From: Candidatus Aminicenantota bacterium
GTDB taxonomy: Bacteria; Acidobacteriota; Aminicenantia; UBA2199
DNA length: 64,000 nucleotides
Direction of reading: 5' to 3'
Assembly (NCBI GenBank): GCA_026393835.1
Contig: JAPKZK010000085.1
Location: 1 to 64,000, forward strand
Positions 1-64,000 of this stretch are shown piece by piece; within the stretch, counting starts at the first letter, position 1, and each line of letters starts with the position of its first letter. The notes below the pieces were generated by a model, which was not told the DNA's origin, did not search any database, and worked only from the letters and a program-made list of their open reading frames with translations. The translations under genes and the position numbers were made by a program.

Positions 1-123
1 GAAAATAAACTCAACCTTTTTCAAATCCCTTTCCGAACTGTAAATCTTATGGACGGTAAACAGCCCGACCAACTGGAAAATGATTACCTGAAAACGATTG
101 AGAATGAATATAAGGAGAAGTGA
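1..123 (+). CDS. 3' end of an unidentified protein (partial)
   Basis: A reading frame is open from the first base and stops with TGA at 121-123, giving the last 40 residues of a protein. The tail is charged and ends in a Glu/Lys-rich stretch (IENEYKEK). It is followed 27 bases later by a good hairpin terminator, which supports a real gene end. The family is not recognisable from this fragment. Confidence 0.55.
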   Translation, partial: ENKLNLFQIPFRTVNLMDGKQPDQLENDYLKTIENEYKEK

Positions 124-149
124 ACCTTATAAAATATACAAATAAAAGA

Positions 150-183
150 AAAAAAGCTGGGGGATGTTACCCCCATCTTTTTT
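150..183. terminator. Bidirectional hairpin terminator
   Basis: A stem AAAAAG-C-TGGGGG pairs with CCCCCA-T-CTTTTT around a six-base loop (164-169), with a run of A on the left arm and of T on the right. It can act as an intrinsic terminator for the plus-strand gene ending at 123. It could also stop transcription arriving from the minus-strand efflux operon. Confidence 0.75.
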
Positions 184-297
184 CCTTTTCGATCGGTTAC
201 TATATTGATGGGATTTTACAGTTAAACAATTAAAATAACCGATTACCTGGTTACAAGATCACTTGAAACACCTTAACTATTACTTGTTGTAATAACA

Positions 298-368
298 CCG
301 CATTACAAACGTCATGCTCCGCAGTGCAAAGGTTATGCCCCGTAATGCATCGGTTATCCCCCGATGCG
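298..368. repeat. Four-unit degenerate 21-bp-period array
   Basis: The motif CCG, with surrounding similarity such as TATGCCCCGTAATGCA, recurs at 298, 319, 340 and 361, exactly 21 bases apart. The units are diverged but the spacing is exact. The array lies in the convergent gap between the left-edge gene and the efflux operon (124-455), which holds no gene. Two other loci in the window (21210-21330 and 32640-33045) have the same period with different unit sequences. Function unknown. Confidence 0.6.
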
Positions 369-395
369 ATTAAATATTAATATGCAATTTTAGAT

Positions 396-438
396 TTGCC
401 ATCGGCAACCAGGGGCTTTTTTGTAAAACCGCCCCTGG
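396..438 (-). terminator. Tandem stem-loops behind the efflux operon
   Basis: Two inverted repeats sit just past the permease stop codon: CCAGGGGC (409-416) with GCCCCTGG (431-438), and TTGCC (396-400) with GGCAA (404-408). No long T run follows on the minus strand, so they may be weak terminators or mRNA 3'-end stabilisers. Confidence 0.45.
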
Positions 439-455
439 ACCCCGAAAAACTTTTA

Positions 456-3400
456 TTATGTTTTTTTCTTGAACTTTAAAGCAATATCATCAAGCACCGT
501 ATACACCACCGGCACCACCAATAACGTCAGTAACGTCGAGCTAATCAACCCGCCAATTATAACATACCCGATCGACGCCCGGAATTCCGTACTGGACCCG
601 ATACTAAACGCCACAGGGATCATCCCCAATATCATGGCCAATGTGGTCATCAAAATGGGCCGCAACCGGATCGAACCGGCTTCGATAATGGCCTCAAGAC
701 GATTCATTCCACGACGACGCAATACATTGGTAAAATCGATCAACAAAATGGAATTCTTGGTGACCAACCCCATTAACATGATAAGCCCTATAAACGCCAC
801 CATATCGAACAATTTGTTCCCGACTAACAACGCCAACACCGCCCCGATAATAGACAGCGGCAGCGCCAACATCAAGGCAAAAGGTTGGATAAACGAGCCG
901 AACTGCGAAGCCAAGATCATGTAAACGAAAACCACCGCCAACATCAACGAAATAAACAAGGATTGGAACTGCTCCCCCTGCTGCTCGATCTGCCCGCCAA
1001 AGGTATAAGTAACATCCTTGGGCAAACCGATGGTTTTCAGTTTCTCTTCAACCTTTAAACGAATATCGCTCATGGCGGTTCCTTTCAAGAGATTTCCCCC
1101 GACAATGATCTGGCGGGTTCGCTCGCTGCGTTTGATCTGGGACGGCCCGTTCACCACCCCGAAATGGGCCACTTGATCGAGGGTTATCGCCCCTCCCCGC
1201 AAGGTTGGAATATAAACTTTGGCCAACCGGTCCAGGTCGGTGCGGACATCCTGGGAACTTCGCACCCGGATATCAATCTGCCTATCGCCGGCCCGGAACC
1301 TGGAAGCGATATCGCCGTCGATAAATGTCCGCATCACGGAAGCGATCTGGTAGGTGTTAACCCCCAACCGCGAAGCACGGTCCCGGTCGATAATGATCTG
1401 GATTTCCGGTTTGGGGGTGCGGTAATTCCAGTTGACATCCACAAACGACGGGATATCGGCAAAAGCGATTTTCGCCTTCTCGGCCGCCCGGGTAAGACTT
1501 TCCAGGTTGTTGCTGCTGCTCTTGAAATTGACCTGGATGGGCAGTTGCTGCATTGTGGTGGCCGCCGCCCCACTGACGGCAAACGAATCCTGGAAAGTAA
1601 TGGTAACCCCGGGAATATTGGCCAGCAGCGGACGCACTTTATCCTGGTAGGCTTTGGACTGAGACCCGGGAATATTGAGCCGGACATTAATAGTCGCTTC
1701 ATCGGACGCCCCATCATTGGTCCCGATAATGGAATAAATACTGCGGACTTCTTTCTGCTCCAGCAGGATATTTTCAATGGCAGTGACTACCCGGTCGGAA
1801 CTTTCCAGGGAACTGCCGGATTGACACTGGATGACCAGGTTGAATTCCGGCCGGTCGCCCCGCGGGTTGCCGCCCGTACCCAGCAAGGTAAATAAATATG
1901 CGCTCAGGAGAAATATAGCCGTGGTCACGGCAATCATGGTTTTGCGGTGGGTAAGCGCCCAGCGCAGCATCGGACGATAATTGCGGCCCAGGTCTTCATA
2001 AAAACCGTTGGCCCGCTGTTGAAATTTCTGCCCGAAGGAGGAAGCGGGTTTTTTTTCTACTTTTTTGAAAAAATAAGCGGACAGCATGGGGGCAAAGGTA
2101 AAGGCTTCAAATAATGAAATAAGCACGGCGGCAGTTACGGAAATGCCGAATTGTTTAATGAATTTCCCGGCGATACCTGTGGCAAAAGCCACCGGCAAGA
2201 AAACCGCCACCATGGTGAAAGTGGTGGCCATAACGGCTAAACTTACTTCGGCTGTGCCGTCATAGGCGGCCACTTTGGGTTCTTTACCCAGCTTTTCCAT
2301 ATGCCGGAATATATTTTCGCGGACCACGATGGCGTCATCGATCAAAAGCCCCACCGAAAGGCTGAGGGCCATCAGGGTGATGACGTTGACGGTAAACCCG
2401 TAATAATATATGACGGCAAAAGTCCCGATAATGCACACCGGCAGCCCGGCAATGGTGATAATGGTATTGCGTAAATCGCCGAAGGAAAGAAAAACCACAA
2501 ACCCGGCCAGGATGGCGCCTTCGATCAAACTTTTAAGCACATCGTCGCGGGATTCCTCGATGAATACGGATTCGTTGATGGCTATGGCGATATCCAGGTC
2601 GGCAAATTCCCGCTGGACTTTTTTCATTAACTCTTTGACGCTGTCGGCCACTTTCACGGTGTTGGTCCCGGATTGCCGGCGGATAACCAGGGAAATACAC
2701 TCCTGCCGATTGACCCGCGAAATGGCCCGCCTGGTTTTGAATTCATCGCTAACCGAAGCCACATCCCCTAAATAAACCGGGCTGCCGCCTGGATTGGCAA
2801 TAATGATATTTTTCATTTCTTCGACTTTTATAAATTCCGCTTTGGTCCGCACCAGGAAATCGAAATCTTTCCGGGTCACCAGGCCGGCGGGAAGGTTCAG
2901 GTTCTCGGCCCGGATGGCCTGGGACACCTGGGCAATGGACAAATTCAAGGCATTCAATTTATTGGGGTCCACATCCACATGAATTTCTCTTTCAAGTCCG
3001 CCGATGATGGTCACACCTCCCACGCCGTCCACCTGCTGCACCAGGGTCTTGATTTTGTCGTCGATCAGGGTGCGCAGTTCCAGGAGCGGTATTTTATTAC
3101 CTTTGCCGGTAATAGTATAAGAGAGTATCGGCGCAGCCGACGGGTCGAATTTATCGATCACCGGTTCTAAAATTTCCCGCGGCAGGGTGCTGCGGATGGC
3201 GGCGATTTTTTCACGCACCTCAGTCGAAGACACCTGGACGTCTTTTTCCAGGACAAATTCGGCGATAACCACGGATACCCCTTCGGCAGAGGTAGAACTG
3301 ACTTTCTTAATTCCATTGATGGCGCTGATGGCATCTTCAATGGGCTTGGTAATCTGCGATTCGATCTCTTCGGGACCTACCCCCGGGTTGACTGTGGTTA

Positions 3401-3539
3401 CGGCAACGATGGGCAAATTGATATCCGGGAGCAGGTCCACGCCCAACCGGGTATAGGAAATGATTCCCAGTACCACGATTAAGATAATGACCATGGTTAT
3501 GAAAACCGGTTGTTTTATTGAAATGTCTGCAATTTTCAT
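456..3539 (-). CDS. RND efflux transporter permease subunit (AcrB/HAE1 family)
   Basis: Inner-membrane proton-driven drug/lipid exporter of 1027 residues, the usual length for the family. The N-terminus (MKIADISIKQPVFITMVIIL) is the first membrane helix. Helix 4 carries the acidic proton-relay pair in GLLIDDAIVVRENI, and a conserved lysine lies in GLVTKNSILLIDF of the C-terminal half. Two large periplasmic loops follow helices 1 and 7 as expected. It is the last gene of a minus-strand operon and its start overlaps the adaptor stop by four bases (ATGA), implying translational coupling. The partners are the adaptor at 3536-4447 and the TolC-like protein at 4444-5790, with control by the upstream MarR. 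Substrate cannot be told from sequence. Confidence 0.95.
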   Translation of the reverse strand: MKIADISIKQPVFITMVIILIVVLGIISYTRLGVDLLPDINLPIVAVTTVNPGVGPEEIESQITKPIEDAISAINGIKKVSSTSAEGVSVVIAEFVLEKDVQVSSTEVREKIAAIRSTLPREILEPVIDKFDPSAAPILSYTITGKGNKIPLLELRTLIDDKIKTLVQQVDGVGGVTIIGGLEREIHVDVDPNKLNALNLSIAQVSQAIRAENLNLPAGLVTRKDFDFLVRTKAEFIKVEEMKNIIIANPGGSPVYLGDVASVSDEFKTRRAISRVNRQECISLVIRRQSGTNTVKVADSVKELMKKVQREFADLDIAIAINESVFIEESRDDVLKSLIEGAILAGFVVFLSFGDLRNTIITIAGLPVCIIGTFAVIYYYGFTVNVITLMALSLSVGLLIDDAIVVRENIFRHMEKLGKEPKVAAYDGTAEVSLAVMATTFTMVAVFLPVAFATGIAGKFIKQFGISVTAAVLISLFEAFTFAPMLSAYFFKKVEKKPASSFGQKFQQRANGFYEDLGRNYRPMLRWALTHRKTMIAVTTAIFLLSAYLFTLLGTGGNPRGDRPEFNLVIQCQSGSSLESSDRVVTAIENILLEQKEVRSIYSIIGTNDGASDEATINVRLNIPGSQSKAYQDKVRPLLANIPGVTITFQDSFAVSGAAATTMQQLPIQVNFKSSSNNLESLTRAAEKAKIAFADIPSFVDVNWNYRTPKPEIQIIIDRDRASRLGVNTYQIASVMRTFIDGDIASRFRAGDRQIDIRVRSSQDVRTDLDRLAKVYIPTLRGGAITLDQVAHFGVVNGPSQIKRSERTRQIIVGGNLLKGTAMSDIRLKVEEKLKTIGLPKDVTYTFGGQIEQQGEQFQSLFISLMLAVVFVYMILASQFGSFIQPFALMLALPLSIIGAVLALLVGNKLFDMVAFIGLIMLMGLVTKNSILLIDFTNVLRRRGMNRLEAIIEAGSIRLRPILMTTLAMILGMIPVAFSIGSSTEFRASIGYVIIGGLISSTLLTLLVVPVVYTVLDDIALKFKKKT

Positions 3540-4447
3540 ACGGGTTTCTCTCCATCGCCGATCACGGTAACTTTGTCATTCTCTTCCAGTTTATCCGCCC
3601 CTGAAATCACGACGGGCTGGTCTCCGCTAACCCCGGAGAGGATTTCGACGGCGTCGCCGATGATTTCGCCTACCGTTACAGGCAGGAGGTGCGCCCTACC
3701 GTCGCGAACGGTAAACACATACTTAATCCCCAACCGTTCCACCACCGCGGCCATGGGGAGCGCCAGGGATTTGCGGCTGGATTCGGTCATTTCGGCTTCG
3801 GCATACATGCCGGGTTTCAGACGATGCTGGTTGTTTTGCAGCGTCAATTCAACTTCGATGGTGCGGTTCTGGGGATTGCATACCGGGCTGATATTGGCAA
3901 CGCGGGCGTTAAAAACTTCCCCCGGGTAGGCCTGGACAGTGACCACGGCCCCCAGACCGGGTTTGACAAAACGAATTTTTCTTTCGTCCACGTTGACCAC
4001 GGCTTTAACGTCATCAATATCCACCAGGCTGAACAACGGGGTGCTGGGGGTTATCATGGCGCCGGGGTTTTGCAATACGCGGGACACGACGCCTTTAACA
4101 TCGCTTTTCACTTCAAAGGGGTTGTATTGGTAACCGATTTCATCGCGGTTGACCACGGCCACCACCATGCCCGGCTTGACCCAGGCGCCGAGGCGCACCA
4201 GGTTGCGTTCGATCTTGCCCCCCACCCTGGAATAAAGGATGATGTCGGCGTCGGCCTGGATATTGCCCTGGGTTTTTATTTTATCTACAATTTCCTGCCA
4301 TATGGGTTTACCGGTCCGAACGGGCACAACTTTTTCAGGTACTTTCCGGATCATGGCGGCTTGTTTGGCCTGGTAATTCCTTAAGGCCCTATATCCGACA
4401 AAAATCAACATTGCGACTGCAATTAAAATTACGATGATTTTTTTCAT
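3536..4447 (-). CDS. RND efflux periplasmic adaptor (membrane fusion protein)
   Basis: A 303-residue HlyD/AcrA-type adaptor that bridges the permease and the outer-membrane channel. An N-terminal hydrophobic anchor (IIVILIAVAMLIFVGY) is followed by a biotinyl-lipoyl-like half motif (ADIILYSRVGGKIERNLV), a short hairpin region, a beta-barrel and a membrane-proximal C-terminal domain (GDAVEILSGV). It is shorter than AcrA (about 400 residues), mainly because the alpha-helical hairpin is reduced. It overlaps both neighbours by four bases, so the three efflux genes form a tightly coupled operon. Confidence 0.93.
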   Translation of the reverse strand: MKKIIVILIAVAMLIFVGYRALRNYQAKQAAMIRKVPEKVVPVRTGKPIWQEIVDKIKTQGNIQADADIILYSRVGGKIERNLVRLGAWVKPGMVVAVVNRDEIGYQYNPFEVKSDVKGVVSRVLQNPGAMITPSTPLFSLVDIDDVKAVVNVDERKIRFVKPGLGAVVTVQAYPGEVFNARVANISPVCNPQNRTIEVELTLQNNQHRLKPGMYAEAEMTESSRKSLALPMAAVVERLGIKYVFTVRDGRAHLLPVTVGEIIGDAVEILSGVSGDQPVVISGADKLEENDKVTVIGDGEKPV

Positions 4448-5790
4448 GGCGTCACTTCTCCTTGCTGGGTTTCTTGAAATAGTTTCCTGCCCACGGCCCG
4501 GAGCAGGCTATATTTTGTCAGTGTATGATTGAAAACCAGTTGCAAATAATTCAATTGTGCGGCCCCTACAGCATTCTGGGCGTCGATGAGATCGGTGGTG
4601 CTGATGAAACCGCTGCGGTAACGTGTTTCGGCGATTTTCAAGGCGTTTTCGGCGTGGCCGGTTTTTATTTTTTCGATTGCGATTTTCTGTTCAAAGGTTT
4701 TAATATCTTCGATGCCCTGGTTGATCTCCAGTTCGATGCCGTCCCGGAGTTCGGCTATTTGTTTTTCCACTGTTTTAAGCGAACTCTGCGCCTGGGCTTC
4801 CTGGGCTTTGGTTTTAAAGCCGTCGAAAACAGGGCAGGCCGCGGAAAGAACAGCGCTCCAGTTGCCCTTGATTTTATCGATTTCCGGCATGAAGCCGTTG
4901 CGGAATTCGTAGTTAAGTATGGCGACCACCGTGGGTTTATTCCCGGTTGCGGCCAGGGTCGCCTGGGTTCTGGCCAGGTTTTGTTGATGCGCCAGGATTT
5001 TAATTTCTTCGCGGTTGGCCAGGGCTTCCTGCAGCAGTTGGTTTTTATCCGGTGTAAAAGGCTGGAAATCCAGGCTGTCGTCGGGCTCGAACCCGGCGTC
5101 CGGGGCGCGGCCGGCAATTTTGTTATAGGTCAACTTCCATTTGCGGATATTGTTCAACAGATCGAGTTTTTGACCTTCGATGGAACTGATCTGCACCTGG
5201 AGTAGGGAGATATCGAAATCGGAAGCCAGCCCGGCTTTATAGCGTTCCCGGGCGATATCCAGTTTCTCCCGGAAGAGGCGGGCGGTGTCGTCCAGGACTT
5301 TGACGGCGTTCCCGGTAAAGAGGATGCCGTAAAAAATAGGAACCAGTTGATAAGATACCACGTGTTTGACCTGGGCCACATTCTCGCGGGCCAGGGCCAT
5401 CCCGATTTCGTTCATTTTGACCAGTTTCCCGGTCCTGCCCCAGTTGAATACCTGTTCCGTGACCCCCAGTTTCATGCTGTAATTGTTTGGGGAGGCGAAT
5501 TTGAAAGTCATCATCTGGCCGTTGAAAGGCATGGTCAGTTCGGGGGTCAGGCTTAAGCGGGTATAACTGGCCGAAAGTGTGGCCTGGGGGTAATACAGGC
5601 TCTTGCTTTCGCTGATTTTCGCCTCGGCGTTGTTTACCGCTTCCAGGGCGATTTGAATTCCTTCGTTGCTTTGCAGCGCGTTTTCCACGAACTGTTTCAA
5701 GGTGAATTTTTCCTGGGCCGGCAGGTAATTGAAGGTCAAAGCGGCCACCAGGAAAATTGTTAAAACGAGATATTTTATTTTGGGGTGCAT
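4444..5790 (-). CDS. TolC-family outer membrane efflux protein
   Basis: A 448-residue outer-membrane channel of the tripartite pump. An N-terminal signal peptide (hydrophobic LVLTIFLVAALTFNYL, then processing near LPAQ) is followed by two OEP repeats rich in long amphipathic helices, for example RERYKAGLASDFDISLLQVQ and its second-half counterpart ETRYRSGFISTTDLIDAQNA. These are the hallmark TolC repeat motifs. It sits between marR and the adaptor. The gap to marR is one base and the overlap with the adaptor is four bases. Confidence 0.94.
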   Translation of the reverse strand: MHPKIKYLVLTIFLVAALTFNYLPAQEKFTLKQFVENALQSNEGIQIALEAVNNAEAKISESKSLYYPQATLSASYTRLSLTPELTMPFNGQMMTFKFASPNNYSMKLGVTEQVFNWGRTGKLVKMNEIGMALARENVAQVKHVVSYQLVPIFYGILFTGNAVKVLDDTARLFREKLDIARERYKAGLASDFDISLLQVQISSIEGQKLDLLNNIRKWKLTYNKIAGRAPDAGFEPDDSLDFQPFTPDKNQLLQEALANREEIKILAHQQNLARTQATLAATGNKPTVVAILNYEFRNGFMPEIDKIKGNWSAVLSAACPVFDGFKTKAQEAQAQSSLKTVEKQIAELRDGIELEINQGIEDIKTFEQKIAIEKIKTGHAENALKIAETRYRSGFISTTDLIDAQNAVGAAQLNYLQLVFNHTLTKYSLLRAVGRKLFQETQQGEVTP

Positions 5791-5791
5791 G

Positions 5792-6292
5792 TTACATATC
5801 CTCCGGGTTCAAGGGGTGTTTAGCAAAGTAGCTGTCGATCTCTTCGCGGTTCTTATTTAAAATCCGAACCAGGACTTCGACGGCGTCTATAAACTCCTTT
5901 TTATCGTTTCCAGGCATATTTAGAGCATATTTCTTATAATTGGCAACGCATATTTTCTCAAACTCCTTAATTGCTTCTTCTCCTTTGGGGGTAAGGGACA
6001 GGATTATTTTCCTGCGGTCGCCGGTATCGGCATAGCGATCGATCAATTGGTCGTTAACCATGCGGTCCAACAACTGGGACAGGGTATTTTTCTTGAAGAT
6101 GAGGGCGTCGGATATTTCGGTCAGGTTTAGCTTGCCTTTTTGTTCCAGCATTTTTAATATATAATACCGGAGTCCATTGATCTTGCCTTCCCGGGTCGGG
6201 CCGGAAACAAGTCGGATTAACCGGTGGAAAAAGCCGGATAATTCCATTAGGTAAGAAAGGTGCAGCGATTCATCGCTTCTCTTGTTCATCAT
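5792..6292 (-). CDS. MarR-family transcriptional regulator
   Basis: A 166-residue winged-helix regulator. The MarR core runs from about residue 45 to 125: LTEISDALIFKKNTLSQLLD is the recognition helix region and DRYADTGDRRKIILSLTPKG the wing with its D-x-R-x4-L signature. As first gene of the operon it probably autoregulates itself together with the pump, relieved by a small-molecule ligand (family knowledge). Two adjacent ATG codons (6292 and 6289) could start the protein. The -10 box lies only a few bases upstream, so the mRNA may be leaderless, and no Shine-Dalgarno is visible. Confidence 0.92.
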   Translation of the reverse strand: MMNKRSDESLHLSYLMELSGFFHRLIRLVSGPTREGKINGLRYYILKMLEQKGKLNLTEISDALIFKKNTLSQLLDRMVNDQLIDRYADTGDRRKIILSLTPKGEEAIKEFEKICVANYKKYALNMPGNDKKEFIDAVEVLVRILNKNREEIDSYFAKHPLNPEDM

Positions 6293-6295
6293 ACA

Positions 6296-6324
6296 GATAT
6301 ATCATAATGTGAAGTAAATGTCAA
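6296..6324 (-). promoter_or_regulatory. Sigma70-like promoter of the marR-efflux operon
   Basis: On the minus strand TTGACA (6324-6319) and TATATC (6301-6296) are 17 bases apart. The expected start point is near 6289, at the marR initiation codon itself. Confidence 0.7.
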
Positions 6325-6338
6325 GAAGTTTGTCTTTT

Positions 6339-6420
6339 AGCCGCGAAGAACGCGAAGACACGCGAAGAAAAAGAAAAAAACCTTTAAACAAAAGTTTTGG
6401 GAGGGGCCGTACCGCGGCAG
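6339..6420. repeat. Dispersed CGCGAAGA-type repeat plus AAACCTTT/AAAAGTTTT element
   Basis: From 6339 the sequence AGCCGCGAAGAACGCGAAG continues with further ACGCGAAGA units spaced 10-11 bases apart. Directly after it comes an A/T-rich element (AAACCTTTAAACAAAAGTTT). The same pair of elements recurs at 27726-27792, and the second also resembles a segment inside the polyketide synthase at 46285-46330. The rest of 6293-6513 holds no convincing gene. Confidence 0.7.
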
Positions 6421-6490
6421 TAATCTTTGTAGGTTCCGAGCCGGATGATGCAACGAAGCTCAACCTCCTGCAATTGTTCTACAATAGGGT

Positions 6491-6505
6491 GCGGGCGCCG
6501 CCCGC
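6491..6505 (-). terminator. GC-rich hairpin after dnaJ-like gene
   Basis: GCGGGC (6491-6496) pairs with GCCCGC (6500-6505) directly behind the stop of the co-chaperone gene at 6514. No T run follows, so termination by this hairpin alone is uncertain. Confidence 0.35.
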
Positions 6506-6513
6506 CCGCCCGC

Positions 6514-7479
6514 TTAAAGTCCTGTTTTGGCCAATTCTTCAAATAATTGTTCCTGGTGTTCGTTTACATCGGATGGCAATTGGGGCAGCAGGCGAACCAG
6601 CAGGTTTCCATCCGGTTTGCCCTTTGTACCGGGGATGCCTTTGCCTTTGACCCTCATCATGCAGTTGGTCCTGGAGTGGGCCGGAACTTTCAATTCGATT
6701 TGCTGATTATCGATGGTAGAAACCCTGACTTTGCCGCCCAACACCATCTCGGTTAATTTGACTTCTTTTTCCACCATCAGGTCGTTCCCCTTGCGTTGAA
6801 ACAGCGGGTGGGGGGCAATGGTAATTTTCACATGAAGATCGCCTCGCTGGCCCGACATGGGGTCCAGTGGGCCCTTGCCCTTGAGCCGCAGTTTTTGTCC
6901 TTCTTCGATGCCGATGGGAATGGCCACGTCCAGGGTTTCCACACCCCGGCCGGTATCCAGGGATATCCGTTTTTTAGCGCCCGCAACCACATCCGCCAGG
7001 CTAACGGTCACTTCGGTCTCAGCCGCCTGGGGTTGATGTTGATGCTGATGTTGACCGGAATGGGGGCGGCCGCCCCGGGAGAATCCGCCCTGGCCGCCGA
7101 ACCCCCCAAACCCACCGAAAGAACCATCGCCGCTGCTTGACCCGCCGCCGAAAAGATCTGAAAAACTCGTTCGACCGGATGTATTACCCATACCGAACTC
7201 TTTGAAAATTCTGTTAAAGTCGAAACCCCTGAAAATATCGTCCCTGGAAAACCGCTGCGAGAAACCTTCGGCGCCGAAGGCGTCGTATTGTTTTCGTTTG
7301 TCGTCGTTGCTGAGGACGGCGTAGGCTTCGTTTATTTTTTTGAATTTTTCTTCAGCTTGCTTATCGTCTTTGTTTTTATCCGGGTGGTATTTCATTGCCA
7401 GTTTTCGGAACGCTTTTTTCAATTCCTCTTTAGTGGCTTTTTTATCTAAACCCAGCAGCTTATAATAATCTTCTGCCAT
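6514..7479 (-). CDS. DnaJ-class co-chaperone (CbpA-like, no zinc finger)
   Basis: A 321-residue Hsp40 that would stimulate the ATPase of DnaK and deliver unfolded clients. The J domain fills residues 1-70 with the catalytic HPD at 32-34. A Gly/Ser/Phe-rich linker (about residues 95-140) ends in a His/Gln run (HQHQHQ). The two C-terminal substrate-binding barrels begin near [19 protein letters not shown]. The Cys-rich zinc-finger domain of true DnaJ is absent, which places it with CbpA/DnaJ2-type proteins. The gene stands alone behind its own promoter (7518-7545), and a Shine-Dalgarno GAGG precedes the start. Confidence 0.92.
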
Positions 7480-7517
7480 AATTACCTCACTTTTTCAATG
7501 TTTCGAACTAGATAAAG

Positions 7518-7545
7518 ATTGTATAAAATTCTTCAAAAAAGTCAA
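7518..7545 (-). promoter_or_regulatory. Promoter of the DnaJ-like gene
   Basis: On the minus strand TTGACT (7545-7540) and TACAAT (7523-7518) are separated by 16 bases, about 40 bases ahead of the start codon. No CIRCE-type inverted repeat or heat-shock consensus is seen. Confidence 0.65.
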
Positions 7546-7560
7546 GTGGTTAAAAATAGA

Positions 7561-7588
7561 GTCCGTGTTCGTCCGTGTTCGTCCGTGG
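7561..7588. repeat. Short CGTCCGTGTT tandem repeat
   Basis: GTCCGTGTTC is repeated two and a half times in the gap between lpdA and the dnaJ-like gene. Its complement (CACGGACGAACACGGAC) occurs again at 18939-18966, marking a dispersed intergenic repeat family. Confidence 0.65.
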
Positions 7589-7594
7589 CTAATT

Positions 7595-8992
7595 TTAAAT
7601 ATGAATCGAGGCCCCGGAAATTTCGCCTACCGCTTCCCAGATGTTCTCGCAAAGGGTGGGATGGATGAAGGTCATTTCCTTGAATTCCTCGGCTTTCATT
7701 CCTTTGCTGACGGCGTAATTGAGGATGGGCATTAATTCGCCCGCTTCCGCGCCCACGATATGCGCCCCCACCAGCCGGTGGTTCTCATCGGCAATGATCT
7801 TAACCAGCCCGACCTTCTCATCGATGGCATTGGAACGGGAACCGGCGGAATAAGGGAACCTGCCGATCTTGATCTTCAGCCCCCGGTTTTTGGCTTCTTC
7901 TTCGGTTAAACCGATGGATGCGAATTCCGGGAAAGTGAACACGGCCCCGGGTACGGGATGATGGGCGATGGGTTTCCCTTCGGCGATAAAATCCACGATG
8001 GCCATGGCCTGGTGCGACGCTTTGTGGGCCAGCAACGGGTTGCCCACTACATCCCCGCATGCGAAAATGGTGGGAACAGCGGTTTGGAGGTTTTCGTTTA
8101 CCATGATAAAGCCCTGTTTATCGATCTCGATGCCCAGTTGCGCGGCCGGGTCTAAAACCCCGGCGGTATTGGGCCTCCTGCCCACGGCCAGCAGCGCCCG
8201 CGAAAATTCCTCTTGCCACTCTTTCTGTCCCGGTTTAACCGGTTTGAAATCGAGACGGATGGTCTTTGTTTCCGGGTTGATGACCGGGTTTGAGACGGCA
8301 GTGGCGGTGTGAATCTTCATTTTTTGTTTCTTTAATTCATTTTTGAGTATTTCCGACAATTCCGTATCCATGCCGGGCAGGATTTGCTCCATGATTTCCA
8401 CCACGACGACTTGCGAACCCAGGTAACTGTAAATCAGGCCCAGTTCCAGGCCCACCGCGCCGGCGCCCACCACCAGTAATTTCCCCGGGATATCTTTCAA
8501 TTCCAGGGCAATGTTGGAATCCATGACAAACTGGCCGTCTACTTTTAAAAAGGGCAATTCAGCCCCTTTGGAACCCGTGGCAATCACGATGTTTCGGGCG
8601 TTTATTTCTTGTTGACCGTGCGGCCCGTTTACCGACGCGGCGCCGGGTGCGGTTATTCTGGCGCGGCCCTGGATCAATTCTACGTTGTACTGTTTAAACA
8701 GGGTTTCGATGCCTTTGGTCAACTTGGAAACCACGCGTTCTTTGTTTTTGGTCAGGGCGTCGATATCGATGCCGACGTTTTCCACGTTAATGCCTGCTTT
8801 GGCAGCGTTTTTGATTTGTTTGAGCAGTTTCACGTTATGCAGCAGGGCTTTGGTGGGAACGCAGCCCCATTGGAGACAGGTTCCGCCCAGTTTTTCCATT
8901 TCCACCACCGCTGTTTTTAAACCTTTTTTGCTGGCGGCAATGGCGCCTTCGTATCCGGCAGGGCCGCCGCCGATGAATAAGATATCGTACAT
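7595..8992 (-). CDS. lpdA: Dihydrolipoyl dehydrogenase (E3)
   Basis: A 465-residue FAD disulfide oxidoreductase that reoxidises dihydrolipoamide of 2-oxoacid dehydrogenase complexes or the glycine cleavage system with NAD+. FAD-binding GGGPAGYEGA opens the protein. The redox-active disulfide is C39-x4-C44 in GGTCLQWGCVPTK, the NAD site is GAGAVGLELG, and the C-terminal catalytic His lies in HPTLCENIWE. A longer frame begins at 9040, but the ATG at 8992 has AGGAGG eight bases upstream and matches the usual E3 N-terminus, so it is preferred. No lipoyl or E1/E2 genes are adjacent. Confidence 0.94.
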   Translation of the reverse strand: MYDILFIGGGPAGYEGAIAASKKGLKTAVVEMEKLGGTCLQWGCVPTKALLHNVKLLKQIKNAAKAGINVENVGIDIDALTKNKERVVSKLTKGIETLFKQYNVELIQGRARITAPGAASVNGPHGQQEINARNIVIATGSKGAELPFLKVDGQFVMDSNIALELKDIPGKLLVVGAGAVGLELGLIYSYLGSQVVVVEIMEQILPGMDTELSEILKNELKKQKMKIHTATAVSNPVINPETKTIRLDFKPVKPGQKEWQEEFSRALLAVGRRPNTAGVLDPAAQLGIEIDKQGFIMVNENLQTAVPTIFACGDVVGNPLLAHKASHQAMAIVDFIAEGKPIAHHPVPGAVFTFPEFASIGLTEEEAKNRGLKIKIGRFPYSAGSRSNAIDEKVGLVKIIADENHRLVGAHIVGAEAGELMPILNYAVSKGMKAEEFKEMTFIHPTLCENIWEAVGEISGASIHI

Positions 8993-9048
8993 GGTTGTTC
9001 CTCCTATCCCAATCGGGATTAATGAATATTGAAAATTCAACAGGTCTC

Positions 9049-9077
9049 AGTTTAGCAAACAAACGGGTAATAGTCAA
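9049..9077 (-). promoter_or_regulatory. Promoter of lpdA
   Basis: On the minus strand TTGACT (9077-9072) and TAAACT (9054-9049) have a 17-base spacer, about 57 bases upstream of the chosen ATG. Confidence 0.6.
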
Positions 9078-9195
9078 AGGGGAGAAAAAATTGGAGCGTC
9101 CCCTAATCCCTCCTAATCGCTGAATTTTTAGCCCCTCTTTTCCCCGGTGGGCGGTGAAAAAAAAAAGAAAAAAAATTTAATCCTAAATTAAATTA

Positions 9196-9224
9196 TTGAC
9201 TTCGCAAAAGTTTTATTGTAAAAT
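9196..9224 (+). promoter_or_regulatory. Promoter of the Hdr-Mvh operon
   Basis: TTGACT (9196-9201), a 17-base spacer and TAAAAT (9219-9224) give a near-consensus sigma70 promoter. The leader to the first start codon at 9316 is about 85 bases and ends in AGAGGA as ribosome site. Confidence 0.75.
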
Positions 9225-9315
9225 CTGGTATGACCAATATGAAAACTGGTATTACAGCCAAGCTTTTTTTGCCTACAACAATCGTTAAAAAAAAAATAAT
9301 ACAAGAGGATAATCA

Positions 9316-11133
9316 ATGAGTATCCAATTAAAAATCGGGGTTTATATCTATCAAAACGGAAAAGAGGGCAAGGGAATCATCGACAGCCAGGCAATCGCCG
9401 AATACGCCAAAGGCCTGCCTCATGTCGAACGGGTAACTTTATTCAGCGAGCCGAAAAAGTTAAACCCCCTTGTCCTGGCGGATGAGTTCAAAAAAGCCGG
9501 TTTCAACAGGATTGTAATCGCTGGGGAATCGCCGGGTTATTTCAAACCGGCGTTTAACCGCGCCATGGCTGAGGCCGGCGGGGACCCGGAGGAGGTTCGA
9601 ATCGCCTCGTTCCGGGAGCACGGCGTGGGCCTGGAAGGTCCCACGGACCGGGCCAAGGCGGTGGTGGCTTGCGCTGTTTTCGGCATCCCCTTCGGCCTGG
9701 CGGCAATTCCCGGGAAGGTCCCGGTGAACCCGGCGACATTGGTCATCGGCGGGGGCGTGGCCGGCATCCAGGCCGCCCTGGAAATCGCCGACGCCGGCTA
9801 CAAGGTCTACCTGGTGGAACGCCTGGGGACCATCGGCGGCCATATGGCCATGTTCGATAAAACTTTCCCCACCCTTGACTGCGCGGCATGCATCCTGACG
9901 CCCAAGATGGTGGCCGTGGGGCAACACCCCAACATCGAATTGATCGTTCTTGCCGATGTTCAAGATGTGAAGGGACGCCCCGGCGCTTATCAAGTAAAGG
10001 TGCTGAAACGCACCGGCCGGGTGGACGCCAAGGCCTGCGTGGCCTGCAACGCCTGCGCCGAAATCTGTCCCGTATCGGTTCCCAGCGAGTTCGACGTCGG
10101 CATCGCCAACCGCAAGGCCATCTATATTCCCTTTCCCCAGGCGGTGCCCAATACGTATATCATCGACGGCGCTTCCTGCACCTATGTCCAGAGCGACGGC
10201 AAAAAATGCGGCGCCTGCTTGAAAAAATGCGCCAAAGACGCCATCCATTTCGACGCCAAAGACGAACTGATCGAATTCGAAGTGGGTAACATCATCGTCG
10301 CCACGGGGTACGATACCTTTGACGCCCACCGGCTGGACCGCTACGGTTACGGCGTGCTTCCCAATGTGCTGACGTCGCTGGAATTCGAACGCCTCACCAA
10401 CGCCTCGGGCCCCACGGGAGGGAAAATCGTCGTCAAAACTAAAAAACTCAACAAACGCACCAAAACCGAAGAATGGGTTTTCGACCCGGACGGCCCAAAA
10501 CCGAAAGCAGTGGCAATCATTCACTGCGTCGGCTCCCGGGACCAAAACTTCAATTCCTATTGCTCCCGCGTTTGCTGCATGTACTCGTTGAAATTCGGCC
10601 ACCTGGTGCGCGAAAAACTTCCCGATGCCGCTTGCTATGAATATTACATCGACATGCGGGCTTTCGGCAAAGGGTATGAAGAATTCTTTGAGCGCATCAA
10701 AGACGAAGGCGTTCATGTGGTGCGCGGACGGTCCGCCAGGATACTGCCGAAGGACGACCGGATGATCGTGAAAGGCGAAGACATCATCCACGAAACCGTC
10801 ATCGAGCTCCCGGTGGATATGGTCCTGCTGGCGGTAGGACTGCAGCCCACCGCCGATGCGGAACGGTTGGCCTCCATGCTGGGAATCGAACGGGTCCAGG
10901 AGGGCTGGTTCAGCGAAATGGAATACAATGTCGAACCCACCAGCACGGAACGCGGCGGGATTTTCGTGGCCGGCGTATGCCAGGGCCCCAAAGATATCCC
11001 GGATACGGTGGCGCAAGCGGCGGCCGTCGCCGCCAAAGCCCTTAAAAGTATCGTAAGCGGCAGCATCGAGGGCAGCCGTCAACGCTTGACCCTCCTGGAT
11101 ATCGAACAGAGGGCCATGTCGCTGGCTGTTTAG
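9316..11133 (+). CDS. HdrA-like flavoprotein, first copy (QmoA/HdrA family)
   Basis: A 605-residue HdrA-type FAD iron-sulfur protein, the electron-splitting hub of Hdr-Mvh complexes. The N-terminal domain (residues 1-130) lacks the cysteines normally found in HdrA: VYIYQNGKEGKG replaces the usual C-x-C-G stretch. A FAD Rossmann motif VIGGGVAGIQAALEIADAGY follows, then the HdrA signature TLDCAACILTPKM. Next comes an inserted ferredoxin domain (CVACNACAEICP and CGACLKKCAKDA), and then the conserved YCSRVCCMYSLKFG. No C-terminal ferredoxin is present. The second HdrA at 12381 has the complementary set of clusters. First gene of the hydrogenase operon. Confidence 0.92.
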   Translation: MSIQLKIGVYIYQNGKEGKGIIDSQAIAEYAKGLPHVERVTLFSEPKKLNPLVLADEFKKAGFNRIVIAGESPGYFKPAFNRAMAEAGGDPEEVRIASFREHGVGLEGPTDRAKAVVACAVFGIPFGLAAIPGKVPVNPATLVIGGGVAGIQAALEIADAGYKVYLVERLGTIGGHMAMFDKTFPTLDCAACILTPKMVAVGQHPNIELIVLADVQDVKGRPGAYQVKVLKRTGRVDAKACVACNACAEICPVSVPSEFDVGIANRKAIYIPFPQAVPNTYIIDGASCTYVQSDGKKCGACLKKCAKDAIHFDAKDELIEFEVGNIIVATGYDTFDAHRLDRYGYGVLPNVLTSLEFERLTNASGPTGGKIVVKTKKLNKRTKTEEWVFDPDGPKPKAVAIIHCVGSRDQNFNSYCSRVCCMYSLKFGHLVREKLPDAACYEYYIDMRAFGKGYEEFFERIKDEGVHVVRGRSARILPKDDRMIVKGEDIIHETVIELPVDMVLLAVGLQPTADAERLASMLGIERVQEGWFSEMEYNVEPTSTERGGIFVAGVCQGPKDIPDTVAQAAAVAAKALKSIVSGSIEGSRQRLTLLDIEQRAMSLAV

Positions 11134-11205
11134 CGTTTAACGGCTGCCTGGCCACTGGATGTATGCAGCAAAAAAATTCGTTTAATAATTTATAAGGAGA
11201 TCAAC

Positions 11206-12369
11206 ATGGCTGTACGGGTAAATCCTAAGCTTATCGACGACCTGGAGTATTACGGCGCCCAGGATGTCATCAAATGTTACCACTGCGGCAATTGCAGCGC
11301 GGCCTGCCCCTTCTCGAAAGAACCTTTCGTTTTCCCGCGGAGATCGATGCGCTACTTGCAAATGGGGCTTGAACAACGCCTGAAAGGCACGCTGGAACCC
11401 TGGTTGTGCTACTACTGCGGCGAGTGCTCCGAAGAGTGCCCCCGCGGCGCTGAGCCGGGTGAAACTATGATGAGCATGCGCCGCTGGCTTACGGCCCAAT
11501 ATGACTTTACCGGCATGGCGGATATCTTCTACCGCTCCTGGAAAGCCGAACTGTTGGCCGTTCTCATTGTTGCCTTGCTGACAGGCATCGGCTTGTTGTT
11601 GTACGGTTTCAACTGGGGCGGGGGAAATCTTTCCATCTATGACGGACCACAGGCTTTCCTGCCCAGTTCCGCTATTCACACCTTCGACTGGATCATGGGG
11701 GGGTTCTTACTGGTGCTCCTCTATTTTAACAGTCTCAGGATGTGGTATTTCGTGGTAAAAGAGCAGCGGGTCCCTAAAATCAAGCTGTCGATTTATATTA
11801 AAAAATTATACGTGCTTTTCCTACACTTCTTCACCCAGAAACGGTATTCCGAATGCGAAAGGAAACGACCCTGGATTTTACACCTGGTGCTCATGCTCAG
11901 TTACTTAACGATGCTGATCCTGATCATGTTTTTCCTGCGCCAGGTGCAGGATGGTCCGGCCATCGACTGGAGGGTGCATACATTCGGTTACCTTGCGGCA
12001 ATCGGTCTTATTGTCACTGTCATCCTGGCTATTCGCGGACGCATCAAAAAGACCGATCCTTCCCACAAACATTCCCATGAGTCCGATTGGATGTTCCTGA
12101 TCCTGTTAGTGATCGTATCGGTAACCGGCGTCTTACAGCACGTGCTGCACAGGGTCGGGTTGTATGCGCCGGCCAACATTATGTATGTCCTTCATATGAT
12201 GGGTGTGGTGCCGATGTTGGTGCTGGAGGTTCCCTTCAGTAAGTGGGCCCACCTGGCATATCGAACATTCGCCATGTATTTTTCGGAACTGGAAGTCGAA
12301 GCGCTGAAACAGCAGGCTAAGGCGCAAAAAACCATAGACGTCGCGCGACAAGCGGCGCAGGCGGCCTGA
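11206..12369 (+). CDS. QmoC-like membrane iron-sulfur protein (HdrC-HdrE fusion)
   Basis: A 387-residue fusion. The soluble N-terminus has two [4Fe-4S] motifs, C24-x2-C-x2-C-x3-C34 (CYHCGNCSAACP) and C68-x2-C-x2-C-x3-C78 (CYYCGECSEECP), as in HdrC. From about residue 110 on, several membrane helices follow, containing histidines (for example LQHVLHR and YVLHMMG) that could bind heme b, as in HdrE and QmoC. It likely anchors the Hdr-hydrogenase complex to the membrane and passes electrons to or from quinone (inference from QmoC). AAGGAG ribosome site. It lies between the two hdrA genes. Confidence 0.88.
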   Translation: MAVRVNPKLIDDLEYYGAQDVIKCYHCGNCSAACPFSKEPFVFPRRSMRYLQMGLEQRLKGTLEPWLCYYCGECSEECPRGAEPGETMMSMRRWLTAQYDFTGMADIFYRSWKAELLAVLIVALLTGIGLLLYGFNWGGGNLSIYDGPQAFLPSSAIHTFDWIMGGFLLVLLYFNSLRMWYFVVKEQRVPKIKLSIYIKKLYVLFLHFFTQKRYSECERKRPWILHLVLMLSYLTMLILIMFFLRQVQDGPAIDWRVHTFGYLAAIGLIVTVILAIRGRIKKTDPSHKHSHESDWMFLILLVIVSVTGVLQHVLHRVGLYAPANIMYVLHMMGVVPMLVLEVPFSKWAHLAYRTFAMYFSELEVEALKQQAKAQKTIDVARQAAQAA

Positions 12370-12380
12370 AGGAGGGAACC

Positions 12381-14117
12381 ATGGAAGAACAACTTAAAAT
12401 CGGCGTATATGTTTGCAACTGCGGTACCAATATCGCCAAAGTGGTGAATGTCGAAGAAGTGGCGGAATCGCTTGGTAAAATGGACGGCGTGGTGGTGGCG
12501 CGTTCTTATAAGTATATGTGTTCTAATCCCGGCCAGGAAATGATTGTCAATGACATTAAAAAGCTTGGCCTGAACCGGGTGGTGGTGGCCGCCTGCAGCC
12601 CGCGGATGCATGAACCGACTTTCCGCAAGGCCCTGGAAAACGCGGGGATTAATCCTTATTTCCTTGAAATGGCCAATATCCGCGAGCAGTGCAGTTGGGT
12701 TCATGACGATCCCATCGAGGCCACGGAAAAGGCCAGGGTGCTTACCAGCGCGGCAGTCAAGCGGGTACAGTATCATGAACCGCTGGAAAAGCGTTCGGTC
12801 CCGATGTGCCCGGCGACGTTGGTGCTGGGCGGCGGGGTTGCCGGGTTGGCCGTCGCCCTGGAATTGGGCGACGCCGGTCAGCAGGTTTACCTGGTGGAAC
12901 GGGAAAACCGGCTGGGCGGCAACGTGGCGCGGGTGGACCTGACGGCCCCTTACCTGGACTCGGCGCGGGACCTCCTGACCGAATTTATCACCCGGGCCAA
13001 CCAGAACCCCAAAATCACGGTGATGCTGGAATCGAAACTGGTGGAACTGGGCGGCTATGTGGGCAATTTCCAGGCCAGGGTGGAAGACGCCCAGGGCGAT
13101 GTGCTTGAACTGGCAGTGGGTTCGGTGGTGGTCTGTACGGGTTACAAGGAGTTTGACGCCTCCAGGATTAAATCCCTGGCTTACGGCTGGCTCCCCAATG
13201 TAATCACGTCTTTCGAATTGGAGGACATGATCCGCAAGGGAAAGATACTTACCAACGAGGGCAAGGTTCCCCAATATGTCTCCCTGATCCACTGCGTGGG
13301 CAGCCGCAGCCTGGAATATCACCCGTATTGTTCGCGGGTTTGCTGTATGACCGCCCTCAAGTTTGCCAACGAAGTGAAGTCGGCCATTCCGAATTCGTAT
13401 GTCAGCGACCTGTATATCGATATGCATGCGTTTGGAAAAGGCTGCGAAGATTTTTACCGAAAGAGTTCCGAAGTGAAAACGATGTTTTTAATGTATGAGA
13501 AGAATCATCCGCCCCGGATTCGCGAGGCCGGGCCGGATGATGACTGCGGGATGTTCATCTGGGTGAAAGAGCAGCTTTCCGGCGAGGAAATCGAAATCCC
13601 TTCCGACCTGGTGGTATTGATGGTGGGCATGGAACCGCGGGAAGATTCCGAGTCCGTGGCGCACCTGGTGAATATCAGCCGGGATAAGCACGGCTGGTTT
13701 ATCGAGAGCCACCCGAAATTGGACCCGGTGGCCACCACGACGGACGGGGTATTTATTGCCGGGGCGTGTTCGTCTCCCAAGGATATCCCGGATACGGTGG
13801 CCCAGGCCCGGGCGGCCGCGGCCCGTATACTGGCCAAAATCGCCAAGGGTGAAATCTGGGCCGACGCCATCTATGCGGAGGTCGACGAGGACCTGTGTTC
13901 CGGCTGCCGTATGTGCAACGAACTGTGTCCTTATACGGCTGTGGAATACGATAAAGCTACGAAACGCAGCCATGTGATCTATGCGATGTGTAAAGCCTGT
14001 GGGGCGTGTGTTGCCGCCTGCCCTTCGGGCGCCATCAAGGCGCGGCATTTTACCGATCAACAAATTTTCGCTCAAATAGAGGGGGTGCTCCCATGGCATT
14101 TGAACCACGTATCATAG
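12381..14117 (+). CDS. HdrA-like flavoprotein, second copy (QmoB-like)
   Basis: A 578-residue HdrA-type protein. The N-terminal domain keeps the cysteines missing from the first copy (VYVCNCGTNIAKV, YKYMCSNPGQ, VVAACSPRMHEPTFRKA). The FAD motif is LGGGVAGLAVALELGDAG. The central inserted ferredoxin and the CAACILTPKM signature are absent. YCSRVCCMTALKFA is conserved, and the C-terminus carries two [4Fe-4S] motifs (CSGCRMCNELCP, CKACGACVAACP). A strong AGGAGGG site lies 11 bases behind the QmoC-like stop, and mvhD overlaps its 3' end. QmoB is a natural fusion of such an HdrA with MvhD, so this gene and the next together match QmoB. Confidence 0.91.
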   Translation: MEEQLKIGVYVCNCGTNIAKVVNVEEVAESLGKMDGVVVARSYKYMCSNPGQEMIVNDIKKLGLNRVVVAACSPRMHEPTFRKALENAGINPYFLEMANIREQCSWVHDDPIEATEKARVLTSAAVKRVQYHEPLEKRSVPMCPATLVLGGGVAGLAVALELGDAGQQVYLVERENRLGGNVARVDLTAPYLDSARDLLTEFITRANQNPKITVMLESKLVELGGYVGNFQARVEDAQGDVLELAVGSVVVCTGYKEFDASRIKSLAYGWLPNVITSFELEDMIRKGKILTNEGKVPQYVSLIHCVGSRSLEYHPYCSRVCCMTALKFANEVKSAIPNSYVSDLYIDMHAFGKGCEDFYRKSSEVKTMFLMYEKNHPPRIREAGPDDDCGMFIWVKEQLSGEEIEIPSDLVVLMVGMEPREDSESVAHLVNISRDKHGWFIESHPKLDPVATTTDGVFIAGACSSPKDIPDTVAQARAAAARILAKIAKGEIWADAIYAEVDEDLCSGCRMCNELCPYTAVEYDKATKRSHVIYAMCKACGACVAACPSGAIKARHFTDQQIFAQIEGVLPWHLNHVS

Positions 14118-14527
14118 GTTTTTTGTGTAATTGGTGCTCATACACGGGCGCCGATCTGGCCGGAACCAGTCGGGTTAAATATCCATTCAATGTCCGAATT
14201 ATCCGGGTGATGTGTTCGGCCCGGATCGATCCCACGTTCATACTGAAAGCGCTGTCCGACGGCGCCGACGGCGTGTTGGTGTGCGGCTGCCATCCCGGCG
14301 ACTGTCACTATGTGGAAGGCAACTACAAAGCCATGCGCCGTTTCGCCCTGCTTAAGAAAATGCTGCGTTCCCTGGGCGTTGAAGAAGACCGGGTCCGGCT
14401 GGAGTGGGTCAGCGCCAGCGAAGGCGTCCGTTTTGGCGAAGTGATCGCGGATATGACGGAAAAAATTCGCAAGCTGGGTCCCAACCGGATTAAGGCTGAA
14501 CTAATCCTGGACAAGGCTGAGAGGTGA
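14093..14527 (+). CDS. mvhD: MvhD-type [2Fe-2S] electron-transfer subunit
   Basis: A 144-residue protein that relays electrons between the [NiFe] hydrogenase and HdrA. The MvhD/FrhD cysteines are visible in FLCNWCSYTGADLAG, VMCSARIDPTFI and VCGCHPGDCHY. The frame is open from 14006, but the ATG at 14093 (MAFEPRIIGFLCNWC) fits the family start and follows AGAGGGGG. It overlaps the second hdrA by 25 bases, a coupling consistent with the HdrA-MvhD fusions known elsewhere. Confidence 0.93.
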   Translation: MAFEPRIIGFLCNWCSYTGADLAGTSRVKYPFNVRIIRVMCSARIDPTFILKALSDGADGVLVCGCHPGDCHYVEGNYKAMRRFALLKKMLRSLGVEEDRVRLEWVSASEGVRFGEVIADMTEKIRKLGPNRIKAELILDKAER

Positions 14528-14530
14528 CAC

Positions 14531-15496
14531 ATGGCGGATAAAAAATTACAAATTGCCCTGTACTGGGGCGCGGGCTGCGGCGGTTGTGATGTGGCGGTGT
14601 TGGATACCAATGAGTTTATCCTGGATGTGGCCGCCCTGGCCGATATCCGCCTCTGGCCCATCGCCGTGGACGGGAAATACAAGGATCTGGAACATATGCA
14701 GGACGGCGAATTGGACCTGACCCTGTTTAACGGCGCCGTGCGCAACAGCGAGAATGAAGAGATCGCGAAACTGCTGCGGCGCAAGAGTAAGATCATGGCG
14801 GCGTTCGGGTCGTGCGCCCATATGGGCGGCATCCCGGGCCTGGCCAACCTGTGCAAAAAAGAGGAAATCTTTAAAACGGCTTACCTGGATAATCCTTCCA
14901 TCGAGTCCAGGAACCAGGTTGTTCCTTATACCCAGACCAAAGTGGACGTCGGGGAGCTTGAGCTTCCCACTTTTTACAAGCGGGTTTACAAGCTGGATGC
15001 CATCGTCCCGGTGGATTACTATGTACCGGGGTGTCCACCGGCGCCGCACCAGGTCAAGGCGGTTTTATTGGCCGTGGCCGGGGGTCAGTTACCCCCCAAA
15101 GGAAGTGTGGTAGGGGCGTCCGACCGGGCCGTATGCGACGAGTGCCAGCGTAAGAAAAACGAGAAGAAAGTAAGTAAGTTCTATCGCCCCTGGCAGAAGA
15201 TACAGGATTTCGATACTTGTTTGATGGAGCAGGGGATTCTCTGCGCCGGTTCCGCCACGCGCGGCGGCTGCGGGGTCCGCTGTCCCAACACCGGGCAGGG
15301 CTGCCGCGGCTGTTACGGCCCGATGCCCAATGTGAAAGACCAGGGGGCCAAATTGCTTTCCGCTGTTTCCTCGATAATCGACAGCAAAGACCCGAAAGAA
15401 ATCGAACGTATCCTGGCGGGTATCCCGGATTTTGTCGGCGTGGCTTACAGATTCGGTTTACCGGCTTCGATGCTGCAAAGGAGTTTCCAACAATGA
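14531..15496 (+). CDS. mvhG: [NiFe] hydrogenase small subunit, group 3 (MvhG-like)
   Basis: A 321-residue electron-transfer subunit carrying the iron-sulfur relay. The proximal-cluster cysteines are in WGAGCGGCDVAV, AAFGSCAHMGG and VPGCPPAP. Further cysteines occur at CDECQ and in the C-terminal CGVRCPNTGQGCRGCYGP region. No twin-arginine signal is present, so the enzyme stays on the cytoplasmic side, as expected for Mvh-type enzymes. GAGGTGA precedes the start by a few bases, and the stop overlaps the large-subunit start (ATGA). Confidence 0.94.
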   Translation: MADKKLQIALYWGAGCGGCDVAVLDTNEFILDVAALADIRLWPIAVDGKYKDLEHMQDGELDLTLFNGAVRNSENEEIAKLLRRKSKIMAAFGSCAHMGGIPGLANLCKKEEIFKTAYLDNPSIESRNQVVPYTQTKVDVGELELPTFYKRVYKLDAIVPVDYYVPGCPPAPHQVKAVLLAVAGGQLPPKGSVVGASDRAVCDECQRKKNEKKVSKFYRPWQKIQDFDTCLMEQGILCAGSATRGGCGVRCPNTGQGCRGCYGPMPNVKDQGAKLLSAVSSIIDSKDPKEIERILAGIPDFVGVAYRFGLPASMLQRSFQQ

Positions 15497-16959
15497 GCCG
15501 CAAGATTAGTATAGATCCAATTACCAGGTTAGAAGGCCACGGCAAGATCGAGATTTTTCTCGACGACCAGGGCGCTGTTGAAGATTGTTATTTCCAGATT
15601 CCCGAGTTAAGGGGTTTTGAACGTTTCGTGGTAGGAAGGCCCATCGAGGAGCTGCCCAGGATCGTGACCCGCATCTGCGGCGTATGCCCGGCCAGCCACC
15701 ACATGGCCAGCGCCAAAGCGGTAGACGGTTGTTTCGGCAATGAAGTCCCGCCCCTGGCCCACAAACTCAGGGACATGTATTATAACGCCCACTACATTCA
15801 CAGTCATATTGCTCATTTCTATGCGTTGGCGGCGCCGGATTTCGTATGCGGCCCGGACGCCGACCCGGCGGTGCGCAATATCCTGGGTGTGGTGGCCAAA
15901 GTGGGTTTGGAAATCGGCGGGAAAGTCATCAAATCCCGCGCCCAGGCCCAGGAGATTCAACAATTGATCGGCGGCAGGACCACCCACCTGGTCTGGTGCT
16001 TGCCCGGCGGTGTGGCCAAAGGCCTGAATAAGGAAGGGCTTGAGAAAATCAAACCGATGGTGGCCGAGCTGTACGATTTCACCCAGTTTTCACTGGACCT
16101 GTTTAGAAAAGTGGTGTTGGGCAACGCCGCCTACGTCGATCTTATCCTGAATGGGCCTTACAATTTGAAAATCCACAGCATGGGCCTGGTGGATGAGAAC
16201 AATGCGCCTAATTTTTACAATGGGCTGGTGCGGGTAGTGGACTTCGAGGGCAATGAGATTCATAAGTATTCGCCCCTGGAGTATTCCCAGTTTGTGGCCG
16301 AGCATGTGGAGCCCTGGACGTATCTTAAGTTCCCTTACTTGAAAAAGCGCGGTTGGAAGGGTTTTGTAGAGGGCATCGATTCGAGTATTTACATGGCTTC
16401 GCCGCTGGCCCGTCTCAATGTGGCGGAGCGGATGGCGACGCCCAAAGCCCAGGAGGCGTTCGAAGAGATGTATAAAACTTTGGGTAGTAAGCCCTGCCAG
16501 GCGTTGATGGCTTCTCATTGGGCCCGGTTAGTGGAAATGGTGCAGAATGCGGAAACGCTGCAAAAGTACTGCGCCGATCCTGAAATCACCGGTGAAAATT
16601 ACCGTGTGGTGCCGAAGCAAATCACGGGCGAAGGTGTGGGCATCGTGGAAGCGATGCGCGGTACATTGACTCATCATTACACCTGCGACCAGAACGGGAT
16701 TTGCACCAGCGCCAACTTGATTGTGGGGACCACCAACAATAATGCGCCGATTCACATGGCGACGAAGAAGGCGGCTTCCGCGTTGATCAAGCCCGGGGTC
16801 GAGCCTACGGAAGCGATTCTCAATATGGTAGAGATGGCGTTCCGTACTTTCGATCCTTGTTTTAGCTGTGCGACCCACAGTTTACCCGGTGAGATGCCCC
16901 TTCAAGTGCGGATTCACAAGGGTGGCAAGGTATACCGTGAGTTCCGCCGCTGCTGTTGA
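15493..16959 (+). CDS. mvhA: [NiFe] hydrogenase large subunit, group 3 (MvhA-like)
   Basis: A 488-residue catalytic subunit that splits or forms H2 at a NiFe(CN)2CO centre. The nickel ligands are in RICGVCPASHH near the N-terminus and DPCFSCATHS near the C-terminus. About 25 residues follow the final His; such a tail is normally cut off during maturation by the protease encoded next. The frame is open further upstream (from 15217), but the ATG at 15493 overlapping the small-subunit stop gives the standard N-terminus SRKISIDPITRLEGHGKIE. The ORF ends inside the protease gene. Confidence 0.95.
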   Translation: MSRKISIDPITRLEGHGKIEIFLDDQGAVEDCYFQIPELRGFERFVVGRPIEELPRIVTRICGVCPASHHMASAKAVDGCFGNEVPPLAHKLRDMYYNAHYIHSHIAHFYALAAPDFVCGPDADPAVRNILGVVAKVGLEIGGKVIKSRAQAQEIQQLIGGRTTHLVWCLPGGVAKGLNKEGLEKIKPMVAELYDFTQFSLDLFRKVVLGNAAYVDLILNGPYNLKIHSMGLVDENNAPNFYNGLVRVVDFEGNEIHKYSPLEYSQFVAEHVEPWTYLKFPYLKKRGWKGFVEGIDSSIYMASPLARLNVAERMATPKAQEAFEEMYKTLGSKPCQALMASHWARLVEMVQNAETLQKYCADPEITGENYRVVPKQITGEGVGIVEAMRGTLTHHYTCDQNGICTSANLIVGTTNNNAPIHMATKKAASALIKPGVEPTEAILNMVEMAFRTFDPCFSCATHSLPGEMPLQVRIHKGGKVYREFRRCC

Positions 16960-17443
16960 AGAACCTGTTAAGACTTTGTTATTGGGCATGGGCAACGCCA
17001 TTCTCTGCGATGATGCGGTAGGTATTCGCCTGGCGAAGTACCTTGGAGAACGGCTTGCCCATGCGCCCGGTCTTTCGGTGCTGGAAGAGTGTTCGGTTGG
17101 GGGTCTGAATATCCTGGATGTAGTAACGGGATATGACCGGTTGATTATCCTGGATTCGATTAAAACCGGCGGGGCAAAGCCGGGCGACTGGTACCGGTTT
17201 ACGGGCGAGTCTTTGCGGGAGACGATGCACCTGGACAGCGTCCATGATACGAACCTGGCGACGGCGTTGGAGTTGGGGCGGAAGTTGGGGTTAAAGCTCC
17301 CGGAGGATCGGGATATTCATATTTTCGCAGTAGAGGTCCAGGATAATATCACTTTCAGTGAGCGGATGACCGAGGTATTGGAGCGGGATTTTTTGCAGTA
17401 TGCGGAGGAAATATATAAAGAAGCAGCAGAACTGGTTAGTTAA
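16937..17443 (+). CDS. Hydrogenase maturation endopeptidase (HyaD/HycI family)
   Basis: A roughly 168-residue protease that clips the C-terminal extension of the large subunit after nickel insertion. It shows the family opening LLLGMGNAILCDDAVGIRLA, the acidic nickel-sensing residues in LIILDSIKTGG, and the His region SVHDTNLATALELG. The start is inferred: GTG at 16937 within the end of mvhA gives a compact N-terminus; an in-frame ATG at 16868 is less likely. The 23-base overlap with its substrate gene suggests translational coupling. Last gene of the operon. Confidence 0.9.
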   Translation: MSSAAAVEEPVKTLLLGMGNAILCDDAVGIRLAKYLGERLAHAPGLSVLEECSVGGLNILDVVTGYDRLIILDSIKTGGAKPGDWYRFTGESLRETMHLDSVHDTNLATALELGRKLGLKLPEDRDIHIFAVEVQDNITFSERMTEVLERDFLQYAEEIYKEAAELVS

Positions 17444-17487
17444 TTAAAATCTTCCTTAAATATTCTAAATGAGGTAAAATATACGCC

Positions 17488-18870
17488 ATGAACACTGAAA
17501 CAAAAAAGAAAGTTTCAACAGCAAACCCCGGTTCCGGTTTGGTAGAGAAAAAGCTGTTGTTGTATCATCTTCTCCAGCAGCGCAGTTTATGGTTAATCCG
17601 TATACGTTGGTTCGTACCGCCTTGCATGTTGTTTGCCACCGGCATAGCGTTGGGGGCGGGGTTCGATTTTTATTGGCAGGGCGTATTACGGGTTGCCGTG
17701 TTTATCCTGGCTTACAATACCCTATTTTTTGTTTTGCACAGTTGGGTGATGAAACGAAGCAAGGAGAATCTCCGGGTTTTTACATTATTTCAAGAAGGGC
17801 TCGATTACCTGGCCATGTATTTTCTCATTCATTATACCGGTGGCATATCCAGTCCCATGGTATTATTTTACATTTTCCCCATCATTTTGGCCGCCATTTT
17901 ATTGAAACGGGAAGCCGCCTGGGGGTTTGCCAACATGGCCGTGATCGGGATGAGCGCCATTGCGCTGCTGGAATTTTTCGACGTCATACCCTGGCATGGG
18001 ATTTACTATCGTGATGTCGCTTACGGTTTGCTGCCGCATGCACCCGTGCATATCGGTATCTTGATTTTATTTTTTGCCGCGGCCGTATATATTACCGCTT
18101 TTCTCAGTTCCAGCATTATGGAAGTGCTTAAAGAGCGGGTGATCGATCTTTCGAGGTCGCATGAAGAGATAGAGGCCGTCAATCAATTGAAAGACCGGTT
18201 CATCATGCGGGTGGCGCACAATCTCAAGGCGCCGCTGGCAACCACCATCGATATGCTGGATATATTGGACCGGGAATACATGGGCGAACTGAACGGCAAG
18301 CAAAAAGAGTACATCGAACGGATCGACGGGCGTTTGAAAACCATGGTTTTAATGCTCCAGGATTTACTGGCTTTGGCCAGGAGCCGGGAAGAGACCCGGA
18401 AACCGCAGGAGGAGTTGGTGGATTTGCTGGATATCCATCAACGTATTTGCCGCGTCTATGCTGACAAAGCGCGGGAGAGGGGCCTGGATTTCCAGGTGGA
18501 CTTGCCCCAGGACCCCGTGTTATTCGATGGCGACAAAGATATGTTGGAACAGATGGTGGAGAACCTTGTATCCAATGCCGTCAAATATACTGAAAAGGGA
18601 AATGTGGAAATCAAGTTAAGATATCGGACCGATGGGTGGATCATAATCCAGGTCAAGGATTCCGGGATAGGAATCCCGAAAGAGGACATGGGGTATTTGT
18701 TTTCCGATTTTTTCCGGGCCAAGAATGCCAAGAAGATTCAGCCGTTTGGGACCGGGTTAGGGTTGGCGTTGATCAAGCAGGCGGCGGAGCAGCACAAGGG
18801 AAACGTGGAGATACACAGCAAAGAAGGGGAAGGAACGGTTTTCACCGTGAAATTACCATCAAAAGGATAA
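17488..18870 (+). CDS. Membrane sensor histidine kinase
   Basis: A 460-residue sensor kinase. About six hydrophobic helices occupy residues 30-215 with no recognisable extracellular sensor domain, so the signal is probably read in the membrane. A short coiled coil leads into the HisKA domain with phospho-acceptor H244 in RVAHNLKAPL, an unusual H-box compared with SHELRTPL. The ATP-binding core has the N box NLVSNAVKYTEKG, the G1 box DSGIGIPKED and the G2 box GTGLGLALIKQAAEQH. No response regulator gene is adjacent. It follows the hydrogenase operon by 44 bases and may share its transcript; GAGGT serves as ribosome site. Confidence 0.92.
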   Translation: MNTETKKKVSTANPGSGLVEKKLLLYHLLQQRSLWLIRIRWFVPPCMLFATGIALGAGFDFYWQGVLRVAVFILAYNTLFFVLHSWVMKRSKENLRVFTLFQEGLDYLAMYFLIHYTGGISSPMVLFYIFPIILAAILLKREAAWGFANMAVIGMSAIALLEFFDVIPWHGIYYRDVAYGLLPHAPVHIGILILFFAAAVYITAFLSSSIMEVLKERVIDLSRSHEEIEAVNQLKDRFIMRVAHNLKAPLATTIDMLDILDREYMGELNGKQKEYIERIDGRLKTMVLMLQDLLALARSREETRKPQEELVDLLDIHQRICRVYADKARERGLDFQVDLPQDPVLFDGDKDMLEQMVENLVSNAVKYTEKGNVEIKLRYRTDGWIIIQVKDSGIGIPKEDMGYLFSDFFRAKNAKKIQPFGTGLGLALIKQAAEQHKGNVEIHSKEGEGTVFTVKLPSKG

Positions 18871-18871
18871 A

Positions 18872-18966
18872 ACGGCCCACGAATTACACGAATTAACACG
18901 AATTGGAAAGGCCCGCGAAACACGCGAATAAAAGAAGGCCACGGACGAACACGGACTGACACAGAC
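18872..18966. repeat. Cluster of three dispersed repeat types
   Basis: Three short-period repeats follow one another: CCCACGAATTACACGAATT and continuation (18876-18904), CGCGAAACACGCGAA (18914-18928), and CCACGGACGAACACGGAC and continuation (18939-18966). The first is repeated almost identically behind the next gene (20613-20646) in the same orientation and, inverted, at 22152-22190. Confidence 0.75.
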
Positions 18967-18981
18967 AAAGAAAAGTGAGTA

Positions 18982-19010
18982 TTGCATTAACGCACGAATT
19001 CATATAAAAT
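18982..19010 (+). promoter_or_regulatory. Putative promoter of the first AAA-ATPase gene
   Basis: TTGCAT (18982-18987) and TAAAAT (19005-19010) have a 17-base spacer, about 50 bases ahead of the start codon at 19059, which has GAAGGAG as ribosome site. Confidence 0.5.
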
Positions 19011-19058
19011 AGTTCCGTGAGTATGTAAGCGGATTTGTTTTCTTCGAAGGAGTGACGC

Positions 19059-20600
19059 ATGAGTAAATTTTTTAATACCGCCGGGTTATGTACACCGGAA
19101 AAACATTATATGGTGAACCCCCTGAAACGTATATTAAAAGTGGAGCAATTAATCAGGAATGAACTCTATTTCACGATACACGCGCCGCGGCAATCCGGAA
19201 AAACCACCTATTTATACGCGCTGGCGCAAAAACTGAATGGAGAAGGTAAATACATCGCATTGGTGGTTTCATTCGAACGGGCCGGGGTTGGCAGTATGAC
19301 TCTCGACGTCGCCAATGAGACGGTTATGAATGCCATATATAATTCCTCAACCCGTCAATTGGAAGAGAAGTACCGCCCGGAAAACCCGGGGGAAAAGAAT
19401 TTTCCCGATTTATACAATTACCTGCATACCTGGAGCGCTGCCCATGAAAAAAGCGTCGTTCTTTTTATCGATGAAATCGATGCCTTAATGGATGATGTGC
19501 TTATCTCAATTCTCAGGCAATTGCGAGACGGCTACCAGGGCAGGCCGAAGTATTTTCCCTCCTCTGTCGTTCTTGTGGGTTTGCGGGATGTCCGGGATTA
19601 TAGAGCAAAAGTACGGGACGACCAAAAATCCATGGGCACGGCGTCGCCCTTCAATATAAAATCCGAGTCCCTCTTATTGCAAAATTTCACGAAACAAGAA
19701 GTATTCGAGTTACTGGAACAGCATACCGGGGAGACCGGGCAGGTTTTTTCCGAAAAAGTGAAAGAAGAAGTCTTTTTACTTTCCAATGGTCAGCCCTGGT
19801 TAACCAATGCCCTGGCCAATCAAATCGTTTCAGAAATACTTGAAAACGATTTTTCCAGGGAAATCACCCCGGACATGGTATGGGAAGCGAAAAACCAGTT
19901 GATCCTGCGCAGGGACACCCACCTGGACAGCCTCATCGATAAATTGAAGGAAGAAAGAGTAAAATCCATTGTTCAAGCCATTATTAACGGCGACAATATA
20001 GTTTTCGATTCATTGAATGAGAATATTACTTATATTCGCGACCTGGGTATCGTTTCGCAAAAGTCGCCCCTAAGGTTTGCCAATCCGATATATGCCGAGA
20101 TCATTCCCCGGGTGATGGCTTCAGCCTTTGAAGAATCTTTACCCATGGAAATTGAGACGCCTTTTTTCGTGGATAAAAACAATAATCTCGACATGAAAAA
20201 AATCATGCTGGCTTTCCAGGAATTTTACCGGGAGAATGCGGAATCCTGGATAGACCGTTTCGAATTCAAGGAGTCCGCGCATCATTTGTTGATGATGGCT
20301 TTTTTGCAGAGGATCGTCAATTCCGGGGGCGAGATTACCAGGGAAATGGCCGTAGGGAATGGGCGCGTGGATTTGTTGGTGAAATTCAACGGCAGGCGCA
20401 GCGCCGTGGAATTGAAAATCAAACGCGGCGAGCAATCCATTGAAAAAGCCAAACTGCAGTTGAGTAATTACCTGGACCGGTTGGGTTTAGCGGAGGGATA
20501 CCTGGTGATATTTGATCCCGGGACAGGGGCGTGGGAGGAGAAGCTTTATTACCGGGAAACGCAATTCAATGATAAGAAGATAATCATGGTAGGGCTTTGA
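19059..20600 (+). CDS. AAA-ATPase with C-terminal PD-(D/E)XK nuclease-like domain
   Basis: A 513-residue protein. The ATPase part has Walker A HAPRQSGKTT (residues 41-50) and Walker B VVLFIDEIDAL (D138, E139). A winged-helix-like middle follows. The C-terminus has D438 in GRVDLLV and E452-x-K454 in AVELK, the spacing of a PD-(D/E)XK nuclease core. Proteins of this design are common as multi-copy accessory genes in uncultured anaerobes; their function is not established. The second copy at 23031-24614 has the same order of parts but low sequence identity. The gene lies between near-identical direct repeats (18872-18906 and 20613-20646), which suggests mobility or expansion by recombination. 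Confidence 0.85.
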   Translation: MSKFFNTAGLCTPEKHYMVNPLKRILKVEQLIRNELYFTIHAPRQSGKTTYLYALAQKLNGEGKYIALVVSFERAGVGSMTLDVANETVMNAIYNSSTRQLEEKYRPENPGEKNFPDLYNYLHTWSAAHEKSVVLFIDEIDALMDDVLISILRQLRDGYQGRPKYFPSSVVLVGLRDVRDYRAKVRDDQKSMGTASPFNIKSESLLLQNFTKQEVFELLEQHTGETGQVFSEKVKEEVFLLSNGQPWLTNALANQIVSEILENDFSREITPDMVWEAKNQLILRRDTHLDSLIDKLKEERVKSIVQAIINGDNIVFDSLNENITYIRDLGIVSQKSPLRFANPIYAEIIPRVMASAFEESLPMEIETPFFVDKNNNLDMKKIMLAFQEFYRENAESWIDRFEFKESAHHLLMMAFLQRIVNSGGEITREMAVGNGRVDLLVKFNGRRSAVELKIKRGEQSIEKAKLQLSNYLDRLGLAEGYLVIFDPGTGAWEEKLYYRETQFNDKKIIMVGL

Positions 20601-20612
20601 GCCTTATTAAAA

Positions 20613-20646
20613 ACCGCCCACGAATTACACGAATTAACACGAATTG
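20613..20646. repeat. Direct copy of the ACACGAATT repeat
   Basis: Matches 18872-18905 with about one difference and in the same orientation. It closes the AAA-ATPase gene between two direct repeats. Confidence 0.75.
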
Positions 20647-20677
20647 TTTTTTCCGCTCTTCCGCTCTTCCTGTTTTT

Positions 20678-20708
<31 letters not shown>

Positions 20709-20744
20709 CTATATAAATTCTGCCCCTCCTTTTTAAATCAAACA

Positions 20745-21140
20745 TTATTCGACCGGGTTATCCGGGTGTTCTTCATTCCAGCGGGCGATCAGTTCTTGTG
20801 AAGATTTACCGATCATTTCGCGGTTAATGATTTCACCTTCGAAGGCGTGGGCTTTGTTTAGCGCGGCTTTAAACTCAGGGGGGAGGCGGTTGGTGACATC
20901 GATATTACCTTTCGTATCGATGAAGGGAGTGAAACAGCCAAGGCCGTCCAGTTTAACCGAGCGGCCGGTCAGGTGAAAGTATAACAGCGTGTCCTGGAGT
21001 TCATAAAGGACCATTGAAATAGTGCCGCGATTGAGGCCGGTGCGGCTGGCGATGAAATTAACCACTTGATTCATGGAAGCGCGGCTGGAGATTTTCAACC
21101 GGGGCGCGTAAGCTTTTAAAGCGTGAACAAGAAGAGCCAT
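20745..21140 (-). CDS. HU-like DNA-binding protein (Bacteroidetes-type HU domain)
   Basis: A 131-residue nucleoid-type protein. The N-terminal half (ALLVHALKAYAPRLKISSRA and VVNFIASRTGLNRGTISMVL) resembles the helical half of HU/IHF proteins, and VKLDGLGCFTPFIDTKGN resembles the beta-arm segment of the larger HU variants found in Bacteroidetes and relatives. The frame is open to 21248, but the ATG at 21140 has AGGAGG seven bases upstream and a consensus promoter at 21178-21206, which would lie inside any longer gene. A 21-bp-period array sits directly upstream of that promoter, a strong hint of autoregulation or DNA-bending control. Confidence 0.8.
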   Translation of the reverse strand: MALLVHALKAYAPRLKISSRASMNQVVNFIASRTGLNRGTISMVLYELQDTLLYFHLTGRSVKLDGLGCFTPFIDTKGNIDVTNRLPPEFKAALNKAHAFEGEIINREMIGKSSQELIARWNEEHPDNPVE

Positions 21141-21177
21141 GGGAACCTCCTTGATTCCATTTTTTTCCTGGGAGAAT

Positions 21178-21206
21178 ATTATATTATCGTTCCAGGGAAA
21201 AGTCAA
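21178..21206 (-). promoter_or_regulatory. Consensus promoter of the HU-like gene
   Basis: On the minus strand TTGACT (21206-21201), 17 bases, TATAAT (21183-21178). The start point would be about 30 bases ahead of the HU start codon. The phased array begins immediately upstream of the -35 box. Confidence 0.85.
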
Positions 21207-21209
21207 CTT

Positions 21210-21330
21210 CGCGTCGCGAAAATAGAATTTCGTGTCCCGAAGTTTCAACTTCGTGGCCCGAAGTTTTAGGATCCTTACGGGATAACTAAGTTTTCCTTAC
21301 GGGATAATTTTTTTTTCCGGCGGGATAATG
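21210..21330 (-). repeat. Six-unit 21-bp-period array upstream of the HU promoter
   Basis: Units align at 21217, 21238, 21259, 21280, 21302 and 21323 (steps 21, 21, 21, 22, 21). Three have the core TCGTGTCCCGAAG or close variants, and three have CCTTACGGGATAA or close variants. Spacing is kept while sequence drifts in steps. The array occupies the place of an UP element or upstream operator of the HU promoter and also lies upstream of vapB on the other side. Confidence 0.8.
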
Positions 21331-21356
21331 GATTATTGAGGGAGGATTTTTTATTT

Positions 21357-21390
21357 TCGTGTGTTTCGCGTGTTTCGCGTGTTTGGCGGG
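21357..21390. repeat. Short-period TTTCGCGTG repeat
   Basis: TCGTGTGTTTCGCGTGTTTC and a further copy, period about 10, belong to the same dispersed family as the CGCGAAACACGCGAA element at 18914. It lies between the HU array and the vapB promoter. Confidence 0.6.
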
Positions 21391-21414
21391 CATAATTCAA
21401 TTTTGTATAAAAGG

Positions 21415-21443
21415 TTGACAGAAAGTTCAAAATAGTCTATAAC
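21415..21443 (+). promoter_or_regulatory. Promoter of vapBC
   Basis: TTGACA (21415-21420), 17 bases, TATAAC (21438-21443), close to consensus and 19 bases ahead of the antitoxin start. AGAGGAAG serves as ribosome site. Confidence 0.75.
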
Positions 21444-21462
21444 GATATAGAGGAAGAACAAA

Positions 21463-21699
21463 ATGGATGTTATAAGAGAATTTAGAAGACCTTTGTCTAG
21501 TAGGGTTGTGCTGGATATACCGCAGAGATATGTCAGGAAAGAGCTGGAAATCCTGGTAATACCGATAAATAGAGATATAAAGTTGATGCCCCGGAAGATC
21601 AATAAAGAAAAGCTTTTTGAAAAGTTATGTGGTTTATGGGAAGACAGGGCGGATTTAACCATTGAAAGCATAAGAGCCAAAGCATGGAAGCGGACCTGA
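21463..21699 (+). CDS. VapB-type antitoxin
   Basis: A 78-residue protein preceding and overlapping a PIN-domain toxin by 16 bases, the usual antitoxin-toxin order. Its C-terminal part (EKLCGLWEDRADLTIESIRA) resembles toxin-binding tails of VapB-like antitoxins. The N-terminus has no clear AbrB or CopG motif. The antitoxin role rests mainly on context; it would bind VapC and repress its own promoter. Confidence 0.75.
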   Translation: MDVIREFRRPLSSRVVLDIPQRYVRKELEILVIPINRDIKLMPRKINKEKLFEKLCGLWEDRADLTIESIRAKAWKRT

Positions 21700-22076
21700 T
21701 ATTAGTCGATACCAACATCATTATTGAAGTTTTGCGAAATAATAAGGAAATTATCTCGGTTATAAAATCCATCGGGGTTGAAAGATTGGCTGTAAGTTGT
21801 ATTACGGTGATGGAACTTTATTATGGCGCGTTAAATAAAGCTGACTTGCGTAAAATAAAAAGATACATCGAGGCTTTTGAATTGATTCAAATAAGCCAGG
21901 AGATTTCGCAATTGGCAATCGATTTAATCGAAAAGTATTCTAAGAGTCACAACCTTAATTTGCCTGACGCTCTCATTGCTTCTACTGCGATTACCTGCGA
22001 TATGGAATTGTATACGTTAAACCTGAAAGATTTCAGGTATATTAATGGAATGAGGTTATGGGCTTTCCCCAGGTGA
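21684..22076 (+). CDS. vapC: VapC-type PIN-domain ribonuclease toxin
   Basis: A 130-residue PIN domain protein. The metal-binding acidic residues are D9 (LVDTNIIIEVL), E44 (ITVMELYYGAL), D95 (LPDALIAS) and D116 (TLNLKDF), the complete PIN set, so the nuclease is probably active. VapC toxins usually cut tRNA or rRNA to stop translation (family knowledge). Its start lies within the antitoxin gene. Confidence 0.9.
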   Translation: MEADLILVDTNIIIEVLRNNKEIISVIKSIGVERLAVSCITVMELYYGALNKADLRKIKRYIEAFELIQISQEISQLAIDLIEKYSKSHNLNLPDALIASTAITCDMELYTLNLKDFRYINGMRLWAFPR

Positions 22077-22151
22077 ACCGAGCTTTAGTGGCTTGTCCTC
22101 GTCCTTAATCAGTGTTAATCGCCGTGACGTGTACTCAGTGGACGACTGTTT

Positions 22152-22190
22152 TTTCAATTCGTGTTAATTCGTGTCATTCGTGGGCTGTTT
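22152..22190. repeat. Inverted copy of the ACACGAATT repeat
   Basis: CAATTCGTGTTAATTCGTGT and continuation is the reverse complement of the repeats at 18872 and 20613 with one or two changes. It overlaps the 3' end of the gene remnant on the minus strand. Confidence 0.75.
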
Positions 22191-22520
22191 TAACAATATC
22201 TCCGCGATTTGGTAGGCCACCCAATAGCCGTTTTGGATGCGTTCTTCCTTTGTCATTCCCCGTTTCAGCATATCGTACTCCGGGATATCTTTATAAAAGT
22301 CGTCCGCGGGGGATTTAACGGGTGAATAGAGGTGGGAAATATCCGAAACATCCAGGGCGTATTCTTTGGTTTTTTGCAGGTGTTCCGTTGCGGTGAGACC
22401 CAATAAGGTATTAGCGGTTTTTAATTGCAGCAGTACCTGGCCGCAGAAAAGACAAACACGGACAATTAGCCGCGAAGAACGCGAAGAAACTCGAAGAAAA
22501 AAATAAACGCGGGGGAACAC
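22164..22520 (-). pseudogene. Unidentified gene remnant between dispersed repeats
   Basis: The minus-strand frame reads about 75 protein-like residues (QVLLQLKTANTLLGLTATEH through TKEERIQNGYWVAYQIAEIL). Its first 25 codons come from the CGCGAAGA repeat (22468-22500) and its last six from the ACACGAATT repeat. No start codon with a ribosome site is seen. It looks like an internal fragment left between two repeats; the parent family is not recognised. The rest of 22077-22640 shows no gene. Confidence 0.45.
22468..22500. repeat. CGCGAAGA dispersed repeat
   Basis: AGCCGCGAAGAACGCGAAG and continuation, nearly identical to the copies at 6339, 24714 and 27726. Confidence 0.75.
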
Positions 22521-22640
22521 TTTCGGGCCGCAAAGGCAATTGTGGAAGAGACAAGATACGGAAGAAGGAAGAAGGAAGAAGGAATTAAGAATTGTAAATT
22601 GAAAAAGTTGGGATTAAGCAATTTAAAAATTTATGTCTTG

Positions 22641-22649
22641 TGGTATAAT
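22641..22649 (+). promoter_or_regulatory. Extended -10 promoter element
   Basis: TGGTATAAT is an extended -10 box. No good -35 is present. It lies upstream of two tiny frames and the BrnA-like gene. Confidence 0.5.
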
Positions 22650-22712
22650 TGTATAGAGAGGTAAAAATCAAAATGAACCTGCTAACTTGTATGCCCCAGG
22701 AGTTGTAAGAAA

Positions 22713-22772
22713 ATGAGCGAAAAAGTCTCCAATTACAATTTTGAATGGGATACATACAAGGAGTTAATATGA
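22713..22772 (+). other. 19-codon ORF coupled to the BrnA-like gene
   Basis: ATG at 22713 opens a frame of 19 residues containing NFEWDTYKELI, and its TGA overlaps the next start (ATGA). F-E-W-D resembles the first residues of BrnT toxins, so it may be the remnant of a deleted toxin gene or a leader peptide that couples translation. Confidence 0.35.
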
Positions 22773-22969
22773 AAGATGAATATGATTTCTCTAAAGGCGA
22801 AAGAGGCAAATTTTGCAGGAAAAATGTCAAAATAAATTTGCCTATTTACCTGGAACCGGATATCCGGGAGTTTGTTGAGAAAATAGCATTGAAGAAAGGT
22901 CTGGAAATAGAAACCGTTGTAAATAAACTGATAAAGAAAAATATTCAATTGGTAAGAGCAATTAGTTAG
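22769..22969 (+). CDS. BrnA/CopG-like antitoxin without toxin
   Basis: A 66-residue protein beginning MKDEYDFSKGERGKF, a start shared by a family of small antitoxin-like proteins. It is followed by a ribbon-helix-helix-like part (KINLPIYLEPDIREFVEKIA and ETVVNKLIKKNIQLV). In related operons a BrnT-like toxin precedes it; here only a 19-codon frame does. Probably an orphan DNA-binding antitoxin. The ATG at 22769 is preferred over 22745 because of AAGGAG just upstream. Confidence 0.7.
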   Translation: MKDEYDFSKGERGKFCRKNVKINLPIYLEPDIREFVEKIALKKGLEIETVVNKLIKKNIQLVRAIS

Positions 22970-23030
22970 CCTAACCTGTTACAAAAGAATCAATGGCTAA
23001 TTATGGTGTGTTCCGCGGCCTTCTTTTTGT

Positions 23031-24614
23031 TTATAAAATCGCTACCGGCAATACCGTCACCTTGACGCCGTTTTTGACAACTTCCTTCTCCAGTTGTTTC
23101 GCCTCTGCTTCGGTTAATTCCACGAACACCAGGAAGGCGACCTCTGTTAAACCCATTTGCCGGCCATATTCCGCAGCCTGCTCAATGCCTTTCTCGTACG
23201 CATACATATCCTTGAAACTCTTTAATTCCAGCGCATGGATTTTTTCGCGGTATTTGAGTATCAAGTCGATTTTGCCGTTGCCCGTGGGGAAATGCGGGAT
23301 CACTTCCACTCCCCTGGCTTTCAAGAGATCATACAGGTAACGAAATATATTAAAATGATAGATGGCTTCATAGATTTTCAAATCGGTTTTGCGCCGGGGC
23401 ACGTCTTTGAAAAAGACCCCGCGGTTTTTACTTAAATAAGCCTGGTAGCGCTTAATGATATTGGGGAGATAAAGATTTTCTTCATCCATGGCGTCTTCCA
23501 TGGCGTCCAGGGGATGGATCAACTGGCCCAGGTAACTGAAAAACCGCCGGGAAAAAAAATTGAAGATTCGCTTTTGTACAAACGGACTGGAAAACTTAAC
23601 ATAGTATTCCTTAGGGCCGACTTTTTCCTCGGCAATGATCCCATTCATATATAAATAATTGAGATTTTTGTCGTCGAAAGTGAAAACGGTTTTTTCGCCG
23701 GTTTCAAAGAATTGAATGACCGTTTCATCATAAGGGGGCTTATCGACCTTACTGATAAGGTTCATGATATTGTTGTTGGGCAGGATATGTGCAGCGGCGC
23801 CGTAAGCTTCGTCAAAATTAGACATGGTAATCGGTTTCTTCGGATCAGGGTTATAGGTTTCGGTAAGCAGCTCGCCGAACCAGCAGGTTAAACCGGGTTG
23901 GCCGCGCATTTCATCATAAAGAGCCCGGGTTACTTCGTCGTCTACCCTTTGGCCGCTTTCCTTTTCATACCATTTGAACATTCCCGCCACTTCTTCAAAG
24001 GTCAAATTGGAAACATGAACGCTGCGCTGGACATTGAAGGGCGAACCTTTCTGATTTTCGATGCCCAGCACGCTGCGCACACCGATTAAGGCCAATCCGT
24101 GAAGAAGGTAAGGCTTTTCCTCCGTGTTTTTTTTTATTTCATAGGAACGATCGATATAAATACTCCTAAAGGAACTGGTTACGGTATTTATGGCATTTTC
24201 TGTCAGCGAATCGAATTCATCCAGGATCAGGATAAGGGGCTTATTCAATACACCTTTTTTAAATATTTCCTGGAATTCGTTCTGAGTATTAATCGTAGGG
24301 AACTTTTTCCCCAGGCCTTCGCCGATTTTGCCGGCGATGATTTCGAGAATTTTTCCCACATTGTTTTCGTCTTTCATACGTTCCAGGTTGACCACCAGGG
24401 TATCGAAACGTTCGTCTTTCAACAAACGGAAATAAATTTGCTGCATGAGCCAGGTTTTGCAGGTTTGGCGGGGAGCCCAGACAGTGAAATAATGGCCGCC
24501 TTCGGCGGGATTTTCCCCGATCAAATTGATATATGTTTTCTCAATTAGCTCTTCCCTGGGGGCGTAATAATTCGAAGCGTTAATAATCGGCCCATAGGAT
24601 GAAAATTTTCTCAT
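23031..24614 (-). CDS. AAA-ATPase with C-terminal PD-(D/E)XK nuclease-like domain, diverged P-loop
   Basis: A 527-residue protein of the same design as the product of 19059-20600. The Walker A equivalent is WAPRQTCKTW (residues 46-55), where the glycine before the lysine is cysteine (C52), so nucleotide binding may be altered. Walker B is LILILDEFDSL. The C-terminal nuclease-like core reads GNGKIDLILKY and HALELK. AAGGAGC precedes the ATG at 24614. It is on the strand opposite to the first copy and is not a recent duplicate, given low identity outside the motifs. Confidence 0.83.
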   Translation of the reverse strand: MRKFSSYGPIINASNYYAPREELIEKTYINLIGENPAEGGHYFTVWAPRQTCKTWLMQQIYFRLLKDERFDTLVVNLERMKDENNVGKILEIIAGKIGEGLGKKFPTINTQNEFQEIFKKGVLNKPLILILDEFDSLTENAINTVTSSFRSIYIDRSYEIKKNTEEKPYLLHGLALIGVRSVLGIENQKGSPFNVQRSVHVSNLTFEEVAGMFKWYEKESGQRVDDEVTRALYDEMRGQPGLTCWFGELLTETYNPDPKKPITMSNFDEAYGAAAHILPNNNIMNLISKVDKPPYDETVIQFFETGEKTVFTFDDKNLNYLYMNGIIAEEKVGPKEYYVKFSSPFVQKRIFNFFSRRFFSYLGQLIHPLDAMEDAMDEENLYLPNIIKRYQAYLSKNRGVFFKDVPRRKTDLKIYEAIYHFNIFRYLYDLLKARGVEVIPHFPTGNGKIDLILKYREKIHALELKSFKDMYAYEKGIEQAAEYGRQMGLTEVAFLVFVELTEAEAKQLEKEVVKNGVKVTVLPVAIL

Positions 24615-24713
24615 GCTTAGCTCCTTATCGTTATATCCATGCTAGAATTTTATCATAAGCAAACTCGGAAAGCAAACCTATTATTCCACCTGGATCCGCC
24701 GCCTAATTTTATG

Positions 24714-24775
24714 AGCCGCGAAGAACGCGAAGACACGCGAAGAAAAACCTGCCCACAGATTACGCAGATGTCACG
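24714..24775. repeat. CGCGAAGA repeat with CACAGATTACGCAGAT element
   Basis: A copy of the AGCCGCGAAGAACGCGAAG family (24714-24748) is joined to another short-period element, CCCACAGATTACGCAGATG (from 24754). No gene is seen in 24615-24848. Confidence 0.7.
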
Positions 24776-24848
24776 GATTGTTTTTTTGCTTAGCGCCCTT
24801 CGCATTCTTAGCGGCTTAAAAACAAATCCACGAATCATTTGAGGGAAC

Positions 24849-26207
24849 TCAAACCGTACTGGGCTGCGCTATCCCGGCATTGAATTGTTTGAAGGTGTGG
24901 CGCAGCCAAATGGCAGTGACCAGCGAAGCCCCCAGGTCCGCCGCCGGGAATGCCAGGAAGATGCCGTTTAACCCAAATATAACCTTAAAAATTAATACCA
25001 CCGGCAGGAAAACCAAAACCTGCCGGGCAATGGAAAGTATAAACCCGGCCAACCCCCTGCCTATGGCCTGGTAAGTAGTGGCCCCAATGGCCTGGAAACC
25101 GATCAAAGGCAAAAATATATTGATGATGCGCAGGGAGGTAATACCCTGTTGGATCACCTGGGGATCATTACTGAAAATCCTGATAAACATTTCCGGGAAG
25201 ATTTGTATAAGGACCCAGCCCAACAGACAAATGACGGTTACTACTTTGATGGCCGTGCGGAAAGCCTCTTTAACCCGCGCCAGGTCCCCTGCGCCGTAAT
25301 TGTACGCGGCTATGGGCATGTACCCCTGGCCGGTGCCCACGATGGGCATGAAGAACATCATCACCATGCGGTTATTAATGCCCATGATGGCCAGGGTATA
25401 CGCCCCATACCCGGCCAAAAGGCTGTTGGTCAAGGTGGCCACAAAACTGGCGGCGGTGTGCTGGGTAAATGAAGGGATGCCGGACTTTCCCATCTCTTGC
25501 ATTATTTTTGCATCCGGCAGCATTAGCCCGACTTTGAAACGGAGATGACATTTGGGACCGACAAAGTACCGGAGGATAACAAGAAAACCTATGGCGCTGG
25601 AAATAACCGTGGCCCACGCAGCGCCTTTGATACCCATTTTAAATGTGAAAATAAAAATGGGGTCCAGGATGACGTTTAATATTGCCCCGGTAAGCTGGGA
25701 AGTCATGGCGATATTGGGATTGCCTTCGGCCCGCGCGCACTGGGATAAAACCATGTTAAACATCATGACCGGGACGCCATATACGATAACCACGCCATAT
25801 TCATACGCCTGGGGAATCACGGTGCTGTTCTTGCCGATAAACTCCAGCAAGGGTTTCAAGAGGGTCACGCCTACAAGAGTGATAAGGACGCCGACCACCA
25901 GGCTGAGAAAGACGGCGCTGGAAAAAGCATGATTGGCTGTCTCAAACTCCCGGGCGCCGAAGCTCCGCGATATATAAGATGCCGCCCCAATACCGATCAA
26001 CAACCCAAAGGCCAGCACGAATATTTGCAGCGGCATAAACAGGGTCAAACCGGCGATGGCCTCAGTGCCGATCCTGCCTACCCAAAAGGTGTCCACTACA
26101 TTGTAGAGGGCCATGGAAGTCATGGAGATAATGGAAGGCAAGGAAAAAGACAGGATCAGGGGCAACATCTTCTCCGTACCCATACGCTGGAATCGTTTTT
26201 CTCTCAT
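24849..26207 (-). CDS. MATE family multidrug efflux protein
   Basis: A 452-residue, twelve-helix cation-coupled exporter, the usual MATE length. The two MatE halves begin near MLPLILSFSLPSIISMTSMA and GIPSFTQHTAASFVATLTNS. Typical motifs include VVDTFWVGRIGTEAIAGLTL and QGYMPIAAYNYGA. It starts seven bases behind the sulfatase-like gene and is probably cotranscribed from the promoter at 27693-27721. Substrate unknown. Confidence 0.94.
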   Translation of the reverse strand: MREKRFQRMGTEKMLPLILSFSLPSIISMTSMALYNVVDTFWVGRIGTEAIAGLTLFMPLQIFVLAFGLLIGIGAASYISRSFGAREFETANHAFSSAVFLSLVVGVLITLVGVTLLKPLLEFIGKNSTVIPQAYEYGVVIVYGVPVMMFNMVLSQCARAEGNPNIAMTSQLTGAILNVILDPIFIFTFKMGIKGAAWATVISSAIGFLVILRYFVGPKCHLRFKVGLMLPDAKIMQEMGKSGIPSFTQHTAASFVATLTNSLLAGYGAYTLAIMGINNRMVMMFFMPIVGTGQGYMPIAAYNYGAGDLARVKEAFRTAIKVVTVICLLGWVLIQIFPEMFIRIFSNDPQVIQQGITSLRIINIFLPLIGFQAIGATTYQAIGRGLAGFILSIARQVLVFLPVVLIFKVIFGLNGIFLAFPAADLGASLVTAIWLRHTFKQFNAGIAQPSTV

Positions 26208-26214
26208 AGGTTCA

Positions 26215-27669
26215 TTATAAATAGCCCAGCGCCTTCATCTGGTTCAAGGTTTCCTGGTCTACCGTGGTCTCTTTCGTGGTCAGGTTCGTCATTGCCGATG
26301 CTTTGACGATCTCCCTGAGCATTTTTTCGAAACTAACACAAACCCCTTTATGCTTTAACTGGTTATACAAATTGGACTTCTCCGCCGGATCATTCGCCAC
26401 ATCGAACAACCTTCGCTCGGCAACCGTATCCCAATTGGTGCGATCGTTGGTAAGAGGGGCCTTCATGGTAACGATATATTTCAAATCTCCCACCCGGATC
26501 ATTTTTTTCTCCACCAACCGGTCCGAAGTCGCTTCGGAAACCAGGGGCTTTCTCCTTTTATCCCGCGGCAAGCACAGGGACTCCCCCTGCACAAAACCGG
26601 GAACCGGGACTTTATAAAAATCCAGGATAGTGGGAACCACATCCACCAGGGAAACGGGGAAATCCACCGGCCCGGGTTTCACTGTCGCCGTGGGATATTT
26701 GATGATTAAAGGAACTCTTATAAATTCCTCATAAAAATCTTTCCCGTGATAATTATAAAATAATTTTGGGTAATGTTCGGCAAAATGTTCGCCGTGATCG
26801 CTGACGATAACCATCATCACATTATCATAAATGCCCAGTTGCCGGCATTTCTCGATAAGAACCCCGATATTTTGGTCCACTTCACGGATCCCGCCGTCGT
26901 ATAAAGTCATACAATCCCCGGCGTTGAATAAACCCACTTTGTTTAAGAAGCCACGGTAATTGGCGGCCCGTTTGGTTCTTTTGCCCATGGCTTTTCCCGG
27001 CTGCCGGATGAAAACCAGCTCCTCCTCGCTCAAGCGGCCCTTTTCCAGGAAATAATCGCCGGTGTATGGGGCATGAACCCTCCAGGTATGTATAAAAAAG
27101 AAAAAGTCCCGGTCTTTATTTAACTCCAGTTCTTCCAGCAGCGGCCCGATTTTTTTCTTACTATAAAAGGGGTCGCGGTAGATTTTCTTGTCAAAACCGT
27201 TAGCGAAACCCAAAACATCCGGCAATTTTGCCATATTTACCGTGTTTATATTGGCGTCGTGGGCCTCTAATACCTGGGCAATGGTTTTTACGGACTCATT
27301 CATCCGGCGATACTTTTTATTCCGTACCTCGCCCCAGGATTGATTAATGCCGTGCCTGGAAGGGAGGACGCCGGTTAAGAGCGACATATGGCTGGGCATG
27401 GTCCAACAGCCGTTGGTGTAAGCCTGGGTATAATAGACCGAATCCTTGAGCAACCGTGATAAATAGGGCGTCGTGTCCCGGGAATACCCGTACGCGCTCA
27501 TATGGTCCGCCCTTAATGTATCGATGCTGATGAGGATGACTTGCTTTTTCCCGAAGACGCTCTTTTTACTACAATTATTAATCGTCGGCAGCAGCGTTGA
27601 ACCCAACAGCAGTATAATCGCCGCGCTTTTTCCGACGCTGTGATGACCGTTTAAAAATAATTTTTTCAC
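26215..27669 (-). CDS. Sulfatase-fold hydrolase/transferase lacking the formylglycine motif
   Basis: A 484-residue alkaline-phosphatase superfamily protein with an N-terminal membrane anchor or lipoprotein-like signal (IILLLGSTLLPTINNC). Metal ligands are visible in ISIDTLRADHMSAYGYSRDT and in VIVSDHGEHFAEHYP. The nucleophile region reads CWTMPSHMSLLTG: the C/S-x-P-x-R signature of formylglycine sulfatases is not formed and a Thr or Ser sits at the site, as in sulfatase-like phosphotransferases or arylsulfatase A-type homologues of unknown substrate. Start is GTG at 27669 with GAGGT upstream. It is followed by the MATE gene. Confidence 0.85.
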   Translation of the reverse strand: MKKLFLNGHHSVGKSAAIILLLGSTLLPTINNCSKKSVFGKKQVILISIDTLRADHMSAYGYSRDTTPYLSRLLKDSVYYTQAYTNGCWTMPSHMSLLTGVLPSRHGINQSWGEVRNKKYRRMNESVKTIAQVLEAHDANINTVNMAKLPDVLGFANGFDKKIYRDPFYSKKKIGPLLEELELNKDRDFFFFIHTWRVHAPYTGDYFLEKGRLSEEELVFIRQPGKAMGKRTKRAANYRGFLNKVGLFNAGDCMTLYDGGIREVDQNIGVLIEKCRQLGIYDNVMMVIVSDHGEHFAEHYPKLFYNYHGKDFYEEFIRVPLIIKYPTATVKPGPVDFPVSLVDVVPTILDFYKVPVPGFVQGESLCLPRDKRRKPLVSEATSDRLVEKKMIRVGDLKYIVTMKAPLTNDRTNWDTVAERRLFDVANDPAEKSNLYNQLKHKGVCVSFEKMLREIVKASAMTNLTTKETTVDQETLNQMKALGYL

Positions 27670-27692
27670 TGGGACCTCATTTCAAAAGCCTA

Positions 27693-27721
27693 ATTATAAT
27701 GGAAACCGGCAATCATTTCAA
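27693..27721 (-). promoter_or_regulatory. Promoter of the sulfatase-MATE operon
   Basis: On the minus strand TTGAAA (27721-27716), 17 bases, TATAAT (27698-27693), about 25 bases ahead of the GTG start. Confidence 0.75.
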
Positions 27722-27725
27722 TAAT

Positions 27726-27792
27726 AGCCGCGAAGAACGCGAAGGACCGCGAAGATAATAGGGAAAAACCTTTAATCAAAAGCTTTTGGAGG
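27726..27792. repeat. CGCGAAGA repeat plus AAACCTTTAATCAAAAGC element
   Basis: The same tandem of two repeat elements as at 6339-6420, here between the mnmE terminator and the sulfatase promoter. Confidence 0.7.
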
Positions 27793-27793
27793 T

Positions 27794-27823
27794 CCAGGAA
27801 CCTTTTCTCGAAAAGGTTCCTGG
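27794..27823 (-). terminator. Strong 13-bp stem-loop behind mnmE
   Basis: CCAGGAACCTTTT (27794-27806) and AAAAGGTTCCTGG (27811-27823) pair perfectly around CTCG, 14 bases beyond the mnmE stop. It closes the rpmH-mnmE operon. There is no adjacent T run, so it may also be part of the dispersed repeat. Confidence 0.6.
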
Positions 27824-27837
27824 TCGCCGAAGGCACT

Positions 27838-29223
27838 TTACTTTCCTACGCAAAATTCGGAGAAAATCTTATTTAGAATATCTTCGGGGGTGATTTTTCC
27901 CATTAACTGACCGATAATATCAAGCGCCCGCCGTATCTCCTCGGCAATAATTTCCACCTGCGCCGAAGGAACTTCCACCATCCGGCTCACCGTTTGAAGA
28001 ACCGTTCTCAATTCTTCCAACAAGCTCTTTTGCCGGCGGTTAACCGTAAAATCGCCTTCTTTTCCCCTGGCTTCGGCCGCACATTCCGCCAGGAAACCCG
28101 TAACCGCATCGATATTCCTATGCTGCTTGACAGACACATCGATGATTTTTTCTTCCTTGAAACAAGCGGCCATGGTATCGGTAACACCCGGGGCCCGGAT
28201 ATCGATTTTATTGGCGATAAGCAATTTCTTTTTTTTCTTAATCAGGTCATAAATCTCTTGATCCGTGTTATCCATGGGGCCGGAAGCATCCAGCATAAAA
28301 ATAACCGCGTCGCAGGACGCCAATTTTTGCAGGCTCCGGCGGATACCCTGGGCTTCGATATCATCCTCGGTCCCCCGGTTGATCCCGGCCACGTCCGTAA
28401 TATCCACGGGGAAACCATCGATATAGAGTTTCTCCCTGATAAAATCCCGCGTTGTACCGGGGGTGGCGGAAATAATGGAACGTTCTTCCATCAACAGCGT
28501 GTTAAAAAGCGAGGATTTCCCCACATTGACTTTACCCGCAATCACCACATTCAAACCCTTATCCAGCAGGTCGTTAAACCGGGTGTTGGCTAAAAGCGTA
28601 TCCACCCGTTTTAACGGTTCTTGCAAGCGACCGGCAATGGAAACCTCGGCCAGGGATGGGTCCTCATCGAATTCGATTTTCGTTTCGATGCGCACGCCCA
28701 GGTCGATGAGTAATTCTTTCAGTTCTTCCATAAAACGGGATAACCGGCCTTCCAGGCTGTTGAATTTCAAATGGGCATAGTATTTGGAGTTGGCGTTGAT
28801 CAGTTCGTTGACCGATTCCGCCTGGATCAGGTCCATTTTCCCGTTTTTGAACGCGCGGTAGGTAAATTCCCCGGGCAGGGCGTTCCTGACGCCGGTAGTA
28901 AAGCGCCTGAAAATCAAATTCAAAACTTCTTCCACGATAAAAGGGTTGGAATGAATGGAAATTTCCGCCGCATCTTCGCCGGTGTAACTGTGGGGGGCCT
29001 TATAAAAAACCACGACGCATTCATCGATGCGCCGACTATGTTCGGGGTCCCTGACGAAACCGTGGTACGCTTTCCGGGGCGTCATTTTGACGGGCAACGG
29101 TTCGATGATCTCATGTAAAATGTCCGTCGCCCGGTCCCCTGAAACCCGGATAACCGCAATACCGCCTTTGCCCAACGGTGTGGAAAGCGCGGCAACGGTA
29201 TCGCTTTCCATATCCCCCTGCAT
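27838..29223 (-). CDS. mnmE: tRNA modification GTPase MnmE
   Basis: A 461-residue GTPase which, with MnmG, installs the 5-carboxymethylaminomethyl group on U34 of certain tRNAs. The N-terminal folate-binding domain (TVAALSTPLGKGGIAVIRVS) and helical domain surround a G domain with GKVNVGKSSLFN, TPGTTRDF, DVAGINRGTED and NKID. The C-terminal CVGK (residues 458-461) is the catalytic C-x-G-K motif. An internal ATG at 29211 gives an equally good start. It is the last gene of the rpmH operon, four bases after jag. Confidence 0.96.
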   Translation of the reverse strand: MQGDMESDTVAALSTPLGKGGIAVIRVSGDRATDILHEIIEPLPVKMTPRKAYHGFVRDPEHSRRIDECVVVFYKAPHSYTGEDAAEISIHSNPFIVEEVLNLIFRRFTTGVRNALPGEFTYRAFKNGKMDLIQAESVNELINANSKYYAHLKFNSLEGRLSRFMEELKELLIDLGVRIETKIEFDEDPSLAEVSIAGRLQEPLKRVDTLLANTRFNDLLDKGLNVVIAGKVNVGKSSLFNTLLMEERSIISATPGTTRDFIREKLYIDGFPVDITDVAGINRGTEDDIEAQGIRRSLQKLASCDAVIFMLDASGPMDNTDQEIYDLIKKKKKLLIANKIDIRAPGVTDTMAACFKEEKIIDVSVKQHRNIDAVTGFLAECAAEARGKEGDFTVNRRQKSLLEELRTVLQTVSRMVEVPSAQVEIIAEEIRRALDIIGQLMGKITPEDILNKIFSEFCVGK

Positions 29224-29227
29224 CCCG

Positions 29228-29839
29228 TTACTTCTTCCGTATGGTAATCACTTTCTGGAAACTATCGCCTTTACTTTTGGATTCCAGGTCCGAGTATTTG
29301 TTGATGGTCATATGAATAATGCGTCTTTCAAAAGGGTTCATTTCCTTAAGGTTGATGGGCCTGCCGTTTTTCCTGACCGTGCGGGCGTAACGGTGCGCCA
29401 GGTTGGTCAATTCATATTCGCGGTTCTTCCTGAACCGTTCGCATTCGCAGTATATTTTCTTACCGATAATATCCGAATACAAACGGTTTAACAGGTATTG
29501 AACGGCGTTCAGTAATTTCCCGTTTTGATAGAGCATCAACTTGTAATCCTCGCCGTTAAAATCCACTGTCAAAAATCCTTTCCCGTTGGAGACGTTAAAT
29601 TCCAGGTTCATATCCATAAGCTTAAGCAACTCTTTTATGAAACCCGTTAAGCGATCCCCTTCACCGCCGTCGGTAGGCCACGCTTTAATATATATCTCGC
29701 GTTGACTGTGGCCGAAATATTTGGTTTTCTCAGTAACAATTTCATATTTGATCTTATCTTCATGCACTTTAAATTCGGCGGAGGCCATCGAGAGGGCGTC
29801 TTTTAGAGAGGTTGAACAGAATTCCTTTACAATACTCAT
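29228..29839 (-). CDS. jag: Jag/KhpB-like RNA-binding protein with R3H domain
   Basis: A 203-residue protein usually encoded beside yidC. An N-terminal Jag-N domain (VKEFCSTSLKDALSMASAEF) is followed by a KH-like middle and an R3H domain whose motif region is MNPFERRIIHMTI. KhpB proteins bind RNA and influence cell-wall growth and division (known in Firmicutes). It overlaps yidC by four bases. Confidence 0.9.
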   Translation of the reverse strand: MSIVKEFCSTSLKDALSMASAEFKVHEDKIKYEIVTEKTKYFGHSQREIYIKAWPTDGGEGDRLTGFIKELLKLMDMNLEFNVSNGKGFLTVDFNGEDYKLMLYQNGKLLNAVQYLLNRLYSDIIGKKIYCECERFRKNREYELTNLAHRYARTVRKNGRPINLKEMNPFERRIIHMTINKYSDLESKSKGDSFQKVITIRKK

Positions 29840-31704
29840 AGACTTTTCACCCCCTTTTTACGTTTCAGGACTTTCCTCATCTTATCTTCATCTTTTTTTT
29901 CCTGGAATATTTTCTTATTGATGATGTACTGTTGGCCGATTTGCAGGATGTTGGAGGCAAACCAGTACAGCGTCAACCCGCTGGGTAAATTCAAAACGAA
30001 GAACGTAATGACTATCGGCATAAGGTACATCATTTTTTGTTGGATGCCGTCCGCGGTGGAGGGCGTCATTTTCTGGAGTAAGACCTGGGTAATGCCCATC
30101 AGGATGGGGAGGATATAGTAGGGGTCTTTGAGGGAAAGGTCCGTGATCCATAAAATCCAGGGTTCATGCCGGACATTGATGCAGGTGCGCAATAAATTAA
30201 AGAACCCGAAAAGAATGGGTAATTGGAGCAATAGGGGCAGGCAGCCGCTGGCCGGGTTGACTTTTTCCCGTTTGTAAAGTTCCATGGTTTCCTGGTTCAT
30301 TTTTCGTCGTTCTTCCGGGTCGCGCATGTTGCTGTATTTTTTCTTGAGGGCCTTTAATTTAGGCTGCAACGTCTGCATCTTGGCCATGGAGACGCTGGAG
30401 GCGTAGGTTAAGGGGAATAATATTATTTTCAATAAAACAGTGAATATAATGATGGCCCACCCGTAATTGGGAACAAATTTATAGACCAGGTTAATCCCTT
30501 TCAGCAGGATTTTGGCAATCGTTCCCAACCAGCCGTACTCGATAATGGTATCCACATCCGGGAAGGAGGGTTTCACCATATTAAGGGTATCTTCGTCTTT
30601 GGGGCCCATATAGACGACGCCGGGGTTGGTAACCACCATATAGGAATAAAGTTCGGGTTTGATATTGGCGACATTTCCTTTTTCTTTGCCGTGAAGTGCG
30701 GCGCCTGGGGCCCCCGTGATGACGGGTATTTCTTTCACCAGCGAGTAGCTGATGGAGGAATCTTTACCGGTGGTTTGAAACACGACGGCAAAATAGGCCC
30801 TTTCGTAAGCCGTCCACAGGAAATTGCCGTTCACTGTTCCCTCGGCTTTTTCAACGGTTTTATCCTTGGTGGGAACCGTGGTTATTTTCGAAAATTCGAC
30901 ATCTTTCGTATCGGCGCCGTCGAAGGCCCTGATTTTCAAGCCCATTTGCATGGAGCGCTGTTCGCTGACATTGTTTTCCAGTTCCGGGCCGAAAACAAAG
31001 GGTGCGTCCAGAATTTTACCGTCCCTGGTCAGTCCGTACTCCAGGCCGATAATATAGCTGTTATTGTAAATCACGAATTTTTTGAACACGGATATGTTCC
31101 TGGCGGCATCCTGGTATTTGAAGACGAGCTCTTTGGTTTGTCCGCCGGTCAATTTAATATTCAAATTATCGTTGCCTTCTAGAGCGAACTTTTGACTGTT
31201 AAGCTCGGCATAAATTTTATCTTCCCCGAAGGGTGAGAAATAGAAAGGATAAACGCTGAATTTAGCGACTTTTTCCGACACCAGGTCCAGGGGTTGTTCT
31301 TTATCATCCCGGTACTTTTTCAAGATAAAGGACTTGAGGCCGGCCCCTTGATTGGTAAACACGGCAATGAACAGGTCGGTTTCCACCACCGTTTCCTTCA
31401 GCAGTGATTCTTTGATATCTTCTTTCACCGGTTCCAGGGCTTTTTCCGCCACGATCTCTTTTTTCGTATCTTTTGAGAATAGTTCGGACAGGTCGCGGGT
31501 GGTGGAACCGGACTCCGCGGTTGTTGTTTGCGTTTGTCCCGGTGTTTCCGCGTTTTTGTTTACCTGGCCGGGGGTTTCGCTTACTGCCGTTTGGCCCGGT
31601 TGAGGTCGGGGCGCCGGGGTTGGTTTGGGCATAAAAAAATATTGGTAAACCATAATTACGATGATCGATAATGCGACTGCAAAGATTAATCTTTTTGTAT
31701 CCAT
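29836..31704 (-). CDS. yidC: Membrane protein insertase YidC
   Basis: A 622-residue Gram-negative-type insertase. The N-terminal helix ([20 protein letters not shown]) is followed by a Pro/Thr/Glu-rich linker, a large periplasmic beta domain (about residues 100-380), and the five-helix core beginning at [18 protein letters not shown], with [19 protein letters not shown] and the C-terminal helix [12 protein letters not shown]. The periplasmic domain indicates a diderm envelope. Upstream overlap with yidD is 19 bases, and downstream overlap with jag is four. Confidence 0.96.
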
Positions 31705-31961
31705 TGTATATTCACCTCGTTCAATTCAATTTTTCTTGTTTTATGTTTTTTCGGAACCGGGTCATAGCCGCCGGGATGGAAGGGATGGCATTTTAAAATG
31801 CGTTTGCCGCCTAAAAAAATACCTTTTAAGACGCCGTGTTCCTGGATGGCCTCGTAGGTATAGCTGGAACAGGTGGGTAAAAAGCGGCAGTGATTCCCCA
31901 ATAAGGGGGATAAGCCCCACTGGTAAAAGCGAATGCATAATAAAAAAAACTTTTTCACCAT
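31686..31961 (-). CDS. yidD: Membrane protein insertion efficiency factor YidD
   Basis: A 91-residue protein with the family block [20 protein letters not shown] and the cysteine motif [16 protein letters not shown], then [13 protein letters not shown]. It assists YidC-dependent insertion. It lies between rnpA and yidC, the standard position, and overlaps yidC. Confidence 0.95.
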
Positions 31962-31979
31962 TTATATCTGTATTTTTCT

Positions 31980-32350
31980 CTATTTATCCTTGTAATCATG
32001 GGAGCGGTTCATTTTTCGCAGGGCCTGGAGGAATAAGTCTTCCACTTCCCGGAGTTCCCCTGTATTTTTTTTAGCGAATCTGTCTTTCATCACGATCCAG
32101 AGGTCGTGTTTTCGATCCACCAGGTGTTGGTTTGTCCTGAAAAGTTCTCTCATTTTTCGTTTAATAAAGTTCCGTTCTACGGAGCTTCCGATTTTTTTTT
32201 TTACGGAGATGGCAAAGCGATGGCATCCACATTCATTCTTCAAGAAGTAAAAAAAAAGAAGCGATTTTTTATTTTCCCGGCGTTCCTTAGCATTTTTTTA
32301 AAATCTTCTTCACGCCGGATTCTCTGGTAAGACGGGAACTTAAAAGGCAT
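31980..32350 (-). CDS. rnpA: Ribonuclease P protein component, frameshifted in an A9/T9 tract
   Basis: The protein part of RNase P, needed for tRNA 5' maturation. From ATG at 32350 the frame reads MPFKFPSYQRIRREEDFKKM and on to NRFFFF, then meets TGA. The second half, in the next frame, continues YFLKNECGCHRFAISVKKKI and ERNFIKRKMRELF, which holds the RNR-like signature. The two halves join perfectly if one base is added to the A9 run at 32249-32257 (plus strand), giving about 123 residues, the normal length. As rnpA is essential, either the assembly lost one base or transcriptional slippage on the homopolymer restores the frame. A further run of 11 identical bases lies in the second half. 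Confidence 0.85.
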
Positions 32351-32380
32351 TTTCATTAATGAGCGCCCCGGTTCAAACGG

Positions 32381-32515
32381 CTAAACCGTCAGGCGTTTCC
32401 GGCCCTTTCTTCTTCTGTTGTTGAGAACGGCTCTGCCACCCTTGGTGGACATTCTTGATCTGAAACCATGCGTGGTTTTTCGTTTCCTATTGTTTGGTTG
32501 ATAAGTTCTTTTCAC
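32381..32515 (-). CDS. rpmH: 50S ribosomal protein L34
   Basis: A 44-residue L34 with the typical sequence [20 protein letters not shown] and a basic tail ending RKGRKRLTV. The start is GTG at 32515 with AAGGAG about nine bases upstream. It is too short for common ORF cut-offs but unmistakable. First gene of the rpmH-rnpA-yidD-yidC-jag-mnmE operon, 30 bases before rnpA. Confidence 0.97.
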
Positions 32516-32550
32516 GGTGTTCAACTCCTTTCAATTTGAATTTAAGTTAT

Positions 32551-32579
32551 ACTATATACAAAAAAAGAGTTCTTGTCAA
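32551..32579 (-). promoter_or_regulatory. Promoter of the rpmH operon
   Basis: On the minus strand TTGACA (32579-32574), 17 bases, TATAGT (32556-32551): almost consensus. No DnaA-box cluster is visible nearby, so this is not obviously the replication origin, although rpmH-rnpA is often close to it. Confidence 0.85.
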
Positions 32580-32639
32580 GAAGAAACCGGGGAAAAAAGT
32601 CGCGGGGCGGAATAAATGTCAATTTTTATGGTTCTATAC

Positions 32640-33045
32640 GCACGTCCAGGTTTATTCTCGGCGCGCGCAAGTGTCGAGAACGCAAGCGCAAACGACGAGA
32701 TCGCACGTGCAAGTACCGAGTTAGCATGTGCGATAGTCGTTTCAGCGTGTGCAAGAGGTGTTTTAGCGCGTGCAGGTGGTGTTTTAGCGCGCGCAGGTGT
32801 CGTTTTAGCATGTGCAAGAGGTGTTTTAGCGCGTGCGAGTGTCGTTTTTGCGCGTGCAGGAGGTGTTTTAGCGCGTGCAGGTGTCGTTTTAGCGCGTGCA
32901 GGTGGTGTTTCAGTATTTACAGTACCACTATTCGAATGTACATGGGGCGTGTTTGAATCCGCAGGGGGTGAGGATGAATATGCAGGGAACGAATTTATGC
33001 ACGCAGGCTTGAAAGCGCAGCAGGTATTTGACCCGCAGCATCCCC
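32640..33045. repeat. Long 21-bp-period array (18 in-phase units)
   Basis: The core GTGCAG, or a variant such as GCGCAA or ACGCAG, starts at 32644 and recurs every 21 bases without slip up to 33001: 32665, 32686, 32707, 32728, 32749, 32770, 32791, 32812, 32833, 32854, 32875, 32896, 32917, 32938, 32959 and 32980. Central units follow AGCGCGTGCAGGTGGTGTTT. Outer units are strongly diverged, yet the phase holds. It fills the 763-base gap between the rpmH and NSS transporter genes. Because 21 is a multiple of three, all frames are open over hundreds of bases, giving heptad-repeat translations on both strands, but none has a convincing ribosome site. Confidence 0.9.
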
Positions 33046-33222
33046 AAAAAACAAGGGTTTGAGACATTGTTTTCAAAGAAAGAAAAACCAGGGCCGTGCA
33101 AGGAGGGTAGGGGCGCCGCCCCTTTTTGATAAACAACCTGGACCCGCCCAGTGCCGGCCGTCATACAGCAATATCTTCAATGTGGTGCGTTTCTTGTTCC
33201 TGAAAATATACGAAAATTTTCA

Positions 33223-33251
33223 TTGACAATGAGTGCGGCTTATGATAAAAA
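33223..33251 (+). promoter_or_regulatory. Putative promoter of the NSS transporter
   Basis: TTGACA (33223-33228), 17 bases, TAAAAA (33246-33251). ATGGAGG precedes the start codon at 33279. Confidence 0.6.
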
Positions 33252-33278
33252 ATAATCTATCGATATGGAGGACTTAGC

Positions 33279-34592
33279 ATGACAAACAGGGAACATTGGG
33301 GTTCGAAAATCGGTTTTATCCTGGCTGCCGCGGGATCGGCCATCGGGTTAGGGAATATCTGGCGGTTTCCTTATATGACCGGCAAAATGGGCGGCGCTGT
33401 TTTTTTAGTGGTTTACCTGGGGGCGGTTATTGTTGTCGGACTGCCCATAATGCTGGCGGAAATTGCGCTGGGCCGCGCCACTAATAAAAATCCCGTGGGC
33501 GCTTTCACGGCCATTAAACCCAAAGGCGGTTGGAAACTGGTGGGATTCCTGGGTGTGTTGACCGGTATCATGATATTCTCCTTCTATTCCGTTGTGGCCG
33601 GCTGGTCCGTGGGCTATTTTTTGAAATCCTTAACCGGCGAGCTCAATAATATCGACAGTACAAAAGCCGGTGAAATATTTGCCACGTTCGTTGCCAATGG
33701 GACCTGGCAAGTTATATTAACCGGCTTTTTTATCTTGATCACCGCGCTTATCGTTATGATGGGAGTTACCAAAGGCATTGAACGAATGTCCAAAATAATG
33801 ATGCCGGCGCTTTTTGTTATTTTAATCCTGCTGGTGATTCGCTCGGTAACGCTCCCCAACGCCGCCGTCGGCCTGGAATTTTATTTAAAGCCGGATTTCT
33901 CAAAAATAAACCCGGAAGTGGTAATAGCGGCGATGGGGCAGGCTTTCTTCAGTCTCAGCCTGGGTATGGGGGCGATGATGACCTATGGTTCTTATATGAG
34001 TAAAAAAGACAATATCCCTTCCGCCGGCGGCTGGGTGGCATTGCTGGATACGTCCGTCGCCGTGCTGGCAGGGTTTATGATATTCCCGGCCATGTTTTCC
34101 GTGGGCGGTATCCAACCCACCGAAGGACCCGGCCTGGTATTCCAGGTGCTGCCGATTATATTTTCCAAAATACCGCTGGGTATCATCGTGGGGCCATTGT
34201 TCTTCATACTCCTGATCCTGGCCGCCTTAACTTCCACTATTTCCTTACTGGAAGTGCCCGTGGCTTATTTAATCGATGAAAGGAAATGGGGCCGTAAAAA
34301 AGCCAACCTCGTGGTAGGAATTCTGACCTTTCTTTTCGGTATACCTTGCGCGCTTTCCGGCAAATTCCTCGGGTTGTGGGATTTGATCTGGGGGAATTTA
34401 TCCCTCAGTATCGGCGCTTTCTTTATCGCCCTCTTTGTGGGGCATGTTTGGAAAACCGCCAATGCGCTCCGGGAAATCAGCCAGGGCACAAAGACATTCA
34501 AGCTCGCCGGGCTGTGGGCTTTCTGGTTGAAATACATCTCGCCGGTGATTATTCTCCTGATCTTATTGAGTAAAATTTTGTCCTCCGGTTGA
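33279..34592 (+). CDS. Sodium-dependent symporter of the NSS/SNF family
   Basis: A 437-residue LeuT-fold transporter that takes up amino acids or related amines with Na+. The first helix carries the family signature GFILAAAGSAIGLGNIWRFP, including the unwound glycine region that binds Na+ and substrate. Later motifs include FFSLSLGMGAMMTYGSYMSK. Length fits bacterial eleven-helix members. It stands alone; substrate cannot be assigned. Confidence 0.94.
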   Translation: MTNREHWGSKIGFILAAAGSAIGLGNIWRFPYMTGKMGGAVFLVVYLGAVIVVGLPIMLAEIALGRATNKNPVGAFTAIKPKGGWKLVGFLGVLTGIMIFSFYSVVAGWSVGYFLKSLTGELNNIDSTKAGEIFATFVANGTWQVILTGFFILITALIVMMGVTKGIERMSKIMMPALFVILILLVIRSVTLPNAAVGLEFYLKPDFSKINPEVVIAAMGQAFFSLSLGMGAMMTYGSYMSKKDNIPSAGGWVALLDTSVAVLAGFMIFPAMFSVGGIQPTEGPGLVFQVLPIIFSKIPLGIIVGPLFFILLILAALTSTISLLEVPVAYLIDERKWGRKKANLVVGILTFLFGIPCALSGKFLGLWDLIWGNLSLSIGAFFIALFVGHVWKTANALREISQGTKTFKLAGLWAFWLKYISPVIILLILLSKILSSG

Positions 34593-35060
34593 GATTATAA
34601 TAAGGGATACTGAAGTCTGACCCCCCAAAAATGCGATATGTCGTTATTTTTAAACAAATCACCCGGAGAATATTTACCCGGCCGGGATTTTTGCGATTTG
34701 TACCAGGTCGTTTTTTTGCAAATAACCGTGTGTAATGTGAATGGTTTACTCGATTTAAACCTACCGGCATCATTTTTTGAAGGGCTTCCCGGGAAATGTT
34801 ACCGGGGAAATGAAATAACACAAAATTTGGGGTTGACTATTCTTTATTTCTTTAATAAAATAAGTTTTAAGTATTTTTTTGCACGCATGCAAGTATCGAT
34901 GGTGCGTGAAACCAGGTTACTTTCAAAGCTGTTTCCCGATGTTGGAAATATTTGAAACCGGCAGGTAATTAATAGCCGAATCATTTTTTCCCAGGCGGCT
35001 GTTAATATTCCAGAGGCGAAAATTTTCGCATATTTATAACGGAAAAATTGGTGATGAATC
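34593..35060. other. Non-coding or undetermined stretch
   Basis: Frames of 90-105 codons exist on both strands (for example 34638-34955 plus and 34844-35143 minus), but none has a ribosome site, family resemblance or coding-like composition. Two related T-rich patches are visible (TGCGATATGTCGTTATTTTT near 34632 and TGCGATTTGTACCAGGTCG near 34693); they might be regulator sites. Nothing firm can be called. Confidence 0.4.
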
Positions 35061-35504
35061 ATGAAGAATACTGAATTAGCAGACCGGGTGACTGAATTTT
35101 TACTGACTTGCGACGATGCGGCGTTGTTTAAACTAAACGTCACATCCCTGGCCGGGTTATTTCATGTAGACCGTTCCCACCTGACCCGGGTATTTAAAGC
35201 CAGTCGGCATTACACCCTTTGCCGGTTTCTTCAAAAAGAAAAAATGCGGCGGGCCGCTTTGCTTTTAAGCAATCCTTCAAAACTTACCATGGAGGGATTA
35301 TCTCAAAAAATGGGTTATTGTACCAGCGAATATTTTAGAGAAGTATTTAAAAGGCATTTTGGGGTTGTTCCCAGTAAATACAGGGAATATAAAACGGGTC
35401 TTAAGAAAAGCAATCTCTTGATGCTAATTGCCATAGGAAGTCAAAACGAATCATTGTTTCATGATCTGTCTCTCATGCACGTCATTATCCATCATTTGAT
35501 TTAG
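35061..35504 (+). CDS. AraC-family transcriptional regulator (DNA-binding domain only)
   Basis: A 147-residue protein consisting essentially of the two helix-turn-helix motifs of AraC/XylS regulators: NVTSLAGLFHVDRSHLTRVF and TMEGLSQKMGYCTSEYFREV, ending in the family motif HFGVVPSKYREY. No ligand-binding domain is present. It immediately precedes the polyketide genes in the same direction and is the likely cluster regulator. The C-terminal 40 residues are hydrophobic and of unknown role. Confidence 0.87.
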   Translation: MKNTELADRVTEFLLTCDDAALFKLNVTSLAGLFHVDRSHLTRVFKASRHYTLCRFLQKEKMRRAALLLSNPSKLTMEGLSQKMGYCTSEYFREVFKRHFGVVPSKYREYKTGLKKSNLLMLIAIGSQNESLFHDLSLMHVIIHHLI

Positions 35505-35606
35505 AAATAGATCATGGCGTAAAAAATTAAAAAACAGTCCCCGGCCTTCCAATGGCGGCAGCTTAGACAAAATTATTTAAACTATCAAAACTAATATTAC
35601 AATCAA

Positions 35607-38600
35607 ATGAATCGCAATCATCCAGTATTATTTATGTTTCCCGGACAGGGGTCCCAGTATTATCATATGGGCCGGGAACTATATCGCCGGGACCCGGTTT
35701 TAAAAAAATGGCTGGAACAGTTGGATGATATTGCCGGCCATTTAACCGGGCAATCCATCCTAAAGCGGATGTATGATGAGGAAAAGAAGCCCGGCGATCA
35801 TTTTGATCGCCTATCCATAACCCACCCGGCTATTTTTATGGTGGAGTACGCCCTGGCGCAAGCGATATTACAAATGGGCGTGGAACCGGCCGCCGTTTTG
35901 GGAACCAGCCTGGGAGAATTTACCGCCGCGGCCGTTTCAGGGGTTCTGACGGCGGAAGAAGCCCTGGAAATGATAGTCCGCCAGGCAGAGATGGTTGAAA
36001 CCTTTTGTAGGAAGGAACATGCCGGCGGCATGATGACCATCCTGCACGATTCCTCCCTGTATCATGAACATCCCCTCTTACGGGACAATACCGAACTGGC
36101 TGCCGTTAACTACCCGGGCCATTTTGTAATATCGGGGAATAAGGAAAAATTGCGAGAAATTGAATCCTTCTTGAAAAAGAAAGGCATTACTTTCCAACCC
36201 TTACCCGTTTCTTTCGCGTTTCATTCCCGGTGGGTGGACGCCGCGGGAGCGGTTTATTGCGAATATTTAAAGAAAAAGCCATTACAGCGGCCCCGTATTC
36301 CCCTGGTTTCCTGCGTATATGGCCGAGTAATGGAAGAAATTCCCAGCGATTATTTCTGGCAGGTGGTTCGCCAACCCGTCGTGTTCCCCAAAGCCCTGGA
36401 AAGCCTTGAAACAAAGGAAGATTATCTTTACCTGGACCTGGGACCTTCCGGTACCCTGGCCAATTTTGCCAAAAACAATTTAAAAGAAACAAGAAAATCC
36501 ATGTGTTTTCCTATTATGACGCCCTTTGACAGCGATTTAAAAAGGCTGGATCAATTTAAAGAATATTATGCAAAGCTTAAACCACTTCAAATAAAAAAGG
36601 AGAAAGGAAAAATGAAAGCGTATATGTTTCCCGGTCAAGGCTCCCAACAAAAAGGGATGGGGGAGGACCTTTTCGCAGAATTCGAAGAATTAATTCAAAA
36701 AGCCGACGAGATATTGGGGTATTCCATTAAAACATTGTGCCTGGAAGACCCCGGTGGACAATTGATGCAGACCCAATTCACCCAGCCGGCCATATATGTG
36801 GTCAATGCCCTCAGCTACTTAAAAAAAATCCGGGCGGAAGTGAAACCGGATTATGTACTGGGGCACAGCGTCGCGGAGTATAATGCCTTATTTGCTTCCG
36901 GGGTCGTGGATTTCGAAACCGGTTTGAAATTGGTAAAGAAACGGGGGGAACTGATGGCCGAAGCCAGGGAAGGCGGCATGGCCGCCGTAATGGGGCTGCC
37001 GGAAGATAAAATCCAGGCATTATTGAAAGAGAGCGGTTTTAAAAACCTCTATATCGCCAATATCAACTCTTCTTTCCAACTGGTGATTTCCGGTCATAAA
37101 GAAGAGATCAAAAAAGCAGAGCCCATTTTTTTAAAAGGCGGGGCCTCCCATTACAGGATATTGAACGTCAGCGGCGCCTTCCATACCCCCTATATGGAAG
37201 ACGCAAAAAAGAAATTCAAAAAGTTTGTAAAAAAACTAAAATTCGGGGAGATAACCATTCCTATAATTTCCAATGTTACTGCCAGGCCCTATAAACAGGA
37301 AGAGATAGAGAATAATATTGTCGAACAAATCACCACCCCGGTCAAATGGATGGAGAGCATCCGTTACTTGTTGGCCAAAGGCGTGAATATTTCTGATTTT
37401 CATGAGGTAAGCGGCGTGAGTATCAGCGTCGTAAAAGGGCTTGCTTTAAGGATCAATCATGAAGCCGGGCCCCTGGACCTTCCCGGCCAGGAAGCGGAAC
37501 AACAGGAAGCAGCCAAAACCGTACCGGGGGAAGAAGTAAAGGGGGGCAATGGCAAAATCACCGCGGGGTCCCTGGGCAGTAAAGAATTTAAACAGGATTA
37601 TCGCCTGGCGTTCGCCTACCTTACCGGGGGAATGTATAAAGGCATCGCCTCCAAAGAAATGGTGGTAAAAATGGGAAAGGCCGGGATGATGGGATTCTTT
37701 GGCGCCGGCGGCCTGGAATCCAGCGAAATTGAAACCGCCATCCAATATATTCAACGGGAGCTTAATAATGGGCAGGCCTATGGCATGAACCTGGTATCCA
37801 ATCCCCTGGACGAGGGCAGCGAAGAAAAAACCGTGGATTTGTTTTTAAAATATGGCATAAGCGTCATTGAGGCGGCCGCTTTTTTAACCATAACACCGGC
37901 CCTGGTAAAATACCGGGCCGGGGGACTAAAAAAGAATGCCGACGGGAAAATCAGCGCCGGGAATAGAATAATAGCCAAGATCTCAAGACCCGAGGTGGCG
38001 GAACAGTTTTTAAGTCCCGCGCCGGGGCGCATCGTTAAAAAAATGCTGGAAGCCGGTAAAGTGACGCCGGACCAGGCGGATTTATTGAAAGAAATTCCCA
38101 TGGCCGATGACTTGATCGTGGAGGCCGATTCCGGCGGGCATACCGACCAGCGTATGCCCTATGCCATAATGCCGGCCATGCTCAAATTACGTGATGAAAT
38201 GATGAAGAAGTACAATTATGCCAAATACATCCGGGTAGGGGCGGCAGGGGGGATCGGAACCCCCGAAGCCGCGGCCGCTGCTTTTATCCTGGGTGCGGAT
38301 TTCATCGTGACCGGGTCCATTAATCAATGCACCGTGGAAGCGGGAACCAGCGACGCCGTAAAAGACTTATTACAGGAAATCAATGTCCAGGATACCGATT
38401 ACGCCCCTGCCGGCGATATGTTCGAGCTGGGGGCCAGGGTCCAGGTGCTCAAACGGGGAGTTTTTTTCCCGGCCCGGGCCAATAAACTATATGACCTTTA
38501 TCGTCATTATAATTCCATCGACGAGATCGATGAAAAGACCAAAAATCAACTCCGGGAAAAATATTTCAAACGGAGTTTTGACGAAGTTTATCGGGAGGTC

Positions 38601-38900
38601 AAGTCCTTTTACCCGCCCCAGGAGATCGAAAAGGCCGAACAAAATCCCAAATACAAGATGGCCTTGATCTTCCGCTGGTATTTCGGATATTCCACGCGCC
38701 TGGCGTTAACCGGCGACCAGACCGATAAAGTAAACTATCAAGTTCAATGCGGCCCCGCCTTAGGGGCCTTCAACCAGTGGGTCAAGGGAACAGCGTTGGA
38801 AAATTGGCGGAACCGGCATGTGGACGAAATCGGTGAAAAATTGGTTCAAGAGACGGCGGAATTACTCAACCAAAGGTTTCAAGCCTTGATCCCGCATTGA
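35607..38900 (+). CDS. Trans-acting acyltransferase-like / acyltransferase / enoylreductase fusion
   Basis: A 1097-residue three-domain protein of trans-AT polyketide synthases. Domain 1 (residues 1-300) is AT-like but has G99-T-S101-L-G instead of GHS-x-G, as in PedC-type acyl hydrolases that clear stalled chains. Domain 2 (about 337-640) has FPGQGSQ and G419-H-S421-V-A-E, the form expected of a malonyl transferase that loads carrier proteins in trans. Domain 3 (about 680-1090) is a PfaD-type FMN enoylreductase (DSGGHTDQRMP, GAAGGIGTPEAAAAAFILGA) that may fully reduce selected double bonds. No clear Shine-Dalgarno precedes ATG 35607. The fusion order matches known trans-AT clusters. Confidence 0.9.
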   Translation: MNRNHPVLFMFPGQGSQYYHMGRELYRRDPVLKKWLEQLDDIAGHLTGQSILKRMYDEEKKPGDHFDRLSITHPAIFMVEYALAQAILQMGVEPAAVLGTSLGEFTAAAVSGVLTAEEALEMIVRQAEMVETFCRKEHAGGMMTILHDSSLYHEHPLLRDNTELAAVNYPGHFVISGNKEKLREIESFLKKKGITFQPLPVSFAFHSRWVDAAGAVYCEYLKKKPLQRPRIPLVSCVYGRVMEEIPSDYFWQVVRQPVVFPKALESLETKEDYLYLDLGPSGTLANFAKNNLKETRKSMCFPIMTPFDSDLKRLDQFKEYYAKLKPLQIKKEKGKMKAYMFPGQGSQQKGMGEDLFAEFEELIQKADEILGYSIKTLCLEDPGGQLMQTQFTQPAIYVVNALSYLKKIRAEVKPDYVLGHSVAEYNALFASGVVDFETGLKLVKKRGELMAEAREGGMAAVMGLPEDKIQALLKESGFKNLYIANINSSFQLVISGHKEEIKKAEPIFLKGGASHYRILNVSGAFHTPYMEDAKKKFKKFVKKLKFGEITIPIISNVTARPYKQEEIENNIVEQITTPVKWMESIRYLLAKGVNISDFHEVSGVSISVVKGLALRINHEAGPLDLPGQEAEQQEAAKTVPGEEVKGGNGKITAGSLGSKEFKQDYRLAFAYLTGGMYKGIASKEMVVKMGKAGMMGFFGAGGLESSEIETAIQYIQRELNNGQAYGMNLVSNPLDEGSEEKTVDLFLKYGISVIEAAAFLTITPALVKYRAGGLKKNADGKISAGNRIIAKISRPEVAEQFLSPAPGRIVKKMLEAGKVTPDQADLLKEIPMADDLIVEADSGGHTDQRMPYAIMPAMLKLRDEMMKKYNYAKYIRVGAAGGIGTPEAAAAAFILGADFIVTGSINQCTVEAGTSDAVKDLLQEINVQDTDYAPAGDMFELGARVQVLKRGVFFPARANKLYDLYRHYNSIDEIDEKTKNQLREKYFKRSFDEVYREVKSFYPPQEIEKAEQNPKYKMALIFRWYFGYSTRLALTGDQTDKVNYQVQCGPALGAFNQWVKGTALENWRNRHVDEIGEKLVQETAELLNQRFQALIPH

Positions 38901-38912
38901 AGACCTAAAAGG

Positions 38913-38990
38913 AGCCGCGTAGACACGCGAAAGGACGCGAAGAAAAAAAAGAGGAATTCAAATGTAGGGGTTTGATTCATCAAACCCCGA
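38913..38990. repeat. CGCGAAGA-like repeat and GGGGTTTGAT hairpin element
   Basis: A diverged copy of the CGCGAAGA repeat (38913-38945) is followed by TAGGGGTTTGATTCATCAAA and continuation, a perfect hairpin with a 10-base stem (38967-38988). A sister hairpin lies at 43200-43219. Confidence 0.7.
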
Positions 38991-39030
38991 TTAACTAATA
39001 CCGCTATTAAACCGGGACCGGGAGTAAAAA

Positions 39031-40761
39031 ATGAACAGCACGGAAAAATTCTTTACCTACAAAAACCTGGTGGAGGTCATCCTGGATAAACAGGAACAGG
39101 TAAATAAAGGGGTAACTTTTATAGAAGGCGATGAAGAAGAACGGTTTATCTCCTATCGCCATTTGTATGAAAAAGCATTAACTTTCCTGTATCACTTGCA
39201 AAGTAAAGGATTGAAACCGGGAGATGAACTGGTGTTTCAAGTAGATAACAATTTTGAATTCATTTTGATTTTCTGGGCTTGCCTATTGGGGCATATTATC
39301 CCCGTACCGGTCACCACCGCCGCCAATGACCGGTTTAAATCAAAGTTGTTGAGTATCTGGAAAAGCTTGAACAACCCTTATCTAATCACATTTAAAAAGC
39401 ACCTGGAAAAGGTGGAGCTATTTGCCACCGAAGATAACCTGGGAAATACGTTTAATCGCATAAAAAGAAATACAATACTCCTCGATGAAATAGAAGAAAG
39501 CGGAAAGGAAGGGGAAATTTATTATCCAGGGGAATCGGATATTGCCTTTATTCAATTTTCTTCCGGTTCCACCAGTCAATCCAAGGGTGTGGTTCTTACC
39601 CATAAAAATTTAATGACCAATATTAAAGCCATCATCAAGGGGCTTCAACCTCCCGGCGCCGGGGACCGGTTTTTTAGCTGGATGCCGTTGACCCACGATA
39701 TGGGTTTGATCGGTTTTCATTTAACCCCCACCACCGCCGATTGGCCGCACTTCATTATGCCCACCCCACTATTTATCAGGTATCCGTCCCTCTGGTTGAA
39801 AAAAATCTCCCAGCATAAAATTACCCTCACTTCGTCGCCTAATTTCGGTTACAAACATGTGTTGCGTTTTTGTAATCCCGCTAAAATGGACGGCGTAGAC
39901 CTCTCGACGTTGCGGGTAATCGTTAACGGCGCGGAACCCATCTCAGCGGAATTATGCAATACATTCCTGGGGGAAATGGCCCCGCTGGGATTAAAAAGCA
40001 AAGCCATGTTTCCCGTGTATGGCCTGGCGGAAGCCAGCCTGGCCGTTACTTTTTCCCAGCCGGAAGAGGAGGTGGCAGTAACCTATGTCGATAGAAATTC
40101 CCTCAGTATCGGGCAAACAGTTAAAGAAGTCGAGAAGGGCAACGGCCTGTCCCTTGTAGAGGTAGGAACCCCCATCGACGGTTGTTCGATAAAAATCGTG
40201 GTCGGTAATGATGAAGAATTGGTTGACAGGACCGTGGGCCATATCCTGATCAAAGGGGACAACGTCACCTCCGGCTATTACAATAACAAAGAAGCAACCG
40301 ACGCGGTTATTCATGCAGACGGTTGGCTGGATACCGGCGACCTGGGATTTTTAAGAGACGGTCGCCTGGTGATTACCGGGAGAGTAAAAGACACCATATT
40401 TGCCAATGGTTATACATATTTTTCCCATGATATCGAATCCGCGGCCGAAGAGTTGCCGGGGTTTAAAATTAACCGTACGGCCGTGGTGGGGGTATACAAT
40501 CACCGGTTACAGGGCGATGAAATTATTTGTTTTGTTTTATTCAAGAAAAAGGATTTAAACGAATTTTTACCGCTGGCCCTGGAAATAAAAAAATGGGTGG
40601 TTAAAAAAGTAGGCGTCGGGATCTCCCTGGTCATACCCGTGCAGCAAATTCCAACCACCACCAGCGGCAAAATCCAGCGGTATCGACTAAAAGAAGCCTA
40701 TTCACGCGGTGATTTCGATCCTGTTCTCCAGGAAATCTCCGCGTTGCAAAATAAAAATTAA
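39031..40761 (+). CDS. Fatty acyl-AMP ligase (FAAL)
   Basis: A 576-residue adenylate-forming enzyme that activates a fatty acid as acyl-AMP and passes it to a carrier protein rather than CoA. The nucleotide loop is FIQFSSGSTSQSKGVVLTHK. The FAAL-like block SWMPLTHDMGLIGFHLTP is followed by TSSPNFGYKHVLRF, and VYGLAEASLAVTF is typical. The C-terminal lobe contains TGDLGFLRDG and the final lysine in TTTSGKIQRYRLKEAY. The following gene encodes an ACP, a natural acceptor. Within the cluster it may supply a fatty acyl starter or side chain. Confidence 0.9.
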   Translation: MNSTEKFFTYKNLVEVILDKQEQVNKGVTFIEGDEEERFISYRHLYEKALTFLYHLQSKGLKPGDELVFQVDNNFEFILIFWACLLGHIIPVPVTTAANDRFKSKLLSIWKSLNNPYLITFKKHLEKVELFATEDNLGNTFNRIKRNTILLDEIEESGKEGEIYYPGESDIAFIQFSSGSTSQSKGVVLTHKNLMTNIKAIIKGLQPPGAGDRFFSWMPLTHDMGLIGFHLTPTTADWPHFIMPTPLFIRYPSLWLKKISQHKITLTSSPNFGYKHVLRFCNPAKMDGVDLSTLRVIVNGAEPISAELCNTFLGEMAPLGLKSKAMFPVYGLAEASLAVTFSQPEEEVAVTYVDRNSLSIGQTVKEVEKGNGLSLVEVGTPIDGCSIKIVVGNDEELVDRTVGHILIKGDNVTSGYYNNKEATDAVIHADGWLDTGDLGFLRDGRLVITGRVKDTIFANGYTYFSHDIESAAEELPGFKINRTAVVGVYNHRLQGDEIICFVLFKKKDLNEFLPLALEIKKWVVKKVGVGISLVIPVQQIPTTTSGKIQRYRLKEAYSRGDFDPVLQEISALQNKN

Positions 40762-40773
40762 GGAGGAATAAAA

Positions 40774-41085
40774 ATGAAAGATCTAACAGTAGAGATTCGA
40801 CACTTATCGGAAAACGAAATTTTCACCGGCCTAAAAGAAATTATCTGCGAAGTGGCGCCGTTGAAAGTCTTTGCGGAAATTAAACCGGAAGACTCCCTGG
40901 TAGAGGATTTTGCCTTTGATTCCATCGATACGATGCAGTTATTATTGAAAATCCGGGAGCGTTTCCTGGACAATGAAGACATGCCCATCGACATCGATGG
41001 ATTTCTTAAAGAAGCATACAGCGATTGCGAGGGAAAACCCGTCACGGTTAGACGCTTATGCCGATTAATCGCCGATTATGCCTGA
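40774..41085 (+). CDS. Discrete acyl carrier protein
   Basis: A 103-residue carrier protein. Phosphopantetheine attachment is expected at S50 in EDFAFDSIDTMQLL. A non-standard N-terminal extension of about 15 residues precedes the helical bundle. An AAGGAGG ribosome site lies 12 bases behind the FAAL stop, so the two are coupled and the protein is probably the acceptor of the FAAL. Confidence 0.9.
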   Translation: MKDLTVEIRHLSENEIFTGLKEIICEVAPLKVFAEIKPEDSLVEDFAFDSIDTMQLLLKIRERFLDNEDMPIDIDGFLKEAYSDCEGKPVTVRRLCRLIADYA

Positions 41086-41113
41086 AAATAAACCCAATAA
41101 GGAGCAATGAACC

Positions 41114-42085
41114 ATGACAGAACGTAAAATATTTTGGGGTATTTCGAAAGATTTGCAAGCCGCGGTAAGATATGAACCCAATGCTTGCCGGGGTTATGTA
41201 ATGGATATTTCCCTGGGCTGCCCGAACCTGTGTATTTATTGCATCTTTTCTATCCTGGAAAAGACCGTTTATAAATTTTATAATACCAGGTACAAAGGGG
41301 AAGTCATCCCACTTAAACTGGACAAATTCCTGGCCGAAGAAAAATTTCCACCCTTCGTATACATGTGTTATGCCTCGGACCCCTTTGGGAACCGCCAGAT
41401 TACCCAATCCACCGTCGCCGTCCTGGATAAACTCCTGGCGCATGATGTTTTTGTGGGATTTGTGACCAAGGGCATTATCGATGGGGAAGTGTTGGAGGTA
41501 ATCCGCAAGAAACCGAACCTGGTGGGGGTACAGGTAGGAATTACCAACTCTTCCGACCGGAGAAATAAAATCGTTGAACCCGGGGCCCCTTCTTATAAAA
41601 AAAGATTGGAAAATTTTAAACGATTGCAGGAGATCGATAACCTGGGCTTTTTAACGGTAAGGATCGACCCCATGCTGCCGGGGATCGACGACACCCCGGG
41701 AAATATCGAGAAAATTATCCATGACGCCGGTTCCCTGGGGGCAAAAGAAGCCGTGTTGGGATACGTTATCCTCACCAGGGACCTCAAGGAACAACTAAAG
41801 AAGAATGCGTTTACCAGGGCGTCCGCCGAAGCATTGACCGAAAAAACTTCCACTATTTCCCAGCAAGAATTGTTTTCCCTTCCTTTTGCAGAAAAAGTAA
41901 AGAAGCTGACGGAATTTGAAAAAATATGCAAGCAATATGGGATGAAGATGGCGGTATGCGGGTGTAAAGAAGAAGAGATGAAAAAAACCTCCTTCGAATG
42001 GGTATGTCATCCCTTTAATCGACAGAGAAGAGAGGAGTTGGCGCCAAAAACCGAATTTCACCTCGAGACAGCCCACTTCGGGTGA
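41114..42085 (+). CDS. Radical SAM protein, spore-photoproduct-lyase-like subgroup
   Basis: A 323-residue radical S-adenosylmethionine enzyme. The [4Fe-4S] ligands are C36-x3-C40-x2-C43 in LGCPNLCIYC. The following barrel resembles Rv2578c/SplB-type proteins (YMCYASDPFGNRQ, GFVTKGIIDGEVLEVI, TVRIDPMLPGIDDTPGNIEK). A C-terminal Cys-containing part (MAVCGCKEEE, WVCHPFNRQRREEL) might bind another metal or a second cluster. Not a B12-binding methylase: no cobalamin domain. It sits between the ACP and KASIII genes and overlaps the upstream extension of the latter. Substrate unknown; a role in modifying the acyl chain is inference from position. Confidence 0.85.
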   Translation: MTERKIFWGISKDLQAAVRYEPNACRGYVMDISLGCPNLCIYCIFSILEKTVYKFYNTRYKGEVIPLKLDKFLAEEKFPPFVYMCYASDPFGNRQITQSTVAVLDKLLAHDVFVGFVTKGIIDGEVLEVIRKKPNLVGVQVGITNSSDRRNKIVEPGAPSYKKRLENFKRLQEIDNLGFLTVRIDPMLPGIDDTPGNIEKIIHDAGSLGAKEAVLGYVILTRDLKEQLKKNAFTRASAEALTEKTSTISQQELFSLPFAEKVKKLTEFEKICKQYGMKMAVCGCKEEEMKKTSFEWVCHPFNRQRREELAPKTEFHLETAHFG

Positions 42086-42138
42086 GGAAGAGGAAAAGTG
42101 AAGCAAGGGTGAGTACGTTCACAGCCAGGGAGTTAGTC

Positions 42139-43143
42139 ATGCAAAAAAATCAAAATGTAACTTATCCGCTGCCTGTAAAGATAATCGGGGTAGGGCGGTA
42201 TTTGCCCGGGCGGATCGTGTCCAGCAGCGAGTTGGAAGCAAAGTGCGGACTGCCCGAAGGATGGTGTCAGCGGAAGCAGGGAGTCCGGGAACGCCGCTGG
42301 GCAGAGGATGAAACCATTTCCTTTATGGGCGCCGAAGCAGCCCGGGAAGCGGCGGCCGACGCCGGAATTAAGCTTACCGATATCGATTTGATCATTACCG
42401 CGTCCCATTCTTTCGAAAAGGCCATCCCCGAGGATGGCCCACTGATCCAGCAGCATTTGGGATTAGCGGAAACCGGCATCCCTTGCCTGAGGGTAACTGC
42501 GGCTTGCGTCAGTTTCCTGGCGGCCCTGGACGTGAGCGCCAGCCTGTTGACTTCGGGGCGTTATCGAAACATCTTGATCGTCACGACTGAAATCACCACC
42601 GGGAAGTTGGATTTTTCCAATCCCGCCGTGTGTACCTTGATGGGGGATGCGTCCGCGGCGGTGGTGGTAACCCGAACCCCACTGGGGGAAGCCGCTGGGA
42701 TTCATGCGGTATCCATGGAGACCTACAGTGAAGCTTCGGACATCAGTTCCGTATCCGGTGGGGCCGGTCACAGTACCCTTTTTAGGAATGATGTGTTGGC
42801 CGAGGATTTCGTCTTCGATTATGATCCCCAATCGGTGCGCGCCGCGGGAATAAAGTATAACCAGAAATTCCTGGCCCGGCTCTGGCCGCCGGCCAATAAA
42901 GACTCCTTCCGGTTGATTATCCCCAACCAGGCCAGCCGGCTAACCATCGATTTCATGAAATTAAGCTTTCCCGCCGATCGAATCATGAATATTATCGAAC
43001 AATTTGGGAACTGCGGCGCCGCCGGCTTTCCGTTGGCGCTCTATGAAGCCGTCAAAAAGGGACGGATATCCCGCGGCGATATGGTCTTGCTGGAAGGTAT
43101 GACCGCCGGTTTTACCCTCATGGGTATGGTTCTGACCTATTAG
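42139..43143 (+). CDS. KASIII-like ketosynthase/acyltransferase
   Basis: A 334-residue thiolase-fold enzyme of the FabH group. The catalytic cysteine is C123 in RVTAACVSFLAAL and N291 in EQFGNCGAAGFPLA corresponds to the catalytic Asn. The expected histidine of the PHQAN motif is replaced: IIPNQASRLT has N263. That change should impair decarboxylative condensation, so the enzyme may act as an acyl transferase or esterase-type KASIII. The start is taken at ATG 42139 with AGGGAG upstream; an in-frame GTG at 42082 overlaps the radical SAM stop and would add 19 residues. Confidence 0.87.
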   Translation: MQKNQNVTYPLPVKIIGVGRYLPGRIVSSSELEAKCGLPEGWCQRKQGVRERRWAEDETISFMGAEAAREAAADAGIKLTDIDLIITASHSFEKAIPEDGPLIQQHLGLAETGIPCLRVTAACVSFLAALDVSASLLTSGRYRNILIVTTEITTGKLDFSNPAVCTLMGDASAAVVVTRTPLGEAAGIHAVSMETYSEASDISSVSGGAGHSTLFRNDVLAEDFVFDYDPQSVRAAGIKYNQKFLARLWPPANKDSFRLIIPNQASRLTIDFMKLSFPADRIMNIIEQFGNCGAAGFPLALYEAVKKGRISRGDMVLLEGMTAGFTLMGMVLTY

Positions 43144-43146
43144 CCT

Positions 43147-43219
43147 CCCCGCGGAGCGGGGCGCCTATTGGGGAATGATGAATGATGAATGATGAGTAGG
43201 GGCTTGATTTATCAAGCCC
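43147..43219. repeat. Three repeat elements ahead of the polyketide synthase
   Basis: CCCCGCGGAGCGGGG hairpin (43147-43161) directly follows the KASIII stop. Then come three AATGATG heptamers (43174-43194) and the hairpin GGGCTTGAT-TT-ATCAAGCCC (43200-43219), related to 38967-38988. The last two also occur elsewhere in the window. GGGAG precedes the synthase start at 43251. Confidence 0.75.
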
Positions 43220-43250
43220 TGCAGCAGGCTGCAAAAGGGAGACAACAGTC

Positions 43251-46200
43251 ATGAGTAAAAAAAAGAAACCGGCAACTGATAAGATTGCGGGAAAACGTGC
43301 AAAAGAGGAAAGTTACCAACTTCCCAACGGCCATTCGGTATTCCATCTTAACCGGTATGAAACAGATTTTGTTTACCATGAAATATTTGAAGAACAGGTC
43401 TATTTAAAACAAGGGATTACGCTTCGTCCCGGCGATTGTGTTTTCGATATCGGCGCCAATATCGGGCTTTTTTCCCTTTTTATATTGGAGCGTGAACCGG
43501 GCGCCCGGGTGTATGCCTTTGAACCGGCGCCGGAACTCCATGAATTATTGCGTCTCAATACCGCGCCCTACGGCGACCGGGTCAAAACATTCCCCAACGG
43601 CATTGCCGCTGAAAACACCCAGGCAGTCTTTACCTTTTACCCCCAATACTCTATCTTATCCGGTTTTGCCGCCGACTTTCAACAGGATGAAAAAATATTA
43701 AGGGCCGGTATGCCTACCCCTGACCGGGCGGCCGGTGAATTTGAAAGCGAAATATTGGATAAACTGGCGGCGGAAAAACTCAAAGGGAGAAAAGAATATA
43801 CCTGTGAATTAAAGACAATATCCCGGGTTATCGCCGAAGAGAATATCCAGGCCATCGACTTACTCAAAATCGACGCCGAAAGAAGCGAATTAAAAATACT
43901 CCAGGGCATCGACAGCCAGGATTGGCCCAAAATCAAGCAAATCGTGATGGAAATACATGATCCGCAAGGCGACATGCTGGAGGAGATCAAGAACCTGCTG
44001 GACAGCCGGGGCTATTCCCTGGAAGTCCGGGAAGAAAGCCATTTCGATAAAACCGGTATTGTAAATCTCTACGCCCGGAGAAGTTTCCCCCGGGAAAAAC
44101 TTTTCATTGCCGCCACCTTTACGGCAGAGCCCTTGCAGCCCGCCCTCGAATTCTGGATGCGAGAACTGGCGGAACTGGGCCTGGACCTGGAGGCTCATTT
44201 TGCCCCCTACAACCAGGTATTCCAGGAGTTGTTAAACCCGGCCGGCAGTATGGTCGCCAACCCTTCCGGGATGAATGTCATCCTGGTGAAATTCGACGAT
44301 TGGCTGCGCTACCGGGAAAAAGAAAACCAAAGCGGGGGAGAACTGCCCGCCGAGCATCTGCGCTCTACCTTTAAGGAGTTCCTGGCTGGGTTGGCTGCTT
44401 ACGCCGATCGGGCCGCCGCCGCCATGACCTTGCTCCTGCTCTGCCCTGCCGCGGCCCCCTACCGGGACGAACCCACTTTCCAGGCTCTGGCCCGGGAATT
44501 CCAGCAGGAATTGGCGGATTTTACCAGTCGGCGCAGCCTGTTGACGCTCATGTCCGCCGCCGATTATCATTCCGCCTACCGGGTGGAGACCATTTTGGAT
44601 TCCTTTACCGACCGGTTGGGCCATATCCCTTATACCACCACTTATTACCATTTCCTGGCCACCCTGGTCATGAGGCGGCTCTATTCCTTAAAACAAAAAC
44701 CCTGCAAGGTCATCGTGCTGGACGCCGACAACACCTTATGGCAAGGCGTATGCGGGGAAGTGGGCGCCGGGGGGGTCGCGGTTGAAGGACTTTTTAAAAA
44801 TTTCCAACAATTCCTGGTGCGTAAAGCCGGCCAGGGCTTTCTATTGTGCTTGTGCAGCAAGAACGCCGAGGAAGACGTCCGCGGCGTTTTTGCCCAAAAT
44901 GAAAACATGGTGCTCCAATGGGAACATATCGTAGACAGCCGCATCGATTGGCAGCCCAAATCCGCCAATATCCTTTCCCTGGCCAGCGCCATGAACCTGG
45001 GCAGCGACAGTTTTGTTTTCGTGGACGATAACCCCGTCGAATGCGCGGAAGTACGCGCCAATTGCCCCGAAGTCCTCACCCTCCAATGGCCCCTAAAACC
45101 CGACGACGGTTCCTTCCTGGACCATTGGTGGCTCCTGGACAATTTCTCCGTCACCGAAGAAGACCGGAAACGAAAGGACTCATACCAGTCCAACCTGGAA
45201 CGGGAAAAAATACGGGAGAGCAGTTACAATTTTCAGGATTTCATCGCGAACCTGCAATTACAGGTAAATATAAGCCCCATAACGCCCGGGACATTGCCCA
45301 GGGTCGCCCAATTAACCCAGCGCACCAACCAGTTTAATTTTATCACCCGGCGCCGCACCGCCAATGAAGTCCAGCGCCTGCTGGAGCAAAACACCCATGA
45401 AGGCTGGACTGTCGAAGTCAGCGACCGGTTCGGCGCTTACGGCCTGGTGGGGGTCATAATCGCCGGTAAACAAAACGATTACCTGGAAGTAGACACTTTC
45501 CTGTTAAGCTGCCGGGTGTTGGGCCGGGGCGTCGAACATAAAATGATGGCCTGGTTAGGCGAAATCGCCGTAAAACAGGAATTAAAACAGGTAAAAATCG
45601 ACTATTTAAAAACCCCTAAGAATGAACCGGCCCGGTTGTTCCTGGAACCCCTGGCAGCCAAATACGCCCAGAATCAAGGGAACGGGGCCGGCGGCGACGC
45701 CGGCCTGGAGTTCATGGTCCCGGCCGACTACCTTGCGGCCCTGACCTGTGACACCACCCAAAATCCCTATGAAATCTCCGAAGGCGACTCTGCAAAAAAA
45801 ACAGCGGCTAACACCGAGGCAGTAATAACCGAAACCGCCTATTACCAGGATGTGCGCCGCAGGGAAGCCCTGGTAAAGCGCATCGCCGCCGAACTTTCCG
45901 ACCTCGGCCACCTGGCCGGGGAGATCGATCGGTACCTGCGGGATAAACATGAAAAAACCGCAAGCGAAAAAAAAGAGCAGGCACCCCGAACCGAACCAAT
46001 CGCCGGCGGCGAGAATTTATTACAATGGGTTATAGCCCGGGTAAAAGAAGCCTTTGCCCGTTCCCTGTTCCTGTCCGCCCGGGATTTGGAGGAAACCGCC
46101 GAAATAGATACCTATCTCCAAAAAGATTCCTTGAAAGTAGTGGAAATCACCTCCGCCCTGCATAACGATTTCGAAAATATCCCCACCACCCTGTTATTTG

Positions 46201-49200
46201 AACACAGGACCATAAAAGAGATCGCCCGGGCCATTGTAGAAACCCATCGAGAGAAATTAAGCGATCTGCTGCCTCCGGCGGCCCTGCCGGGGGCCAAACT
46301 TTTGAAAAAGTTTGATCAAAACTTTTTATTGGCCACCGGGCATGCCTTTGAAGACGCCGCCCCCGGCGATATCGCCATCATCGGGATGAATGGAAGATAC
46401 CCCGGCGCCGGGACCCTGGAAGAATTCTGGGATATATTAAAAAATGGAGAATCAACTATTGCGGAAATCCCCGGGAACCGCTGGAATTGGCGCGAATATT
46501 ATGATGAAAACGGCAAACCCGGGGCCAGTTACTGCCGGTGGGGAGGATTTATCGACAATATCGATTGCTTTGACGCCCCTTTTTTCCACATTTCGCCGCG
46601 GGAAGCCGAAATGATGGACCCCCAGCAGCGGCTGTTCCTGGAGGTCGTATGGGGTTTGCTGGAAGACGCGGGTTATACGCCCCAGACCCTGGGCAAATCC
46701 ACCGGGGTGTTTGTCGGGGTAATTGCCAGCGACTACAATACACTTACCAGCGAAGCGGCGCTGCACGGCGAATGCCCTTACCGGAACTCCGATTATTACC
46801 AGATACCCAATCGTGTCTCGTATTTTTTTGATTTTCAAGGCCCCAGCGTGGCGGTGGACACCGCGTGTTCATCGGCGGGAACCGCACTGCATCTTGCCTG
46901 CCAGAGCCTGGGAAAGGGCGAATGCCGCAGCGCCGTTGCCGGCGGTCTCAACCTCTTTCTCCATCCCAGCCGGTTTATCCAATATTCCCAGATGCAGGTG
47001 CTGTCCCGGGATAACAAATGCCGCCCCTTTGGCGACGGCGCCACCGGCACCCTCTACGGCGAAGGCATCGGCGTACTGCTGCTGAAAACCCTTAACGCGG
47101 CCCGGCAAGACCGCGACCACATCTATGGCGTCATCAAAAGCAGCGCCGTCAATTCCGGCGGAAAAACCAACGGCTTTACCGTCCCCAATCCCCTGGCCCA
47201 GGCGGACTTAATCGCCTGCGCCCTGGAGGACGCCGGCGTCGACGCCCGGACCATTAGTTATATAGAGGCCCACGGCACCGGCACCCCCCTGGGGGACCCC
47301 ATTGAAATCCGGGGCTTAACAAAAGCTTTCCAGGAAAATAGTAAAATAGAAAACCATAAATCCGATGTCGGCTACTGCGCCATCGGCTCGGTCAAATCCA
47401 ACATCGGACACCTCGAATCAGGCGCGGCCACCGCAGGTATAATTAAAATATTACTGCAAATGAAACATGGCCAACTGGCGCCCACGCTGCACGCAGAAAA
47501 AGCAAATCCCCTTATATCCTTTTCCCAGACGCCATTTTACCTCCAACAAACCCTGACCGAATGGCGGCGGCCGGTATTGGAAGAAGCGGAAACCGGGCGC
47601 GGCAAATCCTATCCCCGCCGCGCCGGGGTCAGCTCTTTTGGCGCGGGTGGGGTCAATACCCACTTCTTGCTGGAAGAATATCCCGACGAAGAACTCCCCG
47701 GATTGGGCGAGTCCAATGATAAAGCCGCGGGAATCCCCCACCTGGTAACGCTCTCGGCCCAAACCCCGGGGCGGTTGAAAGCCAATGCCGGTCAATTGGC
47801 CGCCTTCCTGCGGCGAGAAGCAGGAAAAACCGCCCGGCTCATCGATATCGCTTACACCTTGCAGGTAGGACGCCAGGCCATGCCGGAACGACTGGCCCTG
47901 GCGGTTACCTCCATCCCCGAACTGGAAGAAAAATTATCCCGCTTCTGCCGGGACGAAAGTCCCATCGAAACCCTTTACCAGGGCAGCAAAACCGGCAGCC
48001 CCAACGCCGGCCTGCTGCTGGAAGGCAAAGAAGGGGAAGAATATTTAAAAATAATTATCAAGGAAAGAAAATACGCCAAATTGGCCCAATTATGGGTATC
48101 CGGTCTGGAAATCGATTGGGAAATGTTGTACCGGGACGCACAGATAGAACCTCGCAGGATATCGCTGCCCACGTACAGTTTTACCCCGGAACGCCATTGG
48201 CTCGCCGTCAAGCAGCCCGGTTCCGCCCGTCTTCACCCCTTTATCGACAGCAATGAGTCGAATTTCCGGGAGCAGTGTTACAAAAGGGTCCTCACCCCGG
48301 GGGATACGTTTTTAAAAGATCATGTCGTATCCGACCGGATGGTGCTGCCGGGGGTAGTCTATTTTGAAATGGCCCGGGCCGCCGGGGAATTATCCTATCC
48401 CGGCAGATGCATTAAATATATCCGCAACATCGTTTGGCCGCGGCCCCTGATCCTATCCGGACCCCGGGCGGAAGTATTTATCAGCTTGAAACCCAGGCAG
48501 GACCACGTGGTAGGCAAAGCCGAAACAATAGACGAAAACGGCGCCCGGCTGGTTCATGCCGAATGGAGTATGAGCTATGCGCCCGCCCAGGACGCGGACG
48601 CAGACGCCGCACCCCGCCCCCGGGACCTGGAATCCATGAAAAAAGCATGTACTCACCGGCTCGCCGGCGCCGACTGTTATCGTCTGCTGCGGGACATCGG
48701 TTACCGGTACGGGGAAAGTTTCCAGGTAATCCGGGAGTTGTATGCCGGTCCGGACCAGGGATTGGCCCGGCTCCAATTACACCATGAAGAAAGTTGCCCT
48801 GGGGTAATGCTCCATCCCGAACTTATGGACGGGGCCCTCCAGGTTATCACAGCCTGGCTCGGCCAGGTTGACCGCATCCCTACCCATCCATACATCCCCT
48901 TTACCGTCGATGAAGTGGAAATATTGGCGGCGCTGCCCCCCGAATGTTACGCCAGGGTGACGAAAGCCGCCGCCGTCGCCGACCAGGGGAACTCCCCTTC
49001 CTCCCTGGACCGGTATGACGTGGAAATCCTGGATGAAACCGGCCGCTTACTGGTGAAAATAAACGGGTACTACCCCCGCCCATTTTTACAGGCCGGCGGG
49101 GCAGCCGAAGAAATCTTTTATCGCAGTCATTGGGAGGGCGTCCCTATCACGGTCGATCGAGAAGAGCGGTCAATCGGAGAGAGCTTACTTCTCTTCAGTG

Positions 49201-52200
49201 GGGATAATAGTATCCAGGATGCGCTGGCAGATATCCCCCTGATCCGGGTACAGCCCGGTTCGGCCTTCCGGCAAATGGGCCACCGCCACTTTGAAGTGAA
49301 TCCCGGCCAGGAAGAAGATTACCTTAAACTCTTCCAGGCCCTGGCCCCGCAAAAGTTCCACCCCACCCGGATACTGCATATGTGGTCCGGGGAGGAGACC
49401 ACCACCCTGGAAGACCAACTTTCCCGGGGCATGTATTCCCTGGTATATCTCAGCAAGGCCATCCTGGCCCAGGCTGCCGGGGAGAAAATACAAATATCTT
49501 ATGTTTACACTCACTGCGGCGGTATACCCCAGCCCGCCTATGCGGCGGTCGGCGGCATGCTGCAAACCATCCACCGCGAGAACCCCAACCTGGTATTCAA
49601 AACCATTGCCGTCGAGGAAAAAAACACCGCGGCGGGACTGGCTGAGATTCTCCGGCAAGAACTCCGGGAACCCATTACAGGTGTAATGGAAATCCGCTTC
49701 TATGAACAGCAGCGCCAGGTGAAACAATACAAAGAATTTACTTTTACCACCGGGCAAACCGGAAAGCCGGGGAAACCCGGGGGATTATTAAAATCCGGTG
49801 GAGTTTATATCATTACCGGCGGGGCCGGCGGCCTGGGACTCATCCTGGCCGGACACCTGGCGGAAAATTACCAGGCCCGCCTGGTGCTCTGCGACCGTTC
49901 ACCCCTCACCACGGCAACCTCTGCCAGGCTTAAAGAAATCGAAAACGCCGGGGCCGAGGTCTTTTATGTGCAGACCGATGTCACCCGGCAGGAGGAAGTG
50001 AAAAACTTGATAGCCGCTGTTCGGTCCCGTTACCGGGCCATCAACGGCATCGTTCACTGCGCCGGGGCCATCCGGGATGCCCTGGTAATAAACAAAACCG
50101 GGGCGGAAATCCATGAGGTCATCGCGCCCAAAGTAATGGGCGCTCTTTGGTTGGATGAAGAAACCCGGCAAGAGGACCTGGACTTTTTCTTCCTCTATTC
50201 TTCCACTTCCGCCAATCTTGGCCATATTGGGCAGGTGGATTATGCTTATGCCAACCGGTACCTGGATGAATTTGCCCGGGTGCGGGAACATCTCCGGGCC
50301 AACCAACAGCGCAAGGGCAAAACAATTTCTATTAACTGGCCCTGGTGGCGGCATGGCGGCATGAAGCTAACTGAACAAAGTTTGAAACTGCTGCAAAGAA
50401 CCTACGGCTTGCAAGGCTTAGAAACCGAAACCGGTCTGCAGGTGTTTGAAGCGGCGCTGGTAAGCCCCTGGACCCATTTCATGCTCATCGTGGGGGAACG
50501 GGACAGGGCAGAGAAAATGATACGCGCCCTGGATAACCGGGAAGAGCAAGAACCGCGTCAAAGCCTCCCGGACCAGACCGCGACTCCCCCTCCCCCCCAA
50601 TCCCTTCAACCCGGTTCGGATACCGAACTGGAACAAAAGATAACCACCACTCTCAAGCAGATGGTCTGCGCAATTTTAAAACTTCCCGTCGATCAGATCG
50701 ATGGCGACAGGAAACTGAATGAATTCGGTTTTGACTCCATTACTTTTACCACCCTGGCCAATGAAATCAACGACAGGTATAACCTGGCCCTTTCCCCGGC
50801 CAAATTTTTTGAATTCCGAACCCTGCGGGACCTGGTCTCCTACCTGGGCCGGTCACACAGGGAAACACTGGTTGCCTATTACTATAAACCAGCCGAAAGC
50901 CCGGTAAAAAAGGAGATAAAACCGGGGATCGCCCATGACTTAATGGATTTACCGCAGCGATTCTTCGACGCCTGGGAGCCGGTCGGGGCCAATGAAATGA
51001 AACCCGGGGCGTTAGACGGGCCGGTGGCCATCATCGGCATTGCCGGTAAGATGCCCGGTTCGGCGGACCTGGAGATTTTCTGGCAACACCTGGCCGCGGG
51101 AAAAGACCTGGTAAGTGAAATCCCGGCGGACCGATGGGATTGGCGGGAGTACTACGGCCATCCCGGGCAGGGGCCCAACAAAACCGATGTCAAGTGGGGC
51201 GGATTCATGGAAGAAATCGAGACTTTTGACGCCCAGTTTTTCGGCATATCGCCCCGTGAAGCGGAATTAATGGACCCCCAGCAGCGGTTATTCCTGGAAA
51301 CCGCCTGGAAAGCCATCGAAGATGCCGGGTACAGTCCCGCGGCGTTATCCGGTTCCCGCACCGCCCTATTTGTCGGGGTCAGCACCAACGATTACAATGA
51401 ACTTTTAAAAGATTGGGGTATCGACATTGAAGCCCACATTTCCACCGGTATTAATAATTCCATTATCGCTAACCGCGTTTCTTATTTATTGAATTTACGC
51501 GGGCCCAGCGAGACCATCGACACCGCCTGCTCCAGCTCGTTGGTGGCGGTACGCCGGGGCGTGGATTGCATCCGCAGCGGCGAATGCGAGATGGCCATTG
51601 CCGGGGGGGTCAATGTATTACTGCGGCCCAAGTTCCATATCGCCTTTAGAAAGACCGGCATGCTCAGCGAAACCGGCAGATGCAAAACCTTTGATAAACA
51701 AGCCGACGGGTACGTGAGGTCCGAGGGCGTCGGCGCCGTTTTATTAAAGTCCCTGGACCGGGCCCGGGCCGACGGGGACCATATATACGCCGTTATCAGG
51801 GGAATTGTCGAGAATCACGGCGGCCGGGCCCACTCGCTGACGGCCCCGAATCCCCAGGCCCAGTCCGAATTACTGATCCGGGCTTACCAACAGGCCCGGG
51901 TCCCCATCGATACCGTCACTTACATCGAGGCCCACGGCACCGGGACCCACCTGGGGGATCCCATTGAAATCAACGGCATGACCGAGGCCTTCAAAAAATT
52001 ATATTCAGAAGCGAAGCAAACCTGGCCCGGCAGCAAACACTGCGGCATCGGGGCAGTTAAAACCAATATCGGTCACCTGGAATCCGCCGCGGGAATCGCC
52101 GGGGTGTTAAAAGTACTCCTGGCTTTAAAGCATAAGATGCTTCCGGCGACAGTGCATTTCCGGGAACTCAATCCCCATATCCGGCTGGAAGATACCCCCT

Positions 52201-55200
52201 TTTATATCGTCAAAGAAACCCGGGCCTGGGAATGCATGCACGATGGCCAGGACAATCCCATTCCCCGTCGCGCCGGGATCAGTTCTTTCGGTTTTGGCGG
52301 AACCAACGTCCACCTGGTATTGGAAGAGTACCCGGATACAAATCCGCCAATGGAAGCTGAAAAGCCGGGTCCCCAACTGGTGGTATTGTCGGCCAGGGAT
52401 GAAGAGCGACTCAGGGTATATGCCGCTAAAATCGCGGAGTTCCCGGACCAAATGGGTATAGGTGGGAAAAATACCCGGGCCCGTTTGGAAACTCAATTGC
52501 GCGGGGCTGCCGCTGAGATCATGGGCGTTTCGCCTGGAGACATCGATCCGGCAGAGGACTTCAATGCTTATGGTTTCGATGCCGTGATGCAGGCCAGGCT
52601 GACCCAAACCCTGGCGGAAATCACCGGTCAAGAGGCGACGGTGACCCAGCTTAGCGGGTGCACATCGCTGGAATCCCTGGCGCAATCCTTTGGCGCAGAT
52701 GAAGGGGAAGCGCCGCCGGTAACCCTGGCCGGTCTCGCCCATACCCTCCGGGTAGGAAGAGAGGCAATGAACGCCCGATTGGCCCTGGTAGTTAACAATA
52801 TCGCGGAAATGCAAGACAAATTGCGGCGGTATGCCCGGGGTGAAACGAACCTCGAAGGGGTCTACCTGGGAAATGTAGACCCCGGTAAAAAGGAAGATCC
52901 GGCGGCGGTGGAATCCGCGGTGGGAAAAGAACCGGACCGGTTGGCCCGGCTCTGGGTCGCCGGGGCGCACCTGGATTGGAATATGGTTTATGGAGAAAAC
53001 TCCCCGCGCCGCATTTCATTGCCGACGTATCCTTTTGCGCGGGAGCGGTATTGGCTGCAAAAGCCCCAAAAGCGGGCCGCGGCGCCGCACATCCTGATCG
53101 ATCAGCTCGACCTTACCACGGGCCGACCCGCTTTTAATAAACGCTTTAACGGGCAGGAATTTTTTATCGCCGACCACTCCCATATTTTACCCGGTGTTGT
53201 CTACCTGGAAATGATCCGGGCAGCCGGCCATTTGTTGGGTGTCCGCGCCACAACGTTTCGCAATGTCGTCTGGTCCATCCCCATCGTGGCCAGGGAAGCC
53301 CGTCCCACTGACGGGCCGGGAAAAGACGTCCGGGTCGTCCTGGACCCCAAAGCGGGGGCGTATGAGTTCAGGGTAATGACCGCGGACAGCCGGGGCCATG
53401 ATATCACGCATTCAGTGGGAACATTCATCGGGGCGTCGGCGCTTAACCCGGGGGCGGCAGACGAATCCGTCGATATTACAGCGGTCCTGGGACGGTGCCG
53501 GGGCGGAAAACCGGAAGCCGATGCCTATTACGAACATATTAATGAAAACGGCGGATTTTTTGGTCCACGTTTCCAGGGTATAAAGGAATTTTATTATAAC
53601 CGGCAAGAAGCGCTCGCCCGCATCGAAATAAACGAAGAACAGGAAAAGGATTTCCATGAATATATACTCCATCCTACCCTGACCGATTCCGGCATCCAGG
53701 CTATGGTGGCTTTCGGTTATAAGCTCGGTTTGAAGCCCGAGATAATATATTTACCCTATGTCCTGAATGAACTGGTAATTCTCAATAGTTCAACCCGGCC
53801 GGCTTATGTATATGTATCGGTAAACGGCGATCCGGCCGGGCTTCGTCCCGAAGGGATGAAGTTCAATTCGATGCTCCTGGACAAACAAGGCAGGGTCCTG
53901 GTGAAGATATTGGGGTTGTCCCTCAGGCCCTTGCAGCAGTCCATTGCCGCGATATCCGGGGAAGTTCTCAAACCTGGGACGGGGGCGCCGGAAACCATTT
54001 ATTACCAAAGCGCCTGGAGACCATGCCCCGGGTTCGACAGACGGGGACTCGATGCTGCAATTCCCGGGCCTTTCCTGGTCTTTGATTGGGACTCGCGGTT
54101 CAGCGATCTCATAGATGACCAGTTGGTAAACAGTAAAGACGGCTTAACGGCCGCCCACCGGGCGATATGCGTAACGCCCGGCCAACAGTTCCGCCGCTGG
54201 GACACGGATGGGAAACCAATGTATGAAATCGATCCCTGTTCCGGGTCCCATTACCTGCAATTGGCCCAATCGTTGCGGGAACAAAACCTGCTGCCCGGTA
54301 TCATTCTTCATTGTTGGTCCCGGCCCGGTTTTAGCGGCGCTGGGGAACAATTGCGACAGCAATTGGATTTAAGCATTCATTCACTTTTCCATATTTTGCA
54401 GGCATTTATGAACCAGCCGGTCCGGGACGGCGCCAGGTTATTCTATTTCTATCCCGGTAATGCCGGGGATATCCAGCCCCATTATGCGGCGGCGGCGGGA
54501 TTTTTACGTTCCGTCGGCCTGGAGAGCCGGAAGTTCATTTATAAAACAATCGAAACCCCGGGCGACGATAAAGCAAAGCTCCTGGAAATACTATCCATGG
54601 AAATCGCCGGGACTCAACCCGACCTGGAGGTTCGTTATCATGAGAATCTCCGGTTCATAAAGACTTTGCGGGAGTTTAACATGATTACCGGGGAAGCGTC
54701 GCCTTTAAAGGAAAAAGGAGTCTATTTAATTAGCGGTGGGTTGGGGGGATTGGGGTTGATTTTTGCCCGGCGCCTGGCCCGGAGTGTCAGGGCCCGGCTT
54801 GTGCTGTGCGGTCGTTCGGATTTGACCGAGAAAAAAAAGTCCATCCTTGAGGAACTGGAATCCCTTGGGGCCGAAGTACTTTACATTAAAACCGATATCG
54901 CCGTTTATCCCGAAGTAGAGCATCTCATATCCGGCGCTAAGGCCAGGTTCGGACATATCGACGGCATTATTCACAGCGCCGGCGTGCTTCGGGATACCTT
55001 TTTGATTAATAAAACCGTGGAAGAACTGGACAGTGTATTGGCCCCAAAGGTATACGGAACTGTAAACCTGGATGAAGCTACCCATGATGAGAACCTGGAC
55101 TTCTTCGTGCTGTTTTCATCGCTGACCGCGGTGTTGGGAAATATCGGCCAATGTGATTACGGCTACGCCAACAGCTTTTTGGATCATTTTGCCCATTGGC

Positions 55201-58200
55201 GCGAAGCGCTGCGCGAAAAAGGCCAACGGAGCGGTAAGACCCTGGCTATCGACTGGCCCCTGTGGAAAGAAGGCGGTATGAAAATGGATAAACGGTTTGA
55301 AGAAATGCTTGCCGGCGTCAAAGGAATCACCGTCATGAGTAGTGAAACCGGTTTGCGTGCTTTCGAAATGGGACTTACCCAGCCGATGAGCCAATGGGGC
55401 CTGGTGGAAGGGGAGCGGGAAAAAATTGAAAAATCTTTTAAGTTCCGTGAAGCGTCCCCACAGGTCCCGGCAGCGCGGCAGACACCGTCGGCAGACTCCT
55501 GGGAACAATTTCAAAAAGATTTGCTGGGCCTGGTCTCCGAACTGCTAAAAATCCCGGAAAGTAAGATCGCATTCGATAAGAACATGAGTCAATTCGGTTT
55601 TGATTCCATCAGTTTCACGGAGATGTCGCAGAAGGTCAATGCCCGGTATCAAATTTCCGTGACCCCGGACGTCTTTTTTGAACATCCCACCATCGGGTCT
55701 ATTGCCCAATTTTTGTGGGAGAAATATAAAGAACCCATTGCGCAGTTTTACCAGGCTGCGGTCCCGGCGAGCACACCCAGTGTGCTCCGTGAGCCCGGTG
55801 AGCCCGGTGAACCCTGCGAGCCCATTTCCTGGTCTTCCCCGACTCCTTTTCAAGCTGTCGCGGGAGAAAAGCAGGAGCCCATTGCCATAATCGGGGTCAG
55901 CGGGGTAATGCCCCAGTCAGAAGACCTGGAAACCTTCTGGAAGTGCCTGGAAGGGGGTAAAGACCTGGTTACTGAAATCACCCCAGAGCGGTGGCAATCC
56001 CTGGGGTACCGTGGGGAAACCGCGGATAAACCGGCGGCCATCCGGGCCCAATGGGGAGGTTTTCTCAAGGAAGTGGATAAATTCGATGCGGAGTTTTTCA
56101 ATATTTCCTCCCGTGAAGCAGTGTTGATGGACCCCCAGCAGCGTATTTTCCTGGAAATAACCTGGGAGGCCATCGAGGATGCCGGGTATAAAGCTTCGGA
56201 TTTAGCCGGGAGCCGTACCGGGTTGTTCGTGGGTGTGGCTAATAACGATTACTATGATGTGTTACGGGATAACAGCGATAAGATGGACGCCCATGTCATT
56301 ACCGGGATAGACCATTCCATATTGGCCAACCGGATATCTTACACGCTCAACCTGCATGGTCCCAGCGTTTCTATCAACACAGCCTGTTCAAGTTCGCTGG
56401 TGGCCATCCACCATGCGGTGGAGGCTTTGAGGAGCGGTAAATGTCGATTGGCCATTGCCGGGGGCGTCAACATTCTTTGCAGCCGGGCCTATTACTTTAG
56501 TTTAACCAGTTCGGAAGTTTTGTCGCCTGACGGTCGGAGTCGGGCTTTTGACCGGGGGGCCAACGGTTATGTCCGGGGCGAGGGCGCCGGTGCGTTCTTA
56601 TTAAAGCCCTTGAGTGGGGCTTTAAAGGACGGCGATCATATTTATGCGACGATCAAAGGCACGGCAGTCAATCATGGGGGCCGGACCGCTTCTTTAACCG
56701 CCCCCAGCGTCAATGCCCAGGCCGAATTATTAATCGAGGCCTTTACCGGGGCCCAGGTCGATCCTTATACGGTCAGTTACCTCGAAGCCCACGGCACAGG
56801 CACCGAGTTGGGCGACCCCATCGAAATAAACGGTATAAAAAAAGCCTTCGAGGAGATGTACCGGAGAAGCGGGCGCGCCTGGACAGGCGAGCACCGCACC
56901 GGCATCGGCACGGTTAAGACCAGTATCGGCCACCTGGAATCGGCGGCAGGGGCCGCCGGAGTGATCAAGGTACTGCTGTCCATGAAACATAAAACCCTAC
57001 CCGGTAATATTCATTTAAAAGAAGTCAATCCTTATATTCAACTGGAGGGTACTCCTTTTTATTTCGTACGTGAAAACATCCCCTGGGAGAACCCGGTGGA
57101 TGGGCAGTGGGGGGTTATTCCCCGGCGGGCCGGGGTTAGTTCCTTCGGTTTCGGTGGGGCCAACGCCCATGTTGTCCTGGAGGAATATGAAGACCGGCGC
57201 AGCCCGGGGGAAACCGGTCCCCTGGCGCAGGGGGCCCAGCTCATCGTGCTTTCCGCCAGGAATAAAGATAGGTTGATGGCTTATGCCCGCCGTATCGCAG
57301 ATTTCCTGAAAACCACCCCTGCCGGGGTTAATCTCAGCGATCTGGCTTATACCTTGCAGGTGGGGCGTGAGGAAATGGAAGAGCGGTTGGCGGTAGTGGC
57401 AGCCGGCCCGGATGAGGCCATCGATAAACTGGAACGTTTTTGCCGGGGTGAAGAAGTGCGGGAGGAAGACCCGGGGGTCCCGGGCGACCGGGGAAAGTTG
57501 GCCGGGGTGGCCCGGGCGTGGTTGGCCGGGGACCGGATCGACTGGTCTTCACTGCACACTGGAAGCAGCGGCGGCAGCGGGAACGGGGCCAGGCGGGTTT
57601 CCCTGCCCACGTACCCGTTTGAGAGAAAAAAGTACTGGCCCCAGGTTCGCCAGGTTCGCGAGACTGCCAATGTATATCATGGGGCCATGAAAGTTTCGGA
57701 TAGGCCCAGGCTTATCTTGAAGAGGAAGGATGAAAGCCCCCGTGAAGAAGGATATCCGGTTATGGTTCATAAGCCCCAGGAGGTTGTCTTAACGGGAAAA
57801 TCAGGGGATTCAAGTATAAAAATAAAAATTAAAGAGGCGTTGGCAGGGGTGCTTTATACTGGAGTAGAGGGGATCAGTGAGACTAAAACCTTCCTGGATT
57901 TGGGATTAGACTCGATATTGGCCATTGAGTTATCCAAAAAATTGGGGGAGGTTTTCGGCATCGAGTTGAAGACCAACATTTTATATTCGCATCCCACAAT
58001 AAATCAACTGACCGGGCACCTGGAAGGGGTTGCGGTTCCCGACTCTCCCGGGGCGGTCAAATCAGGAGCTTTTTCGGGCCCCGCGGCGCGGGGGGCCAAA
58101 GAAGACGCCAATTCCCCCAATTATCATCATTCATCATTCATCATTCATCATTCCACACAGCCCCCCTGGCCGCCGGAGGCAAAAAATAATATAGCAATCA

Positions 58201-61200
58201 TCGGTTTGGCCGGGCGGTTTCCCGGGGCCGGGGATGTCGAGCAATTCTGGCAGAACCTGGTAAACGGTATAGACAGCATCGTTGAAGTACCTGCGGGGCG
58301 TTGGGGTAAGGATGTTCCCGGTGAAACCTACCGGCGCCGGGGTGGGTTCCTGGCGGATGCGGATTGTTTTGATCCGCTTTTTTTCAATATTTCCCCGGGT
58401 GAAGCGGAGGTTATGGACCCCCAGCAGCGGGTTTTCCTGGAGGAAGCCTGGAAGGCGTTAGAGGATGCCGGGTATCCCGACCGGGGCATGAGTAATAAGC
58501 GCTGCGGCGTATTTGTAGGGGCGGCGGGGAACGACTATATAACCCGGCTGCAGGATATAGAGGGCGAGGCGCCGGTGCACGCGGTCACCGCCAATGCGGC
58601 GTCGGTGTTGGCCGGTCGCATCGCTTATCACCTGGACATGAAAGGGGCCAGTTTCGCGGTGGATGCGGCCTGTTCGTCGTCGTTGGCGGCCATTCAACTG
58701 GCCTGTGAACGTATTCTTGACGGGCAGTTGGAAATGGCCCTGGCCGGCGGGGTGAATATACTGACCACGCCGCAGACTCACCGGGTGCTGTCCGGTGCGG
58801 GGATGCTGTCTCCCTCATCCTGTCATCGGGCATTCGATGAGCAGGCCGATGGTTTCGTGTTGGGTGAAGCGGTGGTGGTATTTGTGTTGAAAGCTTTGGA
58901 CCGCGCAGTGGCGGACGGCGATCATATTTATGGGGTGATCAAGGCGGTGGGGGTAAACCAGAATGGCCGGAGTAATGGGATTACGGCGCCCAGTGCGCCG
59001 GCGCAGGCCCAATTGGCGCGCGATCTTTACCGCGGCGCCGGCATCGATCCCGCGGTTGTCACTTATGTGGAGGCCCACGGGACCGGTTCGAAACTGGGCG
59101 ATTCCATCGAGGTCGCTGCATTGGCCGAGGTGTACCGCCGGGACAGCGGCGAAAAGAATTATTGCGCGTTGGGGGCGGTGAAAACCAATGTCGGGCATAC
59201 CCTGGCCGCGGCCGGGGCGGTGGGCCTGGCCAAAGTGTTAATGGCCCTCAAATACAAGAAAATCCCGGCTAACCTTCACTTTCAAACCCCCAACACCGAT
59301 ATCGATTTCAGCCGGAGTGCTTTTTATGTCAACCGGGCGTTGAGGGACTGGACCGTGCGTGATGGGGTTCCCAGGACAGCGGCGGTCAATACCTTTGGGA
59401 TCAATGGCGCCAATGCCCACCTGGTGGTGGAGGAAGCGCCCGTTGTACCGCAGCCTACGCCGGACGCGGTCCGTCTTTATTACCTTGTGCAGTTGTCCGC
59501 CATGACGCGGGAAGCCCTGGGCCGTAAAATTCGTGACCTGGTCTCATGGCTGGAAAAGGAAGGAAACCGACACACCATCTACGATATCGCTTATACCTTG
59601 TGGATGGGGAGGAGTCATCTCCCCGTCCGTACCGTATTCGTCGTTAAGGAAACCGATGAACTCCGCCGGAAACTGGAAAAATTACTGGAAACGTATTCCA
59701 GCGACCGGGAGTCGATTAAAGACCTGGGTGAAACGTCGGCCCCGCCGGACACCCGGGCGCAGCAGCAGGGGGAAGGTTGGTTGAAAGAATCAAACGACCG
59801 CGATAAATTGGAAGCCCTGGCCGGGTTGTTTCTTGACGGCGTCCCGTTGGATTGGGATAGTTTATACCCGGGCCCGGGAAATCGTCGAATTTCTTTACCC
59901 GTATACCCGTTTGAGCGGGAGAGATACTGGCTTGATGCAGCGAGACCCGGGGCGAGGCTGCATCCTTTGTTGGACAGCAACGAGTCCACCCTGGATGAGC
60001 AATGTTTCCGGAAGGTATTCAGCGGTGAAGAGTTCGTATTTACAGATCATTGTTATAATGAAATCAAGGTCCTGCCCGGGGCCGCTTACGTGGAAATGGC
60101 CTGGGCGGCGGGCAGCCTGGCGAACCCGGCCCAGCCCCCGGTAATATTTAAAAACCTTACCTGGGTGCAGCCCCTGATGGCGACAAATGGTAAAAAAACG
60201 GTACACGTCGGTTTGTATCCGCGGGGTGAGGTCGTAGAATTTGAGATATATTCACCCGTACCTGGGGCGCCGGGCGCCCAGGAATCTCCTTCGGGTAGGT
60301 TGGTATATGCCCAGGGCGCGCTGGTATATAAGAACCAGGCTGAAGAACAGGAACAAGCCGAAGTTATCCCCATAGAAGAGATAAAAAAACGGGCCCTTCA
60401 GCGTACGGGCCCGGAGGAATTCTACCGGCTGATCCAAACCAGCGGTATGCATTTCGGACCGGCGTTTCAAACCATACGGGAATTGTACCGCGGCAGCAAT
60501 GAAGCCCTGTCCTTTTTTGAATTACCCGGGGCGGTGCGGGCCGGTTGCGAAAGTTTCGGCATCCATCCTTCACTTTTGGATGCGGCGTTTCAGACCTCCA
60601 TCGGCATGAAGAGCGACGAAGCGCTGCGGGTGGACCAGCCGGAACTTCCTTTTATGTTGGACGAACTCCAGGTTATCAAACCCTTAACCCAGAGGGGGTA
60701 TGCCTATGTCACCCTGTCCGCCGATAAACAAGCAGGCAGCGAAAGGGCCGCGGAACTGGATATCCGGGTAACCGATGAAACGGGGCAGGTGCTGGTGAGG
60801 ATGAAGAATTATTTTGGCAGGCCTATCCGGCCTCACAGCGCCGATTTTGGCGAGAACCCGGACGACCGGCCGGCGAGTTCCCATCTCCAGGAAAAAGCAG
60901 AGACTTATTTGAAGAAAATCCTGGCCAGGGTCGCAAAGCTGCCGGTAGAGAGAATCCGGCCAAAGGAGCGGCTGGAGAAATATGGCATCGATTCCCTGAT
61001 GATTATCAACCTGAATAAAGAGATGGAGCAGCATTTCGGTAAATTGCCCAGGACCCTGTTTTTCGAGTATCAGACCCTGGCGGCGTTGGCGGAATATATG
61101 ATCAAGGAGCACCGGGAGAAGATCTTGGAAAAAACCGGGGCAACGGCAACGCCCGGTGAACCGGTCCCGGGAATCGGGGAGACCGCGCCCAAAAGCGATA

Positions 61201-64000
61201 GGTTGGAATTCAAGTCGGCGCGTTTCCTGGCGCCCACGAATTTGCCGGCCCGGGACAAGGGCGGTCAAGGGGAAGGCATTGCTGTAATCGGTCTCAGTGG
61301 GCGTTATCCCCAGGCGCGAAACGTGGCGGAATTCTGGCAAAACCTGTGCGCCGGCAAGGACAGTACCACGGAAATCCCGGCCCGCCGTTGGGATTACCGG
61401 GAGTATTATGATCCCGACCCGGAAAAAGCCAGGGCAGGTAAAATTTATTGCAAGTGGGGTGCTTTTCTCGATGATGAAGATAAATTTGATCCCTTGTTTT
61501 TCAATATTTCACCGGCGGAAGCGGAGACCATCGACCCCCAGGAGCGGATACTCCTGGAAACCGCCTGGGCAGCGTTGGAAGATGCCGGGTATACGCGGGA
61601 AACCCTGGCCCGGCTTGTTGCCCACGGGCAGGGCGCCAATGTAGGGGTGTTTATCGGGTCCACCAGTAACACCTATTTACTGCACGGACCCACGGAGTGG
61701 GACAGGGGGAATTTTGTCTATCCCGGTACTTACCCCTGGTCGTTGTCCAACCGGATATCCTATCAATTTAATTTCAAGGGGCCCAGTTTCACCATCGATA
61801 CCGGGTGTTCATCCTCGCTGATAGCCCTTCACCTGGCCTGCGAGAGTCTTAAGCGGGGGGAATGCCAATTGGCCATGGCCGGCGGGGTCAACCTGTATTT
61901 GCATTACTCCAAATACAACCGGCTCTGCCAGTGGAAAATGTTGTCCCCCACCGGGACATGCCGCGCCTTTGGCGAAGGGGCCGACGGTTTTATCCCCGGG
62001 GAAGGCGTGGGGGCGGTGCTGCTCAAACCGTTGGCCGCAGCTCTCCGGGATAAAGACCATATCTATGCCGTTATAAAAGGCAGCGCCATGAATCATGACG
62101 GCAAAACCAACGGTTATACGGTTCCCAATCCCAATGCCCAGGCGGAAGTAATCGCCCAGGGCCTGGAAAATGCCGATATCGATCCGCGCACCGTCAGTTA
62201 CCTTGAAGCCCACGGGACAGGCACCCTGTTAGGCGACCCAATCGAAATTACCGGGATAACCAAAGCATTCCGGGAGTATACCCGGGACGTGCAATTTTGT
62301 GCGCTGGGGTCGGCCAAAGCGAATGTCGGGCATATGGAAGGCGCCGCCGGGATCGGCGCATTAACCAAGACGCTGCTGCAATTAAAGAACCGGCAGCTTG
62401 TACCTTCGCTCCATTCACAGGGTTTGAACCCCAACATCGATTTCGCGGCATCCCCGGTATATGTCCAGCAGGAACTCAGCGAATGGAAGCAGCCGGTCAT
62501 CGGTGAAAAGGGCAGCGAAAAAAAATATCCCCGGCGGGCCGGCGTCAGCGCTTTCGGCGCCGGTGGGGCCAATGTGCATGTGCTGGTGGAAGAATGGCCG
62601 GGCGAAAATCAGCCGGGGCAAAGGGTTAAGCGGGAAAACACCCCGGGACCCCAGGTTATCGTACTTTCAGCCCGGAATGAAGAACGATTGATAGAATATG
62701 CCGGAAATTTGGCGGCTTACCTTGAAAATTCCAGTATGGTACAGGGGGCGGCCGGCCGGCCTGGCCATCCCGGCGTGGACCTGGAAGAACTGGCTTACAC
62801 TTTGCAGGTAGGCCGGGAGGCCATGAACGAACGACTGGCCGTGATGGCGTCCGGCCCCGGGGAATTGCAGGAAAAATTGTCGCGCTTCAGCCGGGGTGAA
62901 ACCGGTATAGAAGATTTATATAAGGGAAACCTGAAGTCAGGAAGGGGAATCTCCGGGCTTCTACTCCAGGGAAGGGCGGGGGAGGAATTCCTGGGGATGC
63001 TCATCAAAGATCGTGACTACAGCCGGTTGGCTCAATTGTGGGTATCCGGGGTGGATATCGATTGGCAGGTATTTTATCCGGGGGGGCCCCCGGCCCGGGT
63101 ATCTTTGCCCACTTACCCCTTTGCCCGGGAACGCTGCTGGTTCAGAGAGTCCGGGGACTTCAGCCGCGGCATAAGCGCCGGCTGGTCCCGGCAGGACAGG
63201 CTCCATCCCATGCTGGACAGTAATAACTCCAACTTCGAAGAGCAGAAATTTTCGACCCGGTTTACCGGGAACGAGTTTTATCTAACCGATCATGTGGTGG
63301 CAGACCGGAAGGTTTTGCCCGGGGTGGCCTTTATCGAAATGGCGCGGGCGGCCGGTGAAATAGCCGCCGGGGAAAAAGTACGCAAGATTAAAAATATAGT
63401 CTGGGCCAGGCCGGTGGTGGTAGATAGTGACGCCGGTGCGATTAACCTGCGCTTGTATCCGGGCGATGACGCAGTGGAATTTGAAGTGGACAGCGAAGAC
63501 GACGGGAAACAGCCCATTGTGCATGCCCAGGGCAAGTTGGTCTATGAGAACCGTTCCCGGGAAGCAAGCGCTCCCGGACCCGGCAATATGGATACGGAAG
63601 CGATAATGCAGCGCTGCCCGCATGTCATGGAAAGCGGGGAATGTTACCGGTTGTTCAAGGCAGCGGGTTTACAGTACGGTCCTACCTTTCAAGGGATACG
63701 CACACTCCATTATAATGGCAAGGAAGCCCTGGCCCACATCGAGCTGCCGGCGGCAGCCCGGGAAAAAGAAGGTTTTGCCGGTTTTGTACTGCACCCGTCT
63801 TTAATGGATGCCGCCTTGCAAACCGTCATTGCCCTGCTGCCGGGAAAGGAAAATAACCCCCGGGCGCCGTACCTGCCTTTTACCCTGGGGGAAGTGGAGA
63901 TATTCGATTCATTGTCCCCCGATGTTTTGGTATATACGGTCCCTGCCCGGGATAACCAGGCGCCCGGGGCCCGCTTGAATACCTTCGATATCCACATCCT
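43251..64000 (+). CDS. Trans-AT polyketide megasynthase (5' part; continues beyond window)
   Basis: One frame is open from ATG 43251 to the right edge, at least 6916 residues. Order with approximate positions: FkbM methyltransferase (43251-44085, VFDIGANIGLF); FkbH glyceryl-loading domain (44100-45740, D491-x-D-N-T and C501 in QGVCGE); ACP1 (S960). Module 1: KS1 (C1206, H1341, H1387), DH1 (H1691, D1860), KR1 (Y2331, N2335), ACP2 (S2496). Module 2: KS2 (C2760, H2895, H2942), embedded serine-less ACP (A3111), DH2 (H3309 in a shortened loop, D3479), KR2 (Y3970, N3974), ACP3 (S4119). Module 3: KS3 (C4379, H4514, H4561), ACP4 (S4888). Module 4: KS4 (C5141, H5276, H5316), DH4 (H5600, D5777), no KR, ACP5 (S5915). 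Module 5: KS5 (C6186, H6321, H6361), DH5 (H6681, D6853), cut off. No AT domains are present; post-KS linkers end in motifs like ISLPTYPFERERYW. The AT must come from the protein at 35607. FkbH loaders use 1,3-bisphosphoglycerate, so a glyceryl- or lactyl-type starter, perhaps O-methylated by FkbM, is inferred. Confidence 0.93.
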   Translation, partial: MSKKKKPATDKIAGKRAKEESYQLPNGHSVFHLNRYETDFVYHEIFEEQVYLKQGITLRPGDCVFDIGANIGLFSLFILEREPGARVYAFEPAPELHELLRLNTAPYGDRVKTFPNGIAAENTQAVFTFYPQYSILSGFAADFQQDEKILRAGMPTPDRAAGEFESEILDKLAAEKLKGRKEYTCELKTISRVIAEENIQAIDLLKIDAERSELKILQGIDSQDWPKIKQIVMEIHDPQGDMLEEIKNLLDSRGYSLEVREESHFDKTGIVNLYARRSFPREKLFIAATFTAEPLQPALEFWMRELAELGLDLEAHFAPYNQVFQELLNPAGSMVANPSGMNVILVKFDDWLRYREKENQSGGELPAEHLRSTFKEFLAGLAAYADRAAAAMTLLLLCPAAAPYRDEPTFQALAREFQQELADFTSRRSLLTLMSAADYHSAYRVETILDSFTDRLGHIPYTTTYYHFLATLVMRRLYSLKQKPCKVIVLDADNTLWQGVCGEVGAGGVAVEGLFKNFQQFLVRKAGQGFLLCLCSKNAEEDVRGVFAQNENMVLQWEHIVDSRIDWQPKSANILSLASAMNLGSDSFVFVDDNPVECAEVRANCPEVLTLQWPLKPDDGSFLDHWWLLDNFSVTEEDRKRKDSYQSNLEREKIRESSYNFQDFIANLQLQVNISPITPGTLPRVAQLTQRTNQFNFITRRRTANEVQRLLEQNTHEGWTVEVSDRFGAYGLVGVIIAGKQNDYLEVDTFLLSCRVLGRGVEHKMMAWLGEIAVKQELKQVKIDYLKTPKNEPARLFLEPLAAKYAQNQGNGAGGDAGLEFMVPADYLAALTCDTTQNPYEISEGDSAKKTAANTEAVITETAYYQDVRRREALVKRIAAELSDLGHLAGEIDRYLRDKHEKTASEKKEQAPRTEPIAGGENLLQWVIARVKEAFARSLFLSARDLEETAEIDTYLQKDSLKVVEITSALHNDFENIPTTLLFEHRTIKEIARAIVETHREKLSDLLPPAALPGAKLLKKFDQNFLLATGHAFEDAAPGDIAIIGMNGRYPGAGTLEEFWDILKNGESTIAEIPGNRWNWREYYDENGKPGASYCRWGGFIDNIDCFDAPFFHISPREAEMMDPQQRLFLEVVWGLLEDAGYTPQTLGKSTGVFVGVIASDYNTLTSEAALHGECPYRNSDYYQIPNRVSYFFDFQGPSVAVDTACSSAGTALHLACQSLGKGECRSAVAGGLNLFLHPSRFIQYSQMQVLSRDNKCRPFGDGATGTLYGEGIGVLLLKTLNAARQDRDHIYGVIKSSAVNSGGKTNGFTVPNPLAQADLIACALEDAGVDARTISYIEAHGTGTPLGDPIEIRGLTKAFQENSKIENHKSDVGYCAIGSVKSNIGHLESGAATAGIIKILLQMKHGQLAPTLHAEKANPLISFSQTPFYLQQTLTEWRRPVLEEAETGRGKSYPRRAGVSSFGAGGVNTHFLLEEYPDEELPGLGESNDKAAGIPHLVTLSAQTPGRLKANAGQLAAFLRREAGKTARLIDIAYTLQVGRQAMPERLALAVTSIPELEEKLSRFCRDESPIETLYQGSKTGSPNAGLLLEGKEGEEYLKIIIKERKYAKLAQLWVSGLEIDWEMLYRDAQIEPRRISLPTYSFTPERHWLAVKQPGSARLHPFIDSNESNFREQCYKRVLTPGDTFLKDHVVSDRMVLPGVVYFEMARAAGELSYPGRCIKYIRNIVWPRPLILSGPRAEVFISLKPRQDHVVGKAETIDENGARLVHAEWSMSYAPAQDADADAAPRPRDLESMKKACTHRLAGADCYRLLRDIGYRYGESFQVIRELYAGPDQGLARLQLHHEESCPGVMLHPELMDGALQVITAWLGQVDRIPTHPYIPFTVDEVEILAALPPECYARVTKAAAVADQGNSPSSLDRYDVEILDETGRLLVKINGYYPRPFLQAGGAAEEIFYRSHWEGVPITVDREERSIGESLLLFSGDNSIQDALADIPLIRVQPGSAFRQMGHRHFEVNPGQEEDYLKLFQALAPQKFHPTRILHMWSGEETTTLEDQLSRGMYSLVYLSKAILAQAAGEKIQISYVYTHCGGIPQPAYAAVGGMLQTIHRENPNLVFKTIAVEEKNTAAGLAEILRQELREPITGVMEIRFYEQQRQVKQYKEFTFTTGQTGKPGKPGGLLKSGGVYIITGGAGGLGLILAGHLAENYQARLVLCDRSPLTTATSARLKEIENAGAEVFYVQTDVTRQEEVKNLIAAVRSRYRAINGIVHCAGAIRDALVINKTGAEIHEVIAPKVMGALWLDEETRQEDLDFFFLYSSTSANLGHIGQVDYAYANRYLDEFARVREHLRANQQRKGKTISINWPWWRHGGMKLTEQSLKLLQRTYGLQGLETETGLQVFEAALVSPWTHFMLIVGERDRAEKMIRALDNREEQEPRQSLPDQTATPPPPQSLQPGSDTELEQKITTTLKQMVCAILKLPVDQIDGDRKLNEFGFDSITFTTLANEINDRYNLALSPAKFFEFRTLRDLVSYLGRSHRETLVAYYYKPAESPVKKEIKPGIAHDLMDLPQRFFDAWEPVGANEMKPGALDGPVAIIGIAGKMPGSADLEIFWQHLAAGKDLVSEIPADRWDWREYYGHPGQGPNKTDVKWGGFMEEIETFDAQFFGISPREAELMDPQQRLFLETAWKAIEDAGYSPAALSGSRTALFVGVSTNDYNELLKDWGIDIEAHISTGINNSIIANRVSYLLNLRGPSETIDTACSSSLVAVRRGVDCIRSGECEMAIAGGVNVLLRPKFHIAFRKTGMLSETGRCKTFDKQADGYVRSEGVGAVLLKSLDRARADGDHIYAVIRGIVENHGGRAHSLTAPNPQAQSELLIRAYQQARVPIDTVTYIEAHGTGTHLGDPIEINGMTEAFKKLYSEAKQTWPGSKHCGIGAVKTNIGHLESAAGIAGVLKVLLALKHKMLPATVHFRELNPHIRLEDTPFYIVKETRAWECMHDGQDNPIPRRAGISSFGFGGTNVHLVLEEYPDTNPPMEAEKPGPQLVVLSARDEERLRVYAAKIAEFPDQMGIGGKNTRARLETQLRGAAAEIMGVSPGDIDPAEDFNAYGFDAVMQARLTQTLAEITGQEATVTQLSGCTSLESLAQSFGADEGEAPPVTLAGLAHTLRVGREAMNARLALVVNNIAEMQDKLRRYARGETNLEGVYLGNVDPGKKEDPAAVESAVGKEPDRLARLWVAGAHLDWNMVYGENSPRRISLPTYPFARERYWLQKPQKRAAAPHILIDQLDLTTGRPAFNKRFNGQEFFIADHSHILPGVVYLEMIRAAGHLLGVRATTFRNVVWSIPIVAREARPTDGPGKDVRVVLDPKAGAYEFRVMTADSRGHDITHSVGTFIGASALNPGAADESVDITAVLGRCRGGKPEADAYYEHINENGGFFGPRFQGIKEFYYNRQEALARIEINEEQEKDFHEYILHPTLTDSGIQAMVAFGYKLGLKPEIIYLPYVLNELVILNSSTRPAYVYVSVNGDPAGLRPEGMKFNSMLLDKQGRVLVKILGLSLRPLQQSIAAISGEVLKPGTGAPETIYYQSAWRPCPGFDRRGLDAAIPGPFLVFDWDSRFSDLIDDQLVNSKDGLTAAHRAICVTPGQQFRRWDTDGKPMYEIDPCSGSHYLQLAQSLREQNLLPGIILHCWSRPGFSGAGEQLRQQLDLSIHSLFHILQAFMNQPVRDGARLFYFYPGNAGDIQPHYAAAAGFLRSVGLESRKFIYKTIETPGDDKAKLLEILSMEIAGTQPDLEVRYHENLRFIKTLREFNMITGEASPLKEKGVYLISGGLGGLGLIFARRLARSVRARLVLCGRSDLTEKKKSILEELESLGAEVLYIKTDIAVYPEVEHLISGAKARFGHIDGIIHSAGVLRDTFLINKTVEELDSVLAPKVYGTVNLDEATHDENLDFFVLFSSLTAVLGNIGQCDYGYANSFLDHFAHWREALREKGQRSGKTLAIDWPLWKEGGMKMDKRFEEMLAGVKGITVMSSETGLRAFEMGLTQPMSQWGLVEGEREKIEKSFKFREASPQVPAARQTPSADSWEQFQKDLLGLVSELLKIPESKIAFDKNMSQFGFDSISFTEMSQKVNARYQISVTPDVFFEHPTIGSIAQFLWEKYKEPIAQFYQAAVPASTPSVLREPGEPGEPCEPISWSSPTPFQAVAGEKQEPIAIIGVSGVMPQSEDLETFWKCLEGGKDLVTEITPERWQSLGYRGETADKPAAIRAQWGGFLKEVDKFDAEFFNISSREAVLMDPQQRIFLEITWEAIEDAGYKASDLAGSRTGLFVGVANNDYYDVLRDNSDKMDAHVITGIDHSILANRISYTLNLHGPSVSINTACSSSLVAIHHAVEALRSGKCRLAIAGGVNILCSRAYYFSLTSSEVLSPDGRSRAFDRGANGYVRGEGAGAFLLKPLSGALKDGDHIYATIKGTAVNHGGRTASLTAPSVNAQAELLIEAFTGAQVDPYTVSYLEAHGTGTELGDPIEINGIKKAFEEMYRRSGRAWTGEHRTGIGTVKTSIGHLESAAGAAGVIKVLLSMKHKTLPGNIHLKEVNPYIQLEGTPFYFVRENIPWENPVDGQWGVIPRRAGVSSFGFGGANAHVVLEEYEDRRSPGETGPLAQGAQLIVLSARNKDRLMAYARRIADFLKTTPAGVNLSDLAYTLQVGREEMEERLAVVAAGPDEAIDKLERFCRGEEVREEDPGVPGDRGKLAGVARAWLAGDRIDWSSLHTGSSGGSGNGARRVSLPTYPFERKKYWPQVRQVRETANVYHGAMKVSDRPRLILKRKDESPREEGYPVMVHKPQEVVLTGKSGDSSIKIKIKEALAGVLYTGVEGISETKTFLDLGLDSILAIELSKKLGEVFGIELKTNILYSHPTINQLTGHLEGVAVPDSPGAVKSGAFSGPAARGAKEDANSPNYHHSSFIIHHSTQPPWPPEAKNNIAIIGLAGRFPGAGDVEQFWQNLVNGIDSIVEVPAGRWGKDVPGETYRRRGGFLADADCFDPLFFNISPGEAEVMDPQQRVFLEEAWKALEDAGYPDRGMSNKRCGVFVGAAGNDYITRLQDIEGEAPVHAVTANAASVLAGRIAYHLDMKGASFAVDAACSSSLAAIQLACERILDGQLEMALAGGVNILTTPQTHRVLSGAGMLSPSSCHRAFDEQADGFVLGEAVVVFVLKALDRAVADGDHIYGVIKAVGVNQNGRSNGITAPSAPAQAQLARDLYRGAGIDPAVVTYVEAHGTGSKLGDSIEVAALAEVYRRDSGEKNYCALGAVKTNVGHTLAAAGAVGLAKVLMALKYKKIPANLHFQTPNTDIDFSRSAFYVNRALRDWTVRDGVPRTAAVNTFGINGANAHLVVEEAPVVPQPTPDAVRLYYLVQLSAMTREALGRKIRDLVSWLEKEGNRHTIYDIAYTLWMGRSHLPVRTVFVVKETDELRRKLEKLLETYSSDRESIKDLGETSAPPDTRAQQQGEGWLKESNDRDKLEALAGLFLDGVPLDWDSLYPGPGNRRISLPVYPFERERYWLDAARPGARLHPLLDSNESTLDEQCFRKVFSGEEFVFTDHCYNEIKVLPGAAYVEMAWAAGSLANPAQPPVIFKNLTWVQPLMATNGKKTVHVGLYPRGEVVEFEIYSPVPGAPGAQESPSGRLVYAQGALVYKNQAEEQEQAEVIPIEEIKKRALQRTGPEEFYRLIQTSGMHFGPAFQTIRELYRGSNEALSFFELPGAVRAGCESFGIHPSLLDAAFQTSIGMKSDEALRVDQPELPFMLDELQVIKPLTQRGYAYVTLSADKQAGSERAAELDIRVTDETGQVLVRMKNYFGRPIRPHSADFGENPDDRPASSHLQEKAETYLKKILARVAKLPVERIRPKERLEKYGIDSLMIINLNKEMEQHFGKLPRTLFFEYQTLAALAEYMIKEHREKILEKTGATATPGEPVPGIGETAPKSDRLEFKSARFLAPTNLPARDKGGQGEGIAVIGLSGRYPQARNVAEFWQNLCAGKDSTTEIPARRWDYREYYDPDPEKARAGKIYCKWGAFLDDEDKFDPLFFNISPAEAETIDPQERILLETAWAALEDAGYTRETLARLVAHGQGANVGVFIGSTSNTYLLHGPTEWDRGNFVYPGTYPWSLSNRISYQFNFKGPSFTIDTGCSSSLIALHLACESLKRGECQLAMAGGVNLYLHYSKYNRLCQWKMLSPTGTCRAFGEGADGFIPGEGVGAVLLKPLAAALRDKDHIYAVIKGSAMNHDGKTNGYTVPNPNAQAEVIAQGLENADIDPRTVSYLEAHGTGTLLGDPIEITGITKAFREYTRDVQFCALGSAKANVGHMEGAAGIGALTKTLLQLKNRQLVPSLHSQGLNPNIDFAASPVYVQQELSEWKQPVIGEKGSEKKYPRRAGVSAFGAGGANVHVLVEEWPGENQPGQRVKRENTPGPQVIVLSARNEERLIEYAGNLAAYLENSSMVQGAAGRPGHPGVDLEELAYTLQVGREAMNERLAVMASGPGELQEKLSRFSRGETGIEDLYKGNLKSGRGISGLLLQGRAGEEFLGMLIKDRDYSRLAQLWVSGVDIDWQVFYPGGPPARVSLPTYPFARERCWFRESGDFSRGISAGWSRQDRLHPMLDSNNSNFEEQKFSTRFTGNEFYLTDHVVADRKVLPGVAFIEMARAAGEIAAGEKVRKIKNIVWARPVVVDSDAGAINLRLYPGDDAVEFEVDSEDDGKQPIVHAQGKLVYENRSREASAPGPGNMDTEAIMQRCPHVMESGECYRLFKAAGLQYGPTFQGIRTLHYNGKEALAHIELPAAAREKEGFAGFVLHPSLMDAALQTVIALLPGKENNPRAPYLPFTLGEVEIFDSLSPDVLVYTVPARDNQAPGARLNTFDIHI
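46285..46330. repeat. Intergenic-type hairpin repeat inside the synthase linker
   Basis: Between ACP1 and KS1 the DNA reads GGCCAAACTTTTGAAAAAGT and on to TTGATCAAAACTTTT...TTGGCC. AAACTTTT pairs with AAAAGTTT, and GGCCAA with TTGGCC. The central part resembles the intergenic elements at 6384 and 27770. In frame it encodes AKLLKKFDQNFLLA. Confidence 0.55.
52465..52700 (+). other. Embedded carrier-protein domain without the active serine
   Basis: In the KS2-DH2 linker, about 78 residues (3072-3150) form an ACP-like sequence, EIMGVSPGDIDPAEDFNAYG followed by FDAVMQARLTQTLAEITG. The position of the phosphopantetheine serine is A3111. The flanking linker halves (VVLSARDEERL before and GLAHTLRVGREAMNARLAL after) are those that lie next to each other in other modules. 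Confidence 0.85.
58125..58152. repeat. (CATCATT)4 inside the synthase
   Basis: Four perfect heptamers, in frame, encode HHSSFIIHH in the linker between ACP4 and KS4. They are identical to the intergenic microsatellite at 20681-20708. Confidence 0.9.

Follow-up and report, generated by a model that had tools for sequence, protein, structure and literature searches.

A degenerate array of 21-bp units lies between rpmH and a sodium:neurotransmitter-symporter (SNF) family gene in the genome studied here, and it raises the question of whether the spacing of such units, as opposed to their sequence, is being maintained, and if so by what. The array belongs to a stretch of 64,000 nucleotides (hereafter the window) that comprises positions 1 to 64,000 of contig JAPKZK010000085.1; the genome of the window is referred to as G000 and was compared with three other genomes of the genus, G001, G002 and G003, the last of which represents a sister species. 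The repeat features concerned are the following:

32644–33021, no strand assigned: 18-unit degenerate 21-bp-phased array of the GC-type family with a palindromic GCNYRNGC core, recognised by lag-21 identity and homologous GC-type arrays
32738–32910, no strand assigned: best conserved block of the window array (TRF: 8.2 copies, consensus CGTTTTAGCGCGTGCAGGTGG, 0% indels)
32917–33021, no strand assigned: degenerate but in-phase right end of the window array, like right ends elsewhere
21195–21363, no strand assigned: second, weaker 21-bp array, with an ortholog (L313, 12797–13349) in the sister genome G003

When the region 32640–33045 was compared with itself, identity reached 0.62, 0.59 and 0.56 at lags of 21, 42 and 63 bp and was 0.17–0.37 at all other lags from 5 to 69, while the top 150-bp stretch of the array gave 0.787 vs a window mean of 0.281 (sd 0.049), about 10 SD above it. 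The 18 units are in strict 21-bp register with zero slip, and no indels were obtained by wraparound alignment. The exact 21-bp phase over 18 units claimed by an earlier sequence-only reading of this DNA is thus confirmed by the clear lag-21 autocorrelation peak and the unbroken register, and its remark that the outer units share little beyond the core also stands, mostly CA(G/A) of the core being retained there. GC-type homologs of the window array occur elsewhere in the genome and in G003, other GC-type arrays of the genome have right ends resembling 32917–33021 (DNA ..TTTGAATCCGCAGGG..), and the right end of one GC-type array could be compared between species with its ortholog, at a different locus. 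With 18 copies of 21 bp, the array has the repetitiveness of minisatellites or prokaryotic satellites (units of 10–200 bp, at least 4 copies).

The immediate surroundings of the array contain the following features:

32383–32520 (approximate, by eye), minus strand: rpmH, left neighbour, recognised from sequence and collinear with G003 up to window position 32620
32551–32579, minus strand: promoter-like site TTGACA-17-TATAGT facing rpmH (consensus scan, 11/12 matches)
33046–33133, plus strand: 88-bp dispersed element directly 3' of the window array, present in numerous copies both here and in G003
33217–33246, plus strand: weak promoter-like site ahead of the SNF symporter gene (consensus scan, 9/12)
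33279–34592, plus strand: sodium:neurotransmitter-symporter family gene, right neighbour (Pfam PF00209, E 3e-71)

The window array is therefore positioned between the divergent promoter-like sites of rpmH and of the SNF gene, beginning about 60 bp upstream of the one facing rpmH. The gap was rightly described as gene-free, since no recognisable gene is present between rpmH and the symporter gene, only mechanical ORFs on both strands. Comparison of the rpmH gap between related genomes, which the same reading had proposed as informative, gave a different result: collinearity of G003 with the window stops at 32620, past which its genes are different, so that the array is absent from the orthologous locus and the window copy is not conserved in place. 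The 88-bp element, which appears to be a terminator that is mobile or repeated, holds a terminator-like hairpin, GGGGCGCCGCCCC-TTTTT, at 33109–33123; further copies of this repeat were seen in L002, L004, L006–L015 and L017–L019.

The window array is not an isolated case. In an unbiased sample of 811 kb from the same 8.2-Mb genome (one all-N contig discounted), 23 arrays were found at lag 21 (24 by a second criterion) vs no more than 3 at each of the remaining non-harmonic lags between 10 and 40, and the periods determined by TRF for intergenic arrays were mostly 21 and its multiples. The sampled arrays are intergenic, and their density of about 28 per Mb extrapolates to roughly 240 per genome. 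The unit length of minisatellites is unconstrained, whereas here the 21-bp period dominates the array set. Clustering of 43 arrays by profile placed 11 in one family, 5 in another and some in three small groups, with about 20 left as singletons, the family of 11 being the GC-type family of the window, which is over-represented because its members were fetched by pattern. This amounts to about 20 motif clusters, most array motifs being mutually unrelated, and the derivation of all motifs from one founder array was rejected on these grounds, although complete sequence turnover is still conceivable. Dyad symmetry is enriched (16/43 arrays), with dyad covariation confined to a few arrays. Three arrays of a TCA type (L048, L051 and L071) have the core TCANNTGA with CANNTG within it and are predicted to be strongly curved; in L048 and L051 the TCA-type units run in phase into GC-type units inside a single array.

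Among the other members of the genus, three arrays were found in 172 kb of G002, two in 89 kb of G003 and none in 39 kb of G001; other genera of the family were sampled over about 300 kb and yielded none, save for one inside an ORF in G013. A pattern scan of GTDB returned mostly high-GC genomes, but as the pattern itself imposes 21-bp spacing, this result says nothing on enrichment elsewhere.

Orthologous arrays make it possible for the conservation of phase to be separated from that of sequence. Orthologs in G003 were found for arrays L066, L072 and L047 as well as for the second window array, and the G003 arrays L321 and L323 have counterparts in G000. Between the two species such arrays differ by about 25–32% substitutions with net gaps of 21 bp; in the pair L066/L351 phase is held for about 505 bp at 68% identity, the sole net gap being exactly 21 bp. 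Unit number differs between species, with about 7 vs 40 units at L047/L061. Only 2 phase-breaking gaps (1 and 2 bp) accompany about 304 substitutions, compared with 44 gaps per 767 substitutions in control noncoding DNA. Since detection of the arrays relied on periodicity in a single species of the pair, perhaps half of the 17 expected breaks could have been missed; corrected for this bias, about 9 would be expected and 2 were seen, a deficit that persists and that is based on few orthologous loci. At these few loci, indels have not accumulated with substitutions in the way that neutral decay of minisatellites would entail. Within arrays, few indels were observed vs 4261 adjacent-unit substitutions; 1-bp slips occur in L059, L076 and L101, and the small gaps of the initial array alignments were mostly compensating pairs produced by the alignment, not slips. 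The proposal that phase outlives sequence is upheld by these diverged orthologs with their 21-bp net gaps, as well as by a period that is common to about 20 unrelated motifs.

The arrays are also concentrated near particular genes. Within the 811-kb sample, 13 genes belonging to three families (hereafter module genes), namely XRE-type helix-turn-helix regulators, PQLLE proteins of about 250 aa and proteins of about 130 aa, are found no more than 700 bp from an array, vs 1.2 expected and a maximum of 7 in 3000 permutations. The ~250-aa helical proteins match the NCBIfam family NF052641 ('PQLLE family'), to which at least one of the ~130-aa proteins has a weak match. PQLLE copies number 55 in G000, 33 in G003, 37 in G002 and 2 in G001; the remaining 138 genomes of the class gave no convincing match, and elsewhere in the phylum the family is scattered, with 1–3 copies. 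Ten PQLLE genes were drawn from the PQLLE list independently of the arrays, and 7 of these have a 21-bp array in the 1 kb or less upstream, vs 4.6% of random 1-kb segments. Modules with an XRE and/or a PQLLE gene within about 1 kb include L066, L072, L074, L085, L089, L092, L097 and others. Among the modules looked at, most arrays stop 19–131 bp short of a start codon that usually has a good ribosome-binding site.

This association does not extend to every array: 9 of the 25 in the unbiased sample are near module genes, and well over half have no XRE or PQLLE gene within 700 bp. The window array belongs to the latter, given that no XRE, PQLLE or H130 match was found among the window ORFs and there is accordingly no XRE-array-PQLLE module there, although XRE genes are enriched beside arrays as a class and PQLLE genes lie beside many of them. 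Arrays resemble one another more where their XRE proteins do (Mantel r 0.78), but solely above 50% XRE identity, for which simple co-duplication is a sufficient cause. The proteins linked statistically to the arrays are thus XRE-type regulators, and no evidence was found connecting the window array with the HU-like protein that the sequence-only reading had put forward for a pull-down. At L089 (15817–18021), a tandem pair of XRE genes precedes two dissimilar 21-bp arrays, which gives the impression of one array for each regulator, and in L365 and L366 near-identical arrays lie upstream of two paralogous PQLLE genes, which suggests joint duplication of array and gene. A defence system was considered as a candidate and rejected, PADLOC having given only generic HTH matches. 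No PQLLE protein was found on plasmids, phages or viral contigs, no credible relative was found in the PDB, and the literature search on 'PQLLE' yielded neither a paper naming the family nor a description of its link with arrays. The array association is a genomic lead on a family that has no recorded function in the sources searched.

B-DNA completes a turn every 10.5 bp, so that no whole number of base pairs below 21 makes up an integral number of turns (here two), and therefore all units of such an array lie on one face of the helix. The period is fixed at 21 bp, phase is retained between species, the orthologous arrays tested are noncoding and the arrays are concentrated beside XRE and PQLLE genes; in our best reading, they would be scaffolds for protein binding upstream of promoters, with helical phase under selection. 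Each 21-bp unit would be one putative binding site on the same B-DNA face, and a dimeric or oligomerising DNA-binding protein, with an XRE-type regulator as the first candidate, may coat the array as a one-sided filament beside the promoter. Selection would then maintain spacing, leaving the sequences of each array and of its binder free to drift. A putative binder over a promoter-side array would account for the phase conservation, the position and the link with regulators alike. The explanation as a whole, in which the window array belongs to a class of noncoding arrays with 21-bp phase that is specific to the genus, is given a probability of roughly 45% and is thus tentative. The window array itself may be a dispersed copy of such a scaffold, now between the promoters of rpmH and SNF, which point away from each other, and its function is the least certain part of the interpretation, because it is of the dispersed GC type, has no XRE or PQLLE neighbours and is missing from the locus in the sister species. 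The siting of many arrays just upstream of regulator and PQLLE families suggests a scaffold that is read via spacing rather than sequence. A further-reaching version, which we consider doubtful, would be a genus-wide spacing code, in which arrays lying upstream of hundreds of promoters, all at exactly two turns per unit but differing in sequence and each paired with an XRE-type binder that evolves alongside it, might control the expanded PQLLE family, selection acting on phase and not on sequence. As an estimated few hundred arrays of mostly unrelated sequence share one conserved period, it becomes directly testable whether DNA can be selected for helical phase alone.

The main rival to the scaffold reading is a mutational ruler without function: some replication or recombination process of this genus would produce duplications sized in units of two helical turns, and the proximity of XRE and PQLLE genes would be due to co-duplication of fast-evolving regions. 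We regard this as possible but unlikely. It agrees with the wide variation in unit number seen at L047/L061, with higher-order periods that are multiples of 21 (42, 63, 168 and 189 by TRF), with the dispersal of the GC-type family, mostly without associated genes, and with the fact that homology to the sister genome stops at the array border both at rpmH and at L072. Against this, old and diverged arrays are still in phase, with 2 phase-breaking gaps where about 9–17 would be expected at the noncoding rate, and both the promoter-side position and the 13-vs-1.2 gene association are left unexplained. Intrinsically curved or loop-forming DNA, acting without a sequence-specific protein, was among the possibilities raised by the sequence-only reading, and any static bend does add up at a 21-bp period; under a wedge model, strong curvature is predicted for the TCA-type arrays, the L080/L094/L097 group and L101, some families reaching P<0.01. 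Curvature was nevertheless not borne out as a general property, the median P being 0.45 over 38 arrays vs unit-permuted controls and that of the window array 0.18; it accounts for some array families but not for that of the window, and this explanation is regarded as very improbable.

That the arrays encode fast-evolving heptad-repeat proteins (in the window, LARAGGV on the plus strand or TPPARAK on the minus strand) is suggested by the equivalence of 21 bp and 7 codons and by the ORFs that cross the window array on both strands, yet a palindromic GCNYRNGC core by itself leaves ARA-type heptads readable and ORFs open on both strands. Three-periodic conservation was significant (p<0.05) in 1 of 43 arrays, mismatches in the orthologous pair L066/L351 are distributed by codon position as 49/55/57 with about 30% synonymous changes in every frame, which indicates that the sampled arrays are noncoding, and in the open frame of the end common to L047 and L061 about 3 synonymous and 15 nonsynonymous changes were counted by eye. 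Stops are present in all frames of L061, the 1-bp slips already mentioned interrupt three arrays, and Pfam gave no match. The earlier conclusion that no protein gene can be justified is thus sustained for the sampled arrays, and protein coding is regarded as very improbable. The codon-structure test was run on orthologous pairs and the window array has no ortholog; a weak third-position excess found in GC-type arrays alone (0.29 vs 0.21, with 45% synonymous changes in one frame) leaves a small probability of a coding past for the window family. Action as a transcribed leader or noncoding RNA, terminated in the window by the hairpin at 33109, is improbable as well. It is favoured by that terminator-like hairpin downstream of the window array, by a plus-strand folding z of −2.7 and by array ends lying just 19–60 bp before the start codon in some modules, but the minus strand folds nearly equally (z −2.15), as expected of palindromic repeats, the A-form helix repeats every 11 bp and not every 10.5 bp, and no Rfam match reached the gathering score.

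Among known systems, iterons and cooperative operator arrays (at plasmid origins, partition sites and phage repressor operators) consist of direct repeats at whole helical turns to which dimers bind cooperatively, and XRE-type repressors bind cooperative operators. Such systems usually have few sites and one motif per replicon, in contrast with the 6–40 units per array, the estimated few hundred arrays and the mostly array-specific motifs seen here. CRISPR arrays are likewise regularly spaced, but in the arrays described here no constant repeat alternates with unique spacers; the entire unit is similar among copies at a period of 21 bp, in accordance with the initial judgement that the window array is not a CRISPR. 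Prokaryotic minisatellites and satellites (PMC6749651) resemble these arrays as noncoding tandem repeats of 10–200-bp units with some dispersed families. Their survey by Subirana and Messeguer (2019, PMC6749651) gave a median of 0–3 per Mb with varied unit lengths, whereas here there are about 28 per Mb with a single locked period, mostly unrelated motifs and phase conservation between species. No report matching 21-bp phased intergenic arrays was found in the literature search. Scattered heptanucleotide tandem repeats (TTCATCA, GGAAGAA, GAATGAT and CATCATT) make up another, distinct class of short repeats here, observed at window positions 20679, 22560, 43173 and 58124 and at L099:9264–9369.
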